A stretch of DNA of 64,000 nt, from contig CP138355.1 in NCBI GenBank assembly GCA_033584155.1, forward strand, positions 2,427,826-2,491,825. The letters run 5' to 3'. This stretch comes from Candidatus Electrothrix scaldis (GTDB lineage: Bacteria; Desulfobacterota; Desulfobulbia; Desulfobulbales; Desulfobulbaceae). Shown piece after piece: positions 1 to 64,000 of this stretch (positions are counted from its first letter, which is position 1; each line of letters begins with the position of its first letter). The notes beneath the pieces are model-generated. The model was not told the DNA's origin, did not search any database, and worked only from the letters and a program-made list of their open reading frames with translations. The position numbers and the translations under genes were made by a program.

Positions 1-343
1 CAATCTCCTGGGATTTAAAGTTTGCAAGCCCTTTATCTGTCACCATGTTCAGAAGTTTTTGCAATTCCCCTTGGGTCAATGAGGTTGTGTAGTCACCGGC
101 CTGAGGCGAATATTGAGGATAATGAATGAGAACCGTCCCATCTCCATAAACTCGAATGAGGGGTATTGTGTCTTTTTGCCCCAGCATATGTGGCACAAGA
201 TTATAACTGATTAATAATTCTTCAGGAGCTTCGCTGAATTCAGCTCTCAGCTCAGCATGTACTGGTGTTGTATTGGCGCTCTCAAAAAAACAGAATGCGA
301 GCAGCAGGTAGATTATGCTTGTCTTGTGGGATTTTTTTTTCAT
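1..343 (-). CDS. Secreted hypothetical protein, C-terminus cut by window edge
   Basis: Read on the minus strand from ATG at 343, preceded by a strong AAAGGAGG ribosome site. The first ~31 residues form a classical signal peptide: a run of lysines, a hydrophobic core (IIYLLLAFCFF) and a likely cleavage site after VHA. The mature part has no motif I recognise; it contains GDGTVLIHYPQYSP and a region reading LTQGELQKLLNMVTDKGL. The frame is open to base 1, so the 3' part lies outside the window. Export to the periplasm or beyond is inferred from the signal peptide; function is unknown. Confidence 0.75.
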   Translation of the reverse strand, partial: MKKKSHKTSIIYLLLAFCFFESANTTPVHAELRAEFSEAPEELLISYNLVPHMLGQKDTIPLIRVYGDGTVLIHYPQYSPQAGDYTTSLTQGELQKLLNMVTDKGLANFKSQEI

Positions 344-411
344 TTTTTCCTCCTTTAAAACCAAAGTGAAGTGTGTTAGCTGACTCTCTTTTGCATGATG
401 CAACGATGTCA

Positions 412-526
412 GGCTAGTGCCAAGTCATGACTAAATTTTAGGGTTGCCGCTTTCGGACCAAATCGAAAGATGGAACAATTACAGAGACGATCAGCCCTAA
501 ATTTTAGCTTTTACAGAGCACTAGCT
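412..526. repeat. Imperfect inverted repeat, MITE-like
   Basis: The 362-base gap between the divergent neighbours holds an imperfect inverted repeat of about 32 bases per arm. The left arm starts GGCTAGTGCC and ends CTAAATTTTAGGG; the right arm is CCCTAAATTTTAG through CACTAGCT. About 50 bases separate the arms. There is no coding capacity. It could be a miniature transposable element or a large hairpin; no second copy was seen in the window. Confidence 0.4.
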
Positions 527-704
527 ATTATATCTGTGAATCAATTTTTACATCTTCCTTAATTCAATTATGCAACGACTGGCTATGTCAAGGTAATTGT
601 TTTTTTGTAGGAAAAACAGGGCGACGGGTTCAAGTTCTATGTTTTTAATAAGTTGTATGCTTTGTTGAAGAGTGTTTCTTGAAAGGGAAAAAATACTTGT
701 CGTT

Positions 705-1835
705 ATGCAATGGTGTTGCTACAACTCGGAAAGGTTTTTTAAAGAAATACCTCTCCAGTCGAGATCTGCCGTGAATATTCGTTGCCAACAGGAAGAACAA
801 GAAAAAAATATCCTTTCCCCATATGCCTGCCTGAGTACAATGTCGCGGGGGCGTCTGCGGGAAGAGCCAGAATGTGATCTGCGGACGGTTTTTCAGAGGG
901 ATCGGGATCGTATTATTCACTCGAAAACCTTTCGCCGTCTCAAGCATAAGACCCAGGTTTTTCTTTCCCCGACTGGTGATCATTATCGTACCCGGCTTAC
1001 CCATGTTCTTGAGGTTTCCCAGATTGCCCGGACCATTGCGGCCTGCCTGCGTCTTAATGAACATCTGACTGAGGCCATAGCCTTGGGCCATGACCTGGGG
1101 CACACGCCTTTTGGTCATGCTGGAGAATATAGTTTAAATAGGTTGCATCCTGGTGGGTTTAAGCATTATATCCAAAGTCTGCGGGTGGTTGATTTTATCG
1201 AGGCGAACGGGAAGGGCTTGAATCTTACCTGGGAGGTGCGAAACGGGATTGTCAAGCATTCCAAGGGCTATCGGGATATCCTGCCGGATGATAGTAAAGA
1301 CTTACCCGCGACCCTGGAGGGGCAGGCAGTGCGGGTGGCGGATATCATCGCGTATCTTAATCATGATATGGATGATGCCCTGCGAGCCGGGATGGTCCGG
1401 GAGACAGATCTCCCCAAGCACCTGCGCGAGGTGGTGGGGAATAGACCCTCCATGCGCATTGATACGATGGTCCGGGACCTGATCACAGAGACCCTGCATC
1501 ATGATGATGGCCGCCTGCACCTGAGTCCGATGATGCAGGAGGTGATCAAGGATTTGCGCAGTTTTCTTTATAACAAGGTGTACCGTAACTATCGTGTCCA
1601 TAACGAGTTTGAAAAGGCCCAGAACATCATCAATGAGTTGTACGGCTTTTTCCTTGAATACGAGTTTTCCGATAATCGGGAGCATCCCTTTATCGAGCGT
1701 CCTCCGGTGCGGGGCGATAAAGCGAGGAAACAACTCCATCGTCAGGTCTGTGATTTTATTGCCGGGATGACGGATCGCTATGCCTTGGGTGTTTATCGGC
1801 ATATTTTTCTGCCCAAACCCTGGTCAGTGTTGTAA
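705..1835 (+). CDS. dgt: dGTPase-like HD-domain dNTP triphosphohydrolase
   Basis: Predicted to hydrolyse deoxynucleoside triphosphates to deoxynucleosides and triphosphate. The family opening is visible: LSPYA, then SRGR, then a run ending [24 protein letters not shown]. Metal-binding HD residues follow: H in [11 protein letters not shown] in [16 protein letters not shown], and a later D in [14 protein letters not shown] 705 gives 376 residues, usual for the short dGTPase-like type; a GTG at 672 is possible but has no better ribosome site. It is not clearly in an operon. Such enzymes can keep dNTP pools in check and some restrict phages; nothing here shows which role applies. Confidence 0.85.
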
Positions 1836-1984
1836 TTTGTTGGGTGATTTTCTATTTTTTGCTTGCACGAAAGGGGCGCTTTGTGGCACATAAAGACTGT
1901 TTAATATCTTTCTGTTTTGATCATACATATCCTTTTTTTTTGGTAATGGAATAAGCACATAAGCACAAGGAGACAAAAGCGCTC

Positions 1985-3232
1985 ATGGGGCATTTACAAT
2001 ATCATAGCTACGGTAGGATGGCGGAACGACTGGGCCAATATGTTCCAGGCGCCTTTGTTTCTGCAACCCTGATTGAGATACTCAAGCAATTGGTCTCAGA
2101 GGAGGAGGCGCAGCTCTGCTCTGTCATGCCACTGCGCATCGTGCCAGCAGAAAAAATGGCCAAGATCTGGAAGATGAGTGTTGATGAGGCCCGTGAAATC
2201 CTGGACCGGCTGGCCGGGAAGGGGGTAGTGTATGCCTTTGCCAAGGAGGACGGCATCAAGTACGGATTGGCGCCGCCTGTGCTCGGCTTTGTTGAGTTTT
2301 CTCTGATGCGCACAGATGGCAAGCTGGATGCAAAGCGTCTCTCCGAGCTCTACCATCAATACTGTCAGGTGGAAGGTGATTTTGTTCAGCAGCACGGTGC
2401 GGTGCAGGAACCAGCCTTTACTCGGGTTTATGCGGGTGAGGATGCCTTGGAGGATATGAGCGCTGAGGTGCTTCCCCATGACCGGGTCAGTGTGGGGATT
2501 GATAATGCAACCTGCATTACGGTAGGGCTCTGTTATTGCCGTCATAAGATGGAACACCTGGGCCAAGCCTGCTCCGCCCCCCAGGAGGCCTGTTTGACCT
2601 TTAACGAGGTGGCACGGTACTTGGCTGACTACGGCATTGCCAAAGAGATTAGCAAAGAAGAGGCCCACCGCATTGTCAAGGAATGCATGGACAGCGGCTT
2701 GATGCAGATCGGCGATAATACCAAGAGCGAGCTGGCTGTGATCTGTAACTGCTGTGGCTGTTGCTGCGATCTTCTGCTTGGCTATAAGAAATACGGAAGC
2801 AGCGGCCTGGTTAGCCCGTCAGCCTTTATTGCCGAGATTGAACCGCAGACCTGTATCTCTTGCGGTGAGTGTTATGAACGTTGCCCGGTAGACGCCATTG
2901 ATACCAGCGGGGAAAAACCAGTTGTCAAAAAAGATGTCTGTCTAGGATGCGGCGTCTGTGCCCGTTTCTGTCCAAGCAGTTCCTGCTTCTTGCATCTTCG
3001 ACCTGAACGGCCCTACATTCCAGAGGACTCCATAGAAAAAATATATGTATCCGCCATTCATGCAGGGAAACTGGGGAATTATATCTTTGCCGACCAGACC
3101 AGCCGAATCCAGGCCCTGCTACGTAAGGTGGTCAATAAGGCCGTGACCCTGCGGTCGGTGAAGACTGTGCTGCTGTCTCAGTCTGTGCAGAATACTGCTT
3201 TGCGGTTGATGCGGAAGGGGGATAGGACCTGA
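1985..3232 (+). CDS. 4Fe-4S dicluster ferredoxin-domain protein
   Basis: A 415-residue soluble protein whose C-terminal third carries two 4Fe-4S motifs, CISCGECYERCP and CLGCGVCARFCP, about 35 residues apart. A further cysteine cluster, CNCCGCCCD, lies about 30 residues before them. The N-terminal ~110 residues look like a winged-helix segment (AEKMAKIWKMSVDEAREILDRL). An electron-transfer or redox-sensing role is inferred. The partner is unknown because no oxidoreductase subunit sits next to it. AAGGAG lies about 11 bases before the ATG, a long spacing. The family recurs in anaerobic Desulfobacterota, by recall. Confidence 0.75.
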   Translation: MGHLQYHSYGRMAERLGQYVPGAFVSATLIEILKQLVSEEEAQLCSVMPLRIVPAEKMAKIWKMSVDEAREILDRLAGKGVVYAFAKEDGIKYGLAPPVLGFVEFSLMRTDGKLDAKRLSELYHQYCQVEGDFVQQHGAVQEPAFTRVYAGEDALEDMSAEVLPHDRVSVGIDNATCITVGLCYCRHKMEHLGQACSAPQEACLTFNEVARYLADYGIAKEISKEEAHRIVKECMDSGLMQIGDNTKSELAVICNCCGCCCDLLLGYKKYGSSGLVSPSAFIAEIEPQTCISCGECYERCPVDAIDTSGEKPVVKKDVCLGCGVCARFCPSSSCFLHLRPERPYIPEDSIEKIYVSAIHAGKLGNYIFADQTSRIQALLRKVVNKAVTLRSVKTVLLSQSVQNTALRLMRKGDRT

Positions 3233-3279
3233 GCCTATTCGTTGGACTATCCTGTCTTTACATATAAATCCATCCAGTC

Positions 3280-3285
3280 GGAGGT
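3280..3285 (+). promoter_or_regulatory. Ribosome binding site deciding a TTG start
   Basis: GGAGGT lies six bases before TTG 3292. No ATG in the same frame has a comparable site, and the P-loop begins about 40 residues in, so this site supports TTG as the start of the KAP NTPase gene. Confidence 0.65.
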
Positions 3286-3291
3286 GCCGGA

Positions 3292-4701
3292 TTGAGTCGC
3301 TACAGTAATGATGAATGGACCTTGGTGGACACCTTAGGATATGAGCCTTTTATTCAACAGCTTCTCAAATTGATTGAAAAAGCCCAACCTCCTTTTTCAA
3401 TCGGCATATATGGTGGTTGGGGAACAGGAAAGACCAGTATTATGCGTCAGTTGTTTTTCCGAACCGGCGGGAGGGTTTCTTCTGTCCTTTTGCCCTTATC
3501 AGAAAGTCCTGTTGAGGAACGTCTTGACTCGGAAACTCAGAGAATGATTAAAGAGTTCAGCGAGAATGAAACCAGAATGCGGGCGGTCTGGTTCAATCCC
3601 TGGCAGCACCAGTTTGATAACGACCCTATCATTGGCTTGCTTCATGAAATCCGGGATAATTTCGATCTCTTTACGCAAGTAGGCGAGGAAGCAAAAAAAC
3701 TTGCTGATGTGAGTGTGCGGGGAGGGCTTGATATCCTGAGCGGTATCATCAATAAACTGACTAAGGTGAAAGTTGACCCGGGAGCACTTGAGAAGTACGG
3801 AGAAAAATACGAGGCAAAGGAATTTGCAGTCAAAAGTTCATCTCAACGTTTTCGCCTCCTTTTTGAGAAGGCCATCGATAAACTCCTGGGAGAGGAGCAT
3901 AAGGCCTTGGTTGTCTATATTGATGACCTGGATCGCTGCACAGACACCAACACCATTAAGCTGATCGAAGGGATCAAACTCTATCTCTCCACCTCTAATT
4001 GTATTTTCGTTTTCGGCATGGATCAGGTCAATGTCCTGCGGGCCTTGGAGCATCATCAGATCCACAAGGATTATCTGGACAAGCTCTTTCAGAGCATTAT
4101 CCGCATCCCTTTGAGCAGAAAATATCCCGCGTTAATTCAGAATATTGTCAGAAGCTATTTTCCAGATCTGGACACTGGCGGGCTGACCAATTTGCTTACT
4201 GATATTCTGGAGAAGAATCCGCGCAAAGTAAAAAACTTTCTCAACTCCTTCAGGTCCTATTGGGAATTCATCAATCTGCCGGTGACTACCGGAGATGATC
4301 AAAGCGGGCTGAAAATTGAAATTGCCGCTCTGTTTCACTATCTGCGTATCTACTGCGAACCTGTCTTTACCGTTCTGGAACGACATCCTGATTATGTTGA
4401 AGCGTTGAGCAACGTTTGTCAGAATAATCCGCCGGATCGTAATGTTGAACGCCTGTTTTATGAATATCTGCGTAATCCGATTTCCGTAGAGGTAGAGCCT
4501 GTGGACGATGCAGAGGATGAAGAGCTGGTTTCCGCAGGCCGTTTGGACAAAGAAGAACTTGAGTATATGAAAGACATCTCGCCTCGTTATGAATCTCTGG
4601 AAAACTTCAAAAGGCATTTTACCGATTCTCTCCAGTTTCCAATGAACGACCACGATTCGGCAACTTTAAACAGGTACCTGGGAGTGATTGACTATGCATA
4701 A
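3292..4701 (+). CDS. KAP family P-loop NTPase
   Basis: A 469-residue NTPase with Walker A GGWGTGKTS near residue 45 and Walker B VVYIDDLDRC near residue 208, the KAP signature. The WFNPWQH segment near residue 100 is also typical of KAP proteins. The usual transmembrane insert is not evident, so the protein looks cytosolic. The C-terminal ~60 residues are acidic. KAP NTPases are STAND-like ATPases, and several are linked to phage defence or membrane signalling; the role here is inference. The stop codon overlaps the start of the following NACHT gene, implying co-transcription and coupled translation. Confidence 0.85.
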   Translation: MSRYSNDEWTLVDTLGYEPFIQQLLKLIEKAQPPFSIGIYGGWGTGKTSIMRQLFFRTGGRVSSVLLPLSESPVEERLDSETQRMIKEFSENETRMRAVWFNPWQHQFDNDPIIGLLHEIRDNFDLFTQVGEEAKKLADVSVRGGLDILSGIINKLTKVKVDPGALEKYGEKYEAKEFAVKSSSQRFRLLFEKAIDKLLGEEHKALVVYIDDLDRCTDTNTIKLIEGIKLYLSTSNCIFVFGMDQVNVLRALEHHQIHKDYLDKLFQSIIRIPLSRKYPALIQNIVRSYFPDLDTGGLTNLLTDILEKNPRKVKNFLNSFRSYWEFINLPVTTGDDQSGLKIEIAALFHYLRIYCEPVFTVLERHPDYVEALSNVCQNNPPDRNVERLFYEYLRNPISVEVEPVDDAEDEELVSAGRLDKEELEYMKDISPRYESLENFKRHFTDSLQFPMNDHDSATLNRYLGVIDYA

Positions 4702-7636
4702 CGTCTCCCCCTCCTTTCAGGAAACGCTTGCTCAACGCGAATTCCGGCAGGCCTATCAGGAAAAATTGCATGAGGTCTACAGTTTTCATGAAGCCCTCGG
4801 GCTTATGGATCTGGGAGAAGATAAAAAGATATCACTTCGGGATATCTTTGTTCCTCTCAGGTTCAGCAGAGAAGAGTTGAGCGAAAGCAGAGACTGGGAG
4901 GATAAAGAGGGAACTTTTTCCTTGCTCCATATCCTCAAACAACACCGCCATATCGTGCTTTCAGGAAGGCCGGGCAGTGGCAAGACCACGGTTTCCCGGA
5001 TGATCATCAACCTGTTGACAGCCAAGTCTTTGACCAGCTTTACCAAGCAATGTGGTCGAAGAATTCCCCTGTATTTCAAATTACGTGATTACCAGCTCAG
5101 TACCATATCCTCTCCTGAAGTTTTGCTGGATCAGTTTGTCCGTTCGCAGAGCCGGATTCTAGAGTATGAGATCTCCAGAGAACACTTAGAGTTTTATCTG
5201 CAACAAGGCTGGTGTTTCATTATCCTGGACGGTGTAGATGAGGTCGGAGGATGGAAAACGCGCTTGCGAATCAGGAGATTTGTCATAAACCACTTTATGG
5301 CCTTTCACAAGGACAATTACCTGCTGGTAACCAGTCGGCCTGCGGGTTTGGAACGGGTTCCGTTTACTGCCTACCTTGATAAAAAAGAAGAGAGAGCGCA
5401 AAAACACCTCCCTGCCCTGTATTACGTAGATTCTTTTAATAAGCAGCAGACCGGTGAGTTCTGCCAAAAATGGTTTGCCCTGCGGGAAGAGAATCCGAAA
5501 ACCGTGCAGAAAAAGGCGGATGAGTTTCGTGATTCCATAGAAAAGATCAAAAGCCTGGCCGTGCTCAAGAGGCGACCGGTCTTCCTGACCATGATGGCCC
5601 ATATCCACACCACCAAAGGGAAACTGCCCCATTCCAGGGCCAAGGCCTATGAATATATGGTGGATGCCTATATTGAGCATATTGATATTACCCGTCGTCT
5701 TCATAAGGAGATGTACCCGGACGAGCATTATGATGAGTGGACCTTTGAGGATAAGATCAAATTGCTGGAAGGTATCGCCTATAAGCTGCAATGCGCTGAG
5801 GCCAAAGGAAAAGACAAGGACAAACATAAACAGGATGATGATGCTGTTATTGTTGTGAGTCGCCAGGAGTTGCTCGATATTATTAAAGATATCATTCAGG
5901 AGAGAAAAGAGGGCTGGCAAACGATTAAGCCGGAACATGCGGAATCTCTGCTCAGTTTTTATTTGACCAGAACCGGCCTGCTTCATGAGCCAGAGGAGGA
6001 ACGGATTCAGTTCTCTCACCTCAGCTTTCAGGAATACCTGACAGCCCGTTATATTTACCGGCGGGTGATTGAAAATTTTTTCCAGGCAGCGGCGATACTG
6101 AAAGAAGAGATACTGGGGCGATTGACTAAGGCTTTATTTCCTAAGTGGAGCGAGACCCTGCTGTTATTTTTCAGTTTGAATAAGGCGGCAACCACGGATA
6201 TTCTCAAGAATTTTCAGAATGAGGTGAAGGAGCTAAAAGAAGAGAGCGAGGAGAATGAGTATTTCCATATTCTGGTGATGAAAATGCTGGATTCTGAGGA
6301 ATACGGGATAAAGGATTCGGATCTGGGGTACTGGACAAGGGTATGTGTTGAGTATATTGTCAGAGCTGATCGATTGAATGATCGAGATAAAGACGGTGAG
6401 ATAAGACGAGACAATAGGGGATTCGAGTTGGTTCGAAAGTATTTCCTTTCCGAGGATCGGGAAGGCAGAGTAGAGGATACACGAGGAGTGCTGCATGATC
6501 TCTTTGATCAATATTTTCAGACTATCCAGGAAGGACAATATGATGTCCGAGAAGGCAGGTGTTTGGAGAACGTCCTTTATTTTATCTCCAGTCCTTCGAT
6601 ACTCGATAATTCTTTTCAGGAAAAGATAGTAAAGGCTGTGTCGGTGCTACTGGACAGAGAGCGTTACGGCTTACAGTTTCTGGCTGCTATGGAGCTCTTC
6701 AACGACCAGTTCAATGAAATTGTCGAACCTGTGGCTGCTGTGTATACCATTGACGAGGCAATGGTTTGTAAGGATTATGTCGGAAAATCATTGAATCACC
6801 AGCTGTCCCAGAATAACAGCAGGAAATACTGGTTAAATATTTTTCTCAGATGGGCAATGTGGCTGGAGAATTTATCAGTTTTTTCTTTGATCGAACCTGT
6901 CTTAAGGGAAAAATTTTTATCCGAAGAGTTTTTTCAAAATATTTTTTATGCTGAATCATCCACACAACTACAACAACTTGACAAAGGGTTTTCTGTTTTT
7001 TTCAATAATACTTGGTGGATGAATGTATGGGCTGTGCATGATTTCGGCTATTCGGGTGTAAATAAACAATATCTTCGCCGAACCCAAGCAATTTCTTTCC
7101 TTGATCGAATAATACGTCATCAAGAGAGGATGTACCTCCTGTCATTACTTAATAATGAGGATCTAACCAGCTCATTACCTCAGCATAATGCATTAAAACT
7201 TATAGTAAAGAAAATGGAATCAGGCAGAACCCTTAAAAAGGGCAGCACAGGATGGAACGTATTGGCAATTCTCTTATCAGCCAACGCCTTCCGCTATTCC
7301 GACATAGAACACGACCAGAACGGCAACCGGTACGACTACCTCTGGACCACCTACGAAGAACTCCAACACATCTATACCCTTCTGCAAAAACCGGAAGCCC
7401 TGTACGAGCACCTGAAAGAAATATCCACCTCAATTATTGATAAACCAACATTCCTTGAGCAATATAAAGAATACGACGAGAAACCCTATTCCATGCGCCA
7501 TATGGCTAAAACCGTACTGGATCGGGGCAAAGAAAACTACCCGGACAGCGATAACGAAAAAATACTCAAAAAATGCCAGGAACTGGTGGAACGGGTTGTC
7601 CGGCAGGTGGAGGCTGAGAAAAAGGCTGAAGCGTGA
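4694..7636 (+). CDS. NACHT-domain NTPase, large STAND-type protein
   Basis: About 980 residues. NACHT features in order: Walker A LSGRPGSGKTT near residue 95, Walker B FIILDGVDEVGG near 177, sensor-like LLVTSRPAGLERV near 212, and the winged-helix end FSHLSFQEYLTARYIYRR near 440, a hallmark of bacterial NACHT proteins. The ~520 C-terminal residues show no LRR, TPR or WD repeats that I can recognise and could be a sensor. No N-terminal effector such as a nuclease or TIR domain is visible; only ~65 residues precede the NTPase. ATG 4694 follows GGGAGTG and overlaps the KAP stop by eight bases; TTG 4688 is an alternative. Bacterial NACHT proteins include anti-phage systems (established), but this pair is not proven to be one. 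Confidence 0.85.
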   Translation: MHNVSPSFQETLAQREFRQAYQEKLHEVYSFHEALGLMDLGEDKKISLRDIFVPLRFSREELSESRDWEDKEGTFSLLHILKQHRHIVLSGRPGSGKTTVSRMIINLLTAKSLTSFTKQCGRRIPLYFKLRDYQLSTISSPEVLLDQFVRSQSRILEYEISREHLEFYLQQGWCFIILDGVDEVGGWKTRLRIRRFVINHFMAFHKDNYLLVTSRPAGLERVPFTAYLDKKEERAQKHLPALYYVDSFNKQQTGEFCQKWFALREENPKTVQKKADEFRDSIEKIKSLAVLKRRPVFLTMMAHIHTTKGKLPHSRAKAYEYMVDAYIEHIDITRRLHKEMYPDEHYDEWTFEDKIKLLEGIAYKLQCAEAKGKDKDKHKQDDDAVIVVSRQELLDIIKDIIQERKEGWQTIKPEHAESLLSFYLTRTGLLHEPEEERIQFSHLSFQEYLTARYIYRRVIENFFQAAAILKEEILGRLTKALFPKWSETLLLFFSLNKAATTDILKNFQNEVKELKEESEENEYFHILVMKMLDSEEYGIKDSDLGYWTRVCVEYIVRADRLNDRDKDGEIRRDNRGFELVRKYFLSEDREGRVEDTRGVLHDLFDQYFQTIQEGQYDVREGRCLENVLYFISSPSILDNSFQEKIVKAVSVLLDRERYGLQFLAAMELFNDQFNEIVEPVAAVYTIDEAMVCKDYVGKSLNHQLSQNNSRKYWLNIFLRWAMWLENLSVFSLIEPVLREKFLSEEFFQNIFYAESSTQLQQLDKGFSVFFNNTWWMNVWAVHDFGYSGVNKQYLRRTQAISFLDRIIRHQERMYLLSLLNNEDLTSSLPQHNALKLIVKKMESGRTLKKGSTGWNVLAILLSANAFRYSDIEHDQNGNRYDYLWTTYEELQHIYTLLQKPEALYEHLKEISTSIIDKPTFLEQYKEYDEKPYSMRHMAKTVLDRGKENYPDSDNEKILKKCQELVERVVRQVEAEKKAEA

Positions 7637-7768
7637 TGAGGACGACCTTGGTGAGGTCACTCCCCGCAGGACAAAAGTAATAGTATGTCGTAAAGAAAAG
7701 TGGTAACATCAGCATGCTGTTTCATTTGATAACAAAAGATAACAAAAACGATAGAATAATAACAGATT

Positions 7769-8992
7769 ATGAAAAAAGGATACTTCGGTCAGTGGGGTGG
7801 TGCGTTCATCCCGGAAGTGCTCCACCAGACCTTTGCAGAATTACATAAAGCCTATGCGGCGGCACGAGCCGATGAGAAATTCTGGCAGGAATATGTCGAT
7901 CTGATGAGCAATTACTCCTGCCGTCCCACGCCCTTGACCTTTGCCGAAAACCTCTCTGATCATTTGGGGGGAGCGCGGATCTATATCAAGCGGGAAGACC
8001 TGAACCACACCGGTGCCCATAAGGCCAATAACGTAATGGGACAGGGCCTGCTGGTCAAGCGCATGGGTAAGAAACGGGTCATAGCCGAGACCGGGGCAGG
8101 GCAGCACGGTGTTGCTACCGCGACGATGGCGGCACGATTCGGGTTTGACTGCACCATCTATATGGGTGAAGTGGACGTGGCCCGTCAGCGGCCCAATGTT
8201 TTCTGGATGGAAAAGCTTGGCGCAACCGTGGTGCCGGTCAAGGATGGTTCCAGAACCCTGAAGGATGCCATTAATGAGGCATTCCGTGACTGGGTCACTC
8301 ATATGGACAATACCCATTATGTCTTTGGCACGGCCTGCGGACCAGCTCCTTTCCCGGAAATGGTTTCCTGGTTCCAGTCCATTGTGGGGATTGAGGCCAA
8401 TAAACAGATCAAGGATCAGCATGGCAAATTACCTGATCGGGTTTATGCCTGTGTGGGCGGTGGCTCCAATGCAATGGGCATTTTTAAAGGCTTTTTGGAG
8501 CATGAGGGCGTTGAGCTGATCGGAGTGGAAGCCGGTGGCAAGGGCGTTGATACCCAAAAACATGCTGCCAGAATGGTGGGCGACCTGGCAAGTCCAGGGG
8601 TGGCTCAGGGATATAAGACCATGTTTCTCCAGAATGATGATGGCCAGATGCTGGAAACCCATTCCATTGCTGCAGGCTTGGATTATGTGGGCGTTTCGCC
8701 GATTCTTGCTGATCTGGGAGAAAAGGGTCGGGTCCGTTTTGAGGCGGCAACCGATGATGAGGTCCTGGAGGCTCTGAAATTGACCATGCGGACCGAGGGG
8801 ATCATTCCTGCCTTGGAATCCTCCCATGCCTTTGTTCAGGCTATTAAAGAGGCCCCGACCATGCCTCGGGATCAGGCGATTATTATCAATATGTCCGGTC
8901 GTGGGGATAAGGATATCTTCACCATTGCCCACGCCTTTGATGATCCTTCCTGGAAGGAGTTTATTATTGCTCGGGCTGAGGAGTACAAGTAA
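7769..8992 (+). CDS. trpB: Tryptophan synthase beta chain
   Basis: Joins indole and serine to make tryptophan, using pyridoxal phosphate. The 407-residue length and the sequence fit TrpB. The PLP lysine is K85 in HTGAHKANN, followed by AETGAGQHGVA and the phosphate-binding loop GGGSNAMG. ESSHA and the C-terminal SGRGDKD motif are present. No trpA or other trp gene is adjacent, so this is an isolated trpB. The leader has no clear Shine-Dalgarno sequence before ATG 7769 (AATAATAACAGATT). A rho-independent terminator follows at 9020. Confidence 0.95.
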   Translation: MKKGYFGQWGGAFIPEVLHQTFAELHKAYAAARADEKFWQEYVDLMSNYSCRPTPLTFAENLSDHLGGARIYIKREDLNHTGAHKANNVMGQGLLVKRMGKKRVIAETGAGQHGVATATMAARFGFDCTIYMGEVDVARQRPNVFWMEKLGATVVPVKDGSRTLKDAINEAFRDWVTHMDNTHYVFGTACGPAPFPEMVSWFQSIVGIEANKQIKDQHGKLPDRVYACVGGGSNAMGIFKGFLEHEGVELIGVEAGGKGVDTQKHAARMVGDLASPGVAQGYKTMFLQNDDGQMLETHSIAAGLDYVGVSPILADLGEKGRVRFEAATDDEVLEALKLTMRTEGIIPALESSHAFVQAIKEAPTMPRDQAIIINMSGRGDKDIFTIAHAFDDPSWKEFIIARAEEYK

Positions 8993-9019
8993 GCCTGACA
9001 AACACACGACAAGATATCT

Positions 9020-9058
9020 TGCCGGGGTAATTGGTCTTCAGGAATACCCCGGCATAGT
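9020..9058 (+). terminator. Terminator after trpB
   Basis: Perfect inverted repeat TGCCGGGGTA / TACCCCGGCA with a 15-base loop, then a T-rich stretch (TAGTTTTCCCCTTTT). It starts 28 bases after the trpB stop. Confidence 0.7.
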
Positions 9059-9237
9059 TTTCCCCTTTTCCCTCCTTATATCCCGCCGAGTTTTTTCCAG
9101 CCAAGCAGAGGGCAATACGTTTTCTTTCTGTTCCCTTTTTGATGTTTTATCGATGTTTTTTTCTATTTTCCTCCAAGAAAGTCTTGATGAAAAAGCGGAG
9201 GTCCTGTTGAATAAAAGAAAAAACTGTTGAGGCTGCT

Positions 9238-9783
9238 ATGGAACATTACATCCGTTATTTTATAAACAGAGAGAATAGAATTGAGTCTATAAATGACGTA
9301 TGGCGGTCTTTTGCAGCGAAAAACGGTGGAGAAAAACTCATGAATGAGATGGTTCTCTATCGTGATATCAGTAAATTCATAGCCTGTGACAGGTGTCAGG
9401 AGTTGTACTATATGTTGCTTGAGAGCATACGGGCGAGTAAAAAGGCGATAGGTTTTTCCTTCCGCTGTGATTCACCCGAGACGAGGCGATATATGAAAAT
9501 GGAGATGGTTCCTCTGGAGCAGGGAAAGGTGCAGTTTACCAGCTATCTTGAGCGGGAGGAAGAAAGGGAGCCGGTCGCCCTGTTGGAGATATTTGCTGAG
9601 CGCTCTGTGGAGATCATCACGATTTGCAGTTGGTGTAAGCGGATCAAGGCGGAAAATGGCTCGTGGCTGGATGCCGAGGAAGCCGTTGAAAAGATGGCGC
9701 TGTTTCATAAGGAGCGACTCCCCAAATTATCGCATGGCGTTTGTCCGGTTTGTTATGAGCTCCTGATTAAGAAGATAAGCTGA
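9238..9783 (+). CDS. Small protein with C-terminal CSWC...CPVC motif
   Basis: 181 residues, no signal peptide and no membrane segment. The last ~50 residues carry ICSWCKRIKAENGSW and, further on, SHGVCPVCYELL. By recall, this arrangement is a common tail of sensor and PAS proteins in Desulfobacterota, with the four cysteines perhaps binding metal or acting as a redox switch. The N-terminal part has no family I can name, although DVWRSFAAKNGG and the central strand pattern could be a degenerate sensory domain. GAGG precedes ATG 9238. It stands alone between trpB and bioD. Confidence 0.6.
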   Translation: MEHYIRYFINRENRIESINDVWRSFAAKNGGEKLMNEMVLYRDISKFIACDRCQELYYMLLESIRASKKAIGFSFRCDSPETRRYMKMEMVPLEQGKVQFTSYLEREEEREPVALLEIFAERSVEIITICSWCKRIKAENGSWLDAEEAVEKMALFHKERLPKLSHGVCPVCYELLIKKIS

Positions 9784-10017
9784 ACTCCTCCCCGTTTTCG
9801 GAACCTGTCCTTCTCATTGCCTTTCCTTTGTTCGGGGTATTTTTCCTGATATCCTAACCTTACTGCCAGACCTCAGTGATTCTTTTCCTGTGGCACGCAG
9901 CTCCTTGCCTTATTTTGATATCCCATTGATTTTGAAAAAATGTTATGATACGAGAACCTTCTTGCAAGAGGATGAGCTTGAAACGTATAATGAAAAATAG
10001 GATGTGCAAGAGACGTT

Positions 10018-10713
10018 ATGAATAAACCCGTTGTTGTGTGTGGGATAGATACCGGTGTAGGAAAAACAATGGTCACCGGCCTGCTGGCCCGCCATCTGAT
10101 GGATCAGGGCAAGGTGGTGATTACCCAGAAGCCGGTGCAGACCGGTTGTAAGGATCGGCCGGAAGATATCCTCCTGCATCGTAAAATTATGGGCACAGGC
10201 TGGCTTTCCCCGGACGAGCAGGGCTTAACTTGTTCCTATTGTTTCCCTCTTCCTGCCTCGCCCCATCTGGCAGCGGAGCGAGCCGGTGCGGAAATTGACC
10301 CTGCCCAGCTGGATGCAGCTACAGGAACCTTGGCCGGGCAGGTGGATCAGCTCATCATCGAGGCAGCAGGCGGCCTGATGGTTCCTTTGACCAGAGAACT
10401 TATGCTGCTGGATTATCTCCAGAGCTGCTCCTTTCCCTTGATTCTGGTGACCAGTCCCCGCCTTGGCTCTATCAATCATACCCTGCTTTGTCTTGAGGCG
10501 ATTAAGAACCGGGGGATGGAATTGCTCGGGATGGTCTATAATATATACGGGAACGATTATACGCCTGAGATTGTGTCTGACTCCTTGCGGGTTTTCAAAG
10601 ATGCACTGAAACGCTACGGTTTCCCGGAACGGATTGTGTTGCTACCGGATATCAAGGAGTCCCGCTCTGCCCGTTGGGACATCCTGTTTTCTCAAACTCC
10701 TGAGAAGGGATAA
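10018..10713 (+). CDS. bioD: Dethiobiotin synthetase
   Basis: ATP-dependent carboxylation of 7,8-diaminopelargonate to dethiobiotin. The P-loop GIDTGVGKTMVTG lies at residues 9-21, followed by the substrate lysine region TQKPVQTG and EAAGGLMVPL (the conserved E-A-x-G-G motif). Length 231 is normal for BioD. The stop is seven bases before plsY, so the two are probably one transcript although their functions differ. Its product feeds biotinylation of the acetyl-CoA carboxylase whose other subunits are encoded at 54-58 kb. Confidence 0.93.
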   Translation: MNKPVVVCGIDTGVGKTMVTGLLARHLMDQGKVVITQKPVQTGCKDRPEDILLHRKIMGTGWLSPDEQGLTCSYCFPLPASPHLAAERAGAEIDPAQLDAATGTLAGQVDQLIIEAAGGLMVPLTRELMLLDYLQSCSFPLILVTSPRLGSINHTLLCLEAIKNRGMELLGMVYNIYGNDYTPEIVSDSLRVFKDALKRYGFPERIVLLPDIKESRSARWDILFSQTPEKG

Positions 10714-10719
10714 AGAGAG

Positions 10720-11292
10720 ATGCTCTCTGGCCTGCTGATGGTACTTGCTGCGTATCTGGTCGGTAGCATCAGCACGGGCTACATTCTGGTTTATTTTACC
10801 CGTGGCATTGATATCCGCGCTACCGGAAGCGGGAGCTCCGGGGCCCGCAATGTGGGGCGAGTCCTTGGGCGCTGGGGATTTTATCTGACCCTGCTTGGTG
10901 ATATTCTCAAGGGGATGCTGGTGGTCTTTGTCGCAGAGTTGTTTGATCATCCTCCTTTACTTATCGGCGCGGCGGCTGTTGCGGTGATCGTTGGTCATAT
11001 CTGGCCGCTGTGGCTCAGGTTTCGAGGGGGAAAGGGGATAGCAACCAGCCTTGGGGTCTTTGCTGCCCTGGATTACACCCTTCTTGTGCTGGGTGGTGGG
11101 GTTATGCTCCTGGTCTACCTGCTGAGCCGTAATTTTCTCGTGAGTTGGGGGACTGCTTTTCTCCTGCTGCCCTTGCTTACCTGTATTTTGGGATATCCTG
11201 TGCATATCTCAGTCTCGCTTGTCTTTGCTGTTGCTGCGGTCTTGTACGCCCATAAGACAAACATCAGCGCAGCCTTTACTTCCTCAGTATAA
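10720..11292 (+). CDS. plsY: Acyl-phosphate:glycerol-3-phosphate acyltransferase PlsY
   Basis: Integral membrane enzyme making lysophosphatidate, the first step in membrane phospholipid synthesis. The 190-residue protein has five or so hydrophobic segments and the PlsY motifs: GSISTGY near residue 12, SGSSGARNVGR near 38 (family usually GSGNxGATN), GHIWPLWLRFRGGKGIAT near 90-107, and YAHKTNI near the C-terminus. It lies directly downstream of bioD. The SGSSGARN variant differs mildly from the common motif but keeps the glycines and Asn. Confidence 0.9.
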   Translation: MLSGLLMVLAAYLVGSISTGYILVYFTRGIDIRATGSGSSGARNVGRVLGRWGFYLTLLGDILKGMLVVFVAELFDHPPLLIGAAAVAVIVGHIWPLWLRFRGGKGIATSLGVFAALDYTLLVLGGGVMLLVYLLSRNFLVSWGTAFLLLPLLTCILGYPVHISVSLVFAVAAVLYAHKTNISAAFTSSV

Positions 11293-11335
11293 CTCTATCT
11301 GTATAAATATATCAGCATAACTCAGGAGCGAAATT

Positions 11336-12982
11336 ATGACAGACACCTCTTCTCTGACCTTTAAAGTCGCTTCCGAGGAGTGGGAGTTTGAGCAGATTCA
11401 TGAGCTGAATTACCAGACCTTTGTGGAGGAGATACCCCAGCACGAGGAGAATGCACGTGGCCGCCTAGTGGATAAGTTTCACCAGGAAAATACCTACGTG
11501 ATCTGTCTGAATGGTGAGGACCTGTTGGGAATGATTGCCCTGCGGGACAAGAGGCCCTTGTCACTTGATGCCAAGCTGGATGATCTGGATTCTTATTTGC
11601 CGCCCTTCAAATCAATCCTTGAGTATCGGCTACTGGCGGTCAGAAAAGAGAATCGCAACACTGCCATCTTTGCCGGTATCATGAAAAAGGCCTTTTATAT
11701 GGCCTTGCAGGGCGGATACGATATCGCTGTGATTTCCGGCACAACCCGTCAGGAACGGCTGTACAGACATTTGGGTTTTCAGCCTTTTGGTCCGCTGGTG
11801 GGCCCGAGTGATGCCCTGTACCAACCCATGTATATAGATCTTGCTTCGGCACTCAGGCTGAAGCAGAAGTCCCAGGTGCTGCATTCCAGCAGAGGGGCTG
11901 AGGGGGAGCAGGTCCTGTTTAACTACCTGCCCGGTCCGGTTGCCGTTGCGGATGCCGTGCTGGAGGCAAACTCCGGGAGGCCGGTTTCCCATCGCAATAC
12001 CTCCTTTGTGGAGCGCGTTACAGCCTTCCGTAAGATGTTGAGTAACAAGCTGAACACCGATCAGGTTCAGATTATGGCTGGTTCCGGGACCTTGGCCAAT
12101 GATGTGGTGGCCGCGCATCTGGCTTTGCTGCCGGGAAAGGGTTTGGTACTGGTCAACGGTGAGTTCGGCGAGCGCCTGCGGGATCATGCTCTCCGGGCAG
12201 GACTGGATTTTATTGCGGTAGAGGCAGAGTGGGGGCAGACTTTTTCCAGAGAAGCTCTTGATGCTGCTCTTCGAGATACCCCGAGGCTTGCATGGGTCTG
12301 GGCGGTTCATTGCGAGACCTCCACCGGGGTGCTGAACAATCTTGAGATGCTGCGTCGCCTTTGCCGAGAACATAGGCTGAGGCTTTGCCTGGATGCAATC
12401 AGTAGTATCGGCTCCTGCCCGGTTGATCTGCATGAAGTCTATCTTGCCACGGCAACCAGCGGCAAGGGCATCGGTTCTCTGCCGGGCTTGGCCCTTGTTT
12501 TCTCCCGTTATGATCTTGTTTCTGGAGAGCAGCGTCTTTCGAGATATTTTGACCTCAGTTATTACGAGAGCAAGCAGGGAATTCCGTTTACCATTTCATC
12601 TAATGCGGTTGAGGCCCTGATCACAGCAGTGGAAAAGGGTAACTGGCTGACGCATTTTGAGAAAGTCCGGCAATGGTCCGAGGAACTCCGTGATGAACTT
12701 GAGGTGCTCGGGCTTCCCGTGCTGGCGGACAGGCAATGTCGTGCCCCGCATGTCACCACGATTGCTCTGCCGCCATCGCTTTCATCGCAGACCTTGGGCG
12801 ATCATTTGGCGGAAGAGGGCATTCTGGTGAGTTATAGGAGTGAGTATCTGCTTGCCAGGAATTATATTCAGGTCTGTTTTATGGGAGAATGCCAAAGACC
12901 AACCGGGATGATGTCCTATTTTCTGCGCAAGGCGGTAGGGAATGCAGGGGCTGATCCATCTGTTTCTATGGAGGAAGACTGA
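11336..12982 (+). CDS. GNAT acyltransferase / class V aminotransferase fusion
   Basis: 548 residues in two parts. Residues ~5-180 are a GNAT-type domain (LEYRLLAVRKENRNTAIFAG, then YRHLGFQPFG), resembling N-acyl amino acid synthase-type GNATs. Residues ~190-545 are a fold-type I, class V aminotransferase: it opens LPGPVAVADAVLEA, has GSGTLANDVV, the PLP-phosphate region LDAISSIGSCP and the probable PLP lysine K377 in ATSGKGIGSLPG, like 2-aminoethylphosphonate and serine-glyoxylate aminotransferases. Substrates are unknown; a two-step transamination plus acylation is a reasonable guess. CAGGAGCG precedes ATG 11336. The stop overlaps the next ATG (TGATG). Confidence 0.8.
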   Translation: MTDTSSLTFKVASEEWEFEQIHELNYQTFVEEIPQHEENARGRLVDKFHQENTYVICLNGEDLLGMIALRDKRPLSLDAKLDDLDSYLPPFKSILEYRLLAVRKENRNTAIFAGIMKKAFYMALQGGYDIAVISGTTRQERLYRHLGFQPFGPLVGPSDALYQPMYIDLASALRLKQKSQVLHSSRGAEGEQVLFNYLPGPVAVADAVLEANSGRPVSHRNTSFVERVTAFRKMLSNKLNTDQVQIMAGSGTLANDVVAAHLALLPGKGLVLVNGEFGERLRDHALRAGLDFIAVEAEWGQTFSREALDAALRDTPRLAWVWAVHCETSTGVLNNLEMLRRLCREHRLRLCLDAISSIGSCPVDLHEVYLATATSGKGIGSLPGLALVFSRYDLVSGEQRLSRYFDLSYYESKQGIPFTISSNAVEALITAVEKGNWLTHFEKVRQWSEELRDELEVLGLPVLADRQCRAPHVTTIALPPSLSSQTLGDHLAEEGILVSYRSEYLLARNYIQVCFMGECQRPTGMMSYFLRKAVGNAGADPSVSMEED

Positions 12983-13845
12983 TGGAGACCGGAGGGCGTT
13001 ACATTAATCTGTTCACTGAGTATGGATTCAAGAAGATATTCGGTGATCACGCAAATAAGAAGCTGCTGCTAGATTTTCTTAATGGATTGCTCAGAGAGGA
13101 ACAAGGTGAGATACAGGATTTGCACTACCTGAAGACGGAACAGCTCGCTCTTTTCCGAAAGGATACGGTTGACCTGTGCTGTGAAAACGAGAAGGGAGAA
13201 GAGTTCATTGTCGGCTTGCGGAAAAGCAAATATAATTTTTTTTCAGGTCGAGCGCACTACTGCTCTTCCTTGCCTATTTGGGAGCAGGAAAGACGGAAAA
13301 AATGGGATTTTGGTCTGAAGGCTGTCTATACCGTGGCGATTCTTAATTTCGCCTTTGACGAGGATAAAGATTGCCCAAAGCAATACCGTTACGATGTGAA
13401 ATTATCCAGTATTGAAAGCAGCCGGGCCGGTTATGAGAAACTGACCTTTATTTATCTGGAAATGCCTAAATTCACCAAGGGCTTGGATGAACTGGAGACT
13501 CGTCTGGATAAATGGTTATATGTTATCGCGAATCTGCATCGCCTTGATTCTATCCCGGAAGAGTTGCAGGATAAAATCTTTGGGCAGCTCTTTGAGGCTG
13601 CGGAGATCTCCCTTTTTACCAAAGAAGAACTGCTTGCTTATGAAAAAGGTCTGAATTACTCACGCAATATGAGGCGATCACTGGATACAGAATTTGCTGA
13701 AGGCTGGGATAAGGGGCTGCAAAACCAACAGATTGATGTTGCTTTAGAGATGTTGGGTGAAGGAGAGGCCCTGGACAAGATAGCGAGTTTTTCCGGGCTT
13801 GAGCTTGCAGTTGTGAAGGCCTTGGATCATAGGAAACGGCAGTAG
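12982..13845 (+). CDS. Rpn/PD-(D/E)XK nuclease family protein with altered active site
   Basis: 287 residues matching the Rpn recombination-promoting nuclease/putative transposase family: opening YINLFTEYGFKKIFGDHANKKLLLDFLN, and VDLCCENEKGEEFIV near residues 63-77. In active members the next residues are usually E-x-Q (as in IVEMQ). Here they are G78-L79-R80, so two expected catalytic residues are missing; D64 remains. The C-terminal ~45 residues form the usual variable tail (AEGWDKGLQNQQIDVALEML). The start overlaps the stop of the fusion gene. Probably inactive as a nuclease, perhaps kept for another role or decaying. Confidence 0.75.
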   Translation: METGGRYINLFTEYGFKKIFGDHANKKLLLDFLNGLLREEQGEIQDLHYLKTEQLALFRKDTVDLCCENEKGEEFIVGLRKSKYNFFSGRAHYCSSLPIWEQERRKKWDFGLKAVYTVAILNFAFDEDKDCPKQYRYDVKLSSIESSRAGYEKLTFIYLEMPKFTKGLDELETRLDKWLYVIANLHRLDSIPEELQDKIFGQLFEAAEISLFTKEELLAYEKGLNYSRNMRRSLDTEFAEGWDKGLQNQQIDVALEMLGEGEALDKIASFSGLELAVVKALDHRKRQ

Positions 13846-13853
13846 GCAGAACT

Positions 13854-15593
13854 ATGAATTTAGCAGGATTTGAGAAGATAGCCCCACATCTTGCCAACCC
13901 ATTAGTCCTGGTGGGCTTTGTGATGCTGTTGGCTTACGCGATACACTGGCAGCTGATGAAGTCCGGGCTGCTGCGGCAGGTGACCCAGAAGGACAGCAGC
14001 CTGATCATCCGGCTCTTTCTCCGCTACGGCTTTTGGCTGGCACTGGCGTTGCTGCTGGCGGGCTTTGGCTTGGCGGGGTGGACCAAGTACATGGACACGG
14101 AGCAGGTTATCTCGGTCAATGCGGGCAAGCTGGCCAGAGAGATGGTTGGGCCGTTGCAGGGGCAGCTTGAGGCCAAGGACGAGCAGATCAAGGCCCTGAC
14201 CGAAGCCATTCAGGCTCTGTCCAAGACCGGCGCGCCTGTTGCCAGCATCAACGCGGCCTTGCGTGCTTTGGAGCAGGGTGATACCAGGGAGGCCAAGGCC
14301 ATCTTTGCCCAGGTGTTACGGACCAAGGAGGCCGAAGGCAAGCAGGCCAATAAGGAGGCTGCTGCCGCTGCCCGGCATTTGGGGGCATTGGCGTATATGA
14401 ACAATCCCTTGGAGGCCCTGGTTCATTACCAAAAGGCTGTGCAGCTTGACCCGGATAATGCTGCAGATTGGACTTGGCTGGGTAATCTGCTTCAGCGGAC
14501 AGGGGAGCTTACAGGGGCGGAAGAGGCGTACCGCAAAGTGCTGGCCCTGGCAGAAGCGCATCAGGATAAACAGGAGCAGGCATGGGCTCTGGGCAATCTG
14601 GGCCTTGTGTATTATACACGCGGGGAGCTGGACAAGGCCGAGGAGATGCATCGGAAGGCTCTGGAGCTGAATGAAGCTCTGGGCAGCAAGGAAGGCATGG
14701 CACTGAATTACGGCAATCTGGGCATTGTGTATTCTACACGCGGGGACCTGGACAAGGCCGAGGAGATGTACCGGAACGGTCTGGTGCTTGATGAAGAACT
14801 GGGCAGGAAGGAAGGCTTGGCTGCGAAGTACGGCAATCTGGGCAATGTGTATCGGACACGGGGGGAGCTGGACAAGGCCGAGGAGATGTACTGGAAGAGT
14901 CTGGAAATCAGCGAGGCTCTGGGGCTGAAGGAAGCAAGTGCAGGGCTGTACGGCAATCTGGGCATTGTGTATTCTACACGCGGGGAGCTGGACAAGGCCG
15001 AGGAGATGTACCGGAAGAGCCTGGAGATCAGCGAAGCCTTGGGCCTGAAGGAAGTAAGTGCAAGGCAGTACGGCAATCTGGGCCTTGTGTATTATACACG
15101 CGGGGATCTGGACAAGGCCGAGGAGATGTACCGGAAGAGCCTGGAGATCAGCGAAGCCTTGGGCCTGAAGGAAGTAAGTGCAAGGCAGTACGGCAATCTG
15201 GGCCTTGTGTATTATACACGCGGGGATCTGGACAAGGCCGAGGAGATGCATCGGAAAGGTCTGGTGCTTGATGAGGCTCTGGGCAGAAAAGAAGGCATGG
15301 CAGCAAAGTACGCCAATCTGGGCAATGTGTATCAGACACGCGGGGAACTGGACAAGGCCGAGGAGATGCACCGGAAGGCTCTGGAGCTTAATGAAGCACT
15401 GGGTAGCAAAGAAGGCATAGCTAGAGACCACGCCAATCTGGGTGTTCTGTACGAGCAACGCGGCAACCTTGCTCAGGCGGAAGAGGTATGGAGGAAGAGT
15501 CTGGGCCTGTATCAGGAAATAGGGATGCCGGATGCCAAGGACATTCAGCAATGGCTGGATGAGCTGGCCCAACAGCGCAGCAGCAGCCGATAG
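13854..15593 (+). CDS. Membrane-anchored TPR protein with near-identical repeats
   Basis: 579 residues. Two N-terminal transmembrane segments (~14-34 and ~56-76) are followed by a helical linker and about ten TPR units. From residue ~247, the 40-residue consensus NLGxVYxTRGELDKAEEMYRKxLExxEALGxKE repeats eight times, encoded by 120-bp DNA units. Such kinesin-light-chain-like TPR arrays bind proteins; the partner is unknown. Both transmembrane segments sit at the N-terminus, so the array probably faces the cytosol or periplasm as one large domain. The gene starts nine bases after the Rpn-type gene. Repeat number is likely variable through recombination. Confidence 0.8.
   Translation: MNLAGFEKIAPHLANPLVLVGFVMLLAYAIHWQLMKSGLLRQVTQKDSSLIIRLFLRYGFWLALALLLAGFGLAGWTKYMDTEQVISVNAGKLAREMVGPLQGQLEAKDEQIKALTEAIQALSKTGAPVASINAALRALEQGDTREAKAIFAQVLRTKEAEGKQANKEAAAAARHLGALAYMNNPLEALVHYQKAVQLDPDNAADWTWLGNLLQRTGELTGAEEAYRKVLALAEAHQDKQEQAWALGNLGLVYYTRGELDKAEEMHRKALELNEALGSKEGMALNYGNLGIVYSTRGDLDKAEEMYRNGLVLDEELGRKEGLAAKYGNLGNVYRTRGELDKAEEMYWKSLEISEALGLKEASAGLYGNLGIVYSTRGELDKAEEMYRKSLEISEALGLKEVSARQYGNLGLVYYTRGDLDKAEEMYRKSLEISEALGLKEVSARQYGNLGLVYYTRGDLDKAEEMHRKGLVLDEALGRKEGMAAKYANLGNVYQTRGELDKAEEMHRKALELNEALGSKEGIARDHANLGVLYEQRGNLAQAEEVWRKSLGLYQEIGMPDAKDIQQWLDELAQQRSSSR
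14592..15551 (+). repeat. Eight 120-bp tandem repeats within the TPR gene
   Basis: Units begin with GG(C)CAATCTGGG at 14592, 14712, 14832, 14952, 15072, 15192, 15312 and 15432, an exact 120-base period. The stretch 15001-15120 is identical to 15121-15240, indicating a very recent duplication. The last unit is the most diverged. Confidence 0.9.
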
Positions 15594-15625
15594 GCAGGTC
15601 GAGCATGGCGGTGGCCCGTCATTGT

Positions 15626-15740
15626 CCACAGGGTGTTACCCTGTGCTGAGTATATATAACCCCTTCGGGGTATGGTGCGGTGGCCCTCCTGCCCTGAAGG
15701 GGCAATATATATTGAGCCCGGTGCAACGCGCCGGGTGTCT
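15626..15740. repeat. Cluster of palindromes after the TPR gene
   Basis: Four hairpins in about 110 bases: ACAGGGTGTTACCCTGT, ACCCCTTCGGGGT, GCCCTGAAGGGGC and CCCGGTGCAACGCGCCGGG. The middle is also a larger inverted repeat, with arms GCTGAGTATATATAACCCC and GGGGCAATATATATTGAGC. It probably acts as a terminator or is a REP/MITE-like element; no ORF is present. Confidence 0.6.
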
Positions 15741-15761
15741 CTCCCCGAAACCCCTCTGCCC

Positions 15762-15868
15762 GATCGTAGGATCGGGCCAATCTCGATCACGTGATCGGGC
15801 CGAGCTCGATCGTACGATCGGGGTAAGCTCGATCATATGATCGGGTCAGGTTTGATCGCAGGATCGGG
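15762..15868. repeat. Five-unit 23-bp array of GATC-N4-GATC palindromes
   Basis: GATC-N4-GATCGGG occurs at 15762, 15785, 15808, 15831 and 15854, exactly 23 bases apart. The N4 centres are GTAG, ACGT, GTAC, ATAT and GCAG; three are themselves palindromic, so those units are perfect 12-bp palindromes. The seven spacer bases after GGG differ between units. Ten GATC sites lie in 104 bases. The array ends 130 bases before the HU-like gene. It is likely a multi-site protein-binding region or operator; function is inferred. Confidence 0.75.
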
Positions 15869-15908
15869 TTCTGAGCCATCAGGTTTTCGCGTCCGCCTGG
15901 TTTTGTTC

Positions 15909-15937
15909 TTGACAAAGCCCGCATGCCGCTCTACGGT
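15909..15937 (+). promoter_or_regulatory. Candidate sigma-70 promoter for the DUF4469 gene
   Basis: TTGACA at 15909-15914, 17-base spacer, TACGGT at 15932-15937. A perfect -35 with a weak -10. It lies just downstream of the 23-bp array and 60 bases before the gene. Confidence 0.45.
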
Positions 15938-15998
15938 GGAAAAATCAAAATAATTCCAGCAGGTATTCATCGAACCGAACCTTTACCGGAGAACAGCT

Positions 15999-17066
15999 AT
16001 GTCAACCGTACAATGGCGACCGTATGAAAATGCCCTGACCACCCCCCGCTCCTACAAACCACAGGTGATTCCCAAGGATACAAACGGATATAAAGAGCTC
16101 TCCGAGGCGATTTCCCAGGAAAATCCGCTCTGGAGCGCGGATATGGTGGAGTCGATCCTGCGCAAGCGGGATGAGAAGGTCATGGAGATGCTGCTTAACG
16201 GCGATCAGGTCTCTCTGGAAAACAGCTTTACCTATCATCTCACCCTGGCGGCCCGTCTGGATGCACCGGACGCCTCTCTGCCGCCGGCGGATGAATGCGT
16301 TCGGGTCAAGATCTATGCGGCCAGGGCCTTTGTGGAGAAGGTGCAGCAGCTGGTGCAACTGGAACGGCTGGCCCCGACCAGGAAGACACCGGTGATTGCC
16401 GGGGCCAGGGACACGGTGCTCCGGCTCGCCAATGTACTCAATCCCAATGGGCTGTTGCGCCTGAGCGGTACTGACCTGTTCTTTGATCCTGATGATGCGG
16501 AGACCGGCTGCCTGCTTGAGGGCACCCGGAGCGGCAGGGCCGTACAAACCCGTTACGGCTCCATCAGCAACAGTGAGGTTCAGGTGATACCGGATATCCC
16601 GGCCCAGAACGATCCGTGGAATAATGAGTACCGGGTGTCGGTCATGACGCAGTACACCGAGCACGGCAGTCTGCGCACCGGCACCTATGGTCGCCCGCTG
16701 CGCACCCCGCTGACCGTGACCCTGGGCAACGGGGACGGTATCCTCAGCGGGGCGAACAGGAATCCCCTGGTCACGGTAACGAGCGGTAACCTTGCAGGGG
16801 ACAATGCGCAGGTGCGGATTCAGGCGGTCCTGAACAGTCAGTCCGGTGAGCTGCGCCTCAATCTCCTGGACATGCGGGAGAACGGCGAACAGGCCGACGC
16901 GGTCAGTGTGGGCGGCAACGGGACCTATACCCTGCCCGATCTTGCCGGTTCCGGCCTGAGCGGGCTGGAGGTTGATGTGCAGAACGCCGCTGCTCTGGAG
17001 GAGCTGGTCAGGACAAACTACGGCGGCAGGTTGGTGGATGTCCTTAGTGTGCAGGCAGGAGGTTAA
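15999..17066 (+). CDS. DUF4469 / HU-like DNA-binding-domain protein
   Basis: 355 residues. The first ~120 resemble the Bvu_2165-type IHF/HU-like domain (opening VQWRPYENALTTPRSYKPQVIP, central SADMVESILRKRDEKVMEMLLNGDQV). Residues ~135-230 fit DUF4469 (NPNGLLRLSGTDLFFDP, then NEYRVSVMTQYTEHGSLRTGTYGRPLR), and the C-terminal third is beta-rich, possibly Ig-like. Family members are annotated as DNA-binding. The unusual palindromic array directly upstream may be its binding site, which would allow autoregulation; this is inference. It is flanked by a terminator at 17161, so it is probably monocistronic. Confidence 0.75.
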   Translation: MSTVQWRPYENALTTPRSYKPQVIPKDTNGYKELSEAISQENPLWSADMVESILRKRDEKVMEMLLNGDQVSLENSFTYHLTLAARLDAPDASLPPADECVRVKIYAARAFVEKVQQLVQLERLAPTRKTPVIAGARDTVLRLANVLNPNGLLRLSGTDLFFDPDDAETGCLLEGTRSGRAVQTRYGSISNSEVQVIPDIPAQNDPWNNEYRVSVMTQYTEHGSLRTGTYGRPLRTPLTVTLGNGDGILSGANRNPLVTVTSGNLAGDNAQVRIQAVLNSQSGELRLNLLDMRENGEQADAVSVGGNGTYTLPDLAGSGLSGLEVDVQNAAALEELVRTNYGGRLVDVLSVQAGG

Positions 17067-17160
17067 GGCGGATTCCAGAGGATCATAGGGCAACTCAGGA
17101 GACTCTTTCCTGGGAAGGCTTCCTCCTGCTTGCAGCAGCACAAAAAATCACGTACAGTAG

Positions 17161-17198
17161 AGCCCCGCTTCTTCTCATTTCTGAGGCGGGGCTTTTTC
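17161..17198 (+). terminator. Rho-independent terminator after the DUF4469 gene
   Basis: AGCCCCGC stem, 17-base loop, GCGGGGCT, then TTTTTCT. Its position argues against a start at 17130 for the downstream PheA-TyrA gene. Confidence 0.85.
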
Positions 17199-17267
17199 TA
17201 TTACACAGCACTGTATTGCACAACATGGCTCCGGGTAAGGAGCTTTATTTTGAGACGACCACCTGTT

Positions 17268-18983
17268 ATGTCCGAAACAACAGCAGAACACACGATGTGC
17301 CTCGGTACCCTTGGTCCCGAGCAATCCCATGCCTGGCAGGCAGCCATCGGCTATGCGCCTCAGGCGGATATCAAACTCTATCCGCACTCTGGAGCCCTTC
17401 TGGATGCCTTTTTGTCCCGAGAGGTGGAACAGGTTGTTGTTCCGATATATAACACCCGCCAAGGAGAGAATAAGCAGTACTTCCGCCTCTTCGAGCAGGT
17501 GAAAGAAGGGTATTGGCTGGATAATATCGTCCTGCCCTCCAACCTCTCCCTGGGTGTCTTTGCCCCGGATGTGCAGGCTGATGAGCTTGAGGTGCTGTTG
17601 GGTAAACGGGCAGTGTTTCGCCAATGCGAAGAGTATATCTGCGGTGGTTTTCCCAATGCTGCGCTGACCACAGTACATGACCTGAAACAGGCTGTTGGAC
17701 GAATCCAGGGGCAGGGGCTGAGGAATCACGGCGTCATTGCCACAGCAGAGCTGCTGAGTGCCCTGGGCCTGCATATCATTGAGCGGGAGGTTGCCCCCCA
17801 TAATCGCACCCGTTATGCCGTCCTGGGGCGTGAGCTCCCCAAGCCCACCGGCTATGACGCCACCGCCTTTATCACCGGGGCCCTTGATGATCGGGTCGGG
17901 CTGCTGGTGGATATACTTGGTGAGTTCTCCCGCCAGGGCATTAACATCCTGGATATGAGCTCGGAAAACGATGTGAAGTCCCAGAAGCTGCAAATCTATA
18001 TTGAAGCGGAAGGGCATATCGAAGACCGGGCCATGCAGGATGCTGTGACCGCTATAGAGGAGCGGATTATCGGCCAGCGTAACCGCATGCGCCTGCTCGG
18101 TTGTTTCCCTCGGGTGGATATGCGGCCAAAGTATATCAGCTCCTTTGGCTTTATCGGTACTGGGGCCATGAGTGCCTGGTTTGCTGATCGCTTGGAGCAT
18201 GAGGGCTATCAAGCCCTGATGACCGGCCGCAGCACCGAACTTCGGCCTGAGGAGATGATCCCTCAGGTGGACGTGGTGGTGATCTGTGTTCCCATCTCCT
18301 TTACAGCGGAAACCATCCGGCAATATGGGCCGTTGATTGAGGATGGTAAGGCCCTGATCCTACTGGCCGGTGAGTCAGAGACCACAATTGATACTGCCTT
18401 GGAAGTAACAGGGCAGGGAGTCGAGGTGATGCTGGTGCATAATCTCTGGGGGCCGCAGGCTGCAACCATGAAGGATAAAAACGCCATTGTGGTGCGCACA
18501 GGCCGTAGCGGGCGCTTCTGCTCCGAGTTCGAGGCCTTTCTCTATAAACACGGGGCAAGTATTTATCAGGACTCTGCAACCAAGCATGATCTGCTGATGG
18601 GAATAGGGCAGAAGCTGCCCACCGTCATTTCCGTGGCCCTGGCCATGACCCTGGAGGAAAACGGCATCACGGCGGAAGACCTGGCCTCCCATTGCACCCT
18701 GACCTCACTGTATCCCATCCTGGCTATGGCTCGGGTGCATTCCCAGAATCCGAGAACCTATGCCGAGATCATGTCCACCTCTGGAGAAAGCCGTAAGATT
18801 GTCCATGACTTTGCTCAATACCTGCATCAGGTGGTTTCCATCGCAGATCAGGGGAACCAGGAAGGAATTCAGGAATTATGTAGAGTCATGGAGCAAAACG
18901 GTGAACATCTGACCGAGCCTTTTCTCCGCAACCGTATGGAGCAGGCCAAGGCTGTGGATGAGGTGCTCGGTGCGATTATTTAA
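17268..18983 (+). CDS. Prephenate dehydratase-ACT-prephenate dehydrogenase fusion
   Basis: 571 residues. Residues ~1-185 are a PheA-type prephenate dehydratase (LGTLGPEQSHAWQAA, then HNRTRYAVLG with a conserved T-R-F-like motif). Residues ~200-275 are an ACT domain (GALDDRVGLLVDILGEFSRQGINILDMSS), expected to bind phenylalanine or tyrosine. Residues ~290-560 are a TyrA-type dehydrogenase with NAD fold FGFIGTGAMSAWFADRL, HNLWGPQAATM and later helices. The enzyme would turn prephenate into both phenylpyruvate and 4-hydroxyphenylpyruvate. No chorismate mutase domain is seen. An in-frame upstream extension to 17130 crosses the terminator and lacks homology, so ATG 17268 is chosen. Confidence 0.85.
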   Translation: MSETTAEHTMCLGTLGPEQSHAWQAAIGYAPQADIKLYPHSGALLDAFLSREVEQVVVPIYNTRQGENKQYFRLFEQVKEGYWLDNIVLPSNLSLGVFAPDVQADELEVLLGKRAVFRQCEEYICGGFPNAALTTVHDLKQAVGRIQGQGLRNHGVIATAELLSALGLHIIEREVAPHNRTRYAVLGRELPKPTGYDATAFITGALDDRVGLLVDILGEFSRQGINILDMSSENDVKSQKLQIYIEAEGHIEDRAMQDAVTAIEERIIGQRNRMRLLGCFPRVDMRPKYISSFGFIGTGAMSAWFADRLEHEGYQALMTGRSTELRPEEMIPQVDVVVICVPISFTAETIRQYGPLIEDGKALILLAGESETTIDTALEVTGQGVEVMLVHNLWGPQAATMKDKNAIVVRTGRSGRFCSEFEAFLYKHGASIYQDSATKHDLLMGIGQKLPTVISVALAMTLEENGITAEDLASHCTLTSLYPILAMARVHSQNPRTYAEIMSTSGESRKIVHDFAQYLHQVVSIADQGNQEGIQELCRVMEQNGEHLTEPFLRNRMEQAKAVDEVLGAII

Positions 18984-19147
18984 CGGTTTAACGGGCAACG
19001 TGGACATGAAGAGGATATCGTTGTTGACGCAGGGAAGTATTGTGCTTAGAGTCTCTTTGTTTTAAAAAGCCGTAATTGCCTGCCGCATCAAGTGAAGCGG
19101 ACCATGATGACCAGAAAAAACAAATATCTCACTATTGGAGTTAATAT

Positions 19148-19801
19148 ATGTTGAAACGAGCGCTTGCTTATCTTGATGAAAAGCACACCTGTCCCCATTG
19201 TAAGACTGAATTGACCCTCTGCCATGCGCCGCCCATGCATGTGGGAGATGGGCTTGGTTGGGGCTCAGAGTTCCTGTTTATCTGCCTGAATGATGAGTGT
19301 TCTTTGTTTGTTAATGGCTGGGAACACATAGAAAATCAGTACGGACATGTGGGCTCGTACCGTCACATGGAGCTTCCCGATAGTAAGGAAAGCTATAATA
19401 TGATGGTTGCGGGGAAAGCCGCCTTTACCGGAAGTATTGTGGATGTGGAGGCCCTGAAACAACAGAATGCCCGCTATCAATCAGAGAAAGAGGCTGTTGC
19501 CAAGCTGGATACCTGCGTTGAGGCCAAGGACTTGGAGCCGGTACTCTTTCTGCTTACCGATAATGCAGCCAATATCAGTGACAGGAAACGGGCAGCTTCT
19601 TTATTGGTTGACCTCAATGATCTCTCCTGTATTGAGGTCTTGCGGAATCATAATTTTACTGATACCCATTTGGAGCAGGATATCAATCTGGCAATTAATA
19701 AGATTTTGGCTAACCATTTTCTCCGTGAATGCCCTTACTGTGCGGAGCTGATTAAGGCTCGGGCCAAGGTCTGCAAACATTGCAGTAAAGAACTTAGCTG
19801 A
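19148..19801 (+). CDS. Protein with two zinc-ribbon motifs
   Basis: 217 residues, cytosolic. N-terminal motif CPHCKTELTLC followed by a distant C in CLNDECSLF could form one zinc site. The C-terminal ECPYCAELIKARAKVCKHCSKEL is a classic double-CxxC zinc ribbon. The middle is helical and HEAT-like (RKRAASLLVDLNDLSCIEVL). GGAG sits seven bases before ATG 19148. No operon partner. It may bind RNA, DNA or protein; function unknown. Confidence 0.65.
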   Translation: MLKRALAYLDEKHTCPHCKTELTLCHAPPMHVGDGLGWGSEFLFICLNDECSLFVNGWEHIENQYGHVGSYRHMELPDSKESYNMMVAGKAAFTGSIVDVEALKQQNARYQSEKEAVAKLDTCVEAKDLEPVLFLLTDNAANISDRKRAASLLVDLNDLSCIEVLRNHNFTDTHLEQDINLAINKILANHFLRECPYCAELIKARAKVCKHCSKELS

Positions 19802-19816
19802 GAGGTGACTTTCTCC

Positions 19817-19845
19817 TTGCCAAAATCTTTTTGAAAGGGTATATA
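19817..19845 (+). promoter_or_regulatory. Promoter for tRNA-His
   Basis: TTGCCA, 17-base spacer, TATATA (within GGGTATATACCCC), 26 bases before the tRNA. Confidence 0.55.
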
Positions 19846-19871
19846 CCCCTCTCACAACAGATGTGAATGTG

Positions 19872-19948
19872 GTGAGCGTAGCTCAGCTGGTGGTAGCACC
19901 GGGTTGTGGCCTCGGAGGTCGTGGGTTCAAGTCCCATCGCTCACCCCA
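19872..19948 (+). tRNA. tRNA-His (anticodon GTG)
   Basis: Cloverleaf: acceptor GTGAGCG/CGCTCAC, anticodon stem CCGGG/CTCGG around loop TTGTGGC (anticodon GTG), T stem GTGGG/CCCAT with TTCAAGT loop, encoded CCA. A G at 19871 opposite the discriminator C fits the extra G-1 of tRNA-His. Confidence 0.93.
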
Positions 19949-19956
19949 TAATATAT

Positions 19957-20000
19957 AAGGGGCTTCAGGGAGTTCTTTACTGAAGCCCCTTTCCTTTTTT
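19957..20000 (+). terminator. Terminator after tRNA-His
   Basis: Perfect 11-bp stem AAGGGGCTTCA/TGAAGCCCCTT with a 13-base loop and a T-rich tail. Confidence 0.85.
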
Positions 20001-20281
20001 GTTCAGGCCGCTTTTCTTCTGCGGCATCCTGCCTGAAAGTTTCTACTCTGATTGTTTCTTTTCTTTGCTCTTTATAAGGTTTTACTCAATTCCTGTTGAA
20101 TTTCCAGTCTGGTTTGGTTATATCTGGAATAAGAGAGTGCTCTGCTTTCTTGATCACTCTTTTGTCAGTACATAGTTTTTTGCCGGTGGTTATTGGATGA
20201 ACGATGAAATTTTTCTTGCCTGCATCCCTTGGCAGGGATAACCTCCTTTTCCTTCAGAACCCTCAACCTTAACCGTTTATT
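20001..20281. other. Intergenic region without gene
   Basis: It holds an inverted repeat TTCAGGC/GCCTGAA near 20002-20038 and a hairpin CCTGC/GCAGG near 20220 enclosed by GGTTAT/ATAACC. The latter lies about 40 bases before the dehydrogenase start and could be a leader structure. No ORF with a ribosome site was seen. Confidence 0.4.
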
Positions 20282-21334
20282 ATGAAAGCTGCTGTTGTTT
20301 ACGGTGCCGATGATATCCGTATTGAAGATTATGCAGATCCGGTTGCCGGTCCAGGCGAAGTTGTTGTTGCAACAAAAGTTGCTGGAATTTGCGGAAAAGA
20401 TGTGAAAACCATGCTCGGCGAGGGGTTGACTGAAAAACTCCCTGCCATCCTTGGTCAGGATATATCAGGAGAAATCAGTTCCATTGGTGAAGGCGTTGTG
20501 GGGTTTTCCGTCGGGGACCCAGTTGCAGTGTATCCTATGGCTGTCTGTGGACAATGTTATTACTGTCGTCAAAAACGCTATAATCTCTGCGAAAAGTCCT
20601 TAGGGATTGGGCATGGCCTGGACGGAGCCTTTGCCGAATACGTACGCGTTCCCAAAGAAATATTGAATGTCGGGGGGCTGATTAAACTTGATGATGAGAT
20701 TTCTTTTGAAGATGCCGTGATGGCAGAGCCTCTTTCCTGTACCTTTGCCGCAGCTCGGGCAAATCGGATGAAGGAAGGGCAGACGGTGCTGGTGATCGGC
20801 GGTGGATCTATGGGTCTGATGCATCTGAAAACAGCCAAATGGTCCGGATGCGAAGTCATCGTTGCTGATATCGTTGATACCCGTTTAGCAATGGCCGGGC
20901 AAATGGGAGCGGATCATCTGATTAACTCGGAAACGGGTAATCTCCATGATGAGGTGATGCGTATCACTGAGGGCAGAGGAGCTGATGTGGTTATTATCTC
21001 CATCGGCATTCCTGATGTGATTGAAGATTGCCTGAAGCTGGTTGCCCGAGGTGGCGTGTGCAATATATTCGGGGCTGCTCCAGACACAGAGGTGAAGATT
21101 GACCCTCGTTGGCTTCATCATCAGGAAATCACCCTGACAGGAACCTACGCATCGACACCGGCTGACTTTAAAAAATGTCTTCAATTGATTAAGGAAGAGG
21201 CTATTATTGTCTCCGATCTGGTTTCTCATCGCTTTACCCTTGATACCTTTGACGAAGCTGTGGAAAGTGCCAAAAGCCTGGAGATGGTTCGAGGGATCAT
21301 TACCTTTGGGGAGATGGTTTCTGTTTCATTTTAG
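20282..21334 (+). CDS. Zinc-type medium-chain dehydrogenase (sorbitol/threonine dehydrogenase-like)
   Basis: 350 residues of the MDR superfamily. Structural-zinc cysteines C89, C92, C95 and C103 are intact (CGQCYYC...C). The coenzyme fold GGGSMGLMH is present, so NAD(P)-dependent oxidation of a polyol or secondary alcohol is expected. Catalytic Cys37 (GICGKD) is kept, but the usual GHE at 58-60 reads G-Q-D: the catalytic-zinc histidine is replaced by Gln and the glutamate by Asp. The catalytic zinc site may therefore be altered. No neighbouring sugar operon gives a substrate. Confidence 0.8.
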   Translation: MKAAVVYGADDIRIEDYADPVAGPGEVVVATKVAGICGKDVKTMLGEGLTEKLPAILGQDISGEISSIGEGVVGFSVGDPVAVYPMAVCGQCYYCRQKRYNLCEKSLGIGHGLDGAFAEYVRVPKEILNVGGLIKLDDEISFEDAVMAEPLSCTFAAARANRMKEGQTVLVIGGGSMGLMHLKTAKWSGCEVIVADIVDTRLAMAGQMGADHLINSETGNLHDEVMRITEGRGADVVIISIGIPDVIEDCLKLVARGGVCNIFGAAPDTEVKIDPRWLHHQEITLTGTYASTPADFKKCLQLIKEEAIIVSDLVSHRFTLDTFDEAVESAKSLEMVRGIITFGEMVSVSF

Positions 21335-21441
21335 AGGGAATTCTTCTGCTCATTCTCTGGATTTTCTGAAAGCGATTTTGCTGTGATGATGTGGCAGAGT
21401 GATCGCATGAAGAAGTGATTTCGTCAAAGGTGTTGATCTGA

Positions 21442-22941
21442 ATGCTCACTCTCCTGTTTGTTTTTGTTGCAGCCTGCCTGACGGCTTTGGTGTTCACCCC
21501 CTTCATTCGTCAATTTGCTCTTCATTTTGACCTGACAGATAAACCGTCAGCTCGAAAAATGCACAGTGAAAAAATTCCTCGAGTCGGCGGGGTTGTGCTC
21601 TTTATTGGCTCTTTTCTTCCCTTTCTTTTTCTCCTTCTTGTCCAAAAATACAGCCCCACAGCGCAGAATTTTTTTTCTGATATCAGTCTGTCGTGTTTTG
21701 CTACTGGTGCAGTCCTTATTTTTCTCCTCGGCCTCTTAGACGACGTACGAGAGCTGAGTTTTTCTATTAAAATAGTGGGGCAACTGCTGGTCGCTCTTTT
21801 TGTTTATTCCTGCGGAGTTCAGATTACGGAGGTAACAACTCCATTTGGTCCGAATTTTTCTATAGGAATCCTCTCATTACCTGTCACTGTTTTTTGGTTC
21901 CTCCTGGTCATTAACGCGATTAATTTGATAGACGGACTGGATGGTTTGGCTGCAGGAATCTGTCTTTTTGTGTCACTTTCAATGCTCTTTGTCTGTATAG
22001 TAAATGGACGACTCGGAGCTTCCCTGGTCTTTGCTGCCTTAGCTGGTGTTCTGATTGGTTTCCTGCGTTATAATTTTCATCCAGCCTCTATCTTTATGGG
22101 GGACAGTGGGAGCTATTTTCTTGGCTATTGTCTGGCTGCTCTCAGCATTGGAGGAACAATGAAGGGACAGGTCGCTACGGCCATGTTGATTCCTGTTATT
22201 GCCCTGGGCATTCCCTTGATAGATACATTATGGGCACCGATTCGCCGTTTTATTAGCGGTCAGCGCGTTTTTCGACCGGACAATAAGCATATTCACCATA
22301 GATTAGTTAAGCTCGGCTTTACCCACCGGAGAGCAGTATTGACTCTCTATACGTTGTCGGTCGTCTTAGGTATTTGTTCCATGCTTCTTGTCCATGCCCA
22401 GAATGATACGTCAGCATTTATTCTTTTTGTGCTCGGTATAGGGCTGGTCGCTTTGCTGCGCTATCTAAGTGACTCCAATCTATTTAATATCCACAATGTT
22501 GCTTCATGGGCCCGCGACCTGACCGATGAGGCCGGGATCACTATTCAACGACGTCTTTTTTTACAGCATCAGCAAAAGATTGCTGCTGCTCCTGACTCTG
22601 AAACGCTCTGGGAATCTATTTGCCTGTCTCTGGATATGCTGGGATTTGATTATGCAGAATTTCATTTTGTTGAGCAACAGGCAGCTGTCACAAAAATGGG
22701 GCGTTCTCGATGTCGATTTAGCTGGGCGGCAAAGAATGACGATGTTCCTCCCTCTCCCCAGGAAAGTCTTCTCAGGATTGAGCTTCCTATTCATCAGTTA
22801 CTACCTAATAAAACTGTAGCTTGTAATTACGGGACCTTGCTGCTTATGAAAGATATGCGCCACAGCGCGACTGAGCCGTATCTCTTGAAAAGGGTAGAAC
22901 AGTTACGAAGAAGCATGGTGACGGCCTTAGAAAAAATCTGA
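21442..22941 (+). CDS. WecA/MraY-like undecaprenyl-phosphate sugar-1-phosphate transferase
   Basis: 499 residues. About ten or eleven membrane segments fill residues 1-340, with family motifs DKPSARKMHSEKIPRVGG, LGLLDDVRE, INLIDGLDGLAAG, FMGDSGSYFLGY and HIHHRLVKLG. These match polyprenyl-phosphate N-acetylhexosamine-1-phosphate transferases (WecA/TagO group), which start lipid-linked polymer synthesis at the inner membrane. The ~150 residues after the membrane part form a soluble tail without a domain I recognise (SICLSLDMLGFDYAEFHFVE), longer than standard WecA. It begins 107 bases after the dehydrogenase; no polymer cluster is adjacent. Confidence 0.85.
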   Translation: MLTLLFVFVAACLTALVFTPFIRQFALHFDLTDKPSARKMHSEKIPRVGGVVLFIGSFLPFLFLLLVQKYSPTAQNFFSDISLSCFATGAVLIFLLGLLDDVRELSFSIKIVGQLLVALFVYSCGVQITEVTTPFGPNFSIGILSLPVTVFWFLLVINAINLIDGLDGLAAGICLFVSLSMLFVCIVNGRLGASLVFAALAGVLIGFLRYNFHPASIFMGDSGSYFLGYCLAALSIGGTMKGQVATAMLIPVIALGIPLIDTLWAPIRRFISGQRVFRPDNKHIHHRLVKLGFTHRRAVLTLYTLSVVLGICSMLLVHAQNDTSAFILFVLGIGLVALLRYLSDSNLFNIHNVASWARDLTDEAGITIQRRLFLQHQQKIAAAPDSETLWESICLSLDMLGFDYAEFHFVEQQAAVTKMGRSRCRFSWAAKNDDVPPSPQESLLRIELPIHQLLPNKTVACNYGTLLLMKDMRHSATEPYLLKRVEQLRRSMVTALEKI

Positions 22942-23557
22942 CTGTTACGGAATTAGGAGAGATACTGTTATCCCCGTCAAGGCTTTTTTCCTATAGCACG
23001 AGCCTCAAAGCAGTCAAGGCCATTGCCTTTCGGGTACTCGCTTCGCATCGTAGGTAAGCGAAGACTCCGAGGGCATTGCTGGCAACGGCAGGGTCTGAAG
23101 GAGGAGCGATAGAAGGTGAGTGGTACAATAGCGCAAGCGAACCTGAGACGAGCCGTAATTTTCTTGTAAGGGATGGATGAGAAGAACGCAGGAGAAGAAA
23201 TTCCTGTTTCGATAAGTACCCAACCAAAATTATTTTAACAAAAGTTACGTAAAGTTGATGTTGTAATCTTGTCCAACATTAGCCAATATATCATATAGAG
23301 CATTTTTCAGAGCTTTGAATGATTCATATGCGGAAAAGTCGAGCCATTCGTATTTTATTTTCCGCCATAATATTTCAATTTTGTTTAATTCTGGCGAATA
23401 TGCAGGAATATTTTGGATAAAAAGCCCCTGTTTCTCCCATTTTTCAATATTTTTTTGGAAATTTTTACAAGTATGCATTGAAGCATTATCAATAACTACT
23501 ACTTGACCCGTCCTGAATATAGTTGACACATTAATGACCATTCAGGAGGGGAATAAT

Positions 23558-23911
23558 ATGAAAAAAAAACCTGTCAAACGTTACAGCCAGGCGCTTAAAC
23601 AACAGGTTGTCAGAGAATACGAAGAGGGCGTCAGCATCTACAGTTTGCGTCAGAAATATGGCATTGGCGCTCATGGCACCGTAGAGCGATGGATTAAGAA
23701 GTTTGGCCGTTCCGGTTACCGCGCCGAGGTTGTGCATATCCAAACGGTTGAAGATCAGCTTGAATTTAAAGCAATGAAAAGCCGGATCAAGGAGCTGGAA
23801 TCGGCATTGGCACAAAGCGTCCTTGAAAACCGGATGCTGGAAACCACGATAGAAGTAGCCGATCAATCATTGGGTACTGATATTAAAAAAAATTTCGGGA
23901 GGAAATTATAA
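23558..23911 (+). CDS. IS3-type transposase OrfA
   Basis: 117 residues from ATG 23558, preceded by CAGGAGGGG. It has a helix-turn-helix (SQALKQQVVREYEEGVSIYSLRQKYGI) and a leucine-zipper-like helix (MKSRIKELESALAQSVLENRML), typical of IS3 OrfA, which binds the element's ends. An A8 run at 23885-23892 near the 3' end is a likely slippery site: a -1 shift there leads directly into the orfB frame. Confidence 0.85.
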   Translation: MKKKPVKRYSQALKQQVVREYEEGVSIYSLRQKYGIGAHGTVERWIKKFGRSGYRAEVVHIQTVEDQLEFKAMKSRIKELESALAQSVLENRMLETTIEVADQSLGTDIKKNFGRKL

Positions 23912-23946
23912 CCCGGGCAGTAGCTGTAAGGCAGATCAGCAGGCAG

Positions 23947-24765
23947 GTGGCCTGTAACTGGTACGGTATCAGTCGGCAGGCATATTACCAGGCATTGCAG
24001 CGACAGATGCTCCAGGCAGCCGAAAACCAACTCATCGTGGAACTGGTCAGGGCCATCCGCCAGCGTCACCCACGTATGGGCGGACGAAAACTGCATTACG
24101 AACTACAGGATTCCATGGCCGCCTTGGGAATTTTCAGGGGCAGAGACGCATTTTTCAAGCTGTTGTCAGCACATAACCTGCTGGTTCCAACCAGACTCAG
24201 CCGTCGCAGAACCACACATGCAGGCCTGTGGCGATGTCCCAACCTGTTGATTGATTTAACCATTACCCACGTCCATCAGGCCTGGGTTGGTGACATCACC
24301 TATATCACGACCGAGACGGGATTTGTTTATCTGGCTTTACTGACCGATGTTTTTTCTCGCTTTATTGTCGGCTTCGATCTCTCGTCGTCGCTTGCGGTTG
24401 AAGGGTGTGACCGGGCGTTGAAACAGGCGATAGCACAGGCTGACGGTGCTAATTTGCGTGGCCTGATCCATCATTCGGATCATGGGGTGCAATACACCGC
24501 CTGGCTGTACCGGGAGCGATTGCAAAAGATGGAGATACGTTCCAGCATGGGAGAAGTGGGCAACTGTTACGAAAACGCCTTAGCTGAACGAGTGAATGGA
24601 ATCTTAAAAGGCGAATATGGCCTTGACGACCTTTTCATTGATAAGGAACATGCTCAGAAAGCTGTCCGGGAAGCTGTATGGCTATACAATTATGAAAGGC
24701 CTCACCTGGCACTCAACTATGGAAAGCCTGCAGAGATTTATTTTGAGAAAATTGATGTGAAGTAG
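23947..24765 (+). CDS. IS3-type transposase OrfB (rve integrase core)
   Basis: The DDE catalytic domain: WVGDITYITTETGFVYLAL, HHSDHGVQY and ENALAERVNGILKGEY supply D, D and E. The GTG at 23947 is only a nominal start; the frame is open back to the A8 run, so the active protein is probably an OrfAB fusion made by -1 frameshifting, as known for IS3. The coding sequence looks intact. Confidence 0.85.
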   Translation: MACNWYGISRQAYYQALQRQMLQAAENQLIVELVRAIRQRHPRMGGRKLHYELQDSMAALGIFRGRDAFFKLLSAHNLLVPTRLSRRRTTHAGLWRCPNLLIDLTITHVHQAWVGDITYITTETGFVYLALLTDVFSRFIVGFDLSSSLAVEGCDRALKQAIAQADGANLRGLIHHSDHGVQYTAWLYRERLQKMEIRSSMGEVGNCYENALAERVNGILKGEYGLDDLFIDKEHAQKAVREAVWLYNYERPHLALNYGKPAEIYFEKIDVK

Positions 24766-25827
24766 TTACTATTTTGGTGTCAACATATTTCAGGACTTGA
24801 CAACTGTTTTCTTGGTAATTTTTTGTACAAATTGATCAAAACAAGCAACAACAACTTCAGATGTGACACTGCCTTCAAAAACAAATGATTCAAACTTACA
24901 ATTACGGTCGATAAATCATAAAACATTCAGACGTTTACTCTTTGAGCTGGGAATTTCAATATGTTCACCAACGGGTTGCCAAGCGTAGGGCACACATGGC
25001 TCCATTGTGAAACCTGACTCATCAAAATAATAAAAATCTATCTCCCTCTTATCCGCCTGATTAATCAATACCTTGAGCTCTACAAGCGTAGCGGCAAATT
25101 TTTCATCATTCCTTTTGCCACGCAAAGACTTTCTAACTCGCTTCCAAGATAACCCTAACTTTTTACAGGTCCTTTTTAAGGTAGATTTACTAATTTTCAC
25201 TTTCCACCTTTTCTGTATCTCTGCAAGTGTCTGGTTTAATGAGCGGGGTGAAGATGTAGTAATCTCAACGACCTTTTCTTCTTTTTCTGGTGACAATATT
25301 TTGTGTCGTCCACGACCAGATTTATCTACCAACCCGAAAATACCACTTTTTTCCCAGTTTTTCAGCCAAGTAGAAGCTGTTTGGCGACAAACACCGTATA
25401 TTTTAGCAATATTTTGCAAGGGCATTTTATTCTCGCTGAGAAGCACTGCATTTGCCCTAACTCTTGTCCAACGTAATGGATGATCCCTGCCCATCTCTTG
25501 TAAACAGGTGAACTCTAATGTACTAAGGGGTGAAACGAATAACATAACTTCAACTTATCTATATTTTTCATTTAATAATTTTTATTAAACTTTTAGTTGA
25601 TTACAATATTCTTGCACAAAAAAGCAATATTAGAGTTCGGCTGAATTGATTTTGTTAAAATAATTTTGGTCGGGTACTTATGAAGGAGAAAACAGGAACC
25701 GTATCCGTATGCGAGGCCCGTACGTACGGTTTTGTGAGAGGGATGAGGTGAGCTTAATCAAACTCATCTCACCCTACTCGATATGGTCCTTCTCAAGAGG
25801 ATGTTCGGCTTGAGCTATCTGCTCTGC

Positions 25828-27309
25828 TTACTCTGGGTAGAGAGAAGAAATGTCGCTCAAGCGCCGAACAACACATTCTTTGCCCAAGGATAGCAGAATA
25901 TCAAACATCCCTGGGCCAGCTAATTGTCCGGTCAGAATGGTTCGCATACCGTTAATTAGAATGCCCGGCTTGATATCCAACTCTGTGGCCAGCTCACGGG
26001 TAGCTGCTTCGCTGGTCTCCTTGTCAAATATTTCCAATGCGGCAAAACGTTCAGCCAGCAGAGGCATCCAGGTCTTGAGATCTGGGTGCTTGAGAACATT
26101 TTTCTTCAAAGGCTTTTCCTCTACTGTGTAATCATCTGCAAAATAGGCCCTTCCCAGAGTAGCAAAGTCGCGTATGGTGTGGAAACGATCACGAATCAGG
26201 TCCAGAGTGGATAAAAACCACTCTTTTTTCTCACCTTCATAGGCAACATCCCAGATATCCTGCTGGATAAAATCCTGTTTGACTAACTCTGCCAGTTTGT
26301 TGATTTCCATAGTCCGCAGGTACTGCTCGTTGATGGAAATTAACTTGGGATCGGTGAAAAATTTAGGATCACCTTTTTGGTGGTTGAACACCGAATTTAC
26401 TTTACTGATACGGTCCAGGGTAAAGGTTTCAATGAGCTCTTCCCGGGAAAAGATCTCCTGGTCTGTGCCGGGATTCCAGCCGAGCAGAGCAAGGAAATTA
26501 CATAGTGCCCAGGGAATAACTCCCTTTTCCCGATAGAACTGCACAGAAACCAACTCGCCGTGACTGCGCTTGGAGATCTTGCGTTTTTGCAGATCCAGAG
26601 TGAGTGGCATATGAGCAAAAACAGGGGTCGGAGCATCCAAGGCCTGGTAGAGTAAAACTTGGCGGGTTGTGTTGCTCATATGGTCCTGGCCACGAATAAT
26701 ATGGGTAATGCGGTCACGGATGTCATCCACTACATTACAGAGCAGATATAATGGCTTGCCGTTGGAGCGCACAATGACAAAGTCTTCAATGTCATCATAA
26801 GCCCGCTCAATACAACCCAGAACTTCGTCCTGGTAGGCAAGTTTCCCTTCTTTCTGTGGTACCTTGAAACGAACAACAGCGGGTAGGCCTGCTGCTTCTT
26901 TTTCTGCAACTTGTTCTGGTGTTAGGTCGCGACAGGTGCCGTCATAGCCGAACTCTTTTTTCTCGGCCTTGGCAGCTTCCCGTTTTGCTTCCAGTTCTTC
27001 CTTGGTGCAAAAGCATTTATAGGCATGGCCAGATGCAAGCAGCTTTTCAGCAGCTTGGTTGTGATCTTTGGAAAACTCGGTCTGAAAATAGGGTCCTTCA
27101 TCCCAATCAAGGCCCAGCCATTGCAAGCCGTCAAGAATGCCTTCTATAGATTCCTGGGTGGAACGCTCTGCATCGGTATCTTCAATACGCAGAATGAGTT
27201 TACCGTTGTTTTTTTTCGCCCAAAGCCAATTGAGCAGGGCTGTGCGGGCACTGCCGATATGAAGATAACCGGTAGGGCTGGGTGGAAAACGGACACGAAC
27301 TTCCGACAT
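25828..27309 (-). CDS. gltX: Glutamyl-tRNA synthetase
   Basis: 493 residues. Charges tRNA-Glu with glutamate. The class I signature is at the N-terminus (PPSPTGYLHIGSARTALLNW), and the second motif appears as KISKR near residue 250 (KMSKS-like). WNPGTDQEIFSREELIETFTLDRISK and the C-terminal anticodon-binding helices follow. It is transcribed divergently from serA across a 206-base gap. AGGAGC precedes the ATG. The IS/intron remnant lies just downstream of its 3' end. Confidence 0.95.
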   Translation of the reverse strand: MSEVRVRFPPSPTGYLHIGSARTALLNWLWAKKNNGKLILRIEDTDAERSTQESIEGILDGLQWLGLDWDEGPYFQTEFSKDHNQAAEKLLASGHAYKCFCTKEELEAKREAAKAEKKEFGYDGTCRDLTPEQVAEKEAAGLPAVVRFKVPQKEGKLAYQDEVLGCIERAYDDIEDFVIVRSNGKPLYLLCNVVDDIRDRITHIIRGQDHMSNTTRQVLLYQALDAPTPVFAHMPLTLDLQKRKISKRSHGELVSVQFYREKGVIPWALCNFLALLGWNPGTDQEIFSREELIETFTLDRISKVNSVFNHQKGDPKFFTDPKLISINEQYLRTMEINKLAELVKQDFIQQDIWDVAYEGEKKEWFLSTLDLIRDRFHTIRDFATLGRAYFADDYTVEEKPLKKNVLKHPDLKTWMPLLAERFAALEIFDKETSEAATRELATELDIKPGILINGMRTILTGQLAGPGMFDILLSLGKECVVRRLSDISSLYPE

Positions 27310-27515
27310 GATCTGCTCCTTTTATATTGTTTCTACGAAATTATTCCGCAGGGGTATTTATCCACATAAGGTGGGGGAAAACCGCATCTGTGATTTTAAT
27401 ATTGTCGGTCTGTATGAATCTCGTTATAGTGCTAGCTTTGTACTTAAAAATCAACATTTTTTGTTTTTGATATATATTAATGTGAACTAAGGAATCGAGT
27501 ATTAAGGGGAAAAAT

Positions 27516-29114
27516 ATGAAAGTGCTTATCAGTGATAATCTCGCGCCCATTGGTGAAAAAATTCTGAGAGAGGCCGGGTTGGAGGTTGATGTTAACACCG
27601 GGCTGCCACCGGAGGAACTTAAAGCGATTATCCCGGATTACGATGGCTTGGTCATTCGTAGCGCCACCAAGGTCCGGGAAGATATCATTGAGGCTGCGAC
27701 AAAATTAAAGGTGGTGGGGCGCGCCGGTATTGGTCTGGATAATGTGGATATCCCGGCAGCCAGTGAAAAGGGTATCGTGGTTATGAATGCCCCCGATGGA
27801 AATGCAACTACGGCAGCTGAGCACGCCATCTCTATGATGATGGCCCTTTCCAGAAATATTCCCCAGGCAACCGCTTCTATGAAGGCGGGAAAATGGGAGA
27901 AAAAGAGCTTTATGGGGCGTGAGGTCACCGGCAAGACCCTCGGTATTGTTGGTATCGGACGTATCGGTTCCATTGTAGCTAATCGGGCCCAGGGCCTGAA
28001 AATGAAGGTCATCGCCTATGACCCTTTTATGCCGGATGATCTGGTGAAAAAACTTGGGGTTGAGCGGGTTGACTTGCTGGAATTGGCTGAACGTGCCGAC
28101 TATATCTCCGTCCATACGCCGCTGACCAAGGACACGCATCACATCCTTTCCACAGAGTTTTTTGCTGCGATGAAAAAGAGTGCTATGTTCATCGATTGCG
28201 CTCGTGGTGGTGTTTTGGATGAAGAGGCCCTGTATGCTGCCTTGAAGGAAGGACGCATTGCCGGAGCTGCTCTGGACGTTTTCGAGAAAGAGCCGACCAC
28301 CCTGGAAGGTACCCCGCTGTTGGGATTGGATAATTTTATCTGTACACCGCATCTCGGGGCTTCTACCGCTGAAGCCCAGGAAAATGTGGCCGTAGCCATT
28401 GCCGAGCAGATGGCTGATTACCTGCTCAAGGGCTCTGTCCGTAATGCGGTCAACGTGCCTTCAGTAAGCGATGAGGTTTTGGCCAAGGTTGGCCCCTACA
28501 TCACCCTTGGTGAGATGTTGGGCTGTCTCCATATGCAAATTTCTCGGGGTGGAGTGCAGGAGGTTAATCTGGAATTCAGCGGCGATCTCGCTGAGCAGGA
28601 TACCAATCCTGTAACTGTCGCCTTCCTCAAAGGTTTGTTTACCCCGATTCTCCAGGATGCTGTCAATTATGTGAACGCACCGATTATTGCGGAAGAACGT
28701 GGAATCAAAGTGATTGAATCCAAGACCAGTAGCAGTGCTGATTTTACCAATTTGATCCGGATTACCGTGAAAACCACGGAAGGTGAAAATATGCTGGCTG
28801 GAACTGTGTTCGGCACCAAAGAACCACGTCTGGTACGTTTTAACTCTTTCCGCCTTGAGGCTTTGCCTGCTGGTGCTATGCTGCTGGTGCATAATAAGGA
28901 TGTACCTGGCGTGATTGGTGCCTTGGCAACTGTCATCGGTGCAGGTGGTGTGAATATCTCTAATATGGTTGTTGGCCAGGAAGCCACAGCCAGCCGCAAT
29001 GTTATTCTGCTCAACACCAATCAGCCGGTAAGCAAGGAACTCCTTGCCCAGGTGAAAGAGCTGGAGCATATTGATGATGCTATGGCGTTGGAACTGCCTG
29101 CATACTCGTCTTAA
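27516..29114 (+). CDS. serA: D-3-phosphoglycerate dehydrogenase
   Basis: 532 residues, the long SerA type. First step of serine synthesis, oxidising 3-phosphoglycerate with NAD. Motifs: NAD fold LGIVGIGRIGS near residue 148, catalytic Arg in CARGGVLDEEAL, PHLGAST with the catalytic His, then an allosteric substrate-binding domain (residues ~320-450) and a C-terminal ACT domain (VHNKDVPGVIGALATVIGAGGVNISNM) for serine feedback. AAGGGG precedes ATG 27516. Divergent from gltX. Confidence 0.95.
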   Translation: MKVLISDNLAPIGEKILREAGLEVDVNTGLPPEELKAIIPDYDGLVIRSATKVREDIIEAATKLKVVGRAGIGLDNVDIPAASEKGIVVMNAPDGNATTAAEHAISMMMALSRNIPQATASMKAGKWEKKSFMGREVTGKTLGIVGIGRIGSIVANRAQGLKMKVIAYDPFMPDDLVKKLGVERVDLLELAERADYISVHTPLTKDTHHILSTEFFAAMKKSAMFIDCARGGVLDEEALYAALKEGRIAGAALDVFEKEPTTLEGTPLLGLDNFICTPHLGASTAEAQENVAVAIAEQMADYLLKGSVRNAVNVPSVSDEVLAKVGPYITLGEMLGCLHMQISRGGVQEVNLEFSGDLAEQDTNPVTVAFLKGLFTPILQDAVNYVNAPIIAEERGIKVIESKTSSSADFTNLIRITVKTTEGENMLAGTVFGTKEPRLVRFNSFRLEALPAGAMLLVHNKDVPGVIGALATVIGAGGVNISNMVVGQEATASRNVILLNTNQPVSKELLAQVKELEHIDDAMALELPAYSS

Positions 29115-29158
29115 GGAAGTCAACAACAAAGACAAGCCCCGTGCTCAGGTGCGGAATT

Positions 29159-29222
29159 ATAGGGGTAAACCTGCGTGTCTGCCCGGCAGAGAAGGGCGAA
29201 CACAGAGGTTCACCGGACTACG
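29159..29222. repeat. GTAGGGGC-type hairpin repeat, copy 1 (degenerate)
   Basis: Imperfect hairpin: TAGGGGTAAACCTGCGTGTCTGCCC ... GGGCGAACACAGAGGTTCACC. Same family as the copies at 34024 and 35754. A short non-coding mobile or MITE-like sequence. Confidence 0.55.
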
Positions 29223-29460
29223 AGCTGATCCGGGGGGATGGGCTGTGCTCATGCAATCTCTCCCTGGGAGGTATTAAGGTACCTGTATTTGGTGAATCTA
29301 AATACCTGTACCTTATGAGACTCGGTGTGGTGCAGTCGAGGCAGGGACCTCTCTGAGAGCGTCCTGGAGGTAAACCGCCGTCAGCTTGTTGGGCTAGTGG
29401 TGGTTGAAAAAGGAAAAACAAGGGCGATGTTCCCGAACCTAAACAACCTTAACTTTGCAT
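29223..29460. other. Intergenic region with stem-loops, possible structured RNA
   Basis: TAAGGTAC (29275) pairs with GTACCTTA (29308), and the helix can be extended outward by CTCAT/ATGAG. A downstream GC-rich part (AGGGACCTCTCTGAGAGCGTCCTGG) can also fold. No ORF is convincing and I recognise no known RNA family. Confidence 0.3.
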
Positions 29461-29466
29461 AAGGTA

Positions 29467-29793
29467 ATGAGTGACCAAGAAGAAAAAGATTGTGAATGCC
29501 CTAAGGGTAAGGTGAAGAACAGGGACGGAGACTGCGTTATGCCAGCAGTCTCTTTTAACTCCCTGATCCTTTCCCTGAATACCACGGCCTTGTTCCATCT
29601 GGGTGACTTGCCTCACCCGGAAACAGGACAAAAGGTTGTGGATCTTGAGTTGGCCCGCCACAGTATTGACACCCTGATTATGCTGGAAGCGAAAACCAGT
29701 GGGAATCTGGAAAAGGATGAAGAAGAGCTGTTGGATCGGGTCCTTTATGAACTGAAGATGCGCTTTATTAAGGCCAAAGACGAGCGGAACTGA
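29467..29793 (+). CDS. DUF1844 domain protein
   Basis: 108 residues. The DUF1844 core is clear: VSFNSLILSLNTTALFHLGDLPHPETGQ, then DLELARHSIDTLIMLEAKTSGNL and EELLDRVLYELKMRF. A small helical cytosolic protein of unknown function, common in Desulfobacterota and Acidobacteria by recall. ATG 29467 is chosen because homologues start close to the acidic segment; TTG 29455 is possible. No operon partner is on the same strand nearby. Confidence 0.85.
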   Translation: MSDQEEKDCECPKGKVKNRDGDCVMPAVSFNSLILSLNTTALFHLGDLPHPETGQKVVDLELARHSIDTLIMLEAKTSGNLEKDEEELLDRVLYELKMRFIKAKDERN

Positions 29794-29860
29794 TTTTCCC
29801 CTCCCATCATCTCCACAGAATGTTGCTTTAAAGAAGGCTGTTGCTCTCCAAGCGCAGCCT

Positions 29861-30766
29861 TTATCCGTTCGGCGTAGGTGGAGTTGAGAGCTTATCAGCT
29901 GGATAAATTGCGTCTGTAAGCTCAGCATCATGTGTAACATGAGTTCCTTCCCAAATTACAGAGCGAGTGAGTTTTGCTCTGTCACCAATGACTGCCCCAG
30001 GTCCTATAGCACCCCAGTCTTTAAGCACCACATCTTTTCCGATAATTGCACTCTCGTGGATACACCAGGATGGTGTCGGTGAAGAGAGCAAATGCCGATG
30101 GAGATCCAAATAATCTTCCGGTGTCCCCATATCCTGCCAGAAGCTGCCGTCAGTCCGTATAAATCCTATTTTTCCCGCCTTGGCTAACTCTTTATATAGG
30201 TCAATTATATGAAAAAAACATCCTAGGGGAATTTGCTCAAGGACAGCTCGGTTGACGAGATGAATGCCTGTGAATGCCAGAGGAGGCTCCTGGAGATTCT
30301 CTTTGGAGAGTTCTTTGCTCGTTAAAAAGTCACGTATTTTTTCCTGCTGGACAACAACTCCGTTAAAACGAGGATAATCGTGCAGGGCCATTGTGACCTC
30401 ATTTTCGCTGGCAGTATGTGCTTGTGCGAGAAGGGAGAGGTCTATATCATGAAAGATATCTCCATTCATGACCAGAACAGGCCCTTCGTGAAAATGCTCT
30501 AAGGCTTTGCGCAGACCTCCTCCTGTGCCGAGTACTTCCTCTTCATACTGAAGAATAACCTCCGGTCTATCGGCAACAGCCTCCTTGATCTGTTCCGGTA
30601 GATAATGGCAGTTCACCACGATACGCTCACAACCCAGAGCAAGTAATTTGTCCAGGTGGATGTGAAGCAGGGGGACATTGCAAATCGGAAAGAGAGGTTT
30701 GGGACGCACAAGGGTATAGGGTCGTAAACGGGTGCCGAATCCGGCAGCGAGAAGCATTGCCTGCAT
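29861..30766 (-). CDS. Nucleotide-sugar nucleotidyltransferase (MurU/ManC-like)
   Basis: 301 residues. N-terminal signature MLLAAGFGTRLRPYT with the G-x-G-T-R loop and the KP lysine (VRPKPLFPICNVPLL), then VMNGDIF with the metal Asp. The C-terminal ~60 residues show hexapeptide-like left-handed helix repeats (AIIGKDVVLKDWGAIGPGAVIG). It would make an NDP-sugar from a sugar-1-phosphate; MurU-type muramate uridylyltransferase or mannose-1-phosphate guanylyltransferase are both possible. It is followed on the same strand by two glycosyltransferase-type genes, 15 bases apart at the nearest, suggesting one operon. Confidence 0.8.
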   Translation of the reverse strand: MQAMLLAAGFGTRLRPYTLVRPKPLFPICNVPLLHIHLDKLLALGCERIVVNCHYLPEQIKEAVADRPEVILQYEEEVLGTGGGLRKALEHFHEGPVLVMNGDIFHDIDLSLLAQAHTASENEVTMALHDYPRFNGVVVQQEKIRDFLTSKELSKENLQEPPLAFTGIHLVNRAVLEQIPLGCFFHIIDLYKELAKAGKIGFIRTDGSFWQDMGTPEDYLDLHRHLLSSPTPSWCIHESAIIGKDVVLKDWGAIGPGAVIGDRAKLTRSVIWEGTHVTHDAELTDAIYPADKLSTPPTPNG

Positions 30767-30781
30767 ATGATTTATTATGAT

Positions 30782-31486
30782 TTATTTCCTTTGCCCATAG
30801 TAAAAGCGGGCCAGTTGCTGCGGTGAAATGCCGATTGCTCTACCGAGGAGCATGAGTTGGTTGATGAGGGTTGTTTTGAGTAAACCATGTTGCTGCCAGC
30901 GTCTGGCAGAGGTTGACACGTAGGATGGTGCAATGCTTATTCTGCCCAGCTTTCTCAAACGATGGATCAGGGCTACATCTTCCATAATTGGCTGCTGAGG
31001 GAATCCTCCGGCTGCAAAGTAGCTTGCCCTGCGCATAAACAGGGCTTGGTCGCCATAGGGGAGACTGAGGAGTTTGGAGCGAAGCTGGACTCCTGTTTCT
31101 ATGAGGCGGAATCCAAGTTTTCCAAGTTCATACCCCTTAATGCGTAGCCTGAAGGCACCTGCAATAACCTCGTTTCCCCTCAGTGTTGAGCGGATATCCT
31201 GGAAAAAGGTATCTGGAAGGGCAGTATCACTGTGAAGAAAAAGAAGGATTTCACCATTTGCTGTTTCTACACCACGATGTTGCTGCTGTCCCCGTCCCGG
31301 CTCTGAGCTCAGAAGGCTGATTCTTCTTACTGAGACCTCCTGAGTGGTTCGGTCTGTACTGCCTCCATCAACCACGATGATTTCTATCTGGCTGTCCTGG
31401 TTTTTGATCTGCTGGAGAAGGCGATCAAGGCAGAGCCCGATACGTTGCTCCTCATTCAGAGTCGGTATAATAATCGAGATGAACAA
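30782..31486 (-). CDS. TIGR04283-type family 2 glycosyltransferase
   Basis: About 234 residues from TTG 31486 (an upstream extension overlaps the previous gene by ~110 bases). GT-A fold: ISIIIPTLNEE, IIVVDGGSTDRT, GRGQQQHRGVETANGEILLFLHSDT, GGFPQQPIMEDVALIHRL. The family is annotated as arsenosugar biosynthesis-associated, but that role is inferred by neighbourhood in other genomes and no ars genes are here. It overlaps the TIGR04282-type gene by about 35 bases, so translation is probably coupled. Confidence 0.8.
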   Translation of the reverse strand: MFISIIIPTLNEEQRIGLCLDRLLQQIKNQDSQIEIIVVDGGSTDRTTQEVSVRRISLLSSEPGRGQQQHRGVETANGEILLFLHSDTALPDTFFQDIRSTLRGNEVIAGAFRLRIKGYELGKLGFRLIETGVQLRSKLLSLPYGDQALFMRRASYFAAGGFPQQPIMEDVALIHRLRKLGRISIAPSYVSTSARRWQQHGLLKTTLINQLMLLGRAIGISPQQLARFYYGQRK

Positions 31487-32114
31487 GGTCTTCAGGGCGA
31501 TCGATATCGTGGAGTTCAGGAAGAAGGGCAAAGGAAAGATTGCGGCCTTTTGCCTGATCAAGTGTTTGCTGGAGTACTTGCGCCGTCCCCCAGGTAATAT
31601 CTTGGAAGAGAGCGGGGTAATCCTGTTTTCTGTTTTTAAGGCAGGCAGAAAGCCCGATCAGATAATATCCGCCATCCACTGCTGGGCCGAGAACCAAATC
31701 GTGGGTTTTGAGCTGCTTAAGTCCGCTTTCAATGATAGCCGGATTTATCCCAGGGCAATCAGAGCCGATAAGCAGTACCTGCTTGGCACCCTGCTCCCAT
31801 GCTTGCTCAAAGGCGTGGAGCATTCGCTCTCCCAGATCATTTCCCTGCTGTCGTTCCAGGGGAAGATCTCTTCCCAGCCAAGTTTGTATTTCTTCTTTTG
31901 AGCCACCGCAGTAAGATACTCGCAATTGAATAAAATCGTTTGGAAGGAGAGGGCGCAGGTTGCTGATGACCTGTTTGGTCAGCTTGCTATGGAGCTTTGC
32001 TGCTCCCTTTGGGCCGAGTTCTCTGATCAGTCGGGTTTTTACTTTTCCTGCCTGCGGATAGCGGGTAAAGAGGATAATGACTGCGTGCGGGATGAGGCTT
32101 CTGTTATTCTTCAA
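31452..32114 (-). CDS. TIGR04282-type glycosyltransferase/nucleotidyltransferase
   Basis: 220 residues. Motifs LFTRYPQAGKVKTRL, QGNDLGERM, VLLIGSDCPGI and LGPAVDGGYYLIGL define the TIGR04282 family (GT-A fold). It is first of a three-gene minus-strand set with the TIGR04283 partner and the nucleotidyltransferase; the pair 04282/04283 occurs together widely. Start chosen at ATG 32114. Confidence 0.8.
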   Translation of the reverse strand: MKNNRSLIPHAVIILFTRYPQAGKVKTRLIRELGPKGAAKLHSKLTKQVISNLRPLLPNDFIQLRVSYCGGSKEEIQTWLGRDLPLERQQGNDLGERMLHAFEQAWEQGAKQVLLIGSDCPGINPAIIESGLKQLKTHDLVLGPAVDGGYYLIGLSACLKNRKQDYPALFQDITWGTAQVLQQTLDQAKGRNLSFALLPELHDIDRPEDLVHLDYYTDSE

Positions 32115-32175
32115 AATAAGTCGTTGATCCCATGCTGAGGAGATCCGGCTATTATCGTGCGTCCCACTGGGACTG

Positions 32176-32949
32176 ATGAGGTACTTTCTTGTAATGCCTG
32201 CTGCAAAAAATAAATCACCGCTTTCTTACCAGGAGCGAACATACCGGACCATAGAAAAATCAGGGCTTGTTTCCACTATCGTCAAGATTGCTGAAACAGA
32301 TTTGCATATTCTGGCCCCGCAACCGGTGGAGGACCAAGCCCTGCTGGCAGTCTCCGAAGTGCGTGGCGTCATCGAAGGGTATATCAAAGCCCACCCGGCA
32401 TTTCTCCAAAGCCTTGAGCAGCTCCCGATGGACAAGCGGGCAGCAGGGCTTATTCAGGAAATGCTGGTCGCCGGAGCTGCAACCGGAGTAGGGCCGATGG
32501 CGGCGGTTGCTGGCATCGTCTCTGAACAGGTTGGTAAACGCCTGCTCGGCCAAGGTCTTGCTGAGGTCATTGTCGAGAATGGTGGCGATCTCTATGTTGC
32601 CAGAACTCAGGAAAGCACCATTGCCATCTATGCCGGTGAATCGCCGCTGAGCGGTAAACTGGGGATTCGTCTTGTTCCAGAACAGATGCCCTGCGGGGTC
32701 TGCTGTTCCTCTGGGAAAATCGGCCACTCCCTCAGTCTTGGTCAGGCTGATGCCGTTGCTGTAGTTGCTCCTTCCACAGCCTTGGCGGATGCAGCTGCCA
32801 CCCGTTTAGGCAATGAGGTGGGGAGAAAGAAGAAGAGCATTCAGCACGCCCTGGAGGTTGCCAAAGGGATCACCGGCCTTGCCGGGGTTGTTATCATCTC
32901 CGGTGAGCACCTTGGTGCCTGGGGAGAAGTTGAGTTGGTTCGGCTTTAG
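32176..32949 (+). CDS. UPF0280 family protein (ApbE-like fold)
   Basis: 257 residues. UPF0280 features: YQERTYR, MLVAGAATGVGPMAAVAGIVSEQVG, VIVENGGDLYV, PCGVCCSSGKIGHSLSLGQADAV and ADAAATRLGN. The fold is related to ApbE flavin transferase and contains its glycine-rich DG-x-D-like segment. Function is unproven. A second in-frame ATG at 32194 is possible; neither start has a strong ribosome site. It converges with the epimerase gene. Confidence 0.85.
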   Translation: MRYFLVMPAAKNKSPLSYQERTYRTIEKSGLVSTIVKIAETDLHILAPQPVEDQALLAVSEVRGVIEGYIKAHPAFLQSLEQLPMDKRAAGLIQEMLVAGAATGVGPMAAVAGIVSEQVGKRLLGQGLAEVIVENGGDLYVARTQESTIAIYAGESPLSGKLGIRLVPEQMPCGVCCSSGKIGHSLSLGQADAVAVVAPSTALADAAATRLGNEVGRKKKSIQHALEVAKGITGLAGVVIISGEHLGAWGEVELVRL

Positions 32950-32954
32950 ACCGT

Positions 32955-32976
32955 TCGCTCAGGGGGTTACCCTGAG
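32955..32976. terminator. Hairpin between convergent genes
   Basis: GCTCAGGG...CCCTGAGC palindrome in the 50-base gap between UPF0280 and the epimerase; it could stop transcription from both sides, though there is no clear T run. Confidence 0.4.
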
Positions 32977-32999
32977 CTAAGATTATGACCAATTTCTCC

Positions 33000-34010
33000 T
33001 TAGTTCCCGTAATATTCCCGATACCACTCCACAAATTTACTGATCCCTTCTTCGATCGTGGTCTGGGGTTTAAAATCAATTTCCCGCACCAGATCATCCA
33101 CGTTGGCATAGGTTGCGGGCACGTCACCGGCCTGCATGGGCATGAAATTCTTTTTCGCTGTCTTGCCCAAGCACCCTTCCAGTACCTCTATATAGCGCAT
33201 CAGCTTTTCCTTGGAGTTATTGCCGATATTATACAGCCGCCACGGACAATAGCTGGTAGCCGAATCCGGTGCATCGCCGCTCCAGTCCGGGTTAGGAACA
33301 GGAACGTGATCAATCAGGCGAAAGACACCCTCGACAATATCATCAATATAGGTGAAGTCCCGTTCCATCTCGCCGTTATTGAAAATATTGATGGGCTGAT
33401 CTTCCAGAATGGCCTTGGTAAAAAGGAACAGGGCCATGTCCGGTCGTCCCCAAGGGCCATAAACCGTGAAAAAGCGTAAGCCTGTGCAGGGGAGCCCGTA
33501 GAGATGGCTATAGCTATGCGCCATGAGTTCGTTCGCCTTTTTTGAGGCCGCATACAAGGATACCGGATGGTCCACATTGTCATGCACGGAAAAAGGCATG
33601 GAGGTATTGGCTCCGTAGACTGAGCTGGACGAGGCGTAAAGCAGATGCTTCACCTGATTATGGCGACAGCCCTCTAAAATGTTGAGGAAACCGATGATAT
33701 TTGTATCTGCGTAGGAGTGGGGATTGATCAGGGAATAACGGACACCTGCCTGGGCAGCCAGATTGACCACTGCGTCAAATCTTTCCTCGGCAAAGAGTTT
33801 CTCCATCATTCCCCGGTCAGCCATGTCAAAATATGCATGGCTGAATTGCTCGAACTCAAGGAGCTGCGCAAGCCGGGCCTTTTTTAGCTCAGGATCATAG
33901 TAATCATTGAGATTGTCCAGCCCGACCACGGTACGACCGTTTTCGAGCAGGCGTTTAGAAAGGTTATGGCCGATAAAACCGGCAGCGCCGGTAACAAGTA
34001 TTTTTTGCAT
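33000..34010 (-). CDS. UDP-glucuronate 4-epimerase-like NAD-dependent epimerase
   Basis: 336 residues, short-chain dehydrogenase/reductase fold. NAD loop [11 protein letters not shown] at residues 7-17, then [12 protein letters not shown], catalytic SSS and Y-x-x-x-K in YAASKKANE, and [11 protein letters not shown], typical of UDP-glucuronate 4-epimerases (UDP-GlcA to UDP-GalA). It would supply sugars for surface polysaccharide. It is monocistronic between two short repeats. Confidence 0.88.
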
Positions 34011-34023
34011 TTTTTACTGACAG

Positions 34024-34106
34024 GTAGGGGCGGATCTCTGTGTCCGCCCTATTTTTCGCCCTCACGGCAAAATCAATCAGGGCAGACACGCAGGGCTGCC
34101 CCTACG
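34024..34106. repeat. GTAGGGGC-type hairpin repeat, copy 2
   Basis: Arms GTAGGGGCGGATCTCTGTGT and ACACGCAGGGCTGCCCCTAC, inverted, around a 43-base centre. It sits between the epimerase and aldolase genes. Confidence 0.65.
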
Positions 34107-34109
34107 GAA

Positions 34110-35390
34110 TCAATCGTCAAAATCGCCTTCTGGACCTTTGTCGGTATCTAACTCGGCAGCGCGAGCACGGATTTTTTCTTCTGTCCAATCATCAGGCGAT
34201 TCTATGCGACCATTCTTCGGGCCCAGATCGTAGGAACCGGCTTCCAGGATGGCTTCTACTGCATAGCGCGCTGTTCCACCTGCATTAAACACTTCGGTGA
34301 GCATGGTGTACACAAAATTATCAACCCGGCGAGCCATGCGCTCCCGGATTTCTTTCGGTTGTCCCATGATCCGATTTTCAAAAACTGCATTGAGTTTTTT
34401 ATAATTACCCTTGGCCCAACCTTGCTCTTTGGCATAATTTTTCATGTCCTGCCAGAGTGCTTCGCTGACACCTTGGCCGGGGACTTTGACAAATTCACCA
34501 TCTGCATCCAGGATTGCGTTACCGTAGTCATTCACCTCCACACCCCAGGAAATCATCTGGAGGGCTGTCGCAACATTGGCCTTGGTGGTCCGGGTTTGGG
34601 CCGCAATAGCTCGTAAACGGTCTGAGCTGTTTCCTGATGTCCCGTGCTGAGCTCCTGAAACGCCATAATCTTTCAGAGATTCATGGATCTCTGAGGTCAA
34701 TTCAACATGAATGCCTTGGTCAGAGGCCTCGATACCGTGGGTGGTTCCGTTATTCAAGGCGATCCAGTCGGGGAAAATATCATGGGCATTGAGTCCCTTG
34801 ACGAGAAAAAGGGCCTCATCTGCTGAGGACAGTCCCTGGGTTCCTTTGATCTCACCAACTTCGGTTTCATAGCCAGCCCAAGAGGGAATATAATTGTTCA
34901 GATCAATGCTTGCCAGTAGATTATCATCATCCAGCATATGAGAGGCATCTATAGCAATGGAGGTTATACCAGCATCAAACAGGGAAGGAATTTCAGTGCG
35001 GGCAAAAGGCAGGTCATCAGCAGATTTGATCCCATAATGATCGGCATGGATAGCAACAGGTATAGTGATACCCAGCTCATTGCAGAGGGCATCCGCTTGG
35101 CGGGCCATGTTCCAATAGTTGGTGGGGCAATAGGAAGAAGCACCACCTTCAGAGCGGGCAATTTCAATAATTAAAGCAGCCTGGGCACGCTGGGCCGCCA
35201 TTAAGGCTCCCCGAATGACTAAATGATTACGACCATTGGCAGCCATAGTCATGGCCTTACCCTTTGCAAGCATGGCTCGGTCGATGACCTTGCCGCTAAC
35301 CAGCAGGGCTTTGGAGTTGGGAAACAGGGCTTTGATGTTGGGTGGGCGGCCTATTTCAAGGGCTTTTTCAAAATCTGCTATATAAGACAT
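34110..35390 (-). CDS. Class II fructose-bisphosphate aldolase family protein
   Basis: 426 residues. Zinc-aldolase features: HADHYGIKS near residue 115, IDASHMLDDDNL, ETEVGEIKGTQGLSS, NNGTTHG, and GAQHGTSGN. The length and C-terminal DPR-like region (RMARRVDNFVYTMLTEVFNAGGTARY) fit the long class II aldolase type seen in Desulfobacterota. Glycolytic/gluconeogenic cleavage of fructose-1,6-bisphosphate is expected. GGAGGAACCCCCC precedes the ATG. No neighbour in the same pathway. Confidence 0.85.
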   Translation of the reverse strand: MSYIADFEKALEIGRPPNIKALFPNSKALLVSGKVIDRAMLAKGKAMTMAANGRNHLVIRGALMAAQRAQAALIIEIARSEGGASSYCPTNYWNMARQADALCNELGITIPVAIHADHYGIKSADDLPFARTEIPSLFDAGITSIAIDASHMLDDDNLLASIDLNNYIPSWAGYETEVGEIKGTQGLSSADEALFLVKGLNAHDIFPDWIALNNGTTHGIEASDQGIHVELTSEIHESLKDYGVSGAQHGTSGNSSDRLRAIAAQTRTTKANVATALQMISWGVEVNDYGNAILDADGEFVKVPGQGVSEALWQDMKNYAKEQGWAKGNYKKLNAVFENRIMGQPKEIRERMARRVDNFVYTMLTEVFNAGGTARYAVEAILEAGSYDLGPKNGRIESPDDWTEEKIRARAAELDTDKGPEGDFDD

Positions 35391-35925
35391 GGGGGGTTCC
35401 TCCTTTAATCAAATAGAGAGCCTGGTTGATTACCCTGCTACTGTGGGATAACTTAGTGACGGTTATGAATCATTTATTCAGGATATGATGCTTGGTGCAA
35501 CATACTCGATTCATAAGATACTGTAAACCTATCCCTTGATGACTATTCATTCTTTAACGAAAAAGGGCTTCTTCTGAACTTGTATAAAGAAATATATCTG
35601 AAATGGGAAGATATTATATTTATGCTTGACAAACCTTATGCACCGCAATAGAGAGACGAACAAAGTTTGTCTTTCTTATGACAAAAGGGTCTATGTGCGG
35701 TTGCTGGACCGTTAGGGAATTCACAAAAAAAAATAAGCTCCCCGTTTTTAGTTGTAGGGACAGACCTATGTGTCTGCCCGGTATATAAAGGGCAAACACA
35801 TAGGTTTGCCCCTACGGCTCTCGGTATAATGGGTAAGATATTTATTGTTTATTCCCTCATGACCTCATACGGCCCTATGGTGATAATCTCAAGAAAAATC
35901 TCAACTCAACAAAAGAGGATGTAGA
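35391..35925. other. Long gap between aldolase and SulP genes
   Basis: It contains a hairpin TTATGAATC (35463)/GATTCATAA (35508), a candidate -35 TTGACA at 35626 with a poor -10, and hairpin repeat copy 3. No reading frame with a ribosome site was found. Confidence 0.4.
35754..35815. repeat. GTAGGGGC-type hairpin repeat, copy 3
   Basis: Near-perfect 26-bp arms: GTAGGGACAGACCTATGTGT... and ...ACACATAGGTTTGCCCCTAC, eight-base centre. The best-preserved copy; it lies about 110 bases before the SulP gene. Confidence 0.75.
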
Positions 35926-37668
35926 ATGAAGGTGGAGTCCCTGTTCCCTTTTCTTCGATGGTTCAAATTGGTAACCAAGCAGACCATCAAAGATGACTTT
36001 ATGGCTGGCCTAACCGGGGCCGTCATTGTTTTGCCCCAAGGTGTTGCTTTTGCCACCATTGCCGGTTTGCCACCGGAATATGGTTTGTACACGGCAATGA
36101 TCACTCCTATTATAGCTGCGCTGTTCGGTTCCTCGTTTCATCTTATCTCCGGTCCGACTACAGCTATTTCTATTGTCGTGTTTTCTTCTGTTAGCCGTTA
36201 CGCTGAACCGGGGAGTCCTGAGTTTATTAACCTAGCTTTAACACTTACCTTTCTTGCAGGTGTGTATCAGCTCTCCTTTGGGCTTGCGAGGCTAGGGAGT
36301 TTAGTTAACTTCGTTTCCCATACGGTGGTTATCGGATTTACAGCTGGCGCTGCAATTTTGATTGCTACAAGCCAGATGAAGCACATCACCGGCGTTCACA
36401 TCGCTAAGGGTGAGTCCTTTCTTCATACCTGGGTTGAAATTTTTAACGGTATAGGTGACTTTAATATATTTCTCATTATTATTGGTTTGGTCACATTGCT
36501 TGTCTCTGTCCTTTCCAAGAAATTTTTTCCCAAGGCACCTAACCTCCTTATTGGCATGGTGGTAGGGAGTGTGTTAGCGATCTTTTTTAAAGGAATGGCT
36601 GCGCCTGGTTCCATTAAATTGGTTGGTGAGATTCCTGCTCATCTTCCTCCTCTCTCATCACCTGATTTTTCTCCTGAGACCATTAAAATGCTGGCCCCTG
36701 AGGCCTTTGCCGTTGCCCTGCTGGGTCTGATCGAAGCGGTTTCTATTAGTCGGGCAGTTGCCACCAAGTCTAACCAGCGCATCGATTCGAACCAGGAGTT
36801 CATTGGCCAGGGATTGTCTAATCTCTGCGGTAGTTTTCTTTCCAGTTATGCCGGTTCCGGTTCTTTTACCCGTTCTGGTATCAACTATGAAGCTGGTGCG
36901 AAGACACCGCTTTCTGCCATATTTGCTGCAATAGCTTTGATGTGCATTATCCTCCTTATTGCGCCTTTGACCGCCTATCTTCCCATTGCCGCTATGGGTG
37001 GTGTTATTCTGCTGGTTGCTTATAATCTAATTGACTTTCATCATATCGGAAAGGTACTGACATTCAGTAAATCAGAGTCTGCGGTCTTGCTAACCACCTT
37101 TTTCGCGACCCTTTTCCTTGAGCTGGAGTTTGCGATTTACATGGGTGTGTTACTCTCGCTTATTCTCTTTCTTGCCAGGACATCAAACCCTGAAATCCAT
37201 TCGATCTCTGTGGATAATGTTGAAGTCGGGGGAGTACGGAAATTTGTCGATATGGAACAGAAGCCCTTGGCGGAATGCTGTCAGCTGAAGATCCTGAGAG
37301 TTGATAGGTCTATCTATTTTGGCTCTATCAATCATATTCAGAACCGTATTGCGGAGGTTACAGAAAAGGAAGGTATCTATAATATTCTTCTTATAGCCAC
37401 AGGAATTAACTTGATTGATTTGGCCGGTGCAGAGGCCTTAATTGCAGAGAGCAATCGCCTGAAGAAGATGGGCGGAGGTTTGTATTTCGTTAATATGAAG
37501 GCTGCTGTTTATGAATTTGCCGTTCGTTCCGGTTTTATTAAAAGTATAGGTCCTGACCACTTTTTTGATAGCAAGAGTGACGCTATTGCGGAAATTTATA
37601 AGGGGCTGGATAAAGAGAAATGTGCCGCCTGTACAACAAAGATTTTTAAGGAGTGTCGGCTCAGCTGA
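35926..37668 (+). CDS. SulP family sulfate/anion transporter with STAS domain
   Basis: 580 residues. The N-terminal ~410 form the multi-span SulP carrier (DDFMAGLTGAVIVLPQGVAFATIAGLPPEYGLYTA; GPTTAISIVV; SRAVATKSNQRIDSNQEFIGQG). Residues ~440-555 are a STAS regulatory domain (LKILRVDRSIYFGSINHI, NLIDLAGAEAL). A CAACTTKIFKECR cysteine-rich tail follows. Uptake of sulfate or bicarbonate into the cell is expected; sulfate would suit a sulfate reducer. RBS AAAGAGGA. A strong terminator follows. Confidence 0.9.
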   Translation: MKVESLFPFLRWFKLVTKQTIKDDFMAGLTGAVIVLPQGVAFATIAGLPPEYGLYTAMITPIIAALFGSSFHLISGPTTAISIVVFSSVSRYAEPGSPEFINLALTLTFLAGVYQLSFGLARLGSLVNFVSHTVVIGFTAGAAILIATSQMKHITGVHIAKGESFLHTWVEIFNGIGDFNIFLIIIGLVTLLVSVLSKKFFPKAPNLLIGMVVGSVLAIFFKGMAAPGSIKLVGEIPAHLPPLSSPDFSPETIKMLAPEAFAVALLGLIEAVSISRAVATKSNQRIDSNQEFIGQGLSNLCGSFLSSYAGSGSFTRSGINYEAGAKTPLSAIFAAIALMCIILLIAPLTAYLPIAAMGGVILLVAYNLIDFHHIGKVLTFSKSESAVLLTTFFATLFLELEFAIYMGVLLSLILFLARTSNPEIHSISVDNVEVGGVRKFVDMEQKPLAECCQLKILRVDRSIYFGSINHIQNRIAEVTEKEGIYNILLIATGINLIDLAGAEALIAESNRLKKMGGGLYFVNMKAAVYEFAVRSGFIKSIGPDHFFDSKSDAIAEIYKGLDKEKCAACTTKIFKECRLS

Positions 37669-37698
37669 GCTTTTCTGGTTGGTTGTAAATTTTTTAAG

Positions 37699-37736
37699 GA
37701 CCCCGCCCCAACACAACAAGGGTGGGGTCGTTTCCT
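37699..37736 (+). terminator. Terminator after the SulP gene
   Basis: GACCCCGCCC / GGGTGGGGTC stem (one bulged or wobble position) with an A-rich loop, then GTTTCCTTT. Confidence 0.7.
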
Positions 37737-37861
37737 TTCACACAGATTATCTAAGCCCTCCCCCGCCTCCTGCCTCGTTCTTCGGTTTGCTCTTTATTTC
37801 TCTGCACCTTCTCATATCTGCAGTACTCTCGTTCTTACCTTTGTTGGGGGGAGCTTCTAGC

Positions 37862-38640
37862 TCAGTTCTCTGAAGAATCAGTGTCTTTCTGGTCAATTTC
37901 AGCCAGGAGAGGATGGGGAGCAAAGAAGCGGACCGCTACGATACTGATTTCGTAGAGTACAAGCAATGGTCCGGCCATGAGAAGCTGGTTGACTACATCC
38001 GGGGTCGGAGTGACGATTGCCGCAATAATAAAGGCGATAAGAAAGGCGTATTTGCGATTTTTTGCTAAAAAAGCAGCATTGACCGTACCAAGTTTGGCCA
38101 GGAAGACCATAAAGACTGGAAGCTCAAAAATAAGGCCAAAGGCCAGCAACATACGAAGGGCAAGAGAAAAATACTCGCTGACCGCAGGCATGGGATCAAG
38201 AAATTCGCTGGAATAACTGATGAGAAAACGAAAGGCAGGGGGGAAAACGACAAAATAGCCAAAGGCTGCTCCGCCGAGAAAACAGAGGGTGGAGACTAGG
38301 CTGAAGGGAAAGAGGAGCTTTTTTTCATGATGGTAGAGCCCCGGTGCGATAAAACGCCAGATTTGGTGAAAGATAACCGGACTTGCAAGCAGAACACCTG
38401 CAACAAGGGCGAGTTTTAGATAAAAAAAAAGCCTTCCTGATAGGAGATGAAGATCAGGCTCTTGCCAGCCGGGAGTACATGTATAAGCGGACGAAAGAAC
38501 CAGGTGGCTATGGGCTGAATAAAGGAATAGGCAAGGGCAAAGCCGACAACAACTGCGGATATGGAGATTATCAGGCAGGAGCGCAGTTCTGCAAGATGCT
38601 CTATAAGTGTTTGTTGTGAGAGTGATTCAGGATTACTCAT
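37862..38640 (-). pseudogene. tatC: tatC with single-base frameshift at an A9 run
   Basis: Twin-arginine translocase core subunit. The start MSNPESLSQQTLIEHLAELRSCL matches TatC, and residues continue to ISYQEGFFF before a stop. Adding one base to the A9 run at 38422-38430 (T9 on the coding strand) restores YLKLALVAGVLLASPVIFHQIWRF and runs on through the remaining TatC helices to the stop at 37862, ~259 residues in all. So the gene is complete apart from one lost base: a sequencing error, phase variation, transcriptional slippage or a true null allele. No tatA/tatB is in the window. Confidence 0.85.
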
Positions 38641-39368
38641 AATAGTCTTCTCTTTTATATTTAGATTCAACTTGAAAAGTCTTAACTTGCTAATTCTTAA
38701 TGAAAATCGTGCAAATTTTGGATAAAAAGTGCATGCTTTTCATGATCCCCCTCTCATAAAACATGCACATGATTTGGCACACCAAAGGTAAGCAGCTTAG
38801 TCTTAAAGACCTTCTTCTCCATTCGGTGGAAAACTGAATTGTAAAACTATGTAGATATAATGTGATAACGATTGAGTTAGCTTCCCATTACTGGACGACG
38901 AGTCCTAAAATCTTACCTGTACGAGCCTCTGACTTTTTGAGGAGACTCTATTTATATGAAAGGAGCAGGTTATTCTTTAGAATTATCGAACTCAGCTTTC
39001 ATGCTGTGCTGCCTTGACCCGAAAGGCCGAGGTGGAAAATTATAGGGTTAATTTTGTCGCTAACATACCCTGTCCATGCATTGATGTTAAGCCTTTTTCT
39101 GGTCCCTCGCAGGAATCCTTTTGTTGATGGCTTCATGTCCTGCTGAGAGATAGTGATTGACGTTGTGGGCAATTCATTGATAGATTACAAGAAATAAAAT
39201 CATCAAAGGTCTTGCGTGGTGGAATCTGACGCCATATCTTGGACCTTTATGAGATCGTAAGTGAGATAGGTACGTTCAGGAAGTTGAATGCTGGAGAGTA
39301 TTTTTTCTTCCTGTTTTTAAAGAAAAGCAAAGAGCGTAGAGCGAAGTAATTCTGAGGAACAACATACC
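38641..39368. other. 728-base gap upstream of the PilR-type gene
   Basis: A-T rich. It holds a hairpin GTGCATG (38727)/CATGCAC (38761), the repeated FM(L/F)CC element (38955-39045), and little else. No long ORF. The last ~330 bases before ATG 39369 show nothing I recognise beyond CTGAGGAAC near the start codon. Confidence 0.4.
38955..39045 (+). ncRNA. Repeated hairpin/mini-ORF element, copy A
   Basis: Stem TATGAAAG/CTTTCATG encloses a small hairpin ATTC-TTTA-GAAT and is followed by a second hairpin (CCTT/AAGG). The same bases form a 29-codon frame (ATG 38956 to TAG 39045) containing FMLCC. Closely similar copies lie at 50784-50866 (minus) and 55480-55576 (plus). It may be a structured RNA, a small peptide gene, or both. 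Confidence 0.4.
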
Positions 39369-40730
39369 ATGCCCCGTATTCTTATTGTAGATGACGAGTT
39401 AAGTATGCGTGATTTTCTCAAAATTTTATTTGAGAATGAGGGCTATGAGGTAACTGTTGCCGCAGATGCGGCCTCGGCACTGGACTTTGCTGATAAAGAG
39501 CCTTTTGACATTGCCATCACCGATATCCGAATGCCTGGTATGAGTGGGCTGGACCTGTTGGCGGAGCTGAAACACCGTTTTCCCGCTTTACCTGTTGTTA
39601 TGATTACTGCCTATGCATCACCTGACGATGCAGTACAGGCCATGCGAACAGGTGCCTTTGATTATATCACCAAGCCTTTTCATGTTGATGAGCTCAAGAA
39701 GGTTGTCAGAACAGCAGTCCAGCGAAAGGCAGCTGCTGAACAAAAAAAAGAAGAGGGTAGTTTTTCCGGGATTATTGGTTCTAGTCAGGAAATGCTTCGT
39801 ATTTTCGATTTGATACGACGGGTTGCCCCCACCCCAGCCAGTGTGCTTATTTATGGTGAATCAGGAACCGGTAAGGAGTTGGTTGCCAAGGCTATTCATC
39901 AGCATTCTAAGGTCGCTGCCAACCCCTTTGTTCCCATTACCTGCAGCGCTATTCCTGAAAGCCTTTTGGAAAGCGAATTATTCGGTCATGTTAAAGGATC
40001 CTTCACAGGAGCTATGTCTGATAAACCTGGTCTTTTTCAGCAGGCCGATTCAGGCACAGCCTTTCTTGACGAGATCGGAGAGCTTACCCCAATTATCCAG
40101 ACCAAACTCTTGCGTGTCCTCCAGGAGCGTGAGTTTATGCCGGTCGGGTCAACAAAGACAAAACAGGTGAATGTTCGGATCATTTCTGCAACCAACCGGA
40201 ACCTGGAAGATGAAATTATGGAGAAACGCTTCCGGGAAGACCTTTATTACCGTCTGGCTGTTGTGCCGATCAGGGTGCCACCGCTGAGGGAACGCAAGGG
40301 GGATGTTCCCTTATTGGTTGATTATTTTCTGAAAAAATACTCAAAACTCTTGGGAAAAGAGGTGCAGACCATTTCTTCCTACGGCCTGGAAGTCCTTATG
40401 AATTATAACTTTCCAGGAAATGTCAGGGAGTTGGAGAATATTATTGAGCGTGGGGTTGCCCTGGAAGCCTCCAATATTATTTTGCCTGAAAGCCTTATAC
40501 TTTCCAGGAAAGAACGGGCAGGCTTGCAGCAAGAAGCTTTATTTGTTGGGGCCCAGGATGAGCAGGAGCTCTTTGAGCGTGGTATGGAAGATATCCTTAT
40601 TGATTTGGAGACCAAGATGATCAGGCATGCGCTAGAAGTTGCTGAAGGTTCCAAGATGCGGGCTGCTGAGTTACTCAAGGTGAGTTTTAGGTCCCTGCGG
40701 TACAAAACGAAAAAGTATGAGATTGATTGA
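39369..40730 (+). CDS. Sigma-54-dependent response regulator (NtrC/PilR family)
   Basis: 453 residues. Receiver domain 1-120 with phospho-acceptor Asp in AITDIRMPG. AAA+ domain ~130-365: Walker A GESGTGKE, the sigma-54 contact loop as GSFTGA (usual GAFTGA), Walker B GTAFLDEIGEL. A Fis-type helix-turn-helix closes the protein (MIRHALEVAEGSKMRAAELLKVSFRSLRYK). It activates sigma-54 promoters after phosphorylation, presumably by the sensor kinase whose gene follows directly. Best resemblance is PilR, which controls type IV pili elsewhere; no pil gene is in this window. Confidence 0.9.
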   Translation: MPRILIVDDELSMRDFLKILFENEGYEVTVAADAASALDFADKEPFDIAITDIRMPGMSGLDLLAELKHRFPALPVVMITAYASPDDAVQAMRTGAFDYITKPFHVDELKKVVRTAVQRKAAAEQKKEEGSFSGIIGSSQEMLRIFDLIRRVAPTPASVLIYGESGTGKELVAKAIHQHSKVAANPFVPITCSAIPESLLESELFGHVKGSFTGAMSDKPGLFQQADSGTAFLDEIGELTPIIQTKLLRVLQEREFMPVGSTKTKQVNVRIISATNRNLEDEIMEKRFREDLYYRLAVVPIRVPPLRERKGDVPLLVDYFLKKYSKLLGKEVQTISSYGLEVLMNYNFPGNVRELENIIERGVALEASNIILPESLILSRKERAGLQQEALFVGAQDEQELFERGMEDILIDLETKMIRHALEVAEGSKMRAAELLKVSFRSLRYKTKKYEID

Positions 40731-40783
40731 GAGAAGAGGAGTTTCTGATTGTACTTTTTTATTCACCGTTTGAAGAAAATACT

Positions 40784-42538
40784 ATGTCTATAAATAAACT
40801 TATAAATGATTTAAAGCCAATACAGGACTCCAAAGAGCAATTGCGTCGTCATTTGGTTTGGATGATCATGACCAGGGTAATTTTGTTTACCCTGCTAATT
40901 GCTGTCACGGTGTTTTTGCAGAGTATGGGGCGTAATGTTATCCTGCCCCCCAATGTTGTGACCATGGCCTTTCTCTCAGTGGTCTTTATCTATTCCATCG
41001 GTTCAGCCGGACTTTTGCAGGGGAGAACCAAACATCTTCCTCGTTTTGGTCTTATTCAGGTTCTTTCCGACGTTGTATTTTCCGCGTTATTGGTGTTGGG
41101 TACCGGGTGTAGCCAATCTATATTCCGGCCTATTTTTATTTTTCCTGTTCTTGTTGGCGGATTGAATCTTAATCGGATCGGGGGGTTATTGGCAGCCACT
41201 GCTTCTTCTCTCTTGTATGGGGCCATTCTTCTTTGTGAGTATTTTGAGTATATTCCTCCTTTTTATTCCCATACCAATTATATACCGCCGGATTATTTTC
41301 TTGATGTATTGAATAAGTTTGCGGTGTATGTGGTTCTTTTTTATGCACTCGGATTGTCCGGCAGTATTGTTGCTGCGAGGCTCCGCAAGACGGAAGAGGC
41401 GCTGACCAGAACTTCTGTGCAGTTTGATCGTTTGCATATATTGTATAAACAGGTATTTGATGATGTGAATACAGGGATTATTACTGTTGATGGCAGGCAT
41501 TTAATTACCTCATGCAATATCGCTTTAGAGAAAATAACAGGTTATGCGGCTGAAAAAATTATCGGTCTTCCCTTTGATGTCTTTTTTCCGGCAGTTATGC
41601 TTACGGAAAATGATGAGAGCAAGCAGGCTCTTGATCTTGTCAGGCAGGATGGAACGACCACCCGAGTGCGCTTTACTTTGGCACAATTAAATCTTCCCCC
41701 AGATCCAGATGTTCAGGGAGATAGTGAAGATGCACGCTGTAAGGTCATCACCATGCAGGACATCAGCTTGCTAGAACGAATGGAACAACAGCTCCGTGAA
41801 CATGAGAAGATGGCAACCATTGGAGAACTCAGTGGGGCCATTGCCCATGATTTTCGCAATCCTTTGGCTGCTATCTCCGGGTCTGCGCAGATTTTGAGCG
41901 TTCATATCAGGGAACGGCAAAAGGAATCCGATGATCCGATTATCAGCACCAATCGTCACCTGGCAGATATTATTCTGAGGGAGTCAGAGCGAATGGAGAA
42001 GACTATTAATGATTTTCTCCAGTTTTCTCATCCGAAGGATCTGGAGCCGGAATGGTTTAATCTGAAACGGGTGATTGGTGATGCAGTTCGCCAAATACAG
42101 GGTAAAAAATCCCGTTATCCCGGCTGTATGATCACGGTGGATATAGAAGAAAATCTTGATTGCTGGGGTGATCGGCAGCAGATCCAGATGGTATTCGCCC
42201 ATCTTTTGGAAAATAGCTGTTTTGCCTCAAAAGACTGCGGTGAGCCTATTAGGGTTCAGTTTTTGGATGAGCCGGAAGAGCAGTCTAGCCTCTGTATTGC
42301 AGTTATTGATAAGGGAACGGGTTTCCCAAATGAGATTCGGGAAAAGGTTTTTATTCCGTTTTTTTCCACCCGAGAGGACAGCGCAGGTCTCGGGTTGGCC
42401 ATTGTCCAACAGTTTATCGAGCAGCACGGCGGGACTGTAACCTTATTGGCCCCGGAAGAGGGAAGTATTGTTGCAATACGGCTCCCTCTCCCGGCTCTTT
42501 CAGGTGATGATGAAGAGATTGAGGCAAAAGAAGGTTAA
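40784..42538 (+). CDS. PilS-like sensor histidine kinase
   Basis: About 584 residues from ATG 40784. Six or so N-terminal membrane helices (to residue ~200), a PAS domain ~225-340 ([22 protein letters not shown]), HisKA with H-box [16 protein letters not shown] near 365, and the HATPase domain with N ([12 protein letters not shown]), DKGTGFP and [16 protein letters not shown]. It is the cognate kinase of the preceding regulator. A TTG start at 40727 overlaps the regulator's stop and would add 19 non-conserved residues. Its 3' end overlaps the convergent murA stop by four bases. Confidence 0.88.
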
Positions 42539-43818
42539 GCGGCAATTTGCTCGATTTTAGCCCCAACTTTGCGGAGTTTTTCTACCATATTTTCGTAGCC
42601 TCGCTCAAGGTGATAGATTCTTGATATCTCGGTAAGGCCTGATGAGGCCAGGCCTGCAACGACTAAGGAGGCAGATGCGCGTAGGTCGGTTGCCATCATG
42701 GGGGCGCCTATCAGTTTGTTGCGGGTGATGCCGTTGACGATAGCTGTAGCCCCGTCAATATTGATTTTTGCTCCCAGGCGTTGTAGTTCGGCAACATGCA
42801 TGAAACGATTTTCAAAGATTGTTTCATGGATAAGGGACACCCCGCTACATTGAATCATCAGGGCCATGAATTGGGCCTGAAGGTCGGTGGGGAAGCCTGG
42901 GTAGGGCATGGTAGTAATATCAACAGCCTGAAGCGAGCAACGGTCTCCTTGCGCATTCACAGGGCAGGAGGCGAAGATACTGTCCTTGCCTGCTGTGATT
43001 TCCATACCTGCGGCCCGCAACTTTTCCATCAGCACTGGCAGGTGCGTAGGATCACAGTCGGTGATTTCCAGTTCGCCGCCTGTGGCGCCCACGGCTATGG
43101 CATAGGTGCCCGCTTCTATGCGATCAGGGATAATTTTTGCTTCTGTAGCCTGTAAGGTGGAAACACCAGTGACCGTGAGGCAGTCGGTGTCTTTACCTTC
43201 AATCTGCGCTCCCATTGCCGTGAGCATATCTACAAGGTTCCCCACCTCAGGTTCCTTGGCCGCATTGCGAATAATCGTTGTCCCCTTGGCCTTGACCGAG
43301 GCCATAAGCACATTTTCTGTTCCAGTGACCGAGGGGATATCAAAGTAGATGGTGTTGCCTTGTAGTTCGCCCTCAACGCGGGCTTCAACGTAACCGCTCT
43401 CCAGGTGGGTTGTTGCACCAAGTTGCTCGAAACCACGAAGGTGGAAATTAATGGGCCGGGCACCGATGGCGCAGCCGCCGGGGAGAGAGACCCGGGCACG
43501 ACCCGCCCGTGCAAGTAGAGGCCCGAGGACAAGCACTGAGGCCCGCATAGTCTTGACGAGGTCATAAGGTGCTTCCGCACCGGTAAGATCTGCTGTGTTA
43601 ATTTGTACCGAACTGCCAGAGCGTTCCCAGCTCGCGCCCAGGGTTTGCAGCAGCATGAGCATGGTTCGGGTGTCCCGGAGGTCTGGGACGTTATGCAGGG
43701 TATAAGTCCCTGGTGCCAGAATCGTGGCTGCCAGCAGGGGAAGAGCTGCGTTTTTTGCACCGCTGACCTGAATACTTCCCCGCAGCGGGCGTCCTCCTTT
43801 GATTCGTATTTTATCCAT
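42535..43818 (-). CDS. murA: UDP-N-acetylglucosamine 1-carboxyvinyltransferase
   Basis: 427 residues from ATG 43818 ([26 protein letters not shown]). First committed step of peptidoglycan synthesis, adding enolpyruvate to UDP-GlcNAc. The catalytic, fosfomycin-binding Cys lies in [11 protein letters not shown] near residue 115. Other MurA motifs: [19 protein letters not shown] and [13 protein letters not shown]. An upstream in-frame stretch to 43929 lacks homology. Convergent with the kinase gene. Confidence 0.95.
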
Positions 43819-44127
43819 TGTATTCTTTAATGATGAGTTAGTTGTGGGCTGAGAACTTATTGTGTTGTATACGCTGAGGCTTTTTCCGGCAATGTTTTTC
43901 GAACCACGTATCACGCATGCGGCTTTCAAGGCGGGCTGCCATCCTAAAAAAGATGGATTTTTTTGTCAAGACTATCGAAAGGCGAGCGATGCTACTCGTG
44001 ATGGTCTGATTTTTAGTGCTTGACTTCCTTGTTGGGTATACAATTAAATAATATATCCGCCAAATATCTATGGGTTATCCTGCTGTTGGCAGAGGGAGAA
44101 TCTCCTAGAACATTTATGGAGAGAGTG

Positions 44128-44826
44128 ATGAAGAGCATTGTTTTGTTTTGTGTGATTATATTCTGGGCAGGGCAGGCTGTCGCTGCCATTAAAAATTGTG
44201 AAGAGCTGAAGTCGGAGATAGCAGCAAAACTTGTTGCAGCAGGCGTCTCCTCATTTGTTCTTCATATTGTTGATAAGGATCGAACAGGTACCGGGAAAAT
44301 ACTGGGTCGTTGCGAGGGTGGGACAAAGAGGATAGTGCGTCTTCCTGTGGCCAGCTTTGTGCCCGGAGCTGGACAGGGAGATATCTCCCTCCCTGCTGTG
44401 ACATTTGCCTACGGTGGTGATGTTAAAACCTGTAAAGAGCTGAAGTCGGAGATCGCTACAAAGCTGATTGCCGCAGGTATCTCTCCGTCTGTTCTTGCGA
44501 TTGTGGACAAGGAACGAACAGGTTCCGGGAAAGTAGTAGGAAGTTGCGAAGGAGGCACAAAAAGGATAGTGCGTCTTCCGGCAGCTGGCTTACTGGCCGA
44601 GGATGAGCAGGGGGATCTCCCCTCTCTCCCTGCCGTAACCCTTGCCTACGGTGGTGGTATTAAAGACTGTGAGGAGTTGAAGTCCGAGATAGCGGCGAAG
44701 CTGGTCGCAGCAGGTGTATCTTCATTTGTTCTTGATATTGTGGATAAGGAAAGAATAGGTGCTGGCAAAATAATAGGCAGTTGTGAGAATGGCACAAAGA
44801 GGATTGTCCGGCGAAAAGATCGTTAG
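44128..44826 (+). CDS. Secreted protein with three tandem DUF1161 domains
   Basis: 232 residues. Signal peptide MKSIVLFCVIIFWAGQAVA, then three ~70-residue units each beginning C(E/K)ELKSEIA(A/T)KL(V/I)AAG(V/I)S and ending GxCExGTKRIVR, with two conserved cysteines per unit (likely a disulfide). DUF1161 proteins of enterobacteria (YdgH-neighbourhood type) usually carry one unit of unknown function. GGAGAGAG precedes ATG 44128. The periplasmic location is inferred. Confidence 0.75.
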   Translation: MKSIVLFCVIIFWAGQAVAAIKNCEELKSEIAAKLVAAGVSSFVLHIVDKDRTGTGKILGRCEGGTKRIVRLPVASFVPGAGQGDISLPAVTFAYGGDVKTCKELKSEIATKLIAAGISPSVLAIVDKERTGSGKVVGSCEGGTKRIVRLPAAGLLAEDEQGDLPSLPAVTLAYGGGIKDCEELKSEIAAKLVAAGVSSFVLDIVDKERIGAGKIIGSCENGTKRIVRRKDR

Positions 44827-45950
44827 TATCTGGAGTTGCGTCGTCTTTTAACTTCAGTCCATAGCTTGCTTACAGTCCTGTCTTCTCTCAGCTACACTTT
44901 TTCGACCTGTGCGGTTAGATTATTTTTTACTACCCTCACGCGTGATATGTGATTAAAATTATAGAAGGACAGGACTTATATTTCATGCGGAGGGATCAGA
45001 ATGACTGGGTATAAAGTGAAAGTAAGCGTTGAACTTGTAGAGTGTAACGAATCTATTAGCGATAGCCCGACAAAGCAGCAAGATGGAAGTTTCAGTATGG
45101 TTATCAACGAGAAAGATGCTGTAAGTATAGACAAGTGCGAAAAAACGATTTTACAAACCGCATATCCGACAATACGGTCTGCTTTATCCGAGCACCTTAC
45201 CAGGGTGTCTCAAAAAAAAAGCTGGTGAAATGAGTGAAGCAGGAGAACAAGTAATTCAAAATAGTTGTCCATACAAAGTTGATGGTGAAGCCGGACGATT
45301 TACATTCCTTACTCATAGTATCCTGAAGAATGGCGACGTGCAATACAACACCGGTCGAGATGTTTTTTCGTGCCTGCACGGAAAAGAGTATTATCTAACC
45401 GCAGGTTTCAAAGAAATAGCTTTGATTTACGGTGATACGAAAGAATCATACAGAAAGACAACACGATTGATCAATCGCATCCGGTACCAGGAAAAAGACG
45501 GCACTCCATCTCGTACACTTCATGAAGTTACAGAGCGGGAAGGTACTTCTCTTCTTGAGCATATTACAAGAAAATCTAAACAGATATTATCTCATCACGG
45601 CTTTGAAGAGACCGGGATATACCGAGGACGGAATCCACAGTATACTCAATCCCGCCCCGTCCTTCTGCCTCAGTCCAGGATTGACGAAGCACTCTCTGTT
45701 TGTACAGAAGGATATTCCTTTTCTGATGGTTACATAGACAATCCGATAGGCTACGAGAATCCTTCTGAAACAGTCAACATAGCGGTCGATGATGTTAATG
45801 TAAAAAGACAGGAAGACAACAGGATTCCGGGGCAAAAAAGAACCACGCATAAACGGAAATACGCACATAACACAATCGCTCGTCTTTCTCACAACGGGAC
45901 AAAATATGTCTTAAATGGGGCGTCCACAACCTCTCTACTTCCCATTATAA

Positions 45951-47818
45951 TAAGGGTGTTGAAAAGTACCCCAGCATAGAGCAATTTCAGTTGTCCGAGA
46001 TGCCCAATAAGCATTTTTTTTCGTTTATCAGTGTTGCTGCAGCTTGATGTCGAACACTTTCCAGGCGGATTTTAGCCTTTTTCAAACCACTATGGGCAAA
46101 GACTCTGTTTTTTGGACAAGCCGACTGTCAGGAACAGCAAAAATGAGCAAACGGGTATTGTTGGGTGCTGCAATAATTTACATTGTTTCTTTGATCTTTC
46201 TGTTATGCTGCCATTTTGAAGAGCGGCAGTTGCGGTGACTTTTTAGCAGGTTCTTTTTTGCGGGTTCCTGCCATTTTTAACAATAACAAAGAGATGCTGC
46301 TGAACGTACATCGAACTGTGATTGCGGACTGACCGCGAACCCGAACGGTTTCAAGACCGGTTTGATGCTTTAACAGATTGAAAGGCCGTTCACAGTTCTT
46401 GCGAATATCATGCGCCTCCCGTATCTGCTCGACATGGTAAGGTATTCGCTGGAAAAAGCCTCTGTCTAATGATATGCTTCGACATTGAGGGCAGCTTCCT
46501 TTAAGAAGGCATTCACCTGTATTTGCTGCGCATTTATACTCGTGATGATCTTCGTCAACGCCCGCATACTCCATAGGAACAGAACATTCGTTATGGCAGA
46601 AAACCGTGCCATTGGCGGTATCAACATTGTCCGGTGTAGATACTGTGGAACAGGGTGGGGTTGTCACGTATATACCTGTTTTGCCGTGCAATGATCCGTC
46701 ATTGTCATGATAGGCAGTATCGGCGGTGACCAGTTTCACCTCAACGCCCATAGCCTGCGCCACATCAACCAAAAGCGAAAGAAAATGGCTGTCATGGTGA
46801 TTTGCCGGTGCAAGCAGGGAGATAATCGGAAAACTATGACCGGTTTCAGTATCAATCGCGGTTAACGTATGCAGACGATAGCCGACTACGTATACAGATT
46901 TGTCACGCTTGTTGCGTCGTTTTCCACAGTCGCTATCGAGATCACTGTAAATACGTATGTTTTGGCCATTGATATTTAGTGAAGCCAAGGGGATTTTACA
47001 TTCATTGGCCAGTTCGGTAGAGTCCACTCCGTGCAGAATATGGTCACCAAGCATCCCGGACTGCAAAAAATGGTGCAAAATATACACCGTAATATTAATT
47101 TGTTGGACAAATGTAAGGGAATGACGGAATTTGCTGAGCTGAGTATGGTCAATAATTGCTTTTTCACGCAATGACAATCCGATAAAGGCGCGGTTCTGTT
47201 TGCGGTCAAGGCCGAGGTATTCTTTATCACAGAATTTTCGGTAGCTTATTTCTGGATACTTGATCGTCTTGAGCAGTTCGGCACGAAACATGTTGTGAGG
47301 AAATAAGTCCCGCATAGCAGGACTATAGCCCTCATAAGCTAACAGGCGATTGATAATTTCGTTGTCAAGCAGCTGGTCGATAAACCGGAGTTCTTCATCT
47401 TTGATATATTTGGCGAAACGACTTTTTCCGCAAAGCTTCATGATATTGTTATTTTTTGATTCATTGACAATATCAGCCATCTGGTCAAGGCTGATAATGC
47501 CTTTTGTCTGAACCTGTTGCTCCACGCCGAGCAGCTCATCCGACGAGGCTGAAATCTCCTGTTTAAAATCATACTCGCCTGCGACCTGCGCAAGAACTTT
47601 TCGAGAGATTTCTTTTTTGGTTTTTCGATTCAGACGGTTCCAATTGGGATAGTTTTTCTTGAGCTCTTTTTGTACGATACGTTTGATATTTTTATTATGC
47701 ATAACACTTGAAATGAGCAAGCGATTTAATATTATTGAATTTTTTTTATTATACAGGCTTTTTTTAGCTTAAGCAACTGTTTTTGTGCAATATTGAGATG
47801 ATCTTTTCAACACCCTTA
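45951..47818 (-). mobile_element. Inner insertion sequence (DDE type)
   Basis: Perfect 16-bp inverted termini TAAGGGTGTTGAAAAG, target duplication TAA on both sides (45948-45950 and 47819-47821). 1868 bp with a single minus-strand transposase. Removing it and one TAA restores the outer transposase frame exactly (P-I-I-M-S-F). Confidence 0.85.
46203..47720 (-). CDS. DDE transposase of the inner IS
   Basis: 505 residues, intact. GVDSTELANE supplies the first Asp, LVTADTAYHD the second, and the region IREAHDIRKNCERPFNLLKHQTGLE the final acidic residue, as in DDE_Tnp_1 (IS4/IS5-like) transposases. A cysteine-rich stretch CAANTGECLLKGSCPQC could bind zinc. Family unassigned. The 5' start may be the internal ATG at MHNKNIKRIV. 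About 250 bases at the element's 3' side are non-coding. Confidence 0.75.
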   Translation of the reverse strand: MLISSVMHNKNIKRIVQKELKKNYPNWNRLNRKTKKEISRKVLAQVAGEYDFKQEISASSDELLGVEQQVQTKGIISLDQMADIVNESKNNNIMKLCGKSRFAKYIKDEELRFIDQLLDNEIINRLLAYEGYSPAMRDLFPHNMFRAELLKTIKYPEISYRKFCDKEYLGLDRKQNRAFIGLSLREKAIIDHTQLSKFRHSLTFVQQINITVYILHHFLQSGMLGDHILHGVDSTELANECKIPLASLNINGQNIRIYSDLDSDCGKRRNKRDKSVYVVGYRLHTLTAIDTETGHSFPIISLLAPANHHDSHFLSLLVDVAQAMGVEVKLVTADTAYHDNDGSLHGKTGIYVTTPPCSTVSTPDNVDTANGTVFCHNECSVPMEYAGVDEDHHEYKCAANTGECLLKGSCPQCRSISLDRGFFQRIPYHVEQIREAHDIRKNCERPFNLLKHQTGLETVRVRGQSAITVRCTFSSISLLLLKMAGTRKKEPAKKSPQLPLFKMAA

Positions 47819-48388
47819 TAATGTCTTTTTTGCTTGCTAACGGTCTTTCCGGGAAACGATTCCAGTTTTTTACTGATGGCCATACAGCCTTGAATACAGC
47901 AATCATGAAGTCCTGCTCTTGGAAAAAAAATATGGGAATAATATTGGACTGGTACCATCTTGGTAAGAAGTGTGGGGAGTTGCTGAGTCAAACAATGAAT
48001 GGTCGGAAACCACGCAATGAAGTTCTCAATAAAATCAAACCTTTGCTCTGGTACGGTCTCACCGATAAAGCAATTGAGTTTTTGCGTGAAATTCCAGAGC
48101 AGGATATAAAGAACAGTCAATTATTAGAAAAACTTATCGCCTATCTGGAAAGGAACCGACCTTATATTCCCTGTTATGCTGCCCGAAAAGAACTCGGACT
48201 TTGTAATTCAAGTGCTGCCGGTGAGAAGGCGAATGATCTCATTGTGTCAGAACGACAAAAACATAATGGAATGAGCTGGACTAACAAAGGAACAGTGGCC
48301 TTGGCCACGATTACTGCTCTTGCGCACAATAATGAATACAGAAAATGGTTTGAGGAAAAGGATATTGATTTTAAACTGGCTGCATAGA

Positions 48389-49657
48389 CTAAAAAACGGC
48401 TAACCGCACAGGTCGCACTTTCAGGCAATCAGCCAGCATAACTGCCATGTGTATAACCTGCACTTTTTGCCCCTGCTGTGCCATTCCTTCCTGAAATTGC
48501 ATCAGGCAACCTGAGCACGTAGTCGTTATGCAATCCGGTGTATTCGCAAGGGCCTGTTTGCTGCTTTTCTCAAATATCTGTGCAGAAAGTTCCGGGCAGG
48601 CAATATGAAAGAGTCCCCCCTGTCCGCAACAGAGTGGACTCTTCTCCGGTTCAAGGACAGATACGCCTGCTTTTTTCAGGAGTGCGCGCGGTGTACTCAT
48701 GCCTTTGTCCTTGAAGCGGAGATGACAGGGGGCATGGTAGAAGATCCTTTTTTTAGGAACATTATCCTGTACGGAATATGGCAAGGCATCCGCGAAGAAT
48801 GAGGTGAATTCTCGGACACGTTTAGCAAAGGCCACAGTCTTGGCATGCCAAGGATCGTCTTCTGTAAAGAGTTTGGGGTAGGAGAGCAGATGTGCTGAAC
48901 AGGAGGCACAGGAGGTGATAATCGGATTGCTTGATCCTGCAAAGGCCTGAATGTTTTTTTGGGCAAGTGATCGTGCTTGTTCCATATCCCCTGCACTCCA
49001 GGCAGCCAAGCCACAACAGTGCTGCTTCGTTGGGATATGGGCAGGGAATGCGTCATTAATGTCACAGAAGGAGAGCAGTTCCTGTGTCGCATCAATAATG
49101 GAGGGTTGGAGATGCCGGGCAAAGCAACCGGTGAAATAGCTGAAGGAGGAAGCCTGCTGTTCTTTCTGTCGTACTTCTTTTTTTTGTTCGAGTGATAGGG
49201 GGACTCTTTCCACCTTTCTCTCCCTTCTCTCTACAAGGCCTAATTTTAGACGTAGACCTGAGGAAGAGGGCAGAGCCGGAAGATGCCGGAGGTTGGTTCC
49301 AGCCTTGACCAATCCTTCCAATAGACTTGGATGAGATAAGGTCTTGCGAAAGAGGGCCTTTTTGAGGCTGTTTGGCCCGTATAGGGTGGGGAAGGTACTG
49401 CGGGCTTGGGAGATGAGCTCTGTTATGGGTAAGCCCCGAGGGCAAACTTGTTCACAGGCTCCACAGAGCAGGCAGCGGGAAAAGAGATCCGTAAAAATGT
49501 CCGTAGGGCGATTAGATAGCTGGCTGTTGAGGAGGTGCATCTTGCCACGGGCAGTCAGCACCTCCCGCCCATCCACCCTATAGACAGGGCAGACAACAGC
49601 GCAGGCTCCGCATTTGGCACAGCGTATCTCGCCTGCTCTTGCTATTGCGGCTGCCAA
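48389..49657 (-). CDS. glcF: GlcF-like Fe-S subunit / CCG-domain protein, C-terminus rewritten by IS
   Basis: 422 residues. Two N-terminal 4Fe-4S motifs (CAKCGACAVVCPVY and CLLCGACEQVCPRG), then two CCG domains (QHCCGLAAWSAGD; SPLCCGQGGLFHIACPE), as in the glycolate/lactate oxidase iron-sulfur subunit. It passes electrons from a flavin subunit to the quinone pool or another carrier. No glcD lies beside it. The last eight residues (RPVRLAVF) are encoded by the IS end; before the insertion the frame would have ended ...DCLKV. It overlaps the upstream prfB by 16 bases. Confidence 0.85.
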   Translation of the reverse strand: MAAAIARAGEIRCAKCGACAVVCPVYRVDGREVLTARGKMHLLNSQLSNRPTDIFTDLFSRCLLCGACEQVCPRGLPITELISQARSTFPTLYGPNSLKKALFRKTLSHPSLLEGLVKAGTNLRHLPALPSSSGLRLKLGLVERRERKVERVPLSLEQKKEVRQKEQQASSFSYFTGCFARHLQPSIIDATQELLSFCDINDAFPAHIPTKQHCCGLAAWSAGDMEQARSLAQKNIQAFAGSSNPIITSCASCSAHLLSYPKLFTEDDPWHAKTVAFAKRVREFTSFFADALPYSVQDNVPKKRIFYHAPCHLRFKDKGMSTPRALLKKAGVSVLEPEKSPLCCGQGGLFHIACPELSAQIFEKSSKQALANTPDCITTTCSGCLMQFQEGMAQQGQKVQVIHMAVMLADCLKVRPVRLAVF

Positions 49658-50755
49658 AGCAAAAAGGCCTTGATGAAAGGATCAAGACGCCCATCAAGCA
49701 CAGCATCGACATTGCCCTCTTCCACGTCTGTCCGATGATCCTTGATCAAACGGTACGGCTGCAAAACATAGGAACGAATCTGGCTGCCCCAGGCGATTTC
49801 CTTTTTATCTCCCTGGAGGTTTTCCTGGGCCTTTGCCTGTTCTTCCTGCTGTTTTTCATACAGCCGGGCCATGAGCATCTTCATAGCCATGTCCTTATTG
49901 CGGTGCTGCGAACGTTCGTTTTGGCATTGCACCACAATTCCGGTGGGAAGATGGGTGATCCGGATGGCTGAGTCGGTTTTGTTGACGTGCTGCCCACCAG
50001 CACCACTGGCTCGATAGGTGTCTATACGCAGATCCTTTTCGTCAATCTTTACCTCAATGGTATCATCCAGTTCCGGCAAGACCATGACCGAAGCAAAGGA
50101 GGTATGGCGTCGCCCGGAAGAATCAAAAGGCGAAATACGCACCAAGCGGTGTATACCAACCTCGGAGCGGGTATAGCCATAGGCGTTTTTTCCTTTGATG
50201 CGGACTGTCACAGACTTAACACCGGCCTCGTCTCCGGGCAGATAGTCAAGGATGTCTGTGGGGAAGTCATGAGCTTCTGCCCAGCGCAGGTACATACGCA
50301 GGAGAATGCTCACCCAGTCCTGAGCCTCAGTGCCACCAGCGCCTGCGTGGATAACCAGCAGGGCGTTGCTGTCATCATGCTCACCATCGAACATGCACTC
50401 CAACTCGACCAGATCAACCCGCTTTTGGAGCTGGCTCAGCGAGGACTCAACCTCTTTTTGGGTTTCCAGGTCCTGTTCTTCAATGGCCATATCCAGGAGC
50501 ATATCAGCTTCTTCCAGGTCCTGAAAATTCAGTTCCCAATTTTTAACGAGATCCTGTAACTGACCAAGTTGTTTTTGAACCTTTTTGGCGTTAGCCTGAT
50601 CATTCCAGAAATTGGGTTCCAGTGACTCGGATTCCAACCGTTCAATGTCGAGTTTCTTGCCATCTAAGTCAAAGATGCTCCTTCAGGGCGAGCATTTTCT
50701 CTTTCAGTTCCTGGAGTTTTTGTTTTGCCTCAGCGGTTTCGTTCAATTCAGCCAT
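49642..50755 (-). CDS. prfB: Peptide chain release factor 2, programmed +1 frameshift
   Basis: Recognises UGA and UAA stop codons. ATG 50755 (MAELNETAEAK) opens a 28-codon frame ending at TGA 50671; a +1 shift at CTT-TGA-C continues into the main frame. RF2 markers: SPFDSSGRRHTSFASV (with the SPF anticodon-like tripeptide) and GAGGQHVNKTDSAIR (GGQ). Total ~370 residues, normal. The frameshift gives autoregulation by RF2 level (established). Copy C of the hairpin/mini-ORF element lies 29 bases upstream. Confidence 0.93.
50669..50685 (-). promoter_or_regulatory. prfB frameshift signal
   Basis: Coding strand AAGGAGCATCTTTGAC: an internal Shine-Dalgarno AGGAG three bases before CTT, then in-frame TGA followed by C. 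Same layout as the classical RF2 site (AGGGGGTATCTTTGAC). Confidence 0.9.
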
Positions 50756-50783
50756 TCTTCTTTTCCGTCTTTTTTGATAACAT

Positions 50784-50866
50784 TCATTCACCCTCCTCTG
50801 GAGCAGGGCAACAAAACATGAAAGTTAGGGGTAGGCGACACCGGGGAGTCGTCGGGTCTTTCATGT
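50784..50866 (-). ncRNA. Repeated hairpin/mini-ORF element, copy C (prfB leader)
   Basis: On the minus strand: stem CATGAAAG/CTTTCATG, inner stem CGAC/GTCG, linker TTTTGTTGCCCTGC, second hairpin CTCC/GGAG. It also encodes a 26-residue frame (ATG 50864 to TGA 50784) with FMFCCPAP. Confidence 0.4.
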
Positions 50867-50874
50867 GAACATCT

Positions 50875-50897
50875 ATCCCTTCCCAGAGGGAAGGGAT
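50875..50897. repeat. Perfect hairpin upstream of prfB
   Basis: ATCCCTTCCC-AGA-GGGAAGGGAT, 10-bp perfect stem with a three-base loop, between prfB and the AP2-like gene; a terminator for the minus-strand lnt unit is possible but no T run follows. Confidence 0.5.
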
Positions 50898-50933
50898 AAA
50901 AATATAACATACGATAGTATGGATATGAGTAGC

Positions 50934-51248
50934 TCAGGCTTTTTGGGGGACTCCGAACATTTGTTCGTAAGCCTCATTGCGCATTTTTGCCATTCGTTTG
51001 ACCGGAAAATTACTTTTTTCCTTCAAGCCATGCTTGAGGATATATTCATCCCGCATCAGAGCAGCCACCTTCGCTGTGGTGTGTCCCGTACCTGTTTTTA
51101 TCTTTCCGTTTGCTTTGCACACGGTAAATTTCCAGGTTCCGTCTCCATCCTGGCTGACACCTATATATTGTTTTCCTTTTGTCACTGTTCTCTGTCCTCC
51201 TGAATATTTTCTCAGGTTACTCAGTGTATTTCTAGTTATGATTCTCAT
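50934..51248 (-). CDS. Small AP2-like putative DNA-binding protein
   Basis: About 104 residues from ATG 51248, overlapping the lnt stop (ATGA). Centre reads KQYIGVSQDGDGTWKFTVCK, then GKIKTGTGHTTAKVAALMRDEYILKHGL, then NFP. This follows the AP2/ERF-like pattern seen in bacterial and phage homing-type proteins (Y-x-G-V, W, G-K, T-A-x-x-A, G-x-x-x-x-x-N-F). DNA binding is inferred. It appears to be the last gene of the corC-lnt unit. Confidence 0.5.
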   Translation of the reverse strand: MRIITRNTLSNLRKYSGGQRTVTKGKQYIGVSQDGDGTWKFTVCKANGKIKTGTGHTTAKVAALMRDEYILKHGLKEKSNFPVKRMAKMRNEAYEQMFGVPQKA

Positions 51249-52885
51249 TTGTTGTGCATGTGCTCCGCCATATGGTCGTTTTGCTGTCTGCGTGTTGACA
51301 GATACAGCAAGATGGGAATGAGGATACAACAGACCAGACCAAAGCGATATCCACCGAGCATAAAAATGGTGTGGCCTGTTAGTAATGGTGTTTTTAAGCT
51401 GAGTGTTTGTGCGGTAAAGAGAGAACTCTCTTTGGCAATCTCCCCTACAGGGCTGACAAAACCGCTGATTCCTGTATTAGCCGCTCGTACCAGGCCACGT
51501 CTGTTTTCCACAGCCCGAAACACTGTCATGGCCCAGGAGTGGTAGGGTGCGCTGGATTTGCCGTACCAGGCGTCGTTTGTCATACTTACCAGTAGATTGG
51601 CTCCTTCTAAGGACTCCTTGCGGGCGATGTTGGGGAAGATAGATTCAAAGCAGATCAGGATACCCGCCTGAATTTTTTCCGCCTTCAGAGGAGCAAAGGA
51701 GTTACCTGGGGTAAAATCGCCTATGAGCTCTACAATTGGTTTGAGAAACCAAAGATAGGTGCGTAAGGGGACATACTCGCCAAAGGGAACAAGGTGTTGC
51801 TTGTTATAGCGCGCAGTAAGTCTGCCTGACTGATTGAGGAGGAGGGCGCTGTTAAAATAAAATACCCGTGTTTGATCTTTTGGATTGACTATAAAAAAAG
51901 GAGAACCGGTCAGGATACGAACTTCGTTTTTTCTCTGAAAGGCTCGAATTTTGTTCATCAGAGGTTCGCGGGTCGGATAAAAGGGCAGGGCGGTTTCCGG
52001 CCAGACAAGAAGTTCCGGTTTTTCCTCCTGCCCCAGAGCTTGCAGGGAAAGAGAAAGATATCGATCAACGGTTTTCTCTTTCTGCGTTGGCGACCATTTC
52101 AAATGCTGTTCAATATTTCCCTGGACCGCACTGACCATAACGGTGTCTGCCGTTGCTGTGTCAGAGGCAATTTGCTGATATCGTAAAACAGAATAACCAC
52201 CAAGGCAGGAGAGCAAAAGGAATACTGTGATAGGGTGTCCGAAATGGTAATCAGAAACAGGGAGTGCGGAAGAACGTGTGGCAAGAAATCTATCCAACAG
52301 CCAGAAAAGGAGGGCATTCACCATGACTACCGAGAAGGTGATCAGATGGTGCCCCCCCAGGTCTGCGGCCTGGATTAAGAGCGGCTGTTGGTATAAGGCA
52401 TACCCCAGGTCCATCCAGGGGAGGCCGGTAAATAGAGTACCTCGAAGGAAATCAAGACCTGTCCAGAGAATAGGGGCTGTGAGTAGAAGCAGGGTAGCTG
52501 CGTTGCCTCGGGAGCGCGCCCTGGCAAGGAGCTTGTTCAGCAACAGGCAGAACAGCGTCAGATAGATCGCCATATATGTAGCCAGCAAGAGGAGAGCAAG
52601 GCTTGCCGTTGCCACATGGAGTCCGCCGAAACGCTGGAGTACCGGCACTATCCAATAGGATAAATTTATGTAATAGAGTATTCCAGAGAACAGGCCCATA
52701 TACAGGGCTTGCTTTGTCGAGAGGCGACCGAGAGCAGAAAAAAGTGGGAGCAGGGCTATAAAGAGAAGAGGCCACCAGCCTGTGATCCCAGGCATTGCCA
52801 GAGTAAGCAAGATCGCGGTAAACATCCCTCGGATGTACGGAGCAGCTCCTCTCAGGGGCTCGCTATGTGCAATGCTTGTTTTCAT
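51245..52885 (-). CDS. lnt: Apolipoprotein N-acyltransferase
   Basis: 546 residues. Adds the third acyl chain to lipoproteins at the outer face of the inner membrane. About seven N-terminal membrane helices are followed by a nitrilase-type domain with the catalytic Glu in VWPETALPF, Lys in YNKQHLVPFGEYVPLR and Cys in ILICFESIFP. WFLKP and a last C-terminal helix complete the family pattern. Its ATG overlaps the corC stop (ATGA), a common lnt-corC arrangement. Confidence 0.95.
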   Translation of the reverse strand: MKTSIAHSEPLRGAAPYIRGMFTAILLTLAMPGITGWWPLLFIALLPLFSALGRLSTKQALYMGLFSGILYYINLSYWIVPVLQRFGGLHVATASLALLLLATYMAIYLTLFCLLLNKLLARARSRGNAATLLLLTAPILWTGLDFLRGTLFTGLPWMDLGYALYQQPLLIQAADLGGHHLITFSVVMVNALLFWLLDRFLATRSSALPVSDYHFGHPITVFLLLSCLGGYSVLRYQQIASDTATADTVMVSAVQGNIEQHLKWSPTQKEKTVDRYLSLSLQALGQEEKPELLVWPETALPFYPTREPLMNKIRAFQRKNEVRILTGSPFFIVNPKDQTRVFYFNSALLLNQSGRLTARYNKQHLVPFGEYVPLRTYLWFLKPIVELIGDFTPGNSFAPLKAEKIQAGILICFESIFPNIARKESLEGANLLVSMTNDAWYGKSSAPYHSWAMTVFRAVENRRGLVRAANTGISGFVSPVGEIAKESSLFTAQTLSLKTPLLTGHTIFMLGGYRFGLVCCILIPILLYLSTRRQQNDHMAEHMHNK

Positions 52886-53730
52886 ACCTTGCGAATTCTT
52901 ACTGTGCGAACCTTGCGGGGATTCGCTACAAGTACAGTTAATGTCAGAGGAGCACTTTCCACGGTCTCGCCGGTTTGCGGCATGCGTCCCAGAGAATGAA
53001 TAAGGAGGCCGCCGATGGATTCATATGGTCCTTCGGGGAGTTTACACTGGAAATGCTCTTCCACCTCTTCTATGTCAATTTTTGCATCTACGACAATGGT
53101 CTGTTGGTCAACTTGCATGAGTTCACGTTCTTCCTGGTCGTGCTCATCATCGATTTCACCAACAATTTCCTCTATGACATCTTCCAGGGTGATGAGTCCT
53201 CGTACCCCTCCGAATTCATCTGTTACCACGGCCATATGGTTTTTCTTGGCTTGAAATTCCCGGAGCAGCTCGGTAATAGGCTTGGACTCGGAGATAATCA
53301 AGGGCGGATTGAGATAGTTTTCTAACTGCCCGTCCTGTTCAGTTTCTCCACCAAAGGTGCGAAGGAGATCCTTGGCATGGAGAATTCCGATAATGTTATC
53401 CTGGCTGTCACTGTACACCGGTATTCTGGTGTATCGTTGTGAATTAATCAGGGTTACGGCTTCCTGGACAGAATTGTTCACGTCAATCCAAACGATTTCC
53501 GCTGCCGGAGTCATGATTTCAGAGGCAACCGTGGCTCGAAAGTGAAAAATGGAGTTGATAAGCTGTTCTTCATGACTACTGATCAAGCCCTGCTCTTCAC
53601 CATCTTCCAGTAAACCTTGGATCTCGTGTTCTAATTCCTGGGTAGTATCAGGGGGTTTTCTGAGTCTCGTCAGTAATTTCAGGCGTTGCCAAAAAGTTTT
53701 CCCGCCACTCTCCTCCTCTATCTCCGCCAT
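52882..53730 (-). CDS. corC: CorC/HlyC-type CBS-domain protein
   Basis: About 282 residues from ATG 53730 (MAEIEEESGG). Two CBS domains (~70-190: IMTPAAEIVWIDVNNSVQEAVTLI; LLREFQAKKNHMAVVTDEFGGVRGLITLEDVIEEIVGEI) and a C-terminal CorC_HlyC domain (~205-280: IDIEEVEEHFQC, YESIGGLLIHSLGRMP). By recall it is linked to magnesium/cobalt efflux or membrane maintenance; no membrane helices here. Coupled to lnt. Confidence 0.9.
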   Translation of the reverse strand: MAEIEEESGGKTFWQRLKLLTRLRKPPDTTQELEHEIQGLLEDGEEQGLISSHEEQLINSIFHFRATVASEIMTPAAEIVWIDVNNSVQEAVTLINSQRYTRIPVYSDSQDNIIGILHAKDLLRTFGGETEQDGQLENYLNPPLIISESKPITELLREFQAKKNHMAVVTDEFGGVRGLITLEDVIEEIVGEIDDEHDQEERELMQVDQQTIVVDAKIDIEEVEEHFQCKLPEGPYESIGGLLIHSLGRMPQTGETVESAPLTLTVLVANPRKVRTVRIRKV

Positions 53731-53923
53731 ATTCTTCACCGCACCTTGCCACAAGGAAGTTTATTACATAATGTTATGCTATTCTAACACTAGAAAATAG
53801 ATAAAGAAAGTCAAGAAAATTGTAGGTGAAACGTATCCAATATTTTTCTATATCGAGATATCTGTTCTTTTCTATTTACGATTTTCTATTTACAACTTTT
53901 CAACTTGCCACAGGTGGAGTAGA

Positions 53924-54025
53924 ATGAAAAAATTACCGGCAAGGTATATTCGGACTTTTCCCCTTGTTCCCTGTAAGAGAATGCGCAGCATTTCCGAAGA
54001 GTTCGGTTTTTCAAAAAACAGATAA
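53924..54025 (+). CDS. 33-codon ORF in the accC leader
   Basis: ATG 53924 with GGTGGAG five bases upstream; it ends TAA 54025, 18 bases before accC. The peptide is basic (KKLPARYIRTFPLVPCKR...). It may be a leader peptide or spurious; the rest of the 313-base gap (53731-54043) is A-T rich and otherwise featureless. Confidence 0.35.
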   Translation: MKKLPARYIRTFPLVPCKRMRSISEEFGFSKNR

Positions 54026-54043
54026 AGTTTTAAGAGGTTTTTT

Positions 54044-55447
54044 GTGCAAGGCAAAGTACTTATTGCTAATCGCGGCGAGATAGCCATCCGTATTATGGAG
54101 GCGTGTCAGGATCTCGGCCTTGAATATACGATTATCTACACAGATGCTGATCGTGACTCTGAGCATGTGCAGAGAAATTGGTTAAACGGGAACGATCAGA
54201 ATGCCTGGCGGGTTGCCAGTTATACTGATCCGAATGATGTCCTGTCTGTGGCTGATCATACCGGCTGTACAGCTATTCATCCAGGCTACGGTTTTTTTTC
54301 GGAAGATTATCGTTTTGCTCGTCGGGTAACCATTCGGGACCGTCCGCTTGTTTTTATCGGCCCGAGCTGGGAGGTTATTCGGGATCTTGGAGATAAAATC
54401 AATACCAAACGGGTTGCGAACCAGCTGGGGATTCCTACTATTCCAGGTACCTCTGCGCCTATTTATAATGAAATGGAGGCTGAAGAGGTTGCTCAGCATC
54501 TTTTTGATATGCAAAAGGAAGAGGGAGAACCTGAGCCTGCCATATTGATTAAGGCGGCTGCCGGTGGTGGCGGCATGGGTATTGAGGAAATTAATAGGGT
54601 AGAACATTTTCGCCGCGTGTACAGGCAGGTACAGAACTACGCTAAACGGCAGTTCGGTGATGGTGGCGTGCTGATTGAACAGCGCTTGCGCGATTTTAAT
54701 CACCTCGAAGTGCAGCTGGTTTGCTCCCGCCATAACGAGCGGATTCATTTTGGTTCACGAAACTGTACTATTCAGTCCACTGGTCGCCAGAAACGGGTTG
54801 AGGCTGCACCAGGTTTTCATGTTTCTTGTTTTGATTATGATTTTAATGCGGAACAGGTGCTTGAAAGTGTTGTTGACTATTCCTTAAAACTGGCCGAACA
54901 TGTTCAGTACGACAATGTAGGAACCTGGGAGTGGATCGTTAGTCGGAGTGGTAAACCTTATTTGCTTGAGGTAAATACTCGTATTCAGGTGGAGAATGAT
55001 GTTTCCGCCCGGATCAGCTATCTGGATGGGAAACATCCGAACCTGTTGCGGGAGCAGATTCGTCTTGCCCTTGGAGAGCCGATGGGGTATCAGCAGAGTG
55101 ATGTGGTTTTTCGCGGGGCAAGCATTGAACTGCGGATCGTTGCTGAAAATACCCAGCGTGATTTCGCTCCCTGGATCGGCACGATTACCCGCTTTGACCT
55201 GCCCAAGTATGAATGGTCTGCCACCTATAGCCATGTTCCGACCAACCGACCCTATCCTATTCCCAGTGAGTATGACCCAAACCTTGCCTTGGCCTTGGTG
55301 TGGGGGGATAGTGTGGAGGAGGCCAAAGAGCGTGCCCGGCAATTCATTGATGCCTCGCAGGTTGAAGGTGTCAATAGCTCGGGCGATGCCATCCTGACCA
55401 ATCTTGATTATCTGCGAGCAAATCTGGATCGTCTCCTGACCTTCTAG
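54044..55447 (+). CDS. accC: Biotin carboxylase subunit, divergent AccC
   Basis: 467 residues from GTG 54044 (AAGAGG site). ATP-dependent carboxylation of biotin. Motifs: VLIANRGEIAIRIMEAC, HPGYGFFSED, ATP-grasp loop KAAAGGGGMGIEE (usual GGGGRGM), LEVNTRIQVEN (usual MNTRIQVEH) and ASIELRIVAEN (usual A-I-E-C-R-I-N-A-E-D). Catalytic Glu, Asn, Arg, Gln and Glu are kept. The substitutions put it in a divergent branch. It is followed 128 bases later by the fused carboxyltransferase gene, so the pair should form acetyl-CoA (or another acyl-CoA) carboxylase with a biotin carrier encoded elsewhere. Confidence 0.85.
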   Translation: MQGKVLIANRGEIAIRIMEACQDLGLEYTIIYTDADRDSEHVQRNWLNGNDQNAWRVASYTDPNDVLSVADHTGCTAIHPGYGFFSEDYRFARRVTIRDRPLVFIGPSWEVIRDLGDKINTKRVANQLGIPTIPGTSAPIYNEMEAEEVAQHLFDMQKEEGEPEPAILIKAAAGGGGMGIEEINRVEHFRRVYRQVQNYAKRQFGDGGVLIEQRLRDFNHLEVQLVCSRHNERIHFGSRNCTIQSTGRQKRVEAAPGFHVSCFDYDFNAEQVLESVVDYSLKLAEHVQYDNVGTWEWIVSRSGKPYLLEVNTRIQVENDVSARISYLDGKHPNLLREQIRLALGEPMGYQQSDVVFRGASIELRIVAENTQRDFAPWIGTITRFDLPKYEWSATYSHVPTNRPYPIPSEYDPNLALALVWGDSVEEAKERARQFIDASQVEGVNSSGDAILTNLDYLRANLDRLLTF

Positions 55448-55479
55448 GTCCTGCTCGATTCATCATTTTAATATATTTA

Positions 55480-55576
55480 CATGAAATGAATCGGTTATTC
55501 CTCGGAATATCGTATTCCTTTCATGCTTTGTTGTCCTGCCTCAGATGGGCGGGATAGGAGTATACGAGTTATATAA
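55480..55576 (+). ncRNA. Repeated hairpin/mini-ORF element, copy B (accAD leader)
   Basis: Stem CATGAAA/TTTCATG, inner hairpin TATTCC-TC-GGAATA, linker CTTTGTTGTCCTGC and second hairpin CCTGCC/GGGCGG. The frame from ATG 55481 has a stop at its third codon, but the same frame continues with FMLCCPAS and ends in TAATG overlapping the accAD start. Confidence 0.4.
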
Positions 55577-57855
55577 TGAATGATCTTATCAAACAGCTTC
55601 AGAGGGTTGAGCAACGAATAGGGTATTTAATCCATATCAAGGATACTGCCGAGTGGGGCAATTTGGCTGAATTCCAGGAAAAGGCTGAGCATCTGAAAAA
55701 TGCGATTTTTGATCTGGAAAAAGATGAGCTCAGCGCACGACTGGAAAAGCTGGAAGACTCTGTTCGGTTTCTGGAAGAGCGTTGCGAAGAAGGCCTGACC
55801 TCGATGGAGCGGGTGCGTATTGTACGTTCCCCCCTACGTTTTTCTCTGAAAGATATTCTGGAAAACGTCTACGAGGAACATACTGAGCTTGGTGGTGAGG
55901 GGGAAGCAAATATCGACCCCGCCCTGGTGGTTGCCAAGGCCAATATTGTTCGCCGGATCAAGAAAAAACCCTATACCTCCCCGGTTATGATTATCGGGCA
56001 GGAGGTGGGGCACGGCGAAGAGTTCCGAAACGGTGGTTCCTGTAAGCCCTGGGGTAATGAGAAGGCCATGCGCTATATGAAGGTGGCGGAAACCGAGGGG
56101 ATTCCCATCCATTTTTATGTTTTCACACCTGGGTCCTATCCTGTGGAAGAGTATCCCGGTGCAGCGCAGCAGATTGCCCGTAACCTCTATACCATGACCA
56201 AATTACGGGTTCCCATGATCTCTGTGATTTCAGAGGGTGGTTCCGGTGGGGCCGAGGCAGTTGGTCTGAGCGATTTTCGCCTCATGTTTTCCCACGGCTA
56301 TTACTCGGTTATTTCTCCTGAGGGGGCTGCTGCTATTGAAGGGCGGGTCAGAGAAGGGGAAAAGGTTTCTCCAGAGTTGATTGAGCGTTGTGCCCGCCAG
56401 CTGAACATCACTGCAACGGATAATCTCCGTCTCGGCACTATTGACCGGATTATCCAGGAACCCGGCTTGGGTGCGAAGAGCGATGATTTTGCCTTCTTTG
56501 CCCGGATTCGTTCAGAGATTATTCGGGCCACGGATGAGGTAGTGTTGAAGACCAAGAGCCTGCGCGCCTTCCGTTCCTATGAGGTGAAAAAGAAAAAAGC
56601 AGAGAGCCCGGACGAGGCGCCGCAGATCGATATTCCCTGGGATCTTGGCCCCAAAGAGACTGAACGCTTGCTTAGGGCCCGCTCCAGAAAATACCGAAAT
56701 ATGAGCACCCAGAGTTACGGGGTAATCAATATTCCGGCGGAAAATATGCTGAAGTCACTGTACTCAGCCACGGAAAAACTCTGGTATACCTTTCGCTATG
56801 ATGTGCTGAAGAATCAACATAAGCAGATACAGAAGACTTTGAAGGAGGTCTCCGGCGAAGGAACCGCGCTGGTGAACGGTCTCATTGCCCCTTTTGCTTC
56901 TGTCTATAAAAGGGTGGTTGCACAGGACGAAAAAAAGAGTGCTCTTGCTGCTCTCTCGCCAGCCATTGCTGCCCAGGCTTCCGGAGAGTACTGCATCATT
57001 CCTGACCCCCTGGAACTGACCGATACCTATACCAGTCCGCTGGCCAACGAAGATCGGACCGTCACCTGTCCCAATGCGTCCAAGTACGGATGTCAGGATC
57101 TCTGGATTCCTGATCTCTACGGTGAGTTCTGCGGTGTCTGTGAAAATTGCGGCTATCATTTTCCCCTCGAATATCAGTGGTATCTGAAGAACGTTTTTGA
57201 TCCTGGTTCGGTCCGGATCTTTAATAACGAGCTGTTCTCTCTGAATCCTTTGAATTATGAGGGCTTTGATGATCGTCTCAAATCGGCCCGTTCAAAAACC
57301 GGTATGGGGTGTGCCAATCTGACCTTTGATGCCAGGGTGAAGGATATCAATCTGGTCGTGACCATGCTTTTCTCCGATTTTCGGAACGGGACTGTAGGCT
57401 CTGCCGAAGGCGAGAAATTTGTGCGGGCCTGCGACCGGGCTCGGCGGAAAAAGCGGCCCTTATTGGCCTATGTGCATACCACTGGAGGTATTCGGATCCA
57501 GGAGGGCACGCTGGGTGTTGCTCAGATGCCAAAATGCACAATGGCGGTGCGTGAGTATATCGATTCGGGTGGCTTGTACATCGTGGTCTATGATAATAAC
57601 TCCTATGCAGGGCCGGTAGCCTCTTTCCTCGGTTGCTCTCCCTACCAGTTTGCCATTCGCTCCAGCCGGATAGGTTTTGCCGGACCACGAGTTATTCGGG
57701 AAACCACAGGTATTGATATCCCGCCGGATTATCATGATGCGCGGAATGCCCTAAAACGCGGTCATATTCAGGGGATAACTGATCGCCGTGATTTTAGGCG
57801 ACACTTGTATCAGGTTATGCAGACGATGGGTAGTCCAAGCCTTTATTATCGATAA
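55576..57855 (+). CDS. Acetyl-CoA carboxylase carboxyltransferase, AccA-AccD fusion
   Basis: 759 residues. N-terminal ~1-330 is AccA-like (coiled start, NVYEEHTELGGEG, GQEVGHG, PGSYPVEEYPGAAQQIARNL, SEGGSGGAEAVGLSDF). A linker of ~130 residues follows, then AccD-like ~480-759 with cysteines in FCGVCENCGYHF (zinc ribbon, plus earlier CPN and GCQD), GSAEGEKFVRACDRA and GAV-type crotonase core (THTTGG-like YVHTTGGIRIQEG). Alpha precedes beta, the reverse of most fusions I know. It transfers CO2 from carboxybiotin to acetyl-CoA. Probably co-regulated with accC; copy B of the leader element lies directly upstream. Confidence 0.9.
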   Translation: MNDLIKQLQRVEQRIGYLIHIKDTAEWGNLAEFQEKAEHLKNAIFDLEKDELSARLEKLEDSVRFLEERCEEGLTSMERVRIVRSPLRFSLKDILENVYEEHTELGGEGEANIDPALVVAKANIVRRIKKKPYTSPVMIIGQEVGHGEEFRNGGSCKPWGNEKAMRYMKVAETEGIPIHFYVFTPGSYPVEEYPGAAQQIARNLYTMTKLRVPMISVISEGGSGGAEAVGLSDFRLMFSHGYYSVISPEGAAAIEGRVREGEKVSPELIERCARQLNITATDNLRLGTIDRIIQEPGLGAKSDDFAFFARIRSEIIRATDEVVLKTKSLRAFRSYEVKKKKAESPDEAPQIDIPWDLGPKETERLLRARSRKYRNMSTQSYGVINIPAENMLKSLYSATEKLWYTFRYDVLKNQHKQIQKTLKEVSGEGTALVNGLIAPFASVYKRVVAQDEKKSALAALSPAIAAQASGEYCIIPDPLELTDTYTSPLANEDRTVTCPNASKYGCQDLWIPDLYGEFCGVCENCGYHFPLEYQWYLKNVFDPGSVRIFNNELFSLNPLNYEGFDDRLKSARSKTGMGCANLTFDARVKDINLVVTMLFSDFRNGTVGSAEGEKFVRACDRARRKKRPLLAYVHTTGGIRIQEGTLGVAQMPKCTMAVREYIDSGGLYIVVYDNNSYAGPVASFLGCSPYQFAIRSSRIGFAGPRVIRETTGIDIPPDYHDARNALKRGHIQGITDRRDFRRHLYQVMQTMGSPSLYYR

Positions 57856-57881
57856 AATGTGATAAAGCGCGAAAAAAGTGC

Positions 57882-57913
57882 TTGACCCTAATCTGAAATT
57901 TGTGATATATACT
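57882..57913 (+). promoter_or_regulatory. Promoter for tRNA-Lys
   Basis: TTGACC at 57882 and TATATA/TATACT at 57906-57913 (spacer 18-20), ending 18 bases before the tRNA. Confidence 0.6.
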
Positions 57914-57931
57914 TTGACTCATCAACAATGA

Positions 57932-58007
<76 letters not shown>

Positions 58008-58016
58008 ATATATATA

Positions 58017-58058
58017 GGGATTTAGCTTGTTTTAAGCTAAATCCCTTTTTCTTTTTTG
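58017..58058 (+). terminator. Terminator after tRNA-Lys
   Basis: Perfect 13-bp stem AGGGATTTAGCTT/AAGCTAAATCCCT with a four-base loop and a T run. Confidence 0.9.
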
Positions 58059-58256
58059 ATCTTCCAGCCCCCACACTGCCCCCACTTTTTCGGTTATGGG
58101 GGCAAAGTTTCTCCCCCTGAAAAGATACAGGCGAAATATTTTTTCACCCCCTGAAGAACCATTGACACCCCATCCACTCCTGTTTATCCTCCCTCTGAAA
58201 AATGCCCCGGTGCCTGAGAAGGGGTTTTACTGTTTTCTGACTACAGAAAGGACTCC

Positions 58257-58901
58257 ATGAGCAACGGCTGTTTATATATTTTCCTCGATGAAGGGGGCAA
58301 TCTGGATTTTGCCTCATCAGGGACAACGTATTTCACCCTGACAAGTATTTGTACCAAACGCCCTTTTACCGTCTGTCATGAATTGGGAAAATATAAGTTC
58401 GACCTGATCGAATACGGATTTGACTTTTCATATTTCCACTGCACCAAAGACAACCGACATGTTCGGCAGCGGGTTTTCGGGATTATCAAAGAAAATATTG
58501 CAGATTTGCGGGTGGATTCGCTCATAATGGAGAAAGGTAGAATCGCTCCGGCCTTGCAGGCTTCGGAAGAATTTTATCCCCGGATGTTGGGGCACCTGAT
58601 CCGGCATGTTGCGGAACAAGAGCGGGAAGAGCTGGACAGTATGAAAGAGCTGATCGTGATTACCGACAGCATACCGATAAAAAAGAAACGGGCTGCTGTG
58701 GAAAAGGCGGTCAAGACCGTGTTGAAAAAGATGCTGCCTTCAGGCTGTCGGTTCCGGGTGCTGCATCATGCCTCAATGTCAAATATGGGGCTACAGCTTG
58801 CGGATTATTGCAACTGGGCGATATTCAGAAAATGGGAATCAGGGGATAGTGTTTTCTATGATGCGTTGCGGGCAGGGATAAAGAGCGAACTGGAGATATA
58901 A
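58257..58901 (+). CDS. DUF3800 protein (RNase H-like fold)
   Basis: 214 residues. YIFLDEGGNLDF (family D-E-S/G-G), FHCTKDNRHVRQRVF, ELIVITDSIPIKKKRAAVEKAVK and the end MGLQLADYCNWAIFRKWESGD match DUF3800, thought to adopt an RNase H-like fold with acidic active-site residues (D, D and the D in LADY). Often found in mobile or defence-linked regions, which fits its place after a tRNA gene; substrate unknown. No integrase is present. Confidence 0.8.
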   Translation: MSNGCLYIFLDEGGNLDFASSGTTYFTLTSICTKRPFTVCHELGKYKFDLIEYGFDFSYFHCTKDNRHVRQRVFGIIKENIADLRVDSLIMEKGRIAPALQASEEFYPRMLGHLIRHVAEQEREELDSMKELIVITDSIPIKKKRAAVEKAVKTVLKKMLPSGCRFRVLHHASMSNMGLQLADYCNWAIFRKWESGDSVFYDALRAGIKSELEI

Positions 58902-58903
58902 AA

Positions 58904-58930
58904 ACGGGCAACCTTCAGGAGGCTGCCCGA
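58904..58930 (+). terminator. Terminator-like hairpin after DUF3800
   Basis: CGGGCAACC...GGCTGCCCG hairpin a few bases after the stop; no strong T run. Confidence 0.5.
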
Positions 58931-59228
58931 TCTGACCTCCCCGACTATCTCCGGTGAAGAAACCCTTGGTTTCTTGTCATCAGGGAGGAACCTTTCTCTA
59001 TACATAAGGTAAGCTGTTCTTGCAGGGTTGTAAAGAGTTTTTAACCCGCGCTTCAAACCCGAAAACCGGGTGGATATAGAGCGCGTTCCCCTATAGGGAG
59101 AAGTTTTTCTTCTTCATCTTCTTCATTTCCTTCAGTATCACCTAAATTGAGCGATTCTTGATATAAAATAATCCTTTTCCATGTTTCAACCATATGTTAT
59201 TATTCATGTAAGTAAAGAACTACAGCTT

Positions 59229-59703
59229 AATTGATTTGGGTGCGGCTCTTCTTATTCAATTCTAGCTAACTAATAATACATCAATTGTAGATTTCAAATT
59301 GAGCGTTATTCGCTCGAACTGCTCGACTTTTAATCCGGTAAAAATAGACCCCATAATTACCACCGCATTAACAGGAACAGTTTAGGCAAATAACAGTTAA
59401 AGTGAAATGAAGTATTGACACTTTTTCAAGACGATAACTTTGATTTAAAAGAGCCGCACCCAATTGATTTGGGTGCGGCTCTTCTGTTTTGATGTTAACA
59501 TATTTATAATATATCAATTGTAGATTTCAAATTGAGTGTTATTCGCTCGAACCGCTCTACTTTTAATCCGGTAAAAATAGACCCCATAATTACCACCACA
59601 TTAACAGGAGCAGTTTAGACAAATAGCACTTAAAGTGAAATGAAGTATTGGCACTTTTTCAATACCCTAGCTTTGATTTAGAAGAGCCGCACCCAATTGA
59701 TTT
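59229..59703. repeat. Two tandem 233-bp repeats inside the IS1380 element
   Basis: AATTGATTT occurs at 59229, 59462 and 59695, exactly 233 bases apart. Each unit starts AATTGATTTGGGTGCGGCTC and ends in the inverse GAGCCGCACCC, so each looks like a small inverted-repeat element. Both contain CAAATTGAG(C/T)GTTATTCGCTCGAAC, echoing the IS terminus. Non-coding. Confidence 0.85.
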
Positions 59704-59725
59704 GCAACCCTCCGGGTGAAGTACC

Positions 59726-61132
59726 ATGAAGAAGAAAAAAAACACGACCTATCGAAAAAGTGACCTGAAAATTAATTATATTGACATAACTGACGACTGT
59801 TTGACCAGTCGGTCAGGTCTGTCTCTTTTTATAGCGTACCTGCATGGTATTTCATTATTCCCTATTATTGAGAGTTTGTTCGGCGATCTGAGAAAAAGCA
59901 AAAAAGGTGCATCGGCGGTTGAGATATTCAAGCAGATATTCTGTTTCATGATGGACGGAACCAGTCGACATCTGGTGTACTTTGACGATCTTAAGGCAGA
60001 TAAGGGCTATGCCGCCTGTATAGAGACATCAGAGGATGACATGGCCTCCTCGCATACAATCAAGCGTTTTTTCGGCAATTTTTCTTTTGTTAAAGTGTTT
60101 GTTTTTCGACGTCTGCTGCAGAAACTGTTCATTTGGCGATTGAATATAACCAAGCCAGCCGTTGTTGAACTCGGCATTGATACAATGGTTATGGAAAACG
60201 ATGACGCAGAGTGTCGACATGGAGTAAAACCGACCTATAAAAAAAAGAAAGGATTCCAGCCGTTACAGATGAACTGGGGAAGATTTTTTGTAGATGCGGT
60301 TTTTCGCGGTGGTGATAAGCACTCGAATCACGGTGACACTGTCCAAAAAATGATATTGCATATTGTGAATCGCATCAGAAAGGAATATCGACATGATGTC
60401 CCGATTGTTATCCGAATGGACAGTGGTTTTTTCGACCAGAAGATTTTTGAATTTTGTGAGCAACTTGGTGTTGGTTATATCTGTGGTGGGAAGATGTATA
60501 AAGATATAAAAGAATTTGCAAGTGAGACAACCCGTTGGAGGCGTTTTGCCGCACCCGGTAAGAAAGATATTTGGGAGTATGCGGAATTCGGCACTAAAAG
60601 GGGTAATTGGAAGCAATTTCGACGTGCTATATACTGTCGCCTGTGCAACCACGGGTCTCAGCTTCGGCTTCCAGGAACTGGTCCAGACACCGTGATCATT
60701 ACAAATCTTGGGCGTGGCGGAACTATTGACGAACTTCTTGAAAAGGCGGGAGTTATGTCAGAATATGTAAGTGCCAACGCTATTGTTGCAGGGTATCATG
60801 TACGCGGTAGCGACGAGTTGGTTAACCGAGGTTTCAAGGATTTTGGCCATGAACAACTGCCGTTCACTCGATTCACTCCAAACGCTGCGTGGTATTACAT
60901 GCTACTGGTCGGCTTTTTTCTTTTTGAATCATTCAAAGAGGATGCAGCTTCTCCCGTAGTTTCAATAACAGCCTATGCATCAACAGTGCGCCGTCAACTG
61001 ATAGATGTAGCGGGTAAAATTGTCAGGCACAGCGGTCAGGTTGTATTAAAAGTGGCCCGGTGTGCTTTTGAAGGGCTTCAATTAGCCGAAATGTTAAAAA
61101 GGTGTATTGAGCCCCCTGTGTTACAACACTAG
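59726..61132 (+). CDS. IS1380-family transposase
   Basis: 468 residues, apparently intact. DDE-type: LGIDTMVMEND, VIRMDSGFFDQKIF and, further on, the C-terminal helix region with YYMLLVGFFLFESFKED. The long insertion between the catalytic residues and PNAAWYYMLLV are typical of IS1380. It begins 24 bases after the second 233-bp unit. Confidence 0.8.
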   Translation: MKKKKNTTYRKSDLKINYIDITDDCLTSRSGLSLFIAYLHGISLFPIIESLFGDLRKSKKGASAVEIFKQIFCFMMDGTSRHLVYFDDLKADKGYAACIETSEDDMASSHTIKRFFGNFSFVKVFVFRRLLQKLFIWRLNITKPAVVELGIDTMVMENDDAECRHGVKPTYKKKKGFQPLQMNWGRFFVDAVFRGGDKHSNHGDTVQKMILHIVNRIRKEYRHDVPIVIRMDSGFFDQKIFEFCEQLGVGYICGGKMYKDIKEFASETTRWRRFAAPGKKDIWEYAEFGTKRGNWKQFRRAIYCRLCNHGSQLRLPGTGPDTVIITNLGRGGTIDELLEKAGVMSEYVSANAIVAGYHVRGSDELVNRGFKDFGHEQLPFTRFTPNAAWYYMLLVGFFLFESFKEDAASPVVSITAYASTVRRQLIDVAGKIVRHSGQVVLKVARCAFEGLQLAEMLKRCIEPPVLQH

Positions 61133-61497
61133 GTGAGCATCTCTGGCAATTCTCAATTTGAATTCAGACAGGATAAGTGCGCCCAATTTTCATGAAAACT
61201 GCGGAAATTGGCCCCAAAACGTAACGGATCTGAAGAAAAGCTATATTCAGAGGTGTTTTTGTTTTCCCCTGAGAACCAATTTTTAAAAAATTGAGCTTTT
61301 CTTACCGGAATTGCTTTACCCAGACCATGAATCGCTCAATTTAGGTATCAATAAGTTGCCCTTCATTCGGGTCTTCATACCCTCCTTCAGTCCTTCATTC
61401 TCTGCTCTTGATAACAGAGGACAGAGACATATCATATTTTTTATTGACCATAGCCGGTTCCCCCTGTAATTTGTTCATTGCCTGCGGCAAAATCCGT

Positions 61498-61660
61498 AGG
61501 CCGGGTTTGGAAGCCCGATTCTCTAGGCGGACGCACCGCCATTTTTTTATAGTTTGGCGTTTTTTTGCGTCCTGAACATGATGTGCCCTTTCTTTGGGTG
61601 GGTCAAGTGTGGGAGTCGCAAGGCTCGCCGGTTCCTAGAGTCCGGTCTTCCAACCCGCTT
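61498..61660. repeat. Inverted arms in the leader of two tiny genes
   Basis: Left arm 61498-61527 (AGGCCGGGTTTGGAAG...CTCTAGG) is complementary, with a few mismatches, to right arm 61634-61660 (CCTAGAG...CTTCCAACCCG). About 106 bases lie between. Rest of the gap 61346-61727 has no gene on the plus strand. Confidence 0.55.
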
Positions 61661-61727
61661 GATTCCACCCTTTTTGTATTTGGAAGTGCAAGGGGGTGGA
61701 GAAATTTATTTCTCTAGGAGTCCCACC

Positions 61728-61805
61728 ATGAAAAACCTCTCAGTACACCCCACCGCCACGAATTCCAGAAAGACCAGTTCAGAAATGCAGGAGGCCGCCG
61801 CATGA
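61728..61805 (+). CDS. Tiny ORF 1 (25 residues)
   Basis: ATG 61728 with TAGGAG seven bases upstream; encodes MKNLSVHPTATNSRKTSSEM and five more residues. Its stop overlaps the next ATG (ATGA). The same frame is open upstream to 61554 without a better ribosome site. Short Ser/Thr-rich peptide of unknown role; the layout recalls leader genes of P4-like elements, a weak comparison. Confidence 0.5.
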   Translation: MKNLSVHPTATNSRKTSSEMQEAAA

Positions 61806-61948
61806 AGCAAGAAAAGGACAACACGGCCTCCAGAAAAGCAGAACAGGAACAGGCTGAAGATATCCTGCTTGAACTTATCGTTTCTTCCGCTTCTTTGGGA
61901 TTTATAGGTAGGTTGCTGATTGATGCGGAACGGGTATATGATTCGTAA
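61802..61948 (+). CDS. Tiny ORF 2 (48 residues)
   Basis: ATG 61802 with a perfect AGGAGG seven bases upstream. N-terminal half charged (KQEKDNTASRKAEQEQAED), C-terminal half an amphipathic or weakly hydrophobic helix (ILLELIVSSASLGFIGRLLI). Translationally coupled to tiny ORF 1. It could be a small membrane-associated peptide or antitoxin-like protein; no family recognised. Confidence 0.5.
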   Translation: MKQEKDNTASRKAEQEQAEDILLELIVSSASLGFIGRLLIDAERVYDS

Positions 61949-61971
61949 CCGTTCAGACCCCTCTCATTTTT

Positions 61972-62388
61972 TTACGCAGCAAGAGGCAGAGGAGGTACAT
62001 CCAGCCCCTGACGCCGAGCCGTGATAACCTCGGCGAGATATTTCCACGGACAGGCGTTGCGCTTCCTACACGTATCAATCACGCTCGCAAGTATGGCGAA
62101 CACATGACTACCTTGACCATTACGGGTACCGTGGCTTAATTTGCGCGCAATAACCCAATGACGTAACGCTTGCTCCGCCTCATTATTGGTCAGGGGCCAC
62201 GTCGGATTCGACAACACATGAAAAATCGTGTCCCAGTCGTTGAGAAATTCTCTGGCCAGCTCGCGTGTTTTTTTATGCGTTGAATCCCGATATTTCATGC
62301 AGCATTGCTTAAATTCGGCGGCATGCTTCATATACCCCCCAAAGTAGTTGACACTTTTTTTGAATACAGCATGGCGAAGGCGTACCAA
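61972..62388 (-). pseudogene. IS66-family transposase C-terminal fragment
   Basis: The recognisable part (WPLTNNEAEQALRHWVIARKLSHGTRNGQGSHVFAILASVIDTCRKRNACPWKYLAEVITARRQG) is the TnpC C-terminus, including its final catalytic Glu region. The N-terminal ~350 residues, tnpA and tnpB are missing, and the frame begins at a junction with the next element. A dead fragment. Confidence 0.8.
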
Positions 62389-62466
62389 TGCATTACACCG
62401 CTGGAGCTTTCGCAGAGTGGGCTAACGGTTTCTTAGCTGAAAATCAGAAACCGTTGAGGTGTAATT

Positions 62467-64000
62467 TCAGGCCGCAGCCGAAAAAAAATGAGGATCTTTC
62501 TCCTCAAGCAAATCAAACAGCAGCTCCGTCCAGTCCTTATCCTGTTTTTTGCCTGTCAGAATCTCCATCGGGGTTTTATTAGCGCGTTTTCCTGCACGGT
62601 ACCGTCTGTTATTATGATAAAAAGCGATCAAGTTGAGCATATTCTGATTGACCTGTCCCCGTGAAGTGTTCAGGTACGGACGAATAATGGAGTTGATACA
62701 CTCCACCATAGCCGAACTCTGCACAATCGCATCCAACTCGCTGTATACACGCTCTTTGATAATCTCGAATTTTTCCTGAAGATACCCTTCGGCAAATTCA
62801 AGGCACCTTTGCTCTCTGTCCGCGCATTTTTTACGGCGGTCCGTCTTTTTGGATTTGATTACAGCCTTATGATGTTGCCATGCTAAACAGAGCGATGACA
62901 GGGCGTTCTGGTCAATCGCCAGCTTATCAAGCCCTTCTCGTATCTCGCGGGCGACATCGAAATAATTGAGCAGGGTCGGCATGATGCGCCTTATTTTGTT
63001 AACGGCATCGTTAATTTTTTCGTGACCAAGGGATGTTATCATCTCAAAAGCCGCCTGAATATTCTCCTCTGCCTGCTGACGATTTCTTAACTCCCCGTTA
63101 TGGTGAAAAGGCTTCATCTCATTAAGAATACAGCCATAGAGATAGGAGAAACTGTCATAAAGCTCCATAGCCTTTTCTGCCTTGTCACACGCTTGTTCAT
63201 ACTTCCCGGTTCGCTTGCTGACAACGTCTTCCGATTTCGCAGAAAGGATTTTTTCTTTACGATCATATTCATAAGCGATTGCTTTGTAAGCTGATTCTTC
63301 AAGACGCTCTAAACGCCCTCCGAGTCGATAGGCAACAGCATGAAATGTATCCGGCTGCCTCATGGCACCTGTAAAAAGATTCTCGTGGGCTGAACAGAGT
63401 CCGGAACCTTCGTCGGTAACATAATAAATTGCTTCAAATCCGTTTTTTTTAAGACATAGCCAATGCCTGCTCCATTCTTCGGCACGCCGTTTATCGACCA
63501 GTTCGATTTTTAAAATTGCGGAACTGATTGGATCGACAGTGATTAAGATAGGGATGTTGCCGGAAAAAATCTCATCGCTCAAAAAGACAAGCCGTACATT
63601 GTCTTCAGTCATGAGTCCAGACGGAACAAGTGAGCCGATATGATTTAAATACTCACTTACAGTGCCTTGTCCGGAAAAACGTTGATTGAGACGCTTCATT
63701 ATTGTTGAGATGGGGCCTACGCCGCATTTCCCCTCAAGTCGTAACAAAAGCATTACTTCAACAGCGTTTTTTTTGTTCTCACTTTTGATATCAGCTGGTT
63801 GCGAAGATTCACCAAACGTGAGTTCGACAATCTCCTCGAAAGTCGCCAGGGTGTCATAAATAAACGTTCTGGAAATATTGTGATATCTGGCCAGCGCGGA
63901 TATTGCACCCCAATTGCCTAATATTTGAGCGCAAAGTGCCTCGTAAGCAATTTGAAGGCGATCAAAAGTCGTTAAATCAGGGCGGCGAAGAAATTTGTTG
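62467..64000 (-). CDS. DDE-type transposase, 5' end beyond window
   Basis: At least ~510 residues on the minus strand; the frame is open to base 64000. Near the edge is a helix-turn-helix (LGNWGAISALARYHNISRTFIYDTL). Then ITVDPISSAILKIELVDKRRAEEW and YVTDEGSGL (possible Asp residues), a long helical insert, and SSAMVECINSIIRPYLNTSRGQ with NNRRYRAGKRANKTPMEIL at the end (probable final Glu and C-terminal tail). Family not named. A perfect hairpin ACGGTTTC/GAAACCGT follows the stop near 62425. Confidence 0.65.
   Translation of the reverse strand, partial: NKFLRRPDLTTFDRLQIAYEALCAQILGNWGAISALARYHNISRTFIYDTLATFEEIVELTFGESSQPADIKSENKKNAVEVMLLLRLEGKCGVGPISTIMKRLNQRFSGQGTVSEYLNHIGSLVPSGLMTEDNVRLVFLSDEIFSGNIPILITVDPISSAILKIELVDKRRAEEWSRHWLCLKKNGFEAIYYVTDEGSGLCSAHENLFTGAMRQPDTFHAVAYRLGGRLERLEESAYKAIAYEYDRKEKILSAKSEDVVSKRTGKYEQACDKAEKAMELYDSFSYLYGCILNEMKPFHHNGELRNRQQAEENIQAAFEMITSLGHEKINDAVNKIRRIMPTLLNYFDVAREIREGLDKLAIDQNALSSLCLAWQHHKAVIKSKKTDRRKKCADREQRCLEFAEGYLQEKFEIIKERVYSELDAIVQSSAMVECINSIIRPYLNTSRGQVNQNMLNLIAFYHNNRRYRAGKRANKTPMEILTGKKQDKDWTELLFDLLEEKDPHFFSAAA

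Follow-up and report, generated by a model that had tools for sequence, protein, structure and literature searches.

The array and its genomic setting

The genome of Candidatus Electrothrix scaldis is circular and 5.09 Mbp in size (PMC10926707). The assembly used here (G000, the host genome) is one contig of 5,089,909 bases, and its nearest relatives in genome collections are Candidatus Electrothrix, Candidatus Electronema and a Desulfobulbaceae bin, which makes the host a cable bacterium; the other genomes compared include G001, G002, G005 and G016, and individual family loci and their motifs are labelled with L-numbers (L023, L149, etc.). The window is the whole stretch of DNA that was analysed (64,000 nucleotides), and positions refer to it unless marked G000. 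Between a gene for a TPR protein and a gene for a 355 aa HU-HIG-like protein lies a short tandem array of palindromes, with the following features:

13854–15593, + strand, TPR-protein gene, upstream neighbour of the array and co-duplicated with it; at most a candidate part of the mechanism
15762–15868, + strand, array of five 23-bp units, (C)GATC-N4-GATCGGG plus an 8-base spacer
15767.5, 15790.5, 15813.5, 15836.5 and 15859.5, dyad centres of the array
15909–15914, + strand, -35 hexamer TTGACA, conserved across the family (101 of the 119 members), in most cases 84–91 bp before the ATG
15932–15937, + strand, -10 hexamer TACGGT, 17 bp after the -35 hexamer; family consensus TAnnnT
15999–17066, + strand, HU-HIG-like gene, 355 aa
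15999–16373, + strand, HU domain (residues 1–125), the sequence of which covaries with the array motif
residues about 126–242 of the 355 aa protein, DUF4469 Ig-like domain
residues 243–355 of the 355 aa protein, C-terminal beta-rich domain
17161–17198, + strand, terminator-like inverted repeat AGCCCCGC...GCGGGGCT followed by a T-run, read from the sequence; its 17-base loop is outside the limits of the simple scan of the region

The units GATC-N4-GATCGGG begin at 15762, 15785, 15808, 15831 and 15854, in steps of exactly 23 bp, and are the five palindromes before an HU-like gene that were described in the original prediction, except that the spacer, given there as seven bases, is eight bases when counted after GATCGGG. 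The half-sites are constant, the centres (in order GTAG, ACGT, GTAC, ATAT and GCAG) and the spacers vary, and since a C precedes GATC in four of the five units, the half-site is better written as (C)GATC. From the end of the array it is 40 bp to the TTGACA hexamer and 131 bp to the ATG. A simple consensus promoter scan of the region returned no promoter, the -10 hexamer being weak by consensus, so the promoter call rests on conservation within the family. Preceded by a promoter-like sequence of its own and followed by a repeat that resembles a terminator, the HU-HIG-like gene has the appearance of a one-gene transcription unit.

Two other identities for the array were rejected. A plasmid iteron origin is at odds with its chromosomal position on a single contig, among genes for TPR, HU-HIG and prephenate dehydratase proteins, and a CRISPR array with its 15-base unit and 8-base spacer; the CRISPR arrays elsewhere in the host genome use another repeat. 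The TPR gene contains about seven near-identical 120-bp coding repeats (14592–15418), a sign of recent repeat expansion, and just upstream of it is a gene for a PD-(D/E)XK nuclease family transposase (PF12784; 12982–13845).

The HU-HIG-like protein and its distribution

The window protein resembles the HU-DNA_bdg, HU-HIG and DUF4469 models of Pfam, all with scores below the cut-offs (PF14848, 20.1 bits; PF18291, 19.0 bits; PF14734, 19.4 bits at residues 138–223 against a cut-off of 22.6, a model that three of seven members match), and a family paralog at G000 4284380 clears the PF14848 cut-off. An AlphaFold2 model has a mean pLDDT of 71, with low values in its middle part, and the solved structure that matches it best is that of BVU_2165 from Bacteroides vulgatus (PDB 4FMR; Foldseek E 1.4e-10 over 254 columns). 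The modelled HU part (residues 1–128) aligns with 4FMR at a VIA Z of 9.8 (119 residues, rmsd 3.6), and residues 29–118 appear to share the fold of many HU structures, among them IHF, HU, TF1 and Hbb (Z 7–8.6). The C-terminal domain, modelled alone (pLDDT 79), gave no convincing solved relative (best Z 5.7). Judged by the model, the protein has the traits of the HU-HIG/BVU_2165 family (PF18291, PF14848, PF14734), that is, a predicted N-terminal HU-type domain fused to an Ig-like DUF4469 domain. It differs from that family in its greater length (355 aa), its extra C-terminal domain and its sub-threshold Pfam scores, and in belonging to a cable-bacterium family with 14–33 paralogs per genome and private arrays. 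Classical HU/IHF members are about 90–100 aa long, and an identity as one of these was rejected for a protein of 355 aa with two further domains; they are not known to form an orthogonal series of specificities in which the operators are tandem arrays.

Relatives were found in 10 of 57 genomes, namely seven of the eight of an Electrothrix-type genus and three of an Electronema-type genus, or 10 of the 11 cable-bacterium genomes, with 14–33 paralogs and up to 33 matching stretches in each. A search of the other 46 Desulfobulbales genomes gave no family member, and a phylum-wide search with PF14848 outside the cable bacteria gave only weak matches, mostly to HU-sized proteins. Searches of phage and plasmid collections with the window protein gave no match in either, and a mobile phage or plasmid origin was dropped. 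No paper was found in the literature on this HU-HIG/DUF4469 family in cable bacteria or on its arrays.

Family-wide 23-bp arrays

For 119 full-length members, the 420 bp upstream of each gene were scored for tandem arrays by column likelihood, a score above 15 being taken as a strong array. The window array scores 53.9. Shuffling the family upstream regions 2380 times never gave more than 8.6, and the remaining 420-bp tiles of the window do not exceed 5.2, so the array is not a chance arrangement. Across the family, the mean autocorrelation is 0.40 at a lag of 23 and 0.38 at a lag of 46, against 0.24–0.27 elsewhere. Strong arrays at a period of 23 bp precede 97 of the 119 members (47/59 and 50/60 in the two genera), while any other period from 12 to 40 gives at most two, and 101 members outscore all of the shuffles. 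In six further members an array can be recognised in which the steps are 22 or 24 bp, and about 12 have no visible array. The 23-bp arrays extend even to a subfamily only 20–30% identical to the window protein. The claim of a dedicated operator, with half-sites read at a fixed spacing and tied to the HU-like gene, gains from the sequence comparison in that nearly all of the paralogs have a 23-bp array of their own.

Family arrays contain 3–11 units and fall into about 34 motif classes. Palindromicity has a median of 0.65, compared to 0.33 in column-permuted controls, and 67 of the 97 strong arrays exceed the 95% level. Among these 67, 62 have an even dyad, and the conserved bases are at ±2.5–4.5 and ±6.5–8.5 with a dip between; that different letters occupy the same places suggests a single kind of reader whose specificity has changed.

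Near-perfect repeats in some arrays show that tandem duplication does happen, and neutral duplication or a cluster of GATC methylation sites could be proposed as the whole explanation. Constant half-sites with variable centres and spacers, a single period across about 34 motif classes, and a phase that is likewise constant across unrelated motifs make this barely credible. Most of the motifs also lack GATC, so a Dam/SeqA-type cluster was rejected and the earlier suggestion of an adenine-methylation target gains no support; what the paralogs share is the 23-bp palindromic array.

Sequence readout and covariation with the HU domain

Changes between units of the same palindromic array were counted by half-site: 299 hit one half-site and 20 hit both, where 12 double changes are expected from independence. 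Of the 20, 10 stay complementary, 138 of the 299 one-sided changes lose even G-U pairing, and sense-RNA wobble is not in excess. Since the changes are one-sided and uncompensated, sequence rather than hairpin structure appears to be under selection. The idea that RNA hairpins or DNA cruciforms are the selected feature draws on the palindromic nature of most arrays and on the ability of HU proteins to bind cruciforms, but it is highly improbable given the 299 one-sided against 10 compensated changes, the location of the window array upstream of the promoter, and the outcome of the Rfam search, in which no family reached threshold and the matches were far below it.

Motif similarity between paralogs is at chance below about 60% protein identity and usually high above 70%, which is why a regression on the domains over all protein pairs of the family gave no signal. 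Repeated on pairs of 60–97% identity, it gave a standardised coefficient of 0.49 for HU-domain identity (bootstrap 0.31–0.69), against 0.18 for the Ig domain and 0.01 for the C domain, and the best single protein columns for covariation with the motif are in the HU domain. Chimaera-like pairs follow the same pattern: L091 and L102 are alike in the Ig (0.87) and C (0.88) domains and differ in the HU domain (0.58) and motif (0.21), and L024 and L076 have the Ig and C domains in common but not the HU domain or motif. There are counterexamples (L057/L118, L088/L103 and L080/L106), in which HU domains of 0.82–0.85 identity go with different motifs, and because the HU end of the gene is physically nearest the array, the correlation could reflect mere linkage.

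Phase with the promoter

The arrangement TTGACA-N17-TAnnnT is found in 101 of the 119 members, and the last dyad of their arrays lies 25.5–26.5, 48.5–49.5, 71.5–72.5, 95–97 or 118.5 bp upstream of TTGACA, or about 26 + 23k. The window array occupies the second of these slots (49.5 bp, i.e., 26.5 + 23). Among 24 distinct motifs, 17 deviate from this phase by no more than 3 bp (Rayleigh p about 6e-4), and with strict representatives (protein identity <0.62) the signal is weaker, 14 of 18 arrays being in phase (p 0.007).

The slot closest to the promoter, where the dyad precedes the -35 hexamer by about 26 bp, corresponds to about -61.5, the position of a class I activator. Class I activators such as CRP act from -61.5, and the family arrays resemble such autoregulatory operators in having dyad sites upstream of -35 in a fixed helical phase. 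They differ in their three to eleven contiguous 23-bp sites, their HU-type reader and their occurrence in a paralog family with another motif for each paralog. Arrays in such a position would suit activation or a wrapped complex better than steric blocking, and regulation may be of either sign.

Copies of the array in the host and sister genomes

Arrays of the single-unit pattern occur at only three places in the 5.09-Mb host genome: in the window, at G000 1174402–1174516 and at G000 1627507. The second is a 97%-identical duplicate of the window array, the TPR gene, array and HU gene having been duplicated as one block (G000 1172827–1175714). The third is a remnant of two to three units followed by a fragment of the same HU-HIG-like gene, and is syntenic in the sister genome G005. 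The pattern has three further isolated matches in the genome, and a reversed control pattern has one.

The expectation that related genomes carry arrays at orthologous loci was borne out, as the G001 ortholog has four units of the same GATC motif; the G002 ortholog has an altered motif, CGATCATACTATCGG. In G005, GATC units are part of a composite array that ends 28 bp from the stop codon of a lepA-like gene, in a neighbourhood that lacks family genes. Among the 57 genomes, the GATC double unit is present only in G000, G001 and G005, and a scan of Desulfobulbales lacking the family, made for this GATC motif only, found none.

Remote and composite arrays

For arrays of any motif, 1.64 Mb of the host genome was scanned. 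Matches were discarded where they lay over a CRISPR array (402746) or inside a coding LRR gene (1421520), were weak (612172, 1207937 and 3910578), or consisted of poly-C/G or N runs. About 14 of the arrays are gene-linked. For about 17 others the closest family gene is over 13 kb away, and almost all of this second group resemble a family array (similarity 0.68–0.94, compared to 0.45 for the 99% level of chance). About half of these remote arrays have an intact cognate gene in the host genome, and for the other half the cognate is found only in other cable bacteria. They sit in tandem or convergent gaps between genes, many having their start no more than about 30 bp from a stop codon, and a small number being flanked by convergent genes. 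Some are composites that hold two motifs in an unbroken 23-bp register: five L149 units then 11 of L143 (G000 459600–459967), three L108 units then five of L028 (G000 1422167), and seven L140 units then units of another motif (G000 376263). Two remote positions were compared between genomes and are common only to the closest sister, G005, so the turnover of remote arrays is fast.

Occurrence of the array at many unrelated sites, raised beforehand as an argument against a dedicated operator, applies in part: family-motif arrays are also present elsewhere in the chromosome, which makes the system broader than a single private operator. Arrays that lie near stop codons or between convergent genes are left unexplained by promoter control, and about half of the remote arrays have motifs for which this genome lacks an intact cognate gene; a role in marking the chromosome would have room here. 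The cognate protein might bind arrays mainly as a sequence-specific nucleoid protein, with the arrays serving for nucleation or bridging, so that the chromosome is folded or marked, and the gene-side array being merely one site among many, or one that sets the protein dose. The remote arrays, numbering about 17 in 1.64 Mb, mostly with family motifs and in tandem or convergent gaps, are in keeping with this, as are the composites, yet architecture alone needs no phase, and the gene-side arrays are phase-locked to the promoter across many motifs. Nor do the two remote positions shared only with the closest sister look like conserved architecture, and we regard this alternative as rather unlikely.

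REP/BIME elements and plasmid iterons are likewise short palindromes or repeats of about the same size, and the remote arrays would fit scattered, extragenic 3' palindromes. If the arrays were a dispersed REP-like family read by another factor, the HU-HIG genes would be just one preferred neighbour; the frequent abutment on stop codons, the fast turnover and the strong association with STAND/TPR genes are all compatible with such an origin. The gene-linked arrays do not fit it. In over 80% of the family the array keeps to one defined location and phase, the motif covaries with the HU domain, and the GATC double unit, the one motif scanned for, is absent from Desulfobulbales without the family. 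The arrays further differ from REP/BIME and iterons in their exact 23-bp head-to-tail register, paralog-specific motifs and promoter phasing, and they are chromosomal and without a replication gene. A REP-like origin is accordingly rated as quite improbable.

A proposed autoregulatory address system

The reading we favour, at a rough probability of a little over 60%, is that the window array is a private operator of the adjacent HU-HIG-like protein, rows of dimers regulating the protein's own promoter. One dimer would read each dyad-symmetric unit, and dimers placed side by side every 23 bp would make up an unbroken row of nucleoprotein whose phase is fixed relative to the gene's sigma70-type promoter, with about 26 bp between the nearest dyad and the -35 hexamer downstream of it; the protein may in this way regulate its own gene through the adjacent array. 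The cassette (array, promoter, HU-HIG gene and terminator) would have multiplied to 14–33 copies per genome in most cable bacteria, each copy drifting or being selected to a different half-site, so that the paralogs would be largely insulated from one another. As almost all have their own promoter-phased 23-bp array with a different motif, each paralog probably regulates through its own DNA address, and the proteins probably also occupy arrays of their own motif elsewhere on the chromosome, where their effect may be other than promoter control. Counting against an operator is the textbook view of HU/IHF proteins as architectural proteins, HU proteins being mostly only weakly sequence-specific. 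The original idea of an operator is largely right, then, with a family-wide system rather than a single site as its object and GATC as an incidental motif.

More tentatively, the family as a whole may form an address system of one protein to one array, in which paralogs from a lineage-specific expansion, diversified in DNA specificity through the HU domain, share a 23-bp register and composite arrays serve as combinatorial addresses, controlling the paralogs and other sites, including CRISPR and STAND/NLR-like loci. If true, the 14–33 HU-type paralogs, each with its own operator but all in one register, would offer a ready-made library for learning how the HU fold reads sequence. They would also represent a layer of regulation peculiar to these multicellular, electricity-conducting bacteria, which are genetically not yet tractable. 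Paralog-array pairs are open to tests in vitro or in E. coli, for which culture of the organism is unneeded.

Genes adjoining arrays

Arrays are strongly associated with STAND/TPR/LRR genes, which include NB-ARC or NACHT with TPR, CHAT-TPR and Roc-COR-LRR types. Within 1.43 Mb, six of 11 STAND/NLR-like or TPR loci have an array within 322 bp (G000 587478, 817022, 1103697, 1172827, 1361750 and 1419820; further cases are at 2794924 and 3381071), and seven of 23 arrays are involved, compared to about 2% expected. The Roc-COR-LRR gene at G000 1419631–1422374 is flanked by two 23-bp arrays, each at a distance of 3 bp, one on the start side and the other on the stop side.

Three of the five CRISPR clusters in the 1.64 Mb have a 23-bp array 101–243 bp away, one of these three loci having been chosen for its array:

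G000 402125–403098, CRISPR locus, array on the leader side
G000 437078–437565, CRISPR locus, array on the leader side
G000 3483604–3484014, CRISPR locus, array on the leader side

Two of the three arrays have the L023 motif, and one of those two is without a family gene. It is possible that HU-HIG proteins control CRISPR loci, or that a block was duplicated. In G016, the divergent family gene L150 (G016:C2) is embedded in a CRISPR array, whose repeat is identical to the left and right of the gene.

Of a family gene of the L148 type, no more than the C-terminal part could be located (G000 864586–865032), and arrays of the L148 motif class persist at G000 2954 and 816632. At G000 727412–729239, an array following a fumarase gene is broken by a transposase-bearing insertion, and the same array is intact in G005 (L263).
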